A stretch of 27,296 nt of DNA from a virus. The DNA lies in IMG/VR virus record IMGVR_UViG_3300003885_000033, positions 1-27,296 of that record; one strand, given 5' to 3'. Positions 1 to 27,296 of the stretch are shown piece by piece. A program made the translations under genes and the position numbers. Under the pieces are notes generated by a model. The model was not told where the DNA came from and did not search any database. It saw only the letters and a program-made list of their open reading frames with translations. The first letter of the stretch is position 1. Every line of letters begins with the position of its first letter.

Positions 1-61
1 TTTATATTTTAACCTGTAACATAAAGGGTAACAGTTTAAACTAATAAAGGACAAAATAAAA
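1..61 (+). promoter_or_regulatory. Leader before the first early gene
   Basis: AT-rich leader ahead of the first plus-strand gene. It holds the ribosome-binding site AAAGGA at 46-51, ten bases before the ATG at 62. The stretch at about 14-34 has two CTGTAAC/GTAACAG half-sites that are nearly inverted, with one mismatch, which could be an operator. The evidence for that is weak, and no convincing -35/-10 pair is visible, so the operon promoter may lie outside the window. Confidence 0.3.
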
Positions 62-301
62 ATGGATAACTTATTTGCGAGATTTGAAGAATATTCTCAA
101 ATAATATCAGAAATTAATACTGTACTATCAAAATATATTAAGGATGATGATAACTTTAAATTCTTAGTTATGGTTAAAAATAAAACAGAAAGCATAAGTA
201 CTTTTAACTTAAGTCAAAAAGAAGCTAATTATTTTTTATTAAATCTAGCAGAATCATTCGATCACAAAACAAGTGCTATCTCTGACCTTGTCCGCAATTA
301 A
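62..301 (+). CDS. Small early protein, function unknown
   Basis: A 79-residue acidic protein that I do not recognise. The start is supported by AAAGGA at 46-51. An N-terminal helical half (residues 1-30) is followed by a strand-like FLVMVKN and then a helix beginning LSQKEANYFLLNL. The same order (helix, hydrophobic strand, 'NL..(K/S)EA...L..L') occurs in the last gene of this operon at 3394-3702, so the two may share a small alpha/beta domain, though the similarity is weak. It is the first visible gene of the plus-strand operon and ends 23 bases before the ParB-like gene. A role in early takeover of the host or in regulation is only inferred from position. Confidence 0.7.
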   Translation: MDNLFARFEEYSQIISEINTVLSKYIKDDDNFKFLVMVKNKTESISTFNLSQKEANYFLLNLAESFDHKTSAISDLVRN

Positions 302-324
302 CTCTGATAACTTTAAGGAAAGCT

Positions 325-1236
325 ATGGAAATTATAACAGTTAATATGACGGTAAAAGAATTTAGAAAAATCCCATCCAACCCAATTCAACGCGATGTTA
401 AATTACATGCAGCATCAGCCGTTAGGTTTCATTTAGCCAGTAAAGCAGTTACCCATGCGAAGGTGTCTATCGCTAAATGCAAGGGTGGCAAATGGAAACT
501 TGATGGTCATACACGCTCTTATTTATGGTCGGAAGGTGATTTAAAAGCCCCTAATTTATTATCAGTTGATGTCTACCCAGTAGCAAACAAAGAAGAAGCA
601 ATCGAACTATACAAACAATTTGATAATTCTAAAGCCGCAGAATCAACCCCTGATAAAGTTTCAGGAGCATTAATTTTTATGAAAATTGTAAATTATAATA
701 AATTTGCTGTTCGCGGAGCTGGTATTGTAAACGCACTCCAAGCAATTAATTCATCACTTGAATATTACATCCCCAGATATGATGTTTTACGTTTAATGTT
801 ACCGTGGAAAAAAGAGCTAAAAGTTTTCATCAATCAGCACTGGGTTTCTAATTCATCCCATGGGAAGCCCGGCGTACCAGCTGCCGTTACACTTGCTTTT
901 TTAGTGACAGTTAAAATGTACGGTACTGATTCTCTAGGATTTTGGGATTCTTACTATAACAACTCTATATCTAAAACGTTAAAATCTGGACGCAGCGGCT
1001 GTCAAGCTGCCGTAGATTGGATTATAAAAGCAAGAAATAACGATCTGATTTCAGGAAGTCAAAACACACTAAGAAATGCTGAAGCCTTAATTCGTGCCTA
1101 TCATTATTATAGATCTAAAAGGTCAGTCAATAGATTGAGCGAACTATATTCTAGACTTAATAATAAATCCTTTTCAATGCAATTCGGTGAATTTTTAAAA
1201 GACATTGGTTACCCAACTAAAGAAAAGGAGGGATAA
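325..1236 (+). CDS. ParB/sulfiredoxin-fold domain protein
   Basis: A 303-residue protein with AAGGA six bases before the ATG. The motif LDGHTRSYLW at residues 59-68 matches the GHxR signature of the ParB/Srx-like fold, in which the His/Arg loop binds nucleotide (CTP in ParB, ATP in sulfiredoxin). An N-terminal segment with RDVKLHA at 23-29 precedes it, and a mostly helical region of about 200 residues follows. No helix-turn-helix of the chromosomal ParB type is obvious and no ParA partner is present, so a partition role is unlikely. Phages often carry such stand-alone proteins in early or accessory regions, annotated as ParB-like nuclease. The next gene begins three bases after its stop, with the AGGAGG-type binding site inside this gene's end. 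Fold assignment is moderately sure; biochemical activity is unknown. Confidence 0.7.
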   Translation: MEIITVNMTVKEFRKIPSNPIQRDVKLHAASAVRFHLASKAVTHAKVSIAKCKGGKWKLDGHTRSYLWSEGDLKAPNLLSVDVYPVANKEEAIELYKQFDNSKAAESTPDKVSGALIFMKIVNYNKFAVRGAGIVNALQAINSSLEYYIPRYDVLRLMLPWKKELKVFINQHWVSNSSHGKPGVPAAVTLAFLVTVKMYGTDSLGFWDSYYNNSISKTLKSGRSGCQAAVDWIIKARNNDLISGSQNTLRNAEALIRAYHYYRSKRSVNRLSELYSRLNNKSFSMQFGEFLKDIGYPTKEKEG

Positions 1237-1238
1237 AG

Positions 1239-1553
1239 ATGGACGTGCCTGAAATTGACATTGATAAATATTTTTTTGATTTAAAAATTCAAATTGAAAA
1301 AAAAGGAATTACAGATAACGATATACTTAGAACAATAAAAGAAACATGGCGTTTTATAAATAAATTTCATACTGAATGCTTAAAGATGCAACATAACTCA
1401 ATTGATATATTAACATTTGAACTTAATCATAGTAAAAATAAAGCAATAGAATATAAAACTAAACTAAAAGAATATAAAGATATCTTTGATAAATATCCTG
1501 AAGTTAAACGAATGATAAAACAAGCTGAAAAATATCTTAACAGTGCTAATTAA
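1239..1553 (+). CDS. Small early protein, paralogue A
   Basis: A 104-residue lysine-rich, helical protein of unknown function. The start is supported by AAGGAGGG just upstream, overlapping the end of the ParB-like gene. It aligns from its first methionine with the next gene (starting 1613): both have P-x-(I/F)DI near the start, then FFxDL, an I(T/S)xND segment, IKxxW, and a (T/D)ECLxxQ motif, over about 70 residues. After that they diverge. This one ends in a predicted coiled-coil stretch of alternating Lys, Glu and Leu/Ile (residues 65-100). The two are therefore a tandem duplication. No catalytic motif is visible. Confidence 0.7.
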   Translation: MDVPEIDIDKYFFDLKIQIEKKGITDNDILRTIKETWRFINKFHTECLKMQHNSIDILTFELNHSKNKAIEYKTKLKEYKDIFDKYPEVKRMIKQAEKYLNSAN

Positions 1554-1554
1554 A

Positions 1555-1600
1555 AAGATAATTGAAAATAATAAAGCTAAGTGTAACAGGAAATTATCTT
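1555..1600 (+). other. Inverted repeat before paralogue B
   Basis: A perfect 9-base inverted repeat, AAGATAATT at 1555-1563 and AATTATCTT at 1592-1600, encloses a 28-base loop and ends directly against the AAGGA ribosome-binding site of the next gene. The stem has only two G-C pairs, so as RNA it would be weak. It could tune initiation or be an operator-like site, or it may be chance in AT-rich DNA. Confidence 0.25.
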
Positions 1601-1612
1601 AAGGAAAATAAA

Positions 1613-2029
1613 ATGAAACTTCCGAAATTTGATATTAATTCTTTTTTTTCTGATTTAGAAAAAGTAGTTTTAGAAAATAACATAAGCAAAAATGACTTAA
1701 TTAAAATTATTAAAAGAGAGTGGAATCTAATAAATACAACACTAGATGAATGTTTAAGTATACAAGATATAGCTATAAATTTATTAAAGTCTGAGATTGA
1801 AGATTGCCACATTAAATTAAAGGTCGGGCCTACAGACAATTATCCAGAAGGTAAACTCGAAGATAGTGACAACGGGGAAATAGCAATGGCTATTGATGCA
1901 AAAAATGGAAATGTAAGGTTACATTTTGGTACACCTATTAGTTGGGTAGCCTTACCTCCTAAAACAGCTATTGAGTTAGGAAATAAATTAATAGAAATTG
2001 CAAATCAAACTAAATCAAAAATAAAATAA
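1613..2029 (+). CDS. Early protein, paralogue B with a different C-terminal domain
   Basis: A 138-residue protein. An in-frame TTG exists at 1562, but the ATG at 1613 has AAGGA at 1601-1605, and from there the protein aligns residue for residue with the start of paralogue A (MKLPKFDIN against MDVPEIDID), so 1613 is chosen. Residues 1-65 are the shared domain. The last 70 residues are unrelated to paralogue A and begin VGPTDNYPEGKL, then a strand-rich segment GNVRLHFGTPISWVALPP and a helix. This second half resembles a small domain seen at the end of many phage early proteins. The architecture suggests duplication followed by domain replacement or fusion. Function is unknown. Confidence 0.7.
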   Translation: MKLPKFDINSFFSDLEKVVLENNISKNDLIKIIKREWNLINTTLDECLSIQDIAINLLKSEIEDCHIKLKVGPTDNYPEGKLEDSDNGEIAMAIDAKNGNVRLHFGTPISWVALPPKTAIELGNKLIEIANQTKSKIK

Positions 2030-2058
2030 AAACTATATAACAATCAAAGGAGATTAAC

Positions 2059-2526
2059 ATGGCTATTCCAATAAAGAAGATTACAGGAATCAATTCTGAA
2101 TGGTTAGCAAGAGATAACACGCGTTATATCGTTAGGATACCAACAGCCAACGGATCAGGTAACTTTCCATTTAAAGAATACGGTAATAGTCAAAATGCTT
2201 TAAAAGCCGCAAAGAAATTTCAAAAAAAGATGTTAAAACAAATGGAATTTGATAGGGAATTTCATAATAAAACAGGCGACTATATAGCGAGAGAACATCT
2301 TTCAGTTACTAATACATCAGGAATTAACGGAGTTTATAGAATAATTTGCCCGAACGGCTATCAAAACCCACGAGTAACATGGTGCGCCTCATGGGGTAAA
2401 TCGATAGATGGTAAAGGTGGGTGTAAATGTTTTAGTACAAGCGATGAGAATATTAAAAATGAACAAGATGCAAAACAGAAAGCAATTGCATACAGAAAAG
2501 AAAAGCAATCAAGAAAATTTAAATAA
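2059..2526 (+). CDS. AP2-domain DNA-binding protein
   Basis: A 155-residue basic protein with AAGGAG seven bases before its ATG. Residues 84-147 fit the AP2/ERF-type DNA-binding fold: TSGINGVYR opens the three-stranded sheet, TWCASWGK is the second strand with the conserved Trp, KCFST is the third strand, and a helix with DAKQKAIAYRKE follows. Residues 12-60 (YIVRIP, then FKEYGNSQNALKAAKKF) look like a second, degenerate copy of the same strand-strand-helix unit. In phages AP2 domains are often joined to HNH homing endonucleases, but no HNH motif is present here. It may act as a stand-alone DNA-binding regulator or be the remnant of a homing endonuclease. Confidence 0.7.
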   Translation: MAIPIKKITGINSEWLARDNTRYIVRIPTANGSGNFPFKEYGNSQNALKAAKKFQKKMLKQMEFDREFHNKTGDYIAREHLSVTNTSGINGVYRIICPNGYQNPRVTWCASWGKSIDGKGGCKCFSTSDENIKNEQDAKQKAIAYRKEKQSRKFK

Positions 2527-2534
2527 AAGGTAAA

Positions 2535-2975
2535 ATGATGAATGTAACTATTGGACTTAAATTAAGAATTTTAGAAGCAATGCAATCGGATAAAAAACAA
2601 TTATGGTCAATACCAGATTTACTAAACTACTTCCCTGAAGCAAATGTAAAATCTTGCGAATCCCATTTACGTACACTTCGAATTAATGGTGATATAAGTA
2701 GGCATATTGATAATGATATTAACGATGATAAACAATACGCTGTAAGCATCAAAAATGATAAAATTGAACCATATACAAAACAGGATCATTCAGCAAAAGG
2801 TAATTTTAAAACAAAGCGAAAAGGCAAGTTACTAACAGGTAAAGAAATTAGATCAATGTTTGCAGCACATTATAATAATATGGCAAAATTGGAGGATTCT
2901 GTAATGGCAGTTATTGAACAATTTGAAGCGACTGAAAAAGAAATGACAAAAATAAGGATATTTTTAAAACAATGA
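2535..2975 (+). CDS. Probable winged-helix early protein
   Basis: A 146-residue protein with AAGG six bases before the ATG. Residues 5-70 have the pattern of a winged-helix domain: helix (LKLRILEAMQ), helix (WSIPDLLNYF), recognition-like helix (VKSCESHLRTLRINGDI), then a wing ending in KQYAVS. A basic linker with KTKRKGK follows at about residues 90-98, and the C-terminal 45 residues form a probable coiled coil. It overlaps the next gene by four bases (ATGA), which couples their translation. It could be a small regulator; the assignment rests on secondary-structure pattern only. Confidence 0.6.
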   Translation: MMNVTIGLKLRILEAMQSDKKQLWSIPDLLNYFPEANVKSCESHLRTLRINGDISRHIDNDINDDKQYAVSIKNDKIEPYTKQDHSAKGNFKTKRKGKLLTGKEIRSMFAAHYNNMAKLEDSVMAVIEQFEATEKEMTKIRIFLKQ

Positions 2976-3370
2976 AAAATATTAAACAATTAAATAGAGA
3001 AGCAATAAAGAATTTAAAAAAACAAAATAAAAAATACCCAAAATTTTTAATCGAAGTTGACGAAAAAGACTGGCCTTATTCCAGTAATGATATAAAGCCT
3101 GATAAAGTATGGCGATCACGATATTTTTTAGTTCAAATGTTTAACGGTGATCAAGTTAGACTAACTGTAAACCGAACTATGATAGATCGAGATGGACACT
3201 GGATTGGTAAAATCCGGTGGGAAGAATTACAAGAAATAAAAAAACAATGTGGCTTCGGGATGTTATGTGCTGTTGAAATTTACCCACCTGAAAAAAGCAT
3301 TATAAATGTTGCGAATATGCGCCATTTATGGATATTAAATAAGGCTCCAAGTTTTATGTGGGAAAAATAA
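2972..3370 (+). CDS. DUF7694-type phage protein
   Basis: A 132-residue protein that matches a conserved phage family I recognise as DUF7694, of unknown function. The diagnostic features are VWRSRYFLVQMF near residue 46, a strand with RLTVNRT, IRWEELQEIKKQCGFG in the middle, AVEIYPPEKSIINVANMRHLW near the end, and a final aromatic PSFMWEK. The conserved Trp, Arg and His residues suggest a folded enzyme-like or nucleic-acid-binding domain, but no activity is known to me. It starts inside the end of the winged-helix gene (4-base overlap). Confidence 0.75.
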   Translation: MKNIKQLNREAIKNLKKQNKKYPKFLIEVDEKDWPYSSNDIKPDKVWRSRYFLVQMFNGDQVRLTVNRTMIDRDGHWIGKIRWEELQEIKKQCGFGMLCAVEIYPPEKSIINVANMRHLWILNKAPSFMWEK

Positions 3371-3393
3371 ACAGAATTTAAAAAGGTGAAATA

Positions 3394-3702
3394 ATGGGAA
3401 AAACAACTTTAGACGATTATAATTTTAGAACAGTTAATAATTTTATGAAAGATTTAAGTGAGAACATACAACAAAAAACACATGGCAATATCGGAATTTT
3501 AGTAATTACTATTGATCGTGCTACACGTGAAACATATAAGGCGACTAATCTAAATAATTCGGAAGCTATTAGATGCTTAACAGAAATGCTTGTTAATGAA
3601 TTACCGATTGATATGGTTAAAAATATAATGGAAAATTCCGAAATGAATAGAACATCAGAAACAAGAAATATATTAGATAAATTTAATGAGTTGTTAAAAT
3701 AA
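3394..3702 (+). CDS. Small early protein, last gene of the plus-strand operon
   Basis: A 102-residue protein of unknown function with AAAGGTG just before its ATG. It has a helical N-terminus, a hydrophobic strand GILVITI, a second strand ETYKATNL, then a helix starting NNSEAIRCLTEML. This order resembles the first gene of the operon (62-301), suggesting a shared small domain. Its last 20 bases overlap the 3' end of the opposing o-spanin gene, so the two operons converge tail to tail. The operon's terminator lies about 70 bases downstream, inside the o-spanin gene. Confidence 0.65.
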   Translation: MGKTTLDDYNFRTVNNFMKDLSENIQQKTHGNIGILVITIDRATRETYKATNLNNSEAIRCLTEMLVNELPIDMVKNIMENSEMNRTSETRNILDKFNELLK

Positions 3703-3955
3703 TTTTTCTTAAAGTATTACTATACTCTCTACATAATATTTTATTTTCAGCTATTTTTGATATTGCCTTTATGCTTACGGCGTATGAAATAATTTTGCCG
3801 TGAGCATTTTTTATTGCCATTATATCCTTGGTTATCCCATCATTATAAACTGGCTTATCTGGTAACTCTAGCCTAACAGGGATTGTTTTAGTGCAACTTA
3901 TTGCGCTAACTATCAAGAGCAGAAATATTACCATTTTTAATCTCTTTTCGTACAC
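3683..3955 (-). CDS. Outer-membrane spanin lipoprotein (Rz1-like)
   Basis: A 90-residue protein starting at a GTG. The start is decided by an excellent AAGGAGG nine bases upstream, and it gives a proper signal peptide: charged EKRLK, then a hydrophobic run, then the lipobox VSAISC with Cys21 as the lipidation site. An internal ATG at 3934 would lose the positive residues. After processing, a Pro-containing segment follows (PVRLELPDKP), typical of the o-spanin of Gram-negative phages, which links the outer membrane to the i-spanin to complete lysis. The gene overlaps the end of the i-spanin gene in another frame, as Rz1 often does with Rz. Its 3' end overlaps the converging early operon by 20 bases. 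Confidence 0.8.
   Translation of the reverse strand: MYEKRLKMVIFLLLIVSAISCTKTIPVRLELPDKPVYNDGITKDIMAIKNAHGKIISYAVSIKAISKIAENKILCREYSNTLRKIILTTH
3771..3812 (+). terminator. Intrinsic terminator of the early operon
   Basis: The plus strand has an 11-bp stem, ATGCTTACGGC (3771-3781) with GCCGTGAGCAT (3797-3807), one G-U pair, a 15-base loop, and a T run through 3812. This is a strong rho-independent terminator for plus-strand transcription. It lies wholly inside the o-spanin coding sequence on the other strand. On the minus strand no U run follows the stem, so it is one-directional. Confidence 0.8.
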
Positions 3956-4145
3956 GTTTTAACACCTCCTTAATATCACGGCTTGCAAGTATTCGAGCAA
4001 CATCATTATTAATCTGAGCTGTTCTTTTAGCGGCTTTTAAATTCTCTTTTGCCATTTTTAATCTATTATTTTGTAGTAAAAATGCAAAAATTGAAGCTAG
4101 AACAGCAAGCCCACCAATTAAATATATTTTAATGCTACTTAGCAT
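3906..4145 (-). CDS. Inner-membrane spanin (Rz-like)
   Basis: A 79-residue protein with an N-terminal transmembrane helix (residues 5-25, IYLIGGLAVLASIFAFLL) followed by a charged helical periplasmic segment (residues 27-75) suited to a coiled coil. This is the topology of an i-spanin. It is short compared with lambda Rz (about 150 residues). Its last 50 bases overlap the o-spanin gene, and the o-spanin ribosome-binding site lies within its codons for KEV. It overlaps the holin-like gene by 11 bases. Assignment is from topology and the paired lipoprotein gene, not from sequence similarity. Confidence 0.75.
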   Translation of the reverse strand: MLSSIKIYLIGGLAVLASIFAFLLQNNRLKMAKENLKAAKRTAQINNDVARILASRDIKEVLKRVRKEIKNGNISALDS

Positions 4146-4338
4146 TTTTAATTCCAGCTATTCCGTCACGAACAAATATCAAAGCGAAACCAGCCAGTAT
4201 TGATTTAAATGATTCTTCAGATATTGGTAGCCCTGCTTTATAGTCATTAACAATTGAAAAGATACCACCGATAACCATTGATATACCTAACCAATTTGTT
4301 TTTGACTTTAAAAATTGTCCTATTGTTTGCTTTAGCAT
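4135..4338 (-). CDS. Holin-like small membrane protein
   Basis: A 67-residue protein with two hydrophobic segments (residues about 16-30, WLGISMVIGGIFSIV, and 45-60, SILAGFALIFVRDGIAG) joined by a short polar loop. Size, two-helix topology and position between the endolysin and spanin genes fit a class II holin, which would permeabilise the inner membrane for the endolysin. The closing pattern ILAGFALIFVRDGIAG is common in small phage proteins near lysis genes that are usually left unnamed. Its ATG overlaps the last base of the endolysin stop region. An alternative holin candidate is the one-helix protein at 4676-4975. Confidence 0.6.
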   Translation of the reverse strand: MLKQTIGQFLKSKTNWLGISMVIGGIFSIVNDYKAGLPISEESFKSILAGFALIFVRDGIAGIKNAK

Positions 4339-4679
4339 TATCGCCTCCCGTTATTTACAAAAGAATAGTGATTACCGTCTGACCAATTTCCTCCCCATGT
4401 ACAGTACTCGTGGAGTGACTCCCAGTACTTGCCTATAGGTGTATGATCGATTGTACTGGTTAAATATTTTCCATCTTTAAAAAGGTTAATATCAATGGCT
4501 AGCCTGATTTTATGATTTGACTTAGACCGCCCATAATTTTTTATTTCTCCGACGATACCGAAAGCACGAGGATCACGATAAGCATCCCCGTAGGTAAACT
4601 CATAACCTTGATCTATAATGTATTGATAAAGTTGAATTGTTAATTTTGAGAATAACCGTTGTTTTTGGCCTAATTTCAT
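4338..4679 (-). CDS. M15-family peptidase endolysin
   Basis: A 113-residue zinc peptidase that cuts peptide cross-bridges of peptidoglycan at lysis. The family's metal-binding pattern is complete: SNHKIRLAID carries His56 and Asp63, and DGNHYS carries His104; GDAYRDPR near residue 31 and GKYWESLH before the last motif are also typical of short phage M15 endolysins. There is no signal peptide, so release depends on a holin. The length is normal for these single-domain enzymes. It overlaps the upstream membrane-protein gene by four bases (ATGA). Confidence 0.9.
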   Translation of the reverse strand: MKLGQKQRLFSKLTIQLYQYIIDQGYEFTYGDAYRDPRAFGIVGEIKNYGRSKSNHKIRLAIDINLFKDGKYLTSTIDHTPIGKYWESLHEYCTWGGNWSDGNHYSFVNNGRR

Positions 4680-4975
4680 CTAGTTAGTCGCTCAACTTTT
4701 AATTCTATATTTCGTTGTCTGTTGTCTATTTTTTCTAACAGTTTTATTATTTTTGTTGAATTCTCTTTGTTTGCTGTACTTCTTAAAGTATTATTAATTA
4801 TTCTCATATCCATTTCAGATATTTCTGTTGTTTTTTCTTCCATATAAATAACACGCTGATCTAGTCTACCTGCATATAATAAAACACCGATCCCTTGTGT
4901 TAAAAATGCTATAAATAGAGTGATTAAACCGCCTATATAAACCCGGTCGATTTTACGTCTTGAGTTATTTTCCAT
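4676..4975 (-). CDS. One-helix membrane protein, possible holin or antiholin
   Basis: A 99-residue protein with a basic N-terminus (RRKIDR), one clear transmembrane helix (residues about 13-34, YIGGLITLFIAFLTQGIGVLL), and a long charged coiled-coil tail. The predicted topology is cytoplasmic N-terminus and periplasmic tail. Translation is coupled to the endolysin by a 4-base overlap, so it belongs to the lysis cassette. It could be a type III-like holin, an antiholin that tunes lysis timing, or an unrelated membrane protein; I do not recognise the family. Confidence 0.6.
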   Translation of the reverse strand: MENNSRRKIDRVYIGGLITLFIAFLTQGIGVLLYAGRLDQRVIYMEEKTTEISEMDMRIINNTLRSTANKENSTKIIKLLEKIDNRQRNIELKVERLTR

Positions 4976-4991
4976 TGTAGTTACTTACTTT

Positions 4992-5132
4992 TTAAGGTGG
5001 GTCATTTAAATAAAATTTAGATGCTCTTACACTGTATCGACTTGATATTTTTTTTCTTCCTTTTTTTCTCGGAGGCTGTCTATCCCTTTTTACTTTTTGG
5101 GAATTTTTAGTTGTTTGTCGTTTTTTTCTCAT
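4992..5132 (-). CDS. Possible 46-residue, very basic protein
   Basis: A short open frame fills most of the 188-base gap between the cupin and lysis genes. The predicted peptide begins MRKKRQTTKN and is about 40 percent Lys/Arg (RKKGRKK in the middle), ending in a mixed segment KFYLNDPP. No good ribosome-binding site precedes the ATG at 5132. The composition is what a small RNA- or DNA-binding protein would have, but poly-Lys/Arg frames also appear by chance in A-rich DNA. Against chance, the frame stays open across the gap and ends in a non-basic, structured-looking tail. Confidence 0.35.
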   Translation of the reverse strand: MRKKRQTTKNSQKVKRDRQPPRKKGRKKISSRYSVRASKFYLNDPP

Positions 5133-5163
5133 TAGATAAACCAGATTTATTTATAAACATTTT

Positions 5164-5535
5164 TTATATATCACTATTTTTAACTAACGAAAGCTTTAAA
5201 GAACCACCAACAACGGGGACTTTATCTGTTTCAATCGGAAACAAAGACTTTTCACTTTCATAAATAGCGTGGCAGCAACAAGCAATAGCATTATCTGTTA
5301 ACGATTCGATCTTATGTTGAATATTTTTTTCAATATGTATTAAGCAAGGAGCTTTAACAATTTCATTAAATATTATATTATCATCTTCATATTTAGTAAT
5401 TCTAAAATCGCCATATGTAAGTAAAGTACAATGATCAAACATATGTTTATGCCCATCTATATAATCCCCTGCCTTATCGAATTCCATCAGTCCAAACCAC
5501 ATATTAGACATGATAACGCTTTTACAATTAGCCAT
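5164..5535 (-). CDS. Cupin-like protein
   Basis: A 123-residue protein with a single-domain cupin pattern. The first motif is DGHKHMFDHCTLLTYGDF (residues 27-44), with His29, His31 and His35 as possible metal ligands. A strand FRITKYEDD follows, and the second motif area has APCLIHIEKNIQHKI, where His74 is in the usual ligand position. The Cys-rich ACCCHA at about 85-90 is unusual. Cupins of this kind occur next to tail-fibre genes in phages and may be virion or fibre-associated. It overlaps the upstream unknown gene by eight bases. An enzymatic role cannot be inferred. Confidence 0.6.
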   Translation of the reverse strand: MANCKSVIMSNMWFGLMEFDKAGDYIDGHKHMFDHCTLLTYGDFRITKYEDDNIIFNEIVKAPCLIHIEKNIQHKIESLTDNAIACCCHAIYESEKSLFPIETDKVPVVGGSLKLSLVKNSDI

Positions 5536-5929
5536 TATTATTTTCCATATTATGGTTAAGTAGTTCTAAAATTCTTTTATTAGTAGCTTCTTTTTCTCTT
5601 TTATCATATTCATTTTTCATAGTAGTTTCGTTAGTTTCTTTTAAATTATATAATTTCTTTCCTTTTACGATTAAAATATTTCCTGTACTAACATTACCTG
5701 ACATTTTTAAACTTTTTAAAACTTCTTTCCCTCTACAGAATGATTCAGAATCAAATTCACAAAAACATTTACGAAATGTTAATTTTGGTGTTTTAGGTAT
5801 AGTTTTAACCTTACTTTCTTCATGACTTGGAACCGGTATCATTTTCTCTGTTACTGGAAAATCACTTGTCACACAGTGATCAATATCGCCTGTTATTTCA
5901 TTAATTAATAAAGCACAATACATTTTCAT
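5528..5929 (-). CDS. Unknown protein downstream of the tail fibre
   Basis: A 133-residue protein that I do not recognise. The N-terminal half is strand-rich (MYCALLINEITGDIDHCVT) with several Cys residues (FRKCFCEFDSESFCRG around residue 52). The C-terminal third is charged and helical (KNEYDKREKEATNKRILELL). It begins four bases after the fibre gene's stop with no clear ribosome-binding site, so it is probably translated by coupling. By position it could be a fibre assembly factor, but sequence evidence is lacking. Confidence 0.55.
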   Translation of the reverse strand: MKMYCALLINEITGDIDHCVTSDFPVTEKMIPVPSHEESKVKTIPKTPKLTFRKCFCEFDSESFCRGKEVLKSLKMSGNVSTGNILIVKGKKLYNLKETNETTMKNEYDKREKEATNKRILELLNHNMENNNG

Positions 5930-5933
5930 ATTT

Positions 5934-6731
5934 TTAAGCCTGTATATATCTATAATCCATATCGTAACTAGTTGATGATTTCACATCACTTGAAGTAATG
6001 GCGAACCTTGGAGAATCTGGATCAGCTGCATCAGTAACATGCCCTGTTAAAGTTACTACCCGTCTATTTGCCAAAATATGAATCATAGGAAAAAAAGCAT
6101 AACCATTTAATGCTAAGTCAATTATAACTACCCCTGAAATAGCACCGGCAGTACTTACCGTTGCTGTACTTAGCTTAGATCTAGTCACCGACGATGCAGC
6201 AAGCTCAGCCGATGTCACAGCAAGAGCCGCGATTTTTGCTGTAGTAATAGCAAGTGCGGCAATTTTTGCAGTAGTTACAGCAAGAGCATTAATTTTTGCA
6301 GTAGTAACAGCGTTCGTTCCAATATTTCCAGCTGGTAAAACCCCAGATACATCAGCTGCTAAATCAACTTGACCCAATGTAATAACTTGATTAGCCCCCA
6401 AAGTTATATAATTCGGTGTACCGATTAAAGTAACATCAGTAGAGTTATCTGTTCCACTTGCATCGACACCTAAATTTGATCTCGCGCCTGATGCTGTTGT
6501 TGATCCTGTACCACCGTCTAGTATTGCTATTGCATCAGCCAATCCTACGCCGGTCGGAACATCACCATTTGAATCAAGTTTTAATACGTGATTCGCAGTT
6601 GTCCCGGTTGCGTCAAGCATTTCTTGAACCTTTATTACTAAAGCATTCAATTCTGCTCTTGCTTGACTAGGATCATCTGAAGCCTGATCGAGGTTAACAT
6701 TCGTTAAGTCATTTATAGGATAAGCTGGCAT
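5934..6731 (-). CDS. Repeat-bearing tail fibre protein
   Basis: A 265-residue protein downstream of the tail-tip gene. Residues 1-45 form a helical N-terminus suited to attachment. DGGTGSTTASGARSNLG (72-88) is a motif shared by many trimeric phage fibres. Residues 141-190 contain five 10-residue repeats of the form (A/S)VTTAKIxAL, the kind of register that forms a trimeric stalk. Residues 195-265 make a strand-rich tip (VVIIDLALNGYAFFPMIHIL) which may contact the receptor. It begins three bases after the stop of the tail-tip gene. The assignment as fibre is fairly sure; receptor type is unknown. Confidence 0.8.
   Translation of the reverse strand: MPAYPINDLTNVNLDQASDDPSQARAELNALVIKVQEMLDATGTTANHVLKLDSNGDVPTGVGLADAIAILDGGTGSTTASGARSNLGVDASGTDNSTDVTLIGTPNYITLGANQVITLGQVDLAADVSGVLPAGNIGTNAVTTAKINALAVTTAKIAALAITTAKIAALAVTSAELAASSVTRSKLSTATVSTAGAISGVVIIDLALNGYAFFPMIHILANRRVVTLTGHVTDAADPDSPRFAITSSDVKSSTSYDMDYRYIQA
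6162..6311 (-). repeat. Five 30-base coding repeats in the fibre stalk
   Basis: Five in-frame 30-base units encode AVTTAKINAL, AVTTAKIAAL, AITTAKIAAL, AVTSAELAAS and SVTRSKLSTA. The first three are close to identical in DNA, the last two have diverged. Such arrays can expand or contract by recombination and so change stalk length. Confidence 0.85.
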
Positions 6732-6734
6732 TTA

Positions 6735-9700
6735 TTAAGCTCCTGAAATATATGCGTCAATTGTTGCATCGGATAAGGTGTTGCTAGAATTGTAGATTTT
6801 AATCCTCGGGCCAGTTACTGATTTATCAATGATTTCCCATGACCAACCAGCCCCGACATTTTGCAAAGCAATTTGAATATTTTTTATTGTTGAATAGCTT
6901 TTAACAATTGGTAGTCTGATATCACCTGCTACACGCGGAGATCCAAGATCGACAGTACTAGTATCTAAATCCTCAATATATTCATCAATAACTTCAGCAT
7001 CAATAATTACAGTAGCTTGAGTAACTATTACCGCTGTACTTGTATTTGTTATTGTTATTTTAAATTTATAATAACGTCCGTTAACTTGTAATCCTGAATT
7101 GGCATAGGCTGTAAATGTAATATTATCGTCACTATGTGATTCTTGAAGTGTGACCGTTGTTCCGTTTGATGTTACTGAGAGTAACGGGGTTACATCTAAA
7201 ATTGCACCGATATCAATAGCGGCTGTTTCATAAGTAACTGGACTATTTGGATTTGTAGCCCATTCATTCCAATCAGCCCATGTTTGAATTGGTGATCCTG
7301 TTGCAAAGTTAGCCCATGTATATTGATCAGTTGCGATCAAATTTCCACTGATAGGATCAACCCAGCTATTCGTTTTAGTATCAGGAAAACCATCAGCATG
7401 AAAATCGACTGTTACAAGCGCATTTTTTATTCTTGGATCGCCTAAAGTCGAATCAACTAATACCGCATTGGTTGAATAGATCCCGGTAGTATCTACCGCT
7501 TTAATCCCTGCCGTATAACTTCCAGCTGCTAATTGGTTCGTTTCAAAAGGTAATTGTGTAATTAAACCAGTATGTAAAGCAGTTAGAGCAGACCATGCTA
7601 ATCCTGAACCAACAGCCGCGCGAATTTCATAGCCAGCAAAATCAACAGGAGCATTAGACGATGGAACGTAACCGCCATCAAATACCCGTGTACCATCTGA
7701 TAAACGTTGAACTGTAAATTGATCACAATCAGCAGGTGCAGCTAACTTACCAATCACAGTATAACTTGTAAGACTTAACCAGCTTGAACGTACACTGATA
7801 TTATTAATCGCTCTAACTCTAATGTCGTAACTTATACCATCTTGAACAGGCGAGATAAATATTTGAGTAATTTCTAAGTTAACAGTATTTGAAGCCGGGG
7901 TATAATTAGTAGCAGAAGTTAATTTATATTCAACTTCATAGCCTCCAATATTTTGATCAATTGAAGCTGTCCAGCTTACATTGATTCTTGAAATAATCGT
8001 GCCGTCGAGTGCTTTTAGTAAATCAGAATCGCCACTTGATAAGACTAAAACAGTTGGAGGTATTACAGTTTGATTCGGAGTATCAGCGACCGCTGTTAAA
8101 TCTTCAGGTATAAATTGAATCCTAACAGCTGCATCACTTCTATCAAATGATGGAGTTCCATATCCTGTATAGAAACTTGAATAGCTGCCATTCGCACCAA
8201 GAAATGTTACAACATCCCGACCGAGTATTGTAGCTGATGGAAGTGGGACAGGGAAAACAGGGGTATCACCATGATCTGCAACAAATTCTATTCCAGTATT
8301 TGGAATTGTAACTGATGTTCCATCAAGTAAACATAACCAGCAACCCGGTGCGCCGCCACCACCTCCGCCAGTTCCGGATTGACCACCGTTAACAATATTA
8401 TAACTACTACCATCAATGCCAGAAAGATCAATCTTTCCAGATACACCAAATGAAAAACCACGACTAACAGTGACTAAACCTGCACCACCTGCACCACCTG
8501 CACCACCTGAACCAGCGTATGCGTTCACTTGCCAAAATGAACCACCAGCCCCACCGCTACACCCTCGTAAATCTGTTGGGATGTTAGATAAGGTATTAGC
8601 TGTAGTATTATTTATTAATGTAAAATATTCAATCGCATCAACTTTTCCTTTTGTTAAAATGGATTCATAAGAATATCCATAATAACCAGCTGGAAAATAA
8701 AGCTGTCCGCCAGCCTGAGTATTACCGAAATACCCCGATGTTCCGCCTGTTGCTGGTGGTGTCTCATCAAGTACAGGTGCGCCAGCCAATCCTTGACCTT
8801 TCCCATCAATTGTACCGTTTATTGTTATATGACCTTTAATTCTTAAATCAACATTATTCGTAATAGTAACTGTTACACCAGCATCAATTGTTAATGGTGC
8901 ATCATAATAATAAATAGTCGCAGGATTTGATCCTGCAATAGTAATATCAGCTGTAATATGTCCAATTCCGCCACTTACAGAAAATGCTGAAGGCGAACCG
9001 AGGCCATCAATATACGTTTTTAATTCAGTTCCTAATGTTGTATAAAATGCATCATTTAAAACACTTGATGCAGTACCGAGAGCGAGCGCACCCGCACTTT
9101 GCGAGCTTCCAAATAGATCAAGAGATACATTACCAGTTAACCAATTTATCGTAACTCCTTGTACTTCAAAAGAACGATCCAACGGTGCAAGAGCCCCATT
9201 AAAATCTCGAACGTTTTGTAAATCAACTCTTACAATATCACCGACTTCGAGAACGTTTAAACTCGGTAAACAATCTACTTTTATTTTAAGTGGTGGCCCT
9301 GCATAGCGATCTCTTAATGAATTAAATAGATTAAATATTGATTCTTCTGTATGGCGTTGTCCACTAAGGCCACGGAAATTCAAATTTTTTAAATTTGATT
9401 CACCATGTTTTGAAATACTTACAGGATCAATTACTAATGTAGTTCTTGTATAATCTTTTTCTGTATCATTCCAATTCCAGTTTATTTGAAAGCTATTCAG
9501 AATAGATCTCATATCATGGTTTAGCTGACTATAGTTTTTAACATTTTTAATGCTTAAAACTTTTACAGCACCAGCACCAGCAAGGATACTAGACATCCTG
9601 CGTAATCCAAGCCGACCATCGCTATATATCGGATTATAAGATCCAAGCAATAAATTTAATTCAGTTTCAATAAACTTTTTTGCATCTTGCTTTTTAATCC

Positions 9701-10736
9701 CTTCAAATAATGCAAGAACCCCATTTGTATCGTCGCTTGTATCCCACCAATCATTACCTATTCCAGTAAAATCTGATAACTTGACATAAGACGTATCAAT
9801 GCCGAGGTGCCATTTTGTTGGAAGTGTTTTTCCTGATTGGCCTTCTAAATTACCTGTAAGTAATGCATAGATTAATTTTGGTACAGGCATTTCAAGATAA
9901 ACATATTCAGTTACTTTTCGTTTTCTTGAATTATCAGCTAATGTCGTATCAACTTCATGAATGACAGCTTTCGTATTTAAAGCACCTCTACCAGTTGCAA
10001 CAATGGGGCTTGCGCCATCATTTTCGACGACAAAAGAAAGACCAACATTCCCATCAATAACTGTCCCAGTACACCGTATAATTTCCTTTTCAACTTTAAT
10101 ATATAAAACTGTTTTTATAACTTGAGGCGAGGATGAAAAATCACTTGTAGCGTCTGAATAACTTGTACCATGCTCTAAAAGTTCAAAACCACTAACTGAA
10201 TATACTGGAATTAAATAATCAGTTTCAGTTACTGATGCGCTCATTGTTGTTGTTGCTAAGTCGAAAATATTTTTACGTTCTGAACGCTGAATATCAACAC
10301 AATTAATAATATAAACACCTTTATTAAAGCTAACTGTATCAACAATTTGTGTCGCTATAAGAACATAGTTTGACCATACTTCATCAATAAATGAAGTGTA
10401 GACACGAATACGTTTCCCTCTTAGCCCACTCCCGGTATCGAGCTTAGTATTAAATAATGTCGTTATTGCTTCGCCATCGTCAATTAGTCGAATGTTAATA
10501 TTACCTATTGATGCTAAACCTCTATCTGGCTGTATTTTTTGTGTAGTTCCAGATATTCCATTGTTTGAGATAACACTTGATGTCGATGTACTACTTGACG
10601 GAACCTTAGCGTCTGAATGGCTTGTAAAATAGTGAAGATCAGTATTAGCAAAATCAAAAGCAAGCTCAATTGTATAGCGAGGATCTTTACTTGATCGAGC
10701 ATTGATCCCACTAAAACTAGGATTATCTGATCGCAT
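6735..10736 (-). CDS. Tail-tip / receptor-binding protein (gpJ-like role)
   Basis: The largest gene, 1333 residues. Residues 1-550 form a tail-hub-like region, with repeated strand segments, a WHLGIDTSYVKLSDFTG stretch and GPPLKIKVDCLPSLNVLEVGD near 490-510. Residues about 583-646 are strand-rich (APLTIDAGVTVTITNN), like a short beta-helix. Residues about 655-800 are glycine-rich (SGGAGGAGGAG, TGGGGGGAPG) with single cysteines. Residues about 885-1000 fit a fibronectin type III domain (INVSWTAS, GGYEVEYKL, YDIRVRAIN), and a second one follows to about 1110. The remainder is strand-rich. FN3 domains in the terminal tail protein are typical of lambda gpJ-type proteins. Its ATG overlaps the stop of the preceding gene (TAATG). 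Confidence 0.85.
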   Translation of the reverse strand: MRSDNPSFSGINARSSKDPRYTIELAFDFANTDLHYFTSHSDAKVPSSSTSTSSVISNNGISGTTQKIQPDRGLASIGNINIRLIDDGEAITTLFNTKLDTGSGLRGKRIRVYTSFIDEVWSNYVLIATQIVDTVSFNKGVYIINCVDIQRSERKNIFDLATTTMSASVTETDYLIPVYSVSGFELLEHGTSYSDATSDFSSSPQVIKTVLYIKVEKEIIRCTGTVIDGNVGLSFVVENDGASPIVATGRGALNTKAVIHEVDTTLADNSRKRKVTEYVYLEMPVPKLIYALLTGNLEGQSGKTLPTKWHLGIDTSYVKLSDFTGIGNDWWDTSDDTNGVLALFEGIKKQDAKKFIETELNLLLGSYNPIYSDGRLGLRRMSSILAGAGAVKVLSIKNVKNYSQLNHDMRSILNSFQINWNWNDTEKDYTRTTLVIDPVSISKHGESNLKNLNFRGLSGQRHTEESIFNLFNSLRDRYAGPPLKIKVDCLPSLNVLEVGDIVRVDLQNVRDFNGALAPLDRSFEVQGVTINWLTGNVSLDLFGSSQSAGALALGTASSVLNDAFYTTLGTELKTYIDGLGSPSAFSVSGGIGHITADITIAGSNPATIYYYDAPLTIDAGVTVTITNNVDLRIKGHITINGTIDGKGQGLAGAPVLDETPPATGGTSGYFGNTQAGGQLYFPAGYYGYSYESILTKGKVDAIEYFTLINNTTANTLSNIPTDLRGCSGGAGGSFWQVNAYAGSGGAGGAGGAGLVTVSRGFSFGVSGKIDLSGIDGSSYNIVNGGQSGTGGGGGGAPGCWLCLLDGTSVTIPNTGIEFVADHGDTPVFPVPLPSATILGRDVVTFLGANGSYSSFYTGYGTPSFDRSDAAVRIQFIPEDLTAVADTPNQTVIPPTVLVLSSGDSDLLKALDGTIISRINVSWTASIDQNIGGYEVEYKLTSATNYTPASNTVNLEITQIFISPVQDGISYDIRVRAINNISVRSSWLSLTSYTVIGKLAAPADCDQFTVQRLSDGTRVFDGGYVPSSNAPVDFAGYEIRAAVGSGLAWSALTALHTGLITQLPFETNQLAAGSYTAGIKAVDTTGIYSTNAVLVDSTLGDPRIKNALVTVDFHADGFPDTKTNSWVDPISGNLIATDQYTWANFATGSPIQTWADWNEWATNPNSPVTYETAAIDIGAILDVTPLLSVTSNGTTVTLQESHSDDNITFTAYANSGLQVNGRYYKFKITITNTSTAVIVTQATVIIDAEVIDEYIEDLDTSTVDLGSPRVAGDIRLPIVKSYSTIKNIQIALQNVGAGWSWEIIDKSVTGPRIKIYNSSNTLSDATIDAYISGA

Positions 10737-11398
10737 TAAGTTCTAATCCTAAACGATATTCGTCGCCCTGTAATATTTGGTAAACGTTGCTCCACGTAAC
10801 CTGAGCCGTCTAAATATGCAACTAGTTCATCATCAGGGACTGCGACTGTACCAACACGATCAAATGTAAATGTTTCACCACTTTCACAACTATCTAAAAA
10901 CTCGATCATTTGTGGATAATCTGTACTACCTGTATCCATCGCTGAAGTTGTTATATTGAAATATTCCTGTCTACGTTGTGTTAATGTTTCAGCATTGCCA
11001 TCAAGTGCGACATTAGTAAATTTTGTTACTTTCCGCTCCCTATCATCAGTAGTGAAACTTACATCAAAACTATATGTAATATTATTTCCGCGTAAATGAC
11101 CTAATATAGTTACACTTGCACCAGCTGCCTCAACAGTTAAAATAGTTGAAACAGTAATTATTCCACCGCTTGAAGCTCCGACTACTTGATGCCATCCATT
11201 ATTAACAGCTGTTGTAAATCCAGATACTAACACCCATTCACCAGAGTTAAGACCAGCCAAATTTCCCGGACTTACGCTATCTGTAAATGTTGACACATTT
11301 GGAGAACCTGTACTTGTTACGGCAATCGTTAAGGAGTTACTTACTTCAAATGAAACCCTTTCAATACTTCGTAGTGCTGTATATGATATTGACGGCAT
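10736..11398 (-). CDS. Distal tail / tail-tip protein
   Basis: A 220-residue strand-rich protein between the tape measure and the tail-tip gene, with single-base overlaps (TAATG) on both sides. The first 105 residues are beta-rich and contain GEWVLVSGFTTAVNNGWHQV, a small barrel-like segment. The second half resembles a distal-tail or minor tail fold (SFDVSFTTDDRERKVTKF, then QRRQEYFNITTSA, and a closing arginine-rich GRRISFRIRT). In this position siphophages encode the distal tail protein, which caps the tail tube and anchors the tip. Identity as such is inferred from position and size. Confidence 0.65.
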   Translation of the reverse strand: MPSISYTALRSIERVSFEVSNSLTIAVTSTGSPNVSTFTDSVSPGNLAGLNSGEWVLVSGFTTAVNNGWHQVVGASSGGIITVSTILTVEAAGASVTILGHLRGNNITYSFDVSFTTDDRERKVTKFTNVALDGNAETLTQRRQEYFNITTSAMDTGSTDYPQMIEFLDSCESGETFTFDRVGTVAVPDDELVAYLDGSGYVEQRLPNITGRRISFRIRT

Positions 11399-13239
11399 TA
11401 TATTAAATCTCTAACTTCTTGCGCTTGTCGTGAGTCACTATTAAAAACAACAATGTCGCGATCATTAGTGGCATTCTGGATAATTTCTACAATCCTCTCG
11501 CTGAAAACTGAACCCTCATAGTTATCCCCTGTAAAAATTATTTGTGTCGCTGTTTGAGGGCCTTGTGGATTATTACTTACACTTATCGCTGGATCTGTAG
11601 GGGTTACTGAAGCAATTCCAGCACCACCAGTCACACTACTGCCACCACTAGCACCAATTGCTTGTAATTGTTGCGCACCTAATAATGCGGCCTTAATTGT
11701 CATGGATAAGCCGAGCGGGTAAAACGGTTTTGTCTCTGCCGCACTCATTATCGCTACAGCGGTACTAATTCCTATAGCGACTTTTGCTAATGTTTTAGAT
11801 TCTTCATTTCGTTTCTTCCCTTCGCCTTTATAAAGTCTCGATGCAGTTCTAAAAATTGTGATCGCATTTCTAGTAGATCTGTTTAATATTTGCTCTCTAT
11901 TATGTGCAGCATCTTCATCGCGCTTTTTTTGATCTTGCAAATCTTGATCGCGTAGTTTCTTGCTAATTAAAAGGCTTTCCCGTTCTATTTTTCTTTCTTC
12001 ATTCCAACGGTTAGCTAATTGCTCAAGTGTAAAATTACGAGCTGCAATAATTGCCTCATTACTGCCGACAGTTTCTTTTTTTATAGGTTTAGTTTTTTTC
12101 AAACTATCCGCTAGTGAAGTATCACCGCCTACTGTAGTCTGTTGTAATAAATCCCTTTGAATTTTTATATTTAATTTTTGTTCTTCGTTTAAAAGCTTTA
12201 ACGCTTCAGTTGCTCGAATTGTTTTTGCAGTTACATTTCCCTGAGCACGTTCTATTTGTAAATTTGCAGCTGCAATTTTAAATCCTGTTTCAGCAATGCG
12301 CTCTTTTATATTCTCTAATGTAGTCCCGGCTTTTGGAGCTAAAGCATTTCCGATTAGCGTTCCGAATTCAGCTAGATTCCCTAGCGTAGCCGCGATAACT
12401 GAGCCGATTTTAATTATACCGGTTGCAATCGCAGTCAATCCCTCGCTGACTTTCGGATCTGAAATTATTGACCTAAATTCATCTAACGACTGCACTAGGC
12501 TGCCGCCCTTAGCTGATCCAAACGTTTTTAGAAATTCATTTTCAATGCCTGTCAACGCCTGAGCGATTGTTTTTTCTGTCTTGCCAAATTCTTGATCAAT
12601 AATTGCTGATTGAGTTTGCAAAGCTTTTACAACAACTTCAGATGTTAACTTTCCAGCCTTACCCATTTCGCGGAGCTGTCCGATACCGACCCCTAAACCA
12701 TCGGCCATTGCTCGCGCTAATCGTGGGGTCTGTTCCATTACAGAATTTAATTCCTGACCACGCAATACACCAGAAGCGAATCCTTGTCCTAGTTGAAGAA
12801 TTGCCGCGCTCGCTTCTTGTGTTGAAGCCCCTGAAATAACAAGCGTTTTATTTATTAACTTTGTTAAACTAACTAAATCCTTTTGCTTTAGCCCTAAATT
12901 TCCAGTGGATCTAGCTAGTCTAGAATAAAGTTTGACAGTACCCTCAAGCGTTCCACGAGTTTCCTGTGCAGCATCAAATAAAACCTTTTGCACTTTAACT
13001 AGTTCACTAGAGCCTTTCGTAACAAGTTTTAATTGATTTCTTAACTCTGTGTATAGGTTTATCTGATTAACAAGTTGTTTAAAAGCGAATGCACCGCCAA
13101 GAGCAAGTAAACCGGTTTTTAAACCGCCTAATGATCTTTTTAATGAATTCGCTTCTTTTTTTGCACGACCAACTCCACGACTAAAATTAGTTGTGTTAGC
13201 GCGCATATCAACAACAAGCGATCCGACTTTCTTTGCCAT
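11398..13239 (-). CDS. Tape measure protein
   Basis: A 613-residue protein with AAGGTG six bases before its ATG. Residues about 55-235 match the conserved N-terminal tape-measure domain (YTELRNQLKLVTKG, AAQETRGTLEGTVKLYSRLAR, GQELNSVMEQTPRLARAMADGLGV, MGKAGKLTSEVV). A long helical region follows, including a hydrophobic stretch near 270-300. Near 480-520 is a membrane-active-looking segment (ESKTLAKVAIGISTAVAIMSAA), and the C-terminus is Gly/Ser-rich. It sets tail length and may help DNA entry. It is short for the family; at roughly 0.15 nm per residue it predicts a tail near 90 nm. Confidence 0.9.
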   Translation of the reverse strand: MAKKVGSLVVDMRANTTNFSRGVGRAKKEANSLKRSLGGLKTGLLALGGAFAFKQLVNQINLYTELRNQLKLVTKGSSELVKVQKVLFDAAQETRGTLEGTVKLYSRLARSTGNLGLKQKDLVSLTKLINKTLVISGASTQEASAAILQLGQGFASGVLRGQELNSVMEQTPRLARAMADGLGVGIGQLREMGKAGKLTSEVVVKALQTQSAIIDQEFGKTEKTIAQALTGIENEFLKTFGSAKGGSLVQSLDEFRSIISDPKVSEGLTAIATGIIKIGSVIAATLGNLAEFGTLIGNALAPKAGTTLENIKERIAETGFKIAAANLQIERAQGNVTAKTIRATEALKLLNEEQKLNIKIQRDLLQQTTVGGDTSLADSLKKTKPIKKETVGSNEAIIAARNFTLEQLANRWNEERKIERESLLISKKLRDQDLQDQKKRDEDAAHNREQILNRSTRNAITIFRTASRLYKGEGKKRNEESKTLAKVAIGISTAVAIMSAAETKPFYPLGLSMTIKAALLGAQQLQAIGASGGSSVTGGAGIASVTPTDPAISVSNNPQGPQTATQIIFTGDNYEGSVFSERIVEIIQNATNDRDIVVFNSDSRQAQEVRDLI

Positions 13240-13248
13240 TAAAACACC

Positions 13249-13455
13249 TTATTTTTTAACTAAATGAGACAAACTATTTTTAAAGTTTTTCGCGCTGTTT
13301 TGACGTTTTTCAAAATTTCCGGATTCAATATACGCATAAGCTAACGTTTCAATTAATTGAGTAGTTGTTAACTGATTTAAATATAGACTTGGATGGGCAT
13401 AACCCAGACGAAAAGCGAGATTAAATAAATCTAACTGTCTCGGCTGGGAAGCTAT
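13249..13455 (-). CDS. Frameshifted extension of the tail chaperone (gpGT-like)
   Basis: Between the chaperone stop and the tape-measure start, the -1 frame is open for 68 codons (IASQPRQLDLFNLAFRLGYA at its beginning, ending in LSHLVKK) and has no start codon of its own at the right place. Read through a -1 shift at the A7 tract, it gives a 183-residue fusion. This is the conserved arrangement of lambda gpG/gpGT and its relatives, in which the longer form binds the tape measure and the shorter coats it. Its stop is ten bases before the tape-measure ATG. Confidence 0.85.
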   Translation of the reverse strand: MASQPRQLDLFNLAFRLGYAHPSLYLNQLTTTQLIETLAYAYIESGNFEKRQNSAKNFKNSLSHLVKK

Positions 13456-13799
13456 TTTTTTGCGGTTTCGACAATATCATCATCTTTTATTTGAGACATT
13501 ATGTTATATGATTTTAAAACGCGGTCGAGAGCATCAGCACTTGTTTTATTTAGTTGATCGATTTGTTCATCAGAAAAAAGTCGATCGCCTTTTTCTGTTA
13601 CTAAACATTTCGAGGCACAAATACCTCGAAGCTTCCGTAACTCTAAATCATTATCAGTCTTTGTTAACATTTCTTCATACTCTGCACGCTCGTAGCCTGT
13701 AGGCTCGCGCAATAATATTTCACCACCCCACTCAGGGATATTTATTTGTTTTACTTTTAACTTTGCTGATAATATTTGTTCCGCTGTTAATAATTTCAT
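13452..13799 (-). CDS. Tail assembly chaperone (gpG-like)
   Basis: A 115-residue protein between the tail tube and tape measure genes. It opens with a helix and LKVKQINIPEWGGEILLREP, the usual beta start of HK97-type tail chaperones, and has LRKLRGICASKCLVTEKGDRLF in the middle (strand followed by a helix rich in charged residues). It ends at TAG directly after two AAA codons. Together with its frameshift product it should keep the tape measure soluble during tail assembly and is not normally part of the virion. Its ATG lies directly next to the stop of the tail tube gene. Confidence 0.85.
   Translation of the reverse strand: MKLLTAEQILSAKLKVKQINIPEWGGEILLREPTGYERAEYEEMLTKTDNDLELRKLRGICASKCLVTEKGDRLFSDEQIDQLNKTSADALDRVLKSYNIMSQIKDDDIVETAKK
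13455..13461 (-). other. -1 ribosomal frameshift site in the tail chaperone
   Basis: The minus strand reads GCA AAA AAA TAG. The heptamer A AAA AAA is in the correct zero frame (X XXY YYZ) and is followed at once by the stop codon, which favours pausing. Slippage by -1 continues into the open frame described above. Confidence 0.85.
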
Positions 13800-14225
13800 T
13801 TATGCCTCGGTTATTGCGCCTTTAATTCTCAAAGAGAGACTTGCAGTAGTTGAACTATCTAACGAATTTGTAATTGATAGCGATGCAACATATCCGCTAA
13901 ATGTCCATGTTGTCATTGGGCTATCTGTAAATGTTATTCTGTAATTCCTTGATACCTCAGTAGCACTATTAAAATCAGCTCTCAATTGTGCATGCTGAGT
14001 ATTTGCAGGGATAAACATTAAAGTCGAGGTAACACTTCCGTTATCTGTTAACCCTCGTTTAAATTCTTTTACAGTCGAACTAAGATCGGTTACATCAATT
14101 TCACCAGCACTACCATCAGGGCCAGAAATATCTGAAACTTGTGAAATTGTTGTATAGACTTCAGGACTAGCACCATCGCTAACCCCTAATGTCATACCCT
14201 GACTTGCTAAAGCTAATGTACTCAT
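13800..14225 (-). CDS. Major tail tube protein
   Basis: A 141-residue beta-rich protein with AGAGGA seven bases before the ATG. It has the hallmarks of the small tail tube family of long-tailed phages: an early ISQVSDISGPDGSAGEIDVTDL segment, a loop with KEFKRGLTDNGSVTSTLMF, and a closing pair of strands with WTFSGYVASLSI. The order (completion protein, tube, chaperone, tape measure) is canonical. It polymerises into hexameric rings that form the tail conduit. Confidence 0.88.
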   Translation of the reverse strand: MSTLALASQGMTLGVSDGASPEVYTTISQVSDISGPDGSAGEIDVTDLSSTVKEFKRGLTDNGSVTSTLMFIPANTQHAQLRADFNSATEVSRNYRITFTDSPMTTWTFSGYVASLSITNSLDSSTTASLSLRIKGAITEA

Positions 14226-14240
14226 CTTTATATCCTCTAG

Positions 14241-14615
14241 TTATGAATCATAAAACCATAATGAAAAATCTTGCGATACCCTATATGTTCCTGTATTAAA
14301 TTCGTGTGGTATTGTTTCCTCTTGAAGATAAATACCGTCGAATAATGTTGCGGCTTCAATAGCCTTTTTAACTTGAACGGCAGTCGCTACCGATCCGTTT
14401 AACGTTTCATCCCTTGTATCGATCTGAATTCTAATATTCGTTAAAGTATTTCTAGCACCTAAAGTATTTCCGGGTACTGTTGTAATCCGCATGTAAACAG
14501 TATTCGGATATATTGGATTTTGCGGAAGATTTACAGCATAATTTCTAGAACTGACAAGCGAAGATAACCCAGCATAATTATTCAACGTTGTTAAAATATC
14601 AGCTTCAATCGTCAT
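14241..14615 (-). CDS. Tail completion protein (DUF3168)
   Basis: A 124-residue protein. The family signature is clear: an opening helix (DILTTLNNYAGLSSLVSSR), then YPNTVYMRITTVPGNTLG, TNIRIQIDTRDET, VATAVQVKKAIEAA, and an end with QDFSLWFYDS. DUF3168 / gp17-like proteins cap the head-proximal end of the tail. It overlaps the gp10-like gene by four bases. Confidence 0.88.
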   Translation of the reverse strand: MTIEADILTTLNNYAGLSSLVSSRNYAVNLPQNPIYPNTVYMRITTVPGNTLGARNTLTNIRIQIDTRDETLNGSVATAVQVKKAIEAATLFDGIYLQEETIPHEFNTGTYRVSQDFSLWFYDS

Positions 14616-15103
14616 GCTTTAATATCTTTTTTAATTTCTGCAAATAATGTTTGACCGAAAGTAGTAATCATTGCTTTATACTTAGTATCAAATGCAGGTC
14701 TAAAAAAAGGCCGTGCGCGTACACCCGGATGTTTAACGTTTTTAACGATATTATCATCACCTGCATTCATTGCTTTTCTTGTTTTTGGAAGTATTTCATG
14801 TGCATCAGCACCACGTTCAATAATGTGTGCATACCAGCCGTTATACCTTGCCGAATAGCCAACCGTAAAAGCTATTTTAATCGTTTGATAATTACTTGAG
14901 CGCGGTTTTCTAAATTGTGAAACCATGCTTTTCTTTAAAGTTGAATATTGCGATGGCAAATTACTGCGCGCCTTTACAATAATTAATCTAGCACTTTTTT
15001 TTAATGCTTTTCTTATTTTTTTTCTAGCTTCTCTACCTTCCAGCTTGCCAAGTTCTTTATTTAAACTTCTAAACCCGTTTATCTCAATTCCATATGTAGA
15101 CAT
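14612..15103 (-). CDS. HK97 gp10-like neck protein
   Basis: A 163-residue protein. A GTG exists further upstream at 15121, but the ATG at 15103 has AGGAGA eight bases before it and overlaps the preceding stop (TAATG), so this start is chosen. It has the gp10 pattern: EINGFRSLNKELGKLEGREARKK, then KKSARLIIVKARSNLP, YAHIIERG (the conserved His/Glu segment), GVRARPFFRPAFD and a final helix. gp10-like proteins join the head-closure ring to the tail. Confidence 0.88.
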   Translation of the reverse strand: MSTYGIEINGFRSLNKELGKLEGREARKKIRKALKKSARLIIVKARSNLPSQYSTLKKSMVSQFRKPRSSNYQTIKIAFTVGYSARYNGWYAHIIERGADAHEILPKTRKAMNAGDDNIVKNVKHPGVRARPFFRPAFDTKYKAMITTFGQTLFAEIKKDIKA

Positions 15104-15444
15104 TATGGATTCTCCTGACACATTAATATTATTTCCTTGTTATGTTCCATTCGATTAATCACTGTTGAAATACTATAAATTCGAGTACCCCACAAAACAC
15201 GGTGTTTAGCTGTTATTAATGAGGCTAAAGTATCAAAACGTAATCGAATACGAACATTAACATCAACATTAAATTGTTGAGCTGTAAAATATTCAGTTCC
15301 ATTAAGCGGAACAATTGCAGCTTTTCGGGTTATAAAATCGCTCCATGTAATAATTGGCCCCCCTACAGCATCAATGGAATCCGTTGCAGCTTGAATTATT
15401 ATTGTTTCGCGAAGTCGCGCCGCTAAAGGATTCGATTTGGCCAT
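15103..15444 (-). CDS. Head-closure / head-tail adaptor protein (SPP1 gp16-like)
   Basis: A 113-residue protein with the typical features of the phage head-tail joining family: LRETIIIQAATDSIDAVGGPI at the N-terminus, then ITRKAAIVPLNGTEYFTAQQ and a core VDVNVRIRLRFD. It closes the head after packaging and is placed between connector and gp10-like genes as expected. It overlaps the connector gene by 22 bases and the next gene by one. Confidence 0.88.
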   Translation of the reverse strand: MAKSNPLAARLRETIIIQAATDSIDAVGGPIITWSDFITRKAAIVPLNGTEYFTAQQFNVDVNVRIRLRFDTLASLITAKHRVLWGTRIYSISTVINRMEHNKEIILMCQENP

Positions 15445-15968
15445 AATATACTTTTTGATGCCTTATCAAGATCGGGATCAAGATCGTAGAGTGAGACTAA
15501 TTGAGTCATAATCCCATCCTTAATTCGTTGAGGAACCGCTGACGCGTTACTATAACCAGCTGTCATTCTTATCGTGATAGGATTTGGCCTCGATGCTAAA
15601 GAAGGCCAGCCACCTATAGATCTAACTCTACCGCCTTCAGTTATAATATCCGCGTAATAATCAACATCAACGACTAAAGTAAGTTGAACAGATGGTGAAC
15701 TAGTATCGTAATACTTTACAGAATCAATCGACTGTAAAGGCCAAGTAGCAAGACCGAATTGTGTCGATGGCCATCTATCTAGATTAAGATCGATTACAGT
15801 CGGCATAATGTAAATACCACAATAATTTTCTGTAAATTCACGCGCTGACTTTATAAGACCAGAAATTCTATCGTCCTCATCATCATGTAAAATACTTAAC
15901 TTCCCTTTAGCTTCAGCGATAGTTACAGGCTCAGCTTTTGGCTCAGTTATGATCGTAAATGTTCCCAT
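15423..15968 (-). CDS. Head-tail connector (HK97 gp6-like)
   Basis: A 181-residue protein of the gp6/phiE125 gp8 family. EPVTIAEAKGKLSI, DDEDDRISGLIKSAREFTENYCG and the following strand with IDLNLDRWPS are characteristic, as are PLQSIDSVKYYD in the middle and PNPITIRMTAGYSNASAVPQ near the end. It forms the ring under the portal. It would normally follow the capsid gene closely, but here more than 4 kb of other genes lie between. Its start overlaps the end of the sugar-modification cassette by 22 bases, so the cassette is co-translated with the neck. Confidence 0.88.
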   Translation of the reverse strand: MGTFTIITEPKAEPVTIAEAKGKLSILHDDEDDRISGLIKSAREFTENYCGIYIMPTVIDLNLDRWPSTQFGLATWPLQSIDSVKYYDTSSPSVQLTLVVDVDYYADIITEGGRVRSIGGWPSLASRPNPITIRMTAGYSNASAVPQRIKDGIMTQLVSLYDLDPDLDKASKSILWPNRIL

Positions 15969-16567
15969 ACATCACCGTTTTTTATTTCGTTATAATTCCA
16001 ATTCGCATAGGGTAACAATTCAAGCCAATTTTCATTTAGCAAGATACTATTTGAACCCTTACAATTTATTTTTAAACCAGATAATGCTGCCTGTATTAAA
16101 GCAGTTGTATTATAACCAGTAGCACGATTACATTTATCAATGTCATTCTGCAATGTGCTTTCATATTTTTGATTTGCTGGATGTAGCCTGATAATATCTG
16201 CTTGTTCTTTAATACCGTTATAATCGGCAAGAAATAAAGAACTATTTCCTTTTGGCTCATTTATTCTTAATTTCTTACGACCTATTCCAATCTTATAATT
16301 ACGTCCGCCGATTGTATTCATCCAGCCAATGGACACGTGATCATTAAAAGATAAGTAATAATTTCTATCTAATAAAATAACCCGGCCATGATTAAGCCAT
16401 TGTGATTTAGCATAATTCGGGCCAAGTACAACATGAACATCAGCCTCTTGTGTAACTGATGATGTTATTTCTGATTTTAGATTATGTTTTAAGAAACCTT
16501 GTTTAAATAACTTGGCTTGTTCGATTTGATGCGCGTAATTAAAGTTTGTGTGAATGGCAATAGCCAA
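15947..16567 (-). CDS. Glycosyltransferase-like protein (GT-B type suspected)
   Basis: A 206-residue protein, last of the cassette. It begins at a TTG with GAGG ten bases upstream; no ATG occurs before the conserved-looking IHTNFNYAHQIEQAKLFKQG. Features are DVHVVLGPNYAKSQWL, RVILLDRNYY, VSIGWMNTIGG, and, near residue 153, GYNTTALIQAALSGLKINC. The last resembles the sugar-nucleotide-binding G-x-TTAL-x-EA element of GT-B enzymes and of capsule or teichoic-acid glycosyl/glycerophosphotransferases. It overlaps the upstream glycosyltransferase by 79 bases. Enzyme class is a moderate inference; the donor is unknown. Confidence 0.55.
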   Translation of the reverse strand: MAIAIHTNFNYAHQIEQAKLFKQGFLKHNLKSEITSSVTQEADVHVVLGPNYAKSQWLNHGRVILLDRNYYLSFNDHVSIGWMNTIGGRNYKIGIGRKKLRINEPKGNSSLFLADYNGIKEQADIIRLHPANQKYESTLQNDIDKCNRATGYNTTALIQAALSGLKINCKGSNSILLNENWLELLPYANWNYNEIKNGDVWEHLRS

Positions 16568-17145
16568 TTATCGTTAACCTCGTGTGGATCTGGTTTCCCA
16601 TGAAAACAAATTACTTTTAAATCTTTTGGTAAATTATTTTTACAATGATATTTATATGAACCTATTCCCGGAATTTTTACCCAGTTATCTTTTAAAAGTT
16701 CTGTTAAATATTCCTGATCACCCCATAGCCGTTCACGATCATTAACATAGTCAAAATGATCGTAAGGTTTTGACCAATTACCCGGCCAGCACATAACAGA
16801 TGATTGTATTCCGCCATGACCTGATTCCGCCCAATTAGCAGGAGCTGAAAACGTATTAGTAAAATTGACTAAATAATCAAGATTCCCAGTTATAACAACG
16901 TCGAGATCAAAATATATTGTTGGCCCTATTGCGATACGTGGAGCAAACAATCCTATCTTTTGCCACCATCCATTATAAGGGACAAAAGGTAAAACAGTTT
17001 GAATGCCTTCTAATTTTTCAGTCGTTATACATTTAAAGGTATGCGGAATAGTTAAATTCTTTTTAACCATTTCCTTTAATGCGTAAACGTATGAAATATC
17101 GTATTTATCACCCCAATAGACACAAAGGATTGTTAAGTCACTCAT
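16489..17145 (-). CDS. Glycosyltransferase, GT-A fold
   Basis: A 218-residue protein. LTILCVYWGDKYDISYVYALKEM starts a nucleotide-sugar-binding Rossmann-like half, and TIYFDLDVVITGNLD (residues 76-90) carries the metal-binding DxD (Asp80, Asp82) in the usual context of family 8-like transferases. ANWAESGHGGIQSSVM and RLWGDQEYLTELL, then ICFHGKPDPHEV (the conserved His near the C-terminus), complete the pattern. The last 25 residues overlap the next gene and look unconserved. It overlaps the upstream methyltransferase by four bases, consistent with one translation unit. Confidence 0.8.
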   Translation of the reverse strand: MSDLTILCVYWGDKYDISYVYALKEMVKKNLTIPHTFKCITTEKLEGIQTVLPFVPYNGWWQKIGLFAPRIAIGPTIYFDLDVVITGNLDYLVNFTNTFSAPANWAESGHGGIQSSVMCWPGNWSKPYDHFDYVNDRERLWGDQEYLTELLKDNWVKIPGIGSYKYHCKNNLPKDLKVICFHGKPDPHEVNDNWLLPFTQTLITRIKSNKPSYLNKVS

Positions 17146-17681
17146 CGAGGTCTAATTATATTGTGATATATATTTTTCATATCTGGCATTTTAAAATCAT
17201 AGTGATCAACTTTTAAAAGCCTGACACATAAATTTCGATTCGGCTGTTCTCTACCTATGCCCATGTATTCTATTTCATATCCATTTTCTGAAAACTGATA
17301 AAAAAATTCCTCCATGGGATAGTGAGTACCATGCCACCACCAATCACCTTGTAATGGTGTTAAGCTGGCAATAATTCCGCCTATATCTGTAAGATTATGA
17401 ATATTTTTCCATACTGCTTTTTGATCACTAACATGTTCAGTTGTCCCGATATTCGTAACCATGTCAAACGGATCTAAATCTATAGTCTTTCTTAAGTCTA
17501 AATTTAATGCGCCGTCCTCACCATTCCAATCGATTGATGTATGATCCATTCCTAAACTTTCAAAATAATCCTTATAAACACCGTTTGAATTTTTCTTATT
17601 TCCTAATTCAAGCATTCGATTTCCGACTAAAGGCCAGATAATTACCTGTTCATCTTCGGGCACTGGATTTATAATTTTCAT
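17142..17681 (-). CDS. SAM-dependent methyltransferase
   Basis: A 179-residue class I methyltransferase. MLELGNKKN (23-31) is the SAM-binding motif I, Asp51 in TSIDWNGEDG ends the second strand, and PFDMVTNIGTTEHV (71-84) matches motif IV with the following helix. GGIIASLTPLQGDWWWHG follows as the fifth strand and a substrate-side loop. The pattern of a short enzyme lacking a large extra domain fits small-molecule, sugar or protein side-chain methylation rather than DNA methylation: there is no NPPY/DPPY motif. It overlaps both neighbours by four bases (ATGA). Confidence 0.8.
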   Translation of the reverse strand: MKIINPVPEDEQVIIWPLVGNRMLELGNKKNSNGVYKDYFESLGMDHTSIDWNGEDGALNLDLRKTIDLDPFDMVTNIGTTEHVSDQKAVWKNIHNLTDIGGIIASLTPLQGDWWWHGTHYPMEEFFYQFSENGYEIEYMGIGREQPNRNLCVRLLKVDHYDFKMPDMKNIYHNIIRPR

Positions 17682-18172
17682 AACTCAGCCATTATTAAAA
17701 CATCCTTTTTTTTGTTCAAAACAATCATGTCAACAATATTCAATTTGTAATCCATCCAATCAAACCGCTGAGTAATTAATAAATATTTTGAGTTACTTTT
17801 CTTTAGGTTTTCAAAAGCAATATTATGCTCTATCAAAGGGAAATGATTTAACACCCATAAACACATTAACAAATCTGATTTAGGTGGTACTGTTGTTAAT
17901 AAATTAAAACTATTAACGCTCTTATGCCTAGGCACTAAATCATAAGCTTTGTATTTAACATCAATACCGAATTTAATTTTACTTATCCAATTTAGATCCC
18001 CTGCTCCGATATCAGAAATTGTTTTTATTTTTAAATCTTCGATTATTTTAGGTATCCATAATCGCTGTTTTGAAGTTGTTGATAATTTAGATCCATGACC
18101 GCATTTAGTTTCCGGTAGGCCACTTAACCAACCAGTTTTATATTTTTCAACATTTGTAATTATATTAGTCAT
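17678..18172 (-). CDS. Second SAM-dependent methyltransferase
   Basis: A 164-residue class I methyltransferase. ISDIGAGDLNWI (52-63) is motif I with an unusual Asp-Leu-Asn-Trp continuation, Asp78 in YKAYDLVPRH ends strand two, and SDLLMCLWVLNHFP (99-112) is motif IV. It lacks the full C-terminal strands of larger enzymes, so it is compact or slightly truncated. It has no DNA-methylase catalytic motif. It is unlike the neighbouring methyltransferase in sequence, so the two are not a recent duplication. Four-base overlaps on both sides tie it to the cassette. Confidence 0.75.
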   Translation of the reverse strand: MTNIITNVEKYKTGWLSGLPETKCGHGSKLSTTSKQRLWIPKIIEDLKIKTISDIGAGDLNWISKIKFGIDVKYKAYDLVPRHKSVNSFNLLTTVPPKSDLLMCLWVLNHFPLIEHNIAFENLKKSNSKYLLITQRFDWMDYKLNIVDMIVLNKKKDVLIMAEL

Positions 18173-18657
18173 AAATAACTATTGTAAATTTTTACCGCTT
18201 CAAAATCTGGATGTTCATAAAACCACGGCTGAGTAGCCAAGCTAGTAAAGTGTAATAATTTCATTCCGGGAATAACTTTATCTTTAACATTCCATGATAA
18301 AGGAATTGTTTTTGATTTAGGTATTAAATGTTCACTGTGTTTATCACGGCATAAATGACTAGTTCCAATTACAGATACTTCAGTACTACCATCCTCCATA
18401 CATACAAAACGACCTTTTTCATAATACGACCATAATTCGGCAATATCACCTAGAATAATCATGTCGCAATCTAAATAAATTCCGTGGCTGATTTCATATC
18501 TAACGTTTGTAAATCCAGTACAACCGGCTTCAATTTTTGGGTAAAGATATTTGATTTCAGTAGGCGTATTTGTGTTTTGAATTATCGAACGCTCAGTTAA
18601 TCCTTGTGTGATTCTGAAGCGTTCAGAAATTCCGATAAAGATTGGTATGGGTAACAT
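18169..18657 (-). CDS. Glycosyltransferase, GT8-like
   Basis: A 162-residue protein starting LPIPIFIGI, the first strand of GT8-like phage transferases. YLDCDMIILGDIAELW (61-76) carries the DxD metal site (Asp63, Asp65). VCMEDGSTEVSV and, near the end, PGMKLLHFTSLATQPW supply the conserved His that contacts the nucleotide. The substrate-binding region between strands appears shorter than in bacterial GT8 enzymes. It overlaps the DUF115-like gene by 61 bases with no clear ribosome-binding site, so expression probably depends on upstream translation. Confidence 0.8.
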   Translation of the reverse strand: MLPIPIFIGISERFRITQGLTERSIIQNTNTPTEIKYLYPKIEAGCTGFTNVRYEISHGIYLDCDMIILGDIAELWSYYEKGRFVCMEDGSTEVSVIGTSHLCRDKHSEHLIPKSKTIPLSWNVKDKVIPGMKLLHFTSLATQPWFYEHPDFEAVKIYNSYL

Positions 18658-19262
18658 TTTAATGCGCTATTTTTTGTGCAGTTTATAATTTCAATTCCAT
18701 AATCTTCAGGCTTAATTGTTTCAACTTCTTTAATTAAACCCGTCATTTCGCCATCTGATCCTGTTCGTGGCCAGTGTTGCAATTTATTAGGATACTCACC
18801 GAAATAATGCCTATTTCCAGCATATTGACTATCATTTACCTTTCCGGGATACCGCATATCCCAACCTATTAAGGCCATTTTCTTTACGCCATAATGTAAA
18901 GCTAAATTTAAAATTTGTGGGCCTGATCCATGATGTGCGTGGATATAATTCTTATCAGTACTTAATCCCGGCTCCCATATTTCCTCTATGTAATTAATAC
19001 TGTATTTTCTTGCGCTTTCAATCCTTGGAGTCCATTTATGACATTTATATTTTTTTATATCAGACCAGTAATAATCCCAAAAATCAAAATTACACGCTAA
19101 CATAACATCAACATCAAATTGATAAGCTCTGTTAACTCCAAATGTTTTATATTTTTTTACTAAGTTAACTTGTTCTATCGTTAATGAGGGGCCTGTACCG
19201 ATGATAACGCCAATTCGATCCTCATTTTTGGAAAACAATTTAAATTTGTCTTTCTTGAACAA
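18597..19262 (-). CDS. DUF115/MptE-like protein, paralogue 2
   Basis: A 221-residue protein. The frame opens just after a stop, and the first usable starts are TTG codons at 19262 and 19238, with no ATG before the domain. RIGVIIGTGPSL (16-27) is the nucleotide-binding opening of the DUF115 / MptE-like family, FGVNRAYQ and VDVMLACNFDFWDYY follow, and HHGSGPQILNLALHYG with MALIGWDMRYPG form the second conserved block. It ends EIINCTKNSALKCYP, which closely matches the end of the preceding domain, so the two are tandem paralogues. The family is found beside glycan and flagellin glycosylation genes in bacteria. It overlaps the preceding frame by 82 bases. Confidence 0.75.
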   Translation of the reverse strand: MFKKDKFKLFSKNEDRIGVIIGTGPSLTIEQVNLVKKYKTFGVNRAYQFDVDVMLACNFDFWDYYWSDIKKYKCHKWTPRIESARKYSINYIEEIWEPGLSTDKNYIHAHHGSGPQILNLALHYGVKKMALIGWDMRYPGKVNDSQYAGNRHYFGEYPNKLQHWPRTGSDGEMTGLIKEVETIKPEDYGIEIINCTKNSALKCYPYQSLSEFLNASESHKD

Positions 19263-19774
19263 TTAATTATCTCAATATCTTTTGTTATCGTTTTAAAGGA
19301 TTCTATAAATTTATTAAAAGGTGAACATACATCTAATTCCTTTGGATGTTTTCCGAAATAGTGATCGCCAAACATATCAAAACCTAATAACAAAATCGTT
19401 TTAGCTCCTAATAAATAAGCTAAATTAACAGCTTGAAATCCTGAATTACCACCACCCGGAATTCCATAATGGATCATTTTTTCACCCAGATCAGGCGATT
19501 GCTTCGAATTTACCCGAACAATTTCATATTCTTTATTAGGGTTTCTACTTTCATTATTAAGATCGTTAATAGTATAAGATATACCAGAAAAACTAGCCCT
19601 GACATTGTTATAATGTAAATCCCACCACTGAGAATCACACGCGTAATGATAAGGAGCATTAAGTGCTAATTCCCACGCATCATTTACTGTGATAACTTGC
19701 GTCTTTTCAATTGCGATTTTGACATCTTCTTTTTTGATACTTTGACCGGTTGCGATAACTGTGTAGATTGGCTG
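19181..19774 (-). CDS. DUF115/MptE-like domain without its own start, made by frameshift
   Basis: An uninterrupted frame of 197 codons encodes a complete DUF115-like domain: PIYTVIATGQSI, QVITVNDAWELALNAPYHYAC, then SQWWDLHY, GGGNSGFQAVNLAYLLGAK, ILLLGFDMFGDHYFG, and the ending EIINCSRKTNLNCFP. It aligns with the next gene over its whole length. No ATG, GTG or TTG occurs in this frame between the upstream stop (19793) and an ATG at 19477, in the middle of the domain. The natural route is a -1 shift from the gene starting at 19956, at the A9 tract, giving a fusion of about 258 residues. A sequence error in the homopolymer would give the same picture. Starting at 19477 would remove the nucleotide-binding half. 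Confidence 0.75.
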   Translation of the reverse strand, partial: QPIYTVIATGQSIKKEDVKIAIEKTQVITVNDAWELALNAPYHYACDSQWWDLHYNNVRASFSGISYTINDLNNESRNPNKEYEIVRVNSKQSPDLGEKMIHYGIPGGGNSGFQAVNLAYLLGAKTILLLGFDMFGDHYFGKHPKELDVCSPFNKFIESFKTITKDIEIINCSRKTNLNCFPKMRIELALSSVQAPH

Positions 19775-19956
19775 TTTTTTTTTGGCTCGTATTTAATATC
19801 TACTTTAGTCTCGTAGTCGATCATTCTCTCAGCAGCTCCGCATTCGTCAACCAGATGATTTAAAAAAGAAATTGGATAATGTTTATCACTAATAATATCA
19901 CCACGAGAAAAATCACCATAAGGTGTTATAGGATTCGCTATAATTTTAATTTTCAT
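19684..19956 (-). CDS. Small protein upstream of the DUF115 domain (zero-frame product)
   Basis: A 90-residue frame beginning MKIKIIANPITPYGDFSRGD. Small proteins of this look, with a beta-rich start and 'YGDF..GDII', commonly follow capsid genes in siphophages; I cannot name the family. Residues 1-60 look like a real domain. Residues 61-90 are a Ser/Lys/Gln-rich tail read from DNA that in the -1 frame encodes the start of the DUF115 domain, so the tail is probably only the non-shifted end. An upstream in-frame start at 20031 would overlap the capsid gene and is less likely. The ATG at 19956 has no direct ribosome-binding site (see 19946-19989). Confidence 0.65.
   Translation of the reverse strand: MKIKIIANPITPYGDFSRGDIISDKHYPISFLNHLVDECGAAERMIDYETKVDIKYEPKKNSQSTQLSQPVKVSKKKMSKSQLKRRKLSQ
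19774..19783 (-). other. A9 slippery tract, probable -1 frameshift or RNA-polymerase slippage site
   Basis: The minus strand reads CCA AAA AAA AAC in the zero frame of the gene starting at 19956. It contains A AAA AAA (19783-19777) and A AAA AAC (19780-19774), both in the X XXY YYZ register, so a -1 shift enters the DUF115 frame. Nine As are also enough for transcriptional slippage; adding one A has the same effect. Confidence 0.65.
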
Positions 19957-19989
19957 AAATAAATGAGCCGTCCATGGCTCGGACTCCTT
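19946..19989 (-). promoter_or_regulatory. SD, start codon in a hairpin loop, and nine-codon ORF after the capsid gene
   Basis: The capsid stop overlaps AAGGAG (19984-19989). Eight bases later an ATG (19973-19975) opens a nine-codon frame, MDGSFIYEN, that stops at 19946-19948, eight bases past the ATG of the next gene. That first ATG lies in the loop of a perfect 5-bp hairpin, GAGCC (19976-19980) with GGCTC (19965-19969). Either the mini-ORF delivers ribosomes to the 19956 start by reinitiation, or the folded hairpin brings AAGGAG within about 11 bases of that start. Confidence 0.55.
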
Positions 19990-21187
19990 AAAAACTAGCA
20001 GTAATAAAAGATTCAGTTCTAAAAACAACAAGGGCGATCCGTTCTTCAGCTCGGATAGTTACCATGTTCTTTTCAAAGTTAGTTGAGTTTTCATAACTAA
20101 TTTCAACAGCTGCCGCGTTCCGATCTTTGATTTCTGAACTCATAGCGAAAGCACCAACTAGAACAGTCGCGGCTGGCATTGCATTTGTTACGATAACAGG
20201 AATACCCCACAAAGTAGGCTGACTAAAAGCGCGAGGATTTCCTACAACATAACGAATGTCAGTCGCGGAACTTCCAACTTTAAGAACATCAATTTCATAC
20301 CAGTCTTGAGGATTCATTAAAACAGCATCAGGTGTATAATTTGCGATCTGTGCTTGCTTAATCATTTCCCGAACGATATCAAGTTTATTAGTCAGATTAG
20401 GAGATTGTACTGTGTAAGCTGTTGCTTGAGTATTTATCCCATTTAATTGACCGTTTGCACCTGTACCAGAAATCAATTGATTTTCTTCATACAACTTTAA
20501 ACCATACATCAAACGACCATTAATAAAGCTTTGTAACTGAACAGAATCTTCAATAACTTGCTTTGACGCTGGGATAAAATGCGCTAGTGTTTGTACTGGC
20601 TCAGTTGCTAAAGTAAATGTAATCGCTGATTCAGGTTTAGTCACATTTTCAAAAGCTTCAGGAGAGCCGCCAATTTGAGGCCCGGCATTATTTGTATACG
20701 TATTTTCCCGAACAAACTCAATCAAATTTGAAGTTGTTGAACTAGTAGGAATTAAATCACGCACCATTAATTGACGGTTGACAGTTGTATTAATTCCAGT
20801 AAGACGATCAGCAGCTACTAGCGGCTGATTTTGACCAGTTGCATTAATAATAGCAGCCTTAATATCCATTCGAGCAATCCCAGCACGGCCATCTTGCATT
20901 TGTAAGAATTGATCACACTTAATAAATTGTGTTCCTATATCATCATCATAAGTTTCTTCTTGAATCTTAACGCCATTTTGTTCAATGGCCATCATACGAT
21001 CACCGAATTCATTCAGCTTTTCAGAAATACCGTCGATAGCCGCTTTTGTTTCGAGTGAAACCTTGCCAGCTTCTTTAGCCTCTCCATTGGCTTTTTCGAT
21101 TGAAACATTCAGTTCTTCTTGCTTTGCTAAAAATGCTTTTTCAACCATTTTCAAATCATAAAATTCTTCTTTTTGCTGCATATCCAT
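19988..21187 (-). CDS. Major capsid protein, HK97 gp5 family
   Basis: A 399-residue capsid protein with GGAG eight bases before its ATG. Residues 1-75 form the charged coiled-coil scaffolding (delta) region removed by the prohead protease; the cut is expected near residues 105-112. The mature part has the full HK97 pattern: EFVRENTYTNNA (E-loop), EPVQTLAHFIPASKQV, LYEENQLISGTGANGQLNGI, PDAVLMNPQDW, LWGIPVIVTNAMP and NFEKNMVTIRAEERIALVV at the end. The chemical crosslinking Lys/Asn pair of HK97 itself cannot be confirmed by eye. It is flanked by a terminator-like hairpin upstream and the SD/hairpin element downstream. Confidence 0.95.
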   Translation of the reverse strand: MDMQQKEEFYDLKMVEKAFLAKQEELNVSIEKANGEAKEAGKVSLETKAAIDGISEKLNEFGDRMMAIEQNGVKIQEETYDDDIGTQFIKCDQFLQMQDGRAGIARMDIKAAIINATGQNQPLVAADRLTGINTTVNRQLMVRDLIPTSSTTSNLIEFVRENTYTNNAGPQIGGSPEAFENVTKPESAITFTLATEPVQTLAHFIPASKQVIEDSVQLQSFINGRLMYGLKLYEENQLISGTGANGQLNGINTQATAYTVQSPNLTNKLDIVREMIKQAQIANYTPDAVLMNPQDWYEIDVLKVGSSATDIRYVVGNPRAFSQPTLWGIPVIVTNAMPAATVLVGAFAMSSEIKDRNAAAVEISYENSTNFEKNMVTIRAEERIALVVFRTESFITASF

Positions 21188-21199
21188 TTTATTTACTCC

Positions 21200-21224
21200 A
21201 AAAAAAAACCCGCTTATAGCGAGT
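21200..21224 (-). terminator. Terminator-like hairpin directly before the capsid ribosome-binding site
   Basis: On the minus strand, ACTCGC (21224-21219), loop TATAA and GCGGGT (21213-21208) form a 6-bp stem with one G-U pair, followed by eight or nine Us that run straight into the capsid GGAG at 21199-21196. It has the form of an intrinsic terminator. It could be a partial terminator, or a 5' stabiliser or processing hairpin for capsid mRNA. Confidence 0.55.
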
Positions 21225-21250
21225 CTTAGTAGTTAATATTTAATGAGTTT

Positions 21251-21925
21251 CTAAATTGCGTTTATACGTTGTATTAATAGTGACATTTCACGTTGTTCAT
21301 TTAGAAACATATCTTTTTCATTTTGCTTTTCATTTAGCGCCTTTTTTGCCTCTCGCATAATAACGCTAACGAAATCCCGTGCTGTTGATTTGCTAAATTT
21401 TTCGGCCTCTCGCAAAAAATATTCAGCATCTTTTAAACTTCTAATTTTATCAATATCTTTTTTTACCACCGTAACCCTTGCATCGAGATCAGCTGGAAAA
21501 GTTACAATCGAGGTTTCTATTAAATCAATTTCCTTAATCGTTCGACCACCATCATCCTTTTCTTCAGATCCACCCTTCGGAATTCTAAAGCCGATTGATA
21601 TCCCGTCTATCGCACCGTGCCGCATTGATGCTAGAACATTCATAGCCTCAGTATGCCCCGGTGTAAATTCTCCTTTAACTAATAACCCCTTATCGTCCTC
21701 ACGCATATCAAGCCATTTCCCGATCACTTTTTCTGAGTTATGACCGAATAACATAACAGGAGGACGATCACGATCTTTTAAAGTTTCGCTAAAAGCACCT
21801 TTTAAAATTGTGTCGTTATATGAATCGCTCCCATCAAAAACTGAAGCGTAACCGCTAAATGTACCGGGATTTGTTTGTAATTTAATATTACAATCTGACA
21901 ATGGTAAATCTTTAGTAATAATCAT
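21251..21925 (-). CDS. Prohead maturation protease (HK97 gp4 family, S78)
   Basis: A 224-residue serine protease that removes the capsid N-terminal domain. In-frame TTG (21943) and ATG (21931) codons lie upstream, but AAAGGA sits six bases before the ATG at 21925, so this start is chosen. FSGYASVFDGSDSYNDTILKG (23-43) is the family opening, MLFGHNSEKVIGKW (58-71) has the catalytic His62, and DGISIGFRIP (107-116) has the catalytic Ser110. ETSIVTFPADLDARV follows. The C-terminal 60 residues are a helical tail. The position just upstream of the capsid gene is canonical. Confidence 0.93.
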   Translation of the reverse strand: MIITKDLPLSDCNIKLQTNPGTFSGYASVFDGSDSYNDTILKGAFSETLKDRDRPPVMLFGHNSEKVIGKWLDMREDDKGLLVKGEFTPGHTEAMNVLASMRHGAIDGISIGFRIPKGGSEEKDDGGRTIKEIDLIETSIVTFPADLDARVTVVKKDIDKIRSLKDAEYFLREAEKFSKSTARDFVSVIMREAKKALNEKQNEKDMFLNEQREMSLLIQRINAI

Positions 21926-21936
21926 TTTCATTCCTT

Positions 21937-22110
21937 TTAACAATCACATGTTAAAATCAGCAAAGATAAAGCAATAGCCTCATCATCTTCAGTTTCATCT
22001 ATTTCTGGAATTGTTGACGGTCTATTTCGTCCAATCTGGCCGCCGCCATAAACAGGATCGACATGAAAAAACATGAAAAAACCCGGCCCCATTATTTCTA
22101 GATTTGCCAT
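21937..22110 (-). CDS. Small acidic protein of 57 residues
   Basis: A short frame between two structural-type genes begins MANLEIMGPGFFMFFHVD, continues GGGQIGRNRPSTIPE, and ends with an acidic stretch and a hydrophobic helix, AIALSLLIL, closing CDC. Its ATG lies two bases after the stop of the upstream gene, which suggests translational coupling, although no good ribosome-binding site is seen. It ends before the chosen protease start. The ordered composition (no low complexity) and the perfect fit in the gap favour a real gene. Function is unknown. Confidence 0.55.
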   Translation of the reverse strand: MANLEIMGPGFFMFFHVDPVYGGGQIGRNRPSTIPEIDETEDDEAIALSLLILTCDC

Positions 22111-22112
22111 AA

Positions 22113-22538
22113 CTAAACATCAACAAAATAACCGGCTAAAGTAACATCAACATTTACATCAGTCGCTATAGCAACAATTGAAACCGATTTACTCGTTAAC
22201 AAATTCATGTCTGTAGCAACAAGCCGATCATTTCTTAACATATCAAGTTTGAATATCGTTTTTAAATTTGTAGCTAAATCACTTGGACTAGCTTCATACA
22301 ATGTTATCGTTTCGGCAGTCGTTGACGTTCCAAAGCTCTTATCTGATGCAATTAAAACGCCAGTGATAATAAAGTTGTACTTTACTTCGGCTGGCACGAT
22401 CTCTAGAGCTACCAGACTATTAACTGAAATATAATAAGCTGTTGAATATTTTATTGGTGCAACAATTAAAGCACCATTTTTAGTGACTGTAGCAATAGCA
22501 CTAGTTTGATCATCATGTAAGCTGAAATGAACAGTCAT
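22113..22538 (-). CDS. Virion structural-type protein, unassigned
   Basis: A 141-residue strand-rich protein with few charged clusters. It starts MTVHFSLHDDQTSAIATVTKNGALIVAP and has NFIITGVLIASDKSFGTSTTAETITLYEA in the middle, a jelly-roll-like alternation of hydrophobic strands. It starts three bases after the upstream stop. Such small beta proteins between portal and protease may decorate the capsid or form head fibres, but I do not recognise the family. Confidence 0.6.
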   Translation of the reverse strand: MTVHFSLHDDQTSAIATVTKNGALIVAPIKYSTAYYISVNSLVALEIVPAEVKYNFIITGVLIASDKSFGTSTTAETITLYEASPSDLATNLKTIFKLDMLRNDRLVATDMNLLTSKSVSIVAIATDVNVDVTLAGYFVDV

Positions 22539-22541
22539 TGT

Positions 22542-23120
22542 TTAACGATCGACTTCAACAAGCGACCATGTAACAGTTAATCCATTCGTAGCATTCGCTG
22601 TTAAGACTTTAACTGCTAAAGCTACACCCGGAGGAATTATAATATTTGACGTTGTTCTAATATGAGTCGTTTTATTATCTAAACTCCCAGCATGAAATAT
22701 ATTTGCTACTTTAGTTAAACCAGTTAACCCGGTTGCGCTAGTTGCATAATCCATATTCCCAGTTGGGACAGTAGAGTTTCCGATATTCCTTGAAGCAATT
22801 GCACCCGGCAAAAATGCGGTGTTATTTCCAATCGTTGCGACAGTAACCTCATCAATATCTAAAATACTCGCAGCATCAAGACAATGTGCGCGCATATCTG
22901 TTAAGTGATAAAATACTTGTGATGTATTTTGAAACCAAGCAATGTAAGTCCCGGCGTTCGCTGTAACACCATCCAAATCAATAGACCAGACTTTACCGTT
23001 TAAAATATTGATATGCCGATCCTCAGTTTCAGAAGAAACTAGACCCTGTAATCTACCTTGAGCATCGATAGCCAATGCATACGTTTTCGCCCCTGTTCGT
23101 CCAATAATTTCTATTGACAT
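22542..23120 (-). CDS. Virion structural-type protein, unassigned
   Basis: A 192-residue strand-rich protein with AGAGGGA just before its ATG. It starts MSIEIIGRTGAKTYALAID, has LNGKVWSIDLDGVTANAGTYIAWFQNTSQV and a Gly/Thr/Asn-rich middle, and ends with NIIIPPGVALAVKVLTA and VTWSLVEVD. The sequence looks like a beta-sandwich of the kind used in virion surface proteins. Together with its neighbours it forms a three-gene block between portal and protease, where HK97 itself has nothing. Function unknown. Confidence 0.6.
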   Translation of the reverse strand: MSIEIIGRTGAKTYALAIDAQGRLQGLVSSETEDRHINILNGKVWSIDLDGVTANAGTYIAWFQNTSQVFYHLTDMRAHCLDAASILDIDEVTVATIGNNTAFLPGAIASRNIGNSTVPTGNMDYATSATGLTGLTKVANIFHAGSLDNKTTHIRTTSNIIIPPGVALAVKVLTANATNGLTVTWSLVEVDR

Positions 23121-23131
23121 TTTCTATCCCT

Positions 23132-23407
23132 CTACGTTAAATCTATTTTATGTAGTAAGGCTTGATATTGAATCAATATATCAAGCTTGTTTGATATTTC
23201 GTTTAATAATAAAACGGTATTGCTTTCTCTTGGCTCAATTGGTAATTCAACAGGAAGCCGATTATTTGAATCAACTAAAGTTACAGCACCATCACCACCG
23301 AAAGCCTGTTTATAAATTGGATAATGAATATCCTTGACGTTATCTACTGCAACCTTTACCGCGTTCGCATTTAAACTCGGATTAACTTTTACAAAATCGT
23401 CACTCAT
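23132..23407 (-). CDS. Small structural-type protein after the portal
   Basis: A 91-residue protein. A TTG lies two codons upstream, but GAGG six bases before the ATG at 23407 decides the start. The N-terminal half is VKVNPSLNANAVKVAVDNVKDIHYPIYKQAFGGDGAV, a pattern I have seen in phage proteins placed beside capsid or head-fibre genes, followed by NRLPVELPIEP and a helical C-terminus that could form a coiled coil. It overlaps the portal stop by eight bases. It may act with the next two beta-rich proteins, for instance as an anchor. Confidence 0.6.
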   Translation of the reverse strand: MSDDFVKVNPSLNANAVKVAVDNVKDIHYPIYKQAFGGDGAVTLVDSNNRLPVELPIEPRESNTVLLLNEISNKLDILIQYQALLHKIDLT

Positions 23408-25037
23408 TATCAACCTCAGCGTTTACAATGTCCCCTCTTGAATTCCTGTTAAAGCTAACTTTTTTAGGGATACATTTATCCGGTTTTGGAATTTGATTAT
23501 TTACAATAACATCTGGTACAGGTTGCTCAGGTACTTTTACATCAATATTATTTTCAATTTTTGGTGGTTCTTGTTTTGGAACAATTACATCAACTTGAAT
23601 ATTATTTACAGATGGAATAGAAATCGGTTCAGGCTGATCTGGAAAAGTAATATTTGTTATACTTTGCTTTTCATGAACGTCAACGTTAACAATCGGCTGA
23701 ACTGGATCGGGTATTTTATGATCTAATTGCTTTTCATTTATTTTATCTAGTTTACTTTTTAAATAATTTACTTCGTTATAAAGAAATTCATTCTGAAGAT
23801 TATTCTTATCCGGCTCAACAGTTTTTACAGGTTGTGTTTCGCCTAGCTTGTCAATCGGTGTTAAATTAACTTGAGCTGTTAAATCATCAGCACCATTAAC
23901 AGCCGGGTCATTATTTATCTTTCTTATCTCGTTTCGTGTTTTAAGTCCATTTTGAACCCATGTGGATTGTAGTTGCGCTCTTGCAGTTGAATCCATTTTT
24001 ATAAATCCACTAGTGTCATGATCCACAATAATTTTTCTTTTATCTCTAGGGCTTAATAAACTGTCATAAATTGCTGTTTCCCATTCGTCAATATAATCTT
24101 GAAGTGTAAACGTTAAAAAAGATAAAAGTTGCTGTTCAAATGAAGCTGGCCATGAGCTGGTCGCACCACTAACACCGATCAATACCTCTGGGACTCCGAA
24201 AAATCTAGCAATTTCTCCAAGCTGCATTCTTCTTGTTTCTAACATCTGCATCGTATCTGGATTTAAAGTATCAGTTTCGTATTTTACGCCACCCTCTAAA
24301 ATCCATAGCTTCCCTTTATTGAAAGCGGTTTCACTCATTCCCTCATAAAGATTCCGCGCATTCGTTCGCTGTTTTTCTGTTAAAAATTCATCGAACATTA
24401 AATATCCACCACCTGACCGCCCTCCGTTTGCAAATTGTTTGCTAGCGTAGGTATCAGCTGAAACACTTAACCCTAATGTAGGCCGCGCATAATTAGTTCT
24501 TTCAAGGCCAACAATCCCATCCGATCCAAAACCTTTTAAATGCAATATTGAACGTTTCGAATAAACTCTAACGCCTTGCTCCATATTGTAGTGATAAGTT
24601 AAAACACCATCATTTAAAAACGGGGTCATTCTACCCGGACGCAGTGGGACAATTGCAACTGGACGATCACCACTCCAAAATATTTCAGCGTAAGCATTCG
24701 ACCATAAACATAACTGCATGGTCATCGCCTTTCTAAAATCACGAGGTTTCATTAACGCATTAGGTGAAACATGAAATAGATCATTTAAAGCGTGATCAGT
24801 AATTAACTTTCTACCGTTTGCTGATTTTTTATAGAAATCAATCGGCAATGAACAAACTGAATTCGTGATGTATTGAACACACGCCCAAACAGCGGAAACT
24901 TGCATCGCACGATCATCGCTGACAGAAATCCCAGCATCAGTACTTAAAGTTTGACTACCGCCAGTTTGTTTACCATTATCTTGATTGCTTAAACCGCCCT
25001 TAAAAAAAGTATTTAAAATTGAGTTAAAAAGATTCAT
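23400..25037 (-). CDS. Portal protein, HK97 family
   Basis: A 545-residue portal. SAVWACVQYITNSVCSLPIDFYKK (48-71) is the family's opening motif, and LCLWSNAYAEIFWSGDRPVAIVPLRPGRM, AYASKQFANGG-like helix residues, and GEIARFFGVPEVLIG follow in the usual order. The conserved core ends near residue 405. The remaining 140 residues are an extension: a coiled-coil-like piece (LYNEVNYLKSKLDKINEKQ) and then Pro/Val/Ile/Asn-rich repeats alternating with short strands (PIVNVDV, ITNITF, IQVDVIV, NIDVKV) and a basic end FNRNSRGDIVNAEV. Dodecamer at the head vertex for DNA entry. It overlaps the terminase by four bases. Confidence 0.93.
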   Translation of the reverse strand: MNLFNSILNTFFKGGLSNQDNGKQTGGSQTLSTDAGISVSDDRAMQVSAVWACVQYITNSVCSLPIDFYKKSANGRKLITDHALNDLFHVSPNALMKPRDFRKAMTMQLCLWSNAYAEIFWSGDRPVAIVPLRPGRMTPFLNDGVLTYHYNMEQGVRVYSKRSILHLKGFGSDGIVGLERTNYARPTLGLSVSADTYASKQFANGGRSGGGYLMFDEFLTEKQRTNARNLYEGMSETAFNKGKLWILEGGVKYETDTLNPDTMQMLETRRMQLGEIARFFGVPEVLIGVSGATSSWPASFEQQLLSFLTFTLQDYIDEWETAIYDSLLSPRDKRKIIVDHDTSGFIKMDSTARAQLQSTWVQNGLKTRNEIRKINNDPAVNGADDLTAQVNLTPIDKLGETQPVKTVEPDKNNLQNEFLYNEVNYLKSKLDKINEKQLDHKIPDPVQPIVNVDVHEKQSITNITFPDQPEPISIPSVNNIQVDVIVPKQEPPKIENNIDVKVPEQPVPDVIVNNQIPKPDKCIPKKVSFNRNSRGDIVNAEVDNE

Positions 25038-26719
25038 AATATTATCGGATTTTCTAAAAATTGATCTATATTTCCATTTTCTTTATGAAAAATGGCTCGG
25101 TTTATTGTCATAATTAAGGCTACTACGCCATCAATTTTATTTTGCGCACGTTCTTTATTTGGAAAAATATTATCTTTCTTATCAAGCTTTGCAACTACAT
25201 TTCCAAACATCCAAGTTAAGATTGGGCAATCCGTGAAATTAATCTGTTTCTTTAAAATTAACGCCTCAAGTTCTTTCATTGGTTCTGAGAAATTTTTAAC
25301 AGTCGCGCCAACTTCTAACATTGGGAAACCTTCAGCCATCATTCGAGTGCTAAATTGTGTTGCTTGAAATGGATCATACGGAACTTCTATTATTTCAAAA
25401 TCAGATCTGAGTTTTATTAAATCATCCTCGATAAAAGCGTAATCGATCACATTCCCCGGCGTAGCTTCAAAATATCCGGCTCCATGCCATGCTTTGTATC
25501 GTGTAGCTCCGCCCTCTAATAAAACATCTTCAGGTAAATAGTGTTTAACAAAAGCCGTGTAGGGCTCATCACCAATTGGAGGAAATAAAATCGCCATGCT
25601 TGCAATATCTATCTTGCTAGCTAAATCAATCCCTATAAAACATTGACGGCCTTTAAATTGTGAAAGTTGTAAATCTTTCTTTTTACACGCTTGATAAGCC
25701 AGCATGTTCATCCATGCTGATTTAGCTCCAACCCAAAGATTTAAATGTTTTGTTTTATAAGTAACTTGCTTTATTGGGCTACGTCTTGCTTGATCTAACT
25801 GCCCTGCTAAAAATTCAGAATCAACACTAATGTTATAATTTGGATTTGCTTTAATTTGCGCCTCGATTGTATCCCACTGATCATCCTCATCAATAGTATA
25901 AATAATTCCAAAAATACGATCATCAGATACCGTTCCTTTTAGAATTTTTATAACGTCGTCACGTTTTTCATAACAAGGGCCACCCATATCAGATCCGGCT
26001 GTTGTTATTGTTAACATTAACGGTTGCTTTCTTGCACCCATACCAGTTAAAAAAGTTGAGACTAGATTATCATCTTTATGTTCATGATATTCATCAGCTA
26101 TCCCACACGAGGGGCTTGCACCATCACCCGGATCACCAATAACGGGTAAAAATCTGGAACCTGTTTTTAAAATAGTTAATGTCTTTGCGTTGACCTCTAG
26201 ACTGTATCGCGATCTTAATTGTGGTAAAGCATCGCATATCTGTTTTGCTGGTCGAAATATTTCCCATGCTTGCTGTTCAGTAGTTGCACCGCAATAGATT
26301 TCAGCACCATACTCATTTTCAATTGTCATCATTCCAACGCCAAGAGACGCAACAAAAAATGATTTTCCATTTTTTCTCGGAACTTCAATATAGACTTCTC
26401 GAAACCGCCTCCTATCTGAATCCTTATTATAAAACCCGAAAATATTGACAGTGCAAAATATTTGCCAATCAGATAAAACAAGCTTTAGATTTTCAGCTGC
26501 CCAATGTCCCTTAACATGGGGTAACTTTTCTAAAAACTGACACCACTTTTCAGCCTCATCATCTTTAAAGATTAAATCATCACGTTTAAGATCGTTTAAA
26601 AATCGGTTGCTTGCTTGAATTACAAACTCACAAGCGGGTAAAGGTTTCCTTTTCCGTGTTACTGATTTTGCATAATCAATTGCACGTTGTTTAAAAGTTT
26701 TAGAATTGGTCGAACTCAT
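25034..26719 (-). CDS. Large terminase subunit (HK97 gp2 / Terminase_1 family)
   Basis: A 561-residue DNA-packaging motor and nuclease. VPRKNGKS (113-120) is the Walker A motif of this family, CGIADEYHEH (205-214) the Walker B with catalytic Glu210, and TITTAGS (238-243) the coupling motif. The RNase H-like nuclease domain shows GIDLASKID (363-371) with Asp365, VPYDP (446-450) with Asp449, and KIDGVVALIM (528-537) with Asp530. The domain order and length are complete. It overlaps the small subunit gene by 20 bases, and its ribosome-binding site is weak, so it is likely coupled. The family includes cos-type packaging phages. Confidence 0.95.
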   Translation of the reverse strand: MSSTNSKTFKQRAIDYAKSVTRKRKPLPACEFVIQASNRFLNDLKRDDLIFKDDEAEKWCQFLEKLPHVKGHWAAENLKLVLSDWQIFCTVNIFGFYNKDSDRRRFREVYIEVPRKNGKSFFVASLGVGMMTIENEYGAEIYCGATTEQQAWEIFRPAKQICDALPQLRSRYSLEVNAKTLTILKTGSRFLPVIGDPGDGASPSCGIADEYHEHKDDNLVSTFLTGMGARKQPLMLTITTAGSDMGGPCYEKRDDVIKILKGTVSDDRIFGIIYTIDEDDQWDTIEAQIKANPNYNISVDSEFLAGQLDQARRSPIKQVTYKTKHLNLWVGAKSAWMNMLAYQACKKKDLQLSQFKGRQCFIGIDLASKIDIASMAILFPPIGDEPYTAFVKHYLPEDVLLEGGATRYKAWHGAGYFEATPGNVIDYAFIEDDLIKLRSDFEIIEVPYDPFQATQFSTRMMAEGFPMLEVGATVKNFSEPMKELEALILKKQINFTDCPILTWMFGNVVAKLDKKDNIFPNKERAQNKIDGVVALIMTINRAIFHKENGNIDQFLENPIIL

Positions 26720-27143
26720 TTATGATTTTTTTCGGTTCAGCTTTTATCCTTGAACGGCTTGACGGTGTCATGCCAAATTCAGAAAGCATTGCTTTCATTT
26801 GCTCGAAAGCTTTATTACTTATTGAAAGATACGGAGACTGAACCGGGTAACCTGATGGGGCTTTAATTACCATTCCATGCTTTGCAATTTTTGCGTTCGC
26901 AGTAGACCATCTAGCGTAAGCTTCACAATATAAAGCCAATGCTTGATTATCTAAATTCGTCATTATTCCGGCTAGCACTAACTGTTCAACAACGTGATCC
27001 CAGTGCTTGCGCGCATCGTCCGACAAATTTTCCGGCGGTTTTATTTGATCACTATCCGGCGTAGGTTCAAATTCATTAAGCTGATCCTTCCGCGCTGTAT
27101 TTTTGAATATTTTTAACGCTGTTGGTAATGGCTTTCCAGACAT
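26700..27143 (-). CDS. Small terminase subunit, P27 family
   Basis: A 147-residue protein with GAGGA before its ATG. GKPLPTALKIFKNTARK is the basic, DNA-binding opening of P27-type small terminases; LSDDARKHWDHVVEQLVLAGIM, DNQALALYCEAYARWSTANAKI and PYLSISNKAFEQMKAMLSEFGMTPSSRSRI are the standard helical and terminal motifs. It recognises the packaging site and passes DNA to the large subunit. It is the first gene of the late operon in this window. Confidence 0.92.
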   Translation of the reverse strand: MSGKPLPTALKIFKNTARKDQLNEFEPTPDSDQIKPPENLSDDARKHWDHVVEQLVLAGIMTNLDNQALALYCEAYARWSTANAKIAKHGMVIKAPSGYPVQSPYLSISNKAFEQMKAMLSEFGMTPSSRSRIKAEPKKIINEFDQF

Positions 27144-27296
27144 GAAATCCTCGTCTAAGTCGTTGATCTATATAGAAACACTAGGACAAAATAAAGCGAA
27201 AAAAATGGGAAAATTACACCACAATTTTAATACGTATTAGGTAAGTCTTTGATATCATTACCCCTTTACAGCATACTAGCTATGTGAAATATTAAA
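27144..27296. promoter_or_regulatory. Leader region upstream of the late operon
   Basis: 153 bases with no gene. It holds the small terminase ribosome-binding site and a perfect 12-bp palindrome, TAATACGTATTA, at 27228-27239. A possible plus-strand promoter (TTTACA at 27265-27270, about 17 bases before AATATT) would read outward to the right, and a late promoter for the minus strand should lie here or beyond, but no convincing pair is visible. The cos site might also be here, which cannot be shown by eye. Confidence 0.3.

Follow-up and report, generated by a model that had tools for sequence, protein, structure and literature searches.

A predicted −1 frameshift joins a small post-capsid protein to a putative sugar-transfer enzyme in a phage late operon

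In the 27,296-nucleotide stretch of virus DNA analysed here (IMG/VR record IMGVR_UViG_3300003885_000033, hereafter the window), a small protein encoded after the major capsid gene is predicted to be extended, by a programmed −1 frameshift, with a DUF115/sialyltransferase-like domain. We favour, with measured confidence, the reading that this frameshift makes an assembly protein associated with the capsid the tether for a sugar-transfer enzyme, and that a sugar and methyl groups are placed on a virion protein. Phage structural genes with frameshifting are known already, and so are phage glycosyltransferases. A leader and an enzyme joined by frameshifting and conserved in dozens of divergent phages have apparently not been described before. 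If true, the conserved frameshift ties sugar modification to head assembly and means that one gene is to be re-annotated in many phages, among them D3; standard annotation trims the N-terminus of capsid-adjacent DUF115 genes or misses the gene.

Results

As shown in Table 1, the interval from the capsid gene to the head-tail connector gene holds seven enzyme-like frames, all on the minus strand. The overlaps of 4 nt or more described in an earlier sequence-only reading of the window were all found, the last one into the connector gene (82, 61, 4, 4, 4, 79 and 22 nt in gene order to the connector). That reading counted seven enzymes, namely two DUF115-like proteins, three glycosyltransferase-like proteins, two of them with DxD, and two SAM methyltransferases. 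The cassette instead comprises two DUF115-like proteins, two glycosyltransferase-like proteins with DxD, a clear methyltransferase (P0005) and a weak one (P0006), and one protein of uncertain fold (P0008).

Table 1. Features of the capsid-to-connector region (window positions)
Feature	Position	Strand	Basis
HK97-type major capsid protein	19988..21187	-	PF05065 E=2e-45; phrog_10 E=4.7e-55
Weak terminator-like hairpin between capsid gene and leader, GAGCC-ATGGAC-GGCTC then ATTTATTT	19965..19980	-	
Leader, zero-frame small post-capsid protein, 90 aa	19684..19956	-	ATG 19956
Slippery heptamer A_AAA_AAC, zero-frame phase, inside run of nine A	19774..19780	-	sequence
DUF115a, DUF115/'sialyltransferase-like' domain, −1 frame	19181..19774	-	phrog_4603 E=4.8e-36; AF2 pLDDT 95
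Second DUF115-like protein	18597..19262	-	TTG start aligned with ATG in relative L002; phrog_4603 E=4.6e-26
P0004, short GT8-like protein with DxD	18169..18657	-	Glyco_transf_8 E=0.0012, below cut-off
P0005, SAM methyltransferase	17678..18172	-	phrog_3382 E=1.4e-16
P0006, methyltransferase-like, weak	17142..17681	-	best match Methyltransf_12 E=0.0017, below cut-off
P0007, glycosyltransferase with DxD, P1 PmgQ family	16489..17145	-	phrog_1962 E=4e-21
P0008, conserved cassette protein, possibly glycosyltransferase-like	15947..16567	-	kept in relatives L002, L004, L005, L007, L009
Head-tail connector, Ad1-like, cassette end marker	15423..15968	-	PF05135 E=4.5e-6; TIGR02215 E=2.5e-17; phrog_442 E=8.2e-26

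P0004 carries the DxD motif YLDCDMII and did not reach the GT8 Pfam cut-off (18.9 bits, 24.3 needed). P0007, with the motif YFDLDVVI, matched the glycosyltransferase profile phrog_1962 and P1 pmgQ (tblastn, E=1e-10). The structural searches that the sequence-only reading had proposed gave weak matches of P0007 to GT8 and glycogenin. P0008 had no significant family or structure match in profile and structure searches; a distant relative (L008) weakly matched DUF6716, a 'putative glycosyltransferase'. Cassette partners in other phages are transferases as well (GT-D, GT2, FkbM and other methyltransferases), together with a radical SAM enzyme. These contents support the view that the late operon holds a set of genes for sugar and methyl modification. 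Gene content and place had been thought unusual, but related sets occur in P1, D3, PAJU2, Psp6 and S20; those in P1 and Tetraselmis virus S20 led us to reject a gene set peculiar to the window phage. Joint production of cassette and capsid agrees with the shared strand and the late operon, but is qualified by a terminator-like hairpin between them, weak in the window and similar or stronger in 21/29 relatives (1/87 shuffled controls).

The stretch from position 19956 had been read as one gene. The ATG at 19956 opens the 90-residue leader, and the first DUF115-like protein (DUF115a) continues it in the −1 frame, a frameshift missed earlier. The DUF115a frame (19792–19181) contains no ATG, GTG or TTG ahead of its nucleotide-binding (Rossmann) motif. 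A canonical slippery heptamer, A_AAA_AAC, lies in the leader in zero-frame phase, and slippage there would give a fusion of 61 + 197 = 258 amino acids.

Relatives of DUF115a are encoded in more than 560 IMG/VR stretches. We surveyed 110 loci with less than 80% identity, 47 of which were capsid-adjacent (capsid gene 100–600 nt upstream). The start codon was absent in 35 of these 47 loci and an in-phase X_XXY_YYZ heptamer was present in 41. The 35 loci without a start contained in-phase heptamers in 31 cases, while the other two phases gave 12 and 10; when homopolymers were excluded the numbers were 16 against 4 and 1. Lack of a start and presence of the heptamer were associated (Fisher P=1e-9). 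Ten of the 12 capsid-adjacent loci with a start codon also had the in-phase heptamer. An own start codon was found in 40/48 DUF115 loci without a nearby capsid gene, and capsid adjacency was tied to leader fusion (P=3.5e-7). At one locus (L030), the capsid gene is followed by a single frame in which leader and DUF115 are joined.

In the subgroup with AAACCCY/CCCAAAC heptamers, an 8-bp stem is located 5 nt downstream of the slip site. Its covariation was strong, with 92.4% of cells paired and two-sided changes in 7/8 pairs, and 0/500 shuffles reached its score or percentage. No stable structure was found downstream of the window slip site (z=+1.1). As a general stimulator, downstream RNA structure was set aside: the overall signal was weak (mean z −1.0 against −0.3 in controls, P=0.02), with this one subgroup convincing.

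We give very little credence to a reading without any frameshift, in which the frame change is a homopolymer sequencing error or translational coupling lets DUF115a begin at a non-standard codon. The run of nine A at the window slip site would suit the former. However, the −1 relation between the two frames is found again in dozens of independent contigs and in the complete isolates D3 (C_CCA_AAG) and S20 (C_CCT_TTG), and many of these sequences have no long A run; the recurrence led us to reject a sequencing error in the A run. Phase-specific heptamers and the covarying stem also speak against this reading. A programmed −1 frameshift that makes the leader-DUF115a fusion is well supported at the level of sequence, and we infer that it operates in cells.

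AF2 predicted that residues 1–46 of the leader are folded and followed by a disordered, strongly basic tail, with pLDDT about 93 at residues 1–40 and about 55 past residue 50. The slip site falls in the predicted disordered linker. The sequence-only reading had proposed a survey of related phages for gain or loss of the block; relatives that lack the cassette were indeed found, and in these the leader is a stand-alone protein of 70–80 amino acids directly before the connector. Leader relatives match phrog_2616, DUF7302 and DUF7210, which are widespread small post-capsid phage proteins; phrog_2616 was matched by 6/23 family members (best E=3.2e-10), and the window leader itself had no direct match to any of the three. 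None of the 23 leaders matched PF14000 (lambda gpFI). The C-terminal 28 residues of gpFI align with the leader (hhalign P=0.0045, the best of 19 tested, with a probability of only 7.7%); we regard this similarity as suggestive and do not claim that the leader is gpFI. Leader matches in the PDB (ribosomal protein L9 N-domain, E about 1 or worse) were taken as chance.

Both DUF115-like proteins matched phrog_4603, 'alpha-2,3-sialyltransferase', over the full domain, in agreement with the sequence-only reading, though both fall below the curated PF01973 (MptE-like) cut-off of 34.6 bits (19.1 and 23.5 bits), which makes this a resemblance only. Foldseek aligned the DUF115a model with sialyltransferases and thiamin pyrophosphokinase at TM about 0.4. 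The sialyltransferase (GT42/GT29) matches were weak (ST6GALNAC2, TM about 0.4, E about 0.03; CstII profile, E=0.03), and the enzymatic identity of the modelled structure is correspondingly weak. Over 33 diverse DUF115 members the motif residues G16, S18, N37, W57, Q120, D139, H144 and N177 are invariant.

These invariant residues and the transferase neighbours suggest that DUF115a is a live enzyme. They argue against a reading that we consider rather improbable, in which the fusion serves in virion structure or assembly, its transferase-like domain being inactive or unused, and is a minor virion component like T3/T7 10B or lambda GT. Frameshift-made virion extensions are well known (PMC5009743), as that reading would have it, and the DUF115 protein of PAJU2 (ORF010) was called 'structural protein' by its submitters, a label of untraced basis. 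In the open literature on virion proteomics we found no DUF115 protein in particles.

That the cassette modifies phage DNA or nucleotides, and not protein or glycan, seems highly unlikely to us: the partners are glycosyltransferases and small-molecule methyltransferases, and none of the scanned window proteins was recognised as nucleotide-modifying. What could be cited for it are the MptE-like and thiamin pyrophosphokinase-like fold neighbours and the basic zero-frame tail of the leader, which is AT-hook-like in 11/36. With so few cases, the AT-hook-like tail was dropped as a general leader feature.

Discussion

We propose that most ribosomes on the leader gene would end in frame and make the compact N-terminal domain with its basic tail, while a fraction would slip back one base at A_AAA_AAC and enter the DUF115 frame. 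The product would be the leader N-terminal domain bearing a sialyltransferase/MptE-like transferase domain. This shared domain, elsewhere a stand-alone neighbour of capsid and connector, may anchor the enzyme to the head or neck during assembly. There, the glycosyltransferases and methyltransferase(s) made from the same transcript would attach a sugar to a virion protein and methylate that sugar.

Tethering to a capsid-associated protein would favour a virion target, which the sequence-only reading had also preferred. That preference gains indirect support, since DUF115a would be made as a C-terminal extension of a post-capsid protein and cassette-less relatives keep the leader by the connector. 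It is tempered by the P1 homologues pmgO, pmgP and pmgQ, which were dispensable for lytic growth in E. coli (PMC10695390). Tethering does not extend to all relatives: in PAJU2, phiNP and P1 (PmgO), the DUF115 protein has a start of its own and no leader.

The P1 result is what an accessory, host-directed function would predict. Phages are known to alter host O-antigen, and DUF115 genes away from the capsid gene mostly have their own starts. These observations would fit a reading that accepts the frameshift but places the target of the enzymes among host surface glycans, for receptor masking or superinfection exclusion, with the leader doing no more than set how much enzyme is made. We judge this unlikely, as the capsid-adjacent place is strongly tied to leader fusion, late-operon timing fits the virion better than host remodelling, and three other adjacent genes are credited with D3 seroconversion (PMC7326022). 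Binding of the leader to the capsid and action of the enzyme on the virion are the presumed course, and D3 is an isolated classical phage in which virion glycosylation is directly testable.

More tentatively still, tailed phages may share a widespread, unannotated device in which a −1 frameshift welds a sugar-transfer enzyme to a capsid or neck assembly protein in a constant, minor proportion. The virion would then contain its own glycosylation machinery or be assembled around it, in the way that Gag-Pol brings enzymes into retroviruses.

The late cluster pmgO-pmgP-ppp-pmgQ of P1 (and hdmB/C/D of P7) resembles the window cassette in lining up two DUF115/'sialyltransferase' proteins with a glycosyltransferase of the same family. 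However, it is not located between capsid and connector, it has a phosphatase and no methyltransferase, and PmgO has its own ATG and needs no frameshift. Pseudomonas phage D3 (orf6.5-orf7) and its relatives PMG1, phi1 and Psp6 share the order capsid, leader, −1-frame DUF115 and connector, but have one DUF115 gene only. The D3 heptamer is in phase and orf7 is annotated from an internal ATG, which leaves out the motif; its partner gene and methyltransferase lie further downstream. No canonical heptamer was found in Psp6. Tetraselmis viridis virus S20/SI1 has capsid, leader and −1 DUF115 followed by GT-D, a second DUF115, a methyltransferase and GT2, and differs in its glycosyltransferase families and much longer leader tail.

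Phage glycosyltransferases modify mycobacteriophage capsids and tail tubes (Freeman et al. 2023, cited in PMC10877033); the likeness is one of description, and the passage in PMC10877033 mentions no frameshift tether. Lambda gpFI, like the leader, is a small protein whose gene follows the capsid gene directly. In lambda gpG/gpGT and T3/T7 10A/10B, as predicted in the window, a −1 slip towards the end of a gene for a structural or assembly protein gives a minor, C-terminally extended product. The extension is a tail-assembly or Ig-like domain in those systems, whereas in the window it would be a transferase-like enzyme.

Gene order and enzyme cassette

The window, 27,296 bases, is one complete IMG/VR virus record. 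Its late genes are located on the minus strand in the order terminase, portal, protease, HK97-type capsid, connector, head closure, tail completion, tail terminator, tail tube, tail chaperone and tape measure. Seven enzyme-like frames, with overlaps of 82, 61, 4, 4, 4, 79 and 22 nt, lie between the capsid and connector genes, as in the cassette described in the sequence-only reading. However, the ATG taken there as the start of the cassette opens a separate 90-aa protein, here called the leader. Profile search recognised two of the seven as DUF115 ("sialyltransferase-like") proteins, one clearly as a methyltransferase and another weakly as methyltransferase-like. Two more have DxD, a short GT8-like protein and a glycosyltransferase of the PmgQ family; the seventh protein, which is conserved, had no significant assignment in this search. 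The stretch between portal and protease encodes two proteins (141 and 192 aa) with 61–84% identity to their counterparts in the related locus L002 and no PHROG match.

Features of the window
Feature	Position	Strand
HK97-type capsid gene	19988-21187	minus
Weak terminator-like hairpin	19965-19980	
Leader, ATG	19956	minus
First DUF115 domain, open frame	19792-19181	minus
Heptamer A_AAA_AAC	19780-19774	minus
Earliest ATG/GTG/TTG in DUF115 frame	19477	minus
Connector gene	15423-15968	minus
141- and 192-aa proteins	22113-23120	

Predicted frameshift and conservation of the slippery site

The first DUF115 domain and the leader are in different frames, and the earliest start codon in the DUF115 frame is ~100 codons in, far past the nucleotide-binding motif IATGQS. 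A −1 slip on the heptamer, which is in zero-frame phase, joins the two frames exactly, and the predicted trans-frame protein has 61 + 197 = 258 aa. Sites of the type A_AAA_AAG/C slip even without downstream structure, and no stable structure was found downstream of the window's own slip site. We infer that slipping takes place in the window phage.

The first IMG/VR relatives (L002–L010) all have the capsid gene, a small ORF, a poly-A heptamer and DUF115 in the −1 frame (9/9). Wider searches gave 199 usable loci, or 110 once those with at least 80% identity were removed, and 47 of the 110 were capsid-adjacent (capsid gene 100–600 nt upstream). A start codon before the motif was absent in 35 of these 47. 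An in-phase X_XXY_YYZ heptamer was present in 31 of the 35 start-less loci, and in 12 and 10 in the other two phases, counts inflated by spill of A runs; when homopolymers were left out, there were 16 in phase versus 4 and 1. The heptamer was also kept in 10 of the 12 capsid-adjacent loci having a start codon. Absence of the start codon was associated with presence of the heptamer (Fisher P = 1e-9), and away from the capsid gene the start codon was absent in only 16 of 63 loci (P = 3.5e-7); since the matches are phylogenetically non-independent, both P values are guides only. The heptamer varies among loci (A_AAA_AAG, A_AAA_AAC, C_CCT_TTG, C_CCA_AAC, A_AAC_CCT, G_GGA_AAA), a diversity that points to selection on slipping rather than on the peptide.

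Loci with AAACCCY or CCCAAAC heptamers form a subgroup in which an 8-bp stem starts 5 nt past the heptamer, and this spacing is preserved despite a 3-nt displacement of the heptamer between the two types. The stem was paired in 92.4% of all cells, with two-sided changes in 7/8 pairs. Its covariation score was reached by 0/500 shuffles, and pairing fell to 33–55% when the partner was shifted by 1–3 columns.

Leader, enzyme and probable target

Leader and DUF115 domains form a single in-frame 264-aa gene in the related locus L030, ~300 nt past the capsid match, and L102 has a similar form. Cassette-less capsid relatives (Mesorhizobium phage P1, Paraburkholderia IPK, Pseudomonas SC_8 and Moraxella Mcat24) encode a stand-alone 70–80 aa leader directly before the connector, so the enzyme set looks inserted between leader and connector. 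Fostie and CP1, capsid relatives without the cassette, have no leader.

AF2 predicted leader residues 1–46 as confidently folded and the remainder, including the slip position, as disordered. The zero-frame tail of the leader is basic in almost every relative, and 11/36 tails carry an AT-hook-like RGRP. Basic tails, some with RGRP, occur for example in L021, L035, L043, L080 and D3 orf6.5 (L011:3334-3621), and the region coding the tail often also encodes, in the −1 frame, the N-terminus of DUF115. Matches of the relatives' leaders to phrog_2616, DUF7302 or DUF7210 were weak to moderate; similarity to the lambda gpFI C-terminus, the best of 19 tested, was not significant in itself. The leader may bind capsid or neck.

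The DUF115 model had a pLDDT of 95. Its nearest solved folds were thiamin pyrophosphokinase and sialyltransferases, at TM only about 0.4, and a profile reached Campylobacter CstII at E = 0.03, hence the label probable transferase instead of sialyltransferase. The enzyme is presumably active.

Between capsid gene and leader, 21/29 relatives have a hairpin and T run resembling a terminator, versus 1/87 shuffled controls, which suggests attenuated read-through past the capsid gene. Examples are seen in L005, L003, L007, L008, L063 and others. Hairpin and frameshift together would bring the amount of fusion below that of the capsid protein, which would be more in keeping with an enzyme than with a stoichiometric component. 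It is possible that the enzymes modify the host surface. The proposed tethering through the leader supplies the chief new argument for the virion target put forward in the sequence-only reading, and we infer that this target is a virion protein.

Comparison with known phages

In L004 and L008 the cassette includes a GT-like protein alongside a methyltransferase. The capsid-connector slot of L005 (L005:7702-8634), a close relative, and of L006 is occupied by a radical SAM-SPASM enzyme together with an FkbM methyltransferase. The S20 cassette has GT-D, GT2 and methyltransferase, and a 275–296 aa partner and a methyltransferase are common to D3, PAJU2, Psp6 and jumbo phage Eowyn. Such varied content is expected for a set building a variable glycan. 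The gene content had been thought unusual, but related sets occur in D3, PAJU2, Psp6, S20 and P1, and the cassette alone is an already known kind of phage gene set.

About 1 kb between the two DUF115 genes (L005:6061-7038, and in L006) has no usable long plus-strand ORF, and is perhaps a decayed gene or intervening element. In L002, the gene matching window 15947-16567 is broken into two overlapping frames (L002:8174-8676), either a pseudogene, an assembly error or another recoding site. The portal gene, intact in L005, is in two frames in L006 (L006:1983-3226), probably by assembly error.

The P1 homologues pmgO, pmgP and pmgQ were dispensable for lytic growth (PMC10695390). The small P1 gene pmgN (L014:4020-4175) overlaps pmgO in a +1, not −1, frame relation; it was scored essential by CRISPRi versus nonessential in deletion data (PMC10695390).

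Glycosyltransferase is not mentioned in the 2016 recoding review or the PRFect paper, and a targeted search of open-access literature gave no description of the frameshift fusion. The DUF115 protein has its own start in PAJU2, phiNP and P1 (PmgO). Psp6 has the frame relation but lacks a canonical heptamer, and S20 is arranged as D3, with the heptamer C_CCT_TTG. In D3, the leader corresponds to orf6.5 and the enzyme to orf7, with C_CCA_AAG in phase, a pattern identical to lambda's G_GGA_AAG; the annotated start of orf7 is an internal ATG, whereby the motif is lost. The predicted frameshift fusion is a new variation on two known kinds of phage feature, directly testable in D3.

Follow-up and report, generated by a model that had tools for sequence, protein, structure and literature searches.

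In the window, the 27,296-base IMG/VR virus record analysed here, a programmed -1 ribosomal frameshift very probably joins a small capsid-adjacent protein to a predicted DUF115-domain glycosyltransferase. The overlap of the two reading frames, a domain frame that lacks a start codon, conserved slip sites in phase with the upstream gene, and junction hairpins in roughly half the sister clusters together point to programmed -1 frameshifting, a reading drawn from comparative sequence evidence.

Reading frames and slip site in the window

Window features are given on the minus strand throughout. The small gene (19684..19956, 90 aa) starts at ATG 19956, and this zero frame runs through CCA AAA AAA AAC to a stop at 19684. 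The DUF115 / MptE-like / Maf-CstII-like glycosyltransferase domain (19181..19774) lies in the -1 frame relative to the small gene. That frame is open from 19792 to 19181 and has ATA ahead of the domain, with no ATG, GTG, or TTG. Two slippery heptamers, A_AAA_AAA (19777..19783) and A_AAA_AAC (19774..19780, replaced by A_AAA_AAG in clade relatives), are placed for a -1 shift into it. From conservation we predict a trans-frame product of about 258 aa (19181..19956); a shift at A_AAA_AAA would give 60+1+197 = 258 aa. The original prediction had described a start-less DUF115 frame, both heptamers in the -1 register, and products of about 90 and 258 residues from one start; the sequence bears out the first two points and reproduces the lengths.

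The A9 run itself (19775-19783) was dropped as evidence, as nine-A runs were not enriched in the window (2 vs 6.4 expected from shuffles). Since the run is unremarkable alone, the test was conservation of the arrangement in relatives. Judged by the sequences compared, that conservation exceeds chance, which the A9 run alone does not.

Conservation among close relatives

Viral contigs were scanned twice, which gave the relatives L005-L013 with domain identities of 59-81%. All retained the order capsid, small gene, DUF115, all kept the -1 relation, and none had a start codon in the domain frame. The junction reads GCA AAA AAA AAG in L005, L006, and L007 and GTA AAA AAG in L008, L009, L010, L011, L012, and L013, so that the window ends in AAC where its relatives have AAG. 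A_AAA_AAR was found at the junction in 7/7 clade clusters (85% identity, window included), three of which carry A9 and the other four A6. Six As form invariant columns in an alignment of eight junctions, whereas Lys-Lys codon pairs elsewhere in the clade ORFs are variable. A_AAA_AAG is the slip site of dnaX and of the IS3 type. Two more distant homologues, L014 (36% identity) and L015 (28%), have their own ATG in a different context.

Run length and fusion state in relatives had been put forward as a check on the original prediction, and the relatives answered it with A9G or A6G, the same -1 relation, and a missing start. That the -1 relation and A_AAA_AAR are kept from A9 to A6 speaks against both a sequencing error and a principal role for polymerase slippage. 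RNA polymerase is known to slip on long A runs, and its stuttering on A9, found in the window, L005, and L006, could join the frames in the mRNA. We consider this unlikely, because L008, L010, L011, L012, and L013 have only A6 with the arrangement unchanged, and because the D3-type relatives described below have no homopolymer and carry C_CCN and hairpins instead. Across clusters there is no conserved long homopolymer at the junction, which has A9 or A6 in the window clade and C_CCN in most other clusters.

The domain could also be a separate gene with a non-canonical start (ATA or ATC), translationally coupled to the small gene. The window has ATA at 19792 and an in-frame ATC near the domain, and some D3 members have GTG or TTG. 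In L012 and L013, however, GTC replaces this ATC, so there is no conserved near-cognate start; self-starting homologues use ATG in 14/15 clusters, and conserved slip codons and hairpins would be left unexplained. We regard such a start as highly improbable.

The arrangement in the wider family

We extended the search with queries from phages D3 and Psp6 and with mixed profiles. A tblastn search of annotated phages gave matches in 71 of 50,697 records, and the same gene anatomy was present in many phages and prophages. Altogether 149 loci entered the analysis and 148 were classified, giving 68 clusters at 85% identity; L139 was left out before clustering as it had no motif by the search pattern. 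Loci that were not clustered were L001 (the window stretch itself), L002-L004 and L009 (contigs already represented), and L007, L023-L078, L082, L084-L087, L091, L093, and L103 (duplicates or near relatives of included loci). The 86 loci L022-L107 held 52 distinct junctions.

The overlapping -1 arrangement was found in 53/68 clusters, none of which (0/53) had an ATG in the domain frame, while 14 of the 15 clusters without the overlap had one (Fisher 1.2e-13; as with all cluster p-values here, related clusters are treated as independent and the value is too small). A capsid match lay upstream in 52/53 overlap clusters vs 1/15 non-overlap clusters, and part of the dichotomy may reflect descent, the groups differing in genomic context. 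At 60% identity 25 overlap clusters remain and the pattern survives this thinning in the sequences sampled. A homologue starting from an ATG of its own at this position had been named as the counterexample to the original prediction. No overlap cluster has such an ATG, and the one self-starting homologue downstream of a capsid gene was L107, whose small gene does not overlap the domain. A single GTG in the domain frame occurred in 5/53 overlap clusters. Four loci (L090, L114, L126, and L131) have one GTG 28-35 codons before the motif, and the D3 group has GTG or TTG 20 codons before it, absent in L079, L080, L081, and L083. A candidate in-frame fusion of the capsid to the small gene in L117 was rejected, as the capsid there has its own frame and stop.

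The small-gene ORF crosses the domain start in the overlap clusters, and the zero frame stays open for 58-211 nt beyond the domain motif in 53/53 of them; in 9/15 self-starting homologues a stop occurs at +16. The zero-frame tail had been described as low-complexity; this uniformly open frame shows it to be more than a leftover.

The window record was assembled, and its junction contains a homopolymer; an error in sequencing or assembly could mimic this layout, as could a recent mutation that shifted the frame and inactivated a once-continuous gene. The same frame relation recurs in 53 clusters with differing junction sequences, and both frames are open across the overlap, which leaves an artefact or a decayed gene scarcely credible.

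Slip sites in sister lineages

In-phase heptamers of the form XXXYYYZ stood at 23/1866 positions inside the overlaps vs 13/3525 in the remainder of these ORFs; the two other phases gave 3/1919 each. Outside the window clade, an in-phase C_CCN stood 11-16 codons ahead of the motif in 40/46 overlap clusters, and in 28 of these 40 the distance was exactly 12 codons. The base before the zero-frame Pro at -12 was C in 31/31, whatever amino acid it belongs to, and in 14/14 clusters at 60% identity, compared with 67/373 for other Pro codons of the same ORFs. The slip codon (n = 40) was CCT in 26 clusters, CCC in 12, and CCA and CCG in one each; CCT or CCC thus made up 38/40 vs 99/323 control Pro codons (p 8e-16, overstated because the clusters are related). 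The CCA codon belongs to the D3 group, phage D3 itself being among the overlap loci with the junction C_CCA_AAG, and the CCG codon to L097, which also has C_CCT_TTC nearby. The codon after the slip codon was unconstrained. Each of the 6/46 clusters without a near C_CCN had a full heptamer (C_CCT_TTG, T_TTT_TTG, G_GGA_AAC, C_CCA_AAG, G_GGA_AAA, and G_GGA_AAG), so that a full heptamer or C_CCN was present in all 46.

When the codon after C_CCT is unrelated, the site falls outside the canonical tandem-slip heptamers. On such a site the P-site tRNA-Pro would, with the A site still empty, slip by -1 and re-pair with CCC; single P-site slippage of this kind is less canonical than tandem slippage. 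According to the available part of PMC5009743, A_AAA_AAG and C_CCA_AAG are highly shift-prone in E. coli. The window clade and D3 have these same heptamers, whereas most D3-type lineages use C_CCY, in which only the P-site codon is able to re-pair.

Junction hairpins

We compared 45 nt at the junction with dinucleotide shuffles. In the 46 overlap clusters that do not belong to the window clade, the median z was -2.19, with z<-2 in 25/46 and z<-3 in 17/46, while two control stretches deeper in the gene had z<-2 in 1/46 and 0/46, and self-starting homologues in 1/15. After thinning to 60% identity, z<-2 was found in 10/24 clusters outside the window clade, vs 1 and 0 in the controls. The stem GGCCGCTGGC/GCCAGCGGCC starts a few bases past the slip codon. 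Covariation in the D3-type hairpin was not significant (185/500 shuffles), and the conserved ASGP motif encoded by one hairpin arm may explain this. A stable junction hairpin was absent from the window clade (0/7), and no Shine-Dalgarno-like stimulator was seen by eye in the window.

The DUF115 domain

The domain matched phrog_4603 (annotated as alpha-2,3-sialyltransferase) at E 4.5e-36 over residues 10-195, and PF01973 (MptE-like, formerly DUF115) at 19 bits, under the curated cut-off of 34.6. Its AlphaFold model has a pLDDT of 91. The top fold alignment was to the Maf glycosyltransferase 5mu5 (Z 14.7, 168 residues, 3.0 A), followed by CstII 1ro7 (Z 12.9, 176 residues, 3.3 A), with an archaeal HPPK trailing both (Z 10.5). 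Foldseek alone gave no PDB match below E 0.001 for the domain model, and the DUF115 profile had no match among PDB sequences. The domain shares a predicted fold with Maf and CstII (GT42) and the DUF115/PF01973 family and a profile match with phrog_4603; it differs in its low PF01973 score, and its likeness to Maf and CstII is one of predicted fold. A Maf/CstII-like transferase is the best call for the modelled domain, which agrees with an earlier description of it as a sugar-related enzyme domain; its activity as an enzyme and its role are putative.

The small protein

In the model of the small protein, residues 1-45 are predicted to be folded and are followed by a low-confidence basic tail. 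For its fold, the best Foldseek match in the PDB was not significant (E 1.3), and a search against PDB sequences gave one match at E 0.051. The Pfam family DUF7210 matched 3/29 relatives up to E 0.1 (best 5.4e-05), the window protein being unmatched. The small protein of L088 had no match among the 50,697 phage records.

Upstream of its ATG, the small gene of the window has no close Shine-Dalgarno sequence (19956-19990); an AAGGAG stands beside the capsid stop, some 28 nt upstream, and a small hairpin (GAGCC..GGCTC) is found between AAGGAG and the ATG. Many relatives have a terminator-like hairpin between the capsid and small genes. In L107, near-identical short repeats (TACATGCGGGGGCCCCGTTAGT) occupy about 1260-1360 between these two genes, and this locus is the sole capsid-linked one with its own domain ATG.

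Neighbouring genes

The major capsid protein gene (19988..21187; Phage_capsid 2e-45; phrog_10) lies upstream of the small gene. Downstream, a tandem paralogue, DUF115-2 (18597..19238), most likely starts at TTG 19238, judging by an ATG close to the equivalent position in L012 and L013. Its open frame (18597-19262) overlaps the end of the first DUF115 domain in the -1 frame. A second frameshift into DUF115-2, at an in-phase T_TTA_AAT, was considered and set aside given the ATG near its start in L012 and L013. A cassette (15947..18657) encoding GT8-like, methyltransferase-like, phrog_1962 glycosyltransferase, and unassigned proteins follows, ahead of the head-tail adaptor gene. Within it, a gene with a TTG start (15947-16567) overlaps the glycosyltransferase gene by 79 nt (16489-16567), which is unusually long, and in L002 the equivalent frame appears to be interrupted near 8137-8658.

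The tail assembly chaperone gene of the window (13249-13799) ends in GCA AAA AAA TAG, where 68 codons are open in the -1 frame. By its sequence this resembles a conventional tail-chaperone frameshift that uses the same heptamer and, by inference, may serve as an internal control.

Comparison with known systems and public annotation

The closest parallel in form is the tail assembly chaperone pair G/GT of lambda, HK97, and many tailed phages, in which the same -1 slip yields a short and a C-terminally extended protein. That system involves other genes on the tail side, whereas the pair described here belongs to the head side, and its extension would be a folded, predicted enzyme domain some 200 residues long. 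The available part of PMC5009743 also describes Ig-like domains added by frameshifting to capsid or tail proteins of T3, A2, and other phages. These likewise place a C-terminal accessory domain on a fraction of a structural protein; in the present case the added domain would instead be attached to the product of the small gene that follows the capsid gene, and it is a predicted glycosyltransferase in place of an Ig fold. Frameshifting that extends a share of a structural protein with a C-terminal domain is therefore known, and here it would concern another gene pair. In the accessible portion of the open-access literature we found no paper describing this pair, and the available text of PMC3711429, PMC5009743, PMC9024508, and PMC10274946 does not mention it.

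In the phage D3 record (NC_002484), orf7 (5951-6409) is annotated from about 30 residues inside the domain and so omits the ASGPS motif region. Two other D3-like records omit one or both of the two genes, and none of the D3-like public records examined has a joined feature for the pair.

Proposed mechanism and role

Ribosomes would start at ATG 19956, and most would stay in the zero frame to give the 90-residue protein with its basic tail. A fraction would slip back one base on CCA AAA AAA AAC, at A_AAA_AAA or the adjacent A_AAA_AAC, and enter the DUF115 frame to make a product of about 258 residues consisting of the small domain, a linker, and the Maf/CstII-like glycosyltransferase domain. 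We infer that ribosomes rather than RNA polymerase make the slip, with an efficiency and a product ratio that the slip site would set, and we propose the role of the products on a similar footing. The downstream cassette and the place beside the capsid suggest virion modification and docking by the small domain. The small domain may dock on the head or a head-assembly intermediate, and the sub-stoichiometric fusion would then carry the glycosyltransferase to the virion for modification, together with the products of the neighbouring glycosyltransferase and methyltransferase genes. The case for head docking and virion modification is circumstantial.

Alternatively, the frameshift may be real and its product act inside the cell, for instance by modifying host surface sugars against superinfection instead of the virion. 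Maf/CstII-like transferases, which the domain resembles in fold, act on cell glycans and flagellin, and D3 is described in the literature as a serotype-converting phage. The domain gene is nevertheless capsid-adjacent in 52/53 clusters and overlaps the capsid-adjacent small gene in 53/53, and an intracellular product seems to us quite possible but less likely. For the family as a whole, we tentatively propose a widespread and so far overlooked recoding system in tailed phages. A head-proximal adaptor would carry a nonulosonate-type glycosyltransferase in sub-stoichiometric amounts set by the ribosome and so glycosylate the virion, and most lineages would use single P-site tRNA-Pro slippage on C_CCY before a hairpin in place of a canonical tandem heptamer.

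The very probable frameshift between the small gene and the DUF115 domain would extend the phage head module by a recoded pair of genes, in a position at which annotation pipelines omit or shorten the enzyme. The set of junctions could be used to test C_CCY and hairpins as drivers of -1 slippage, and enzymatic glycosylation of virions by phages would become directly testable in a laboratory Pseudomonas phage.
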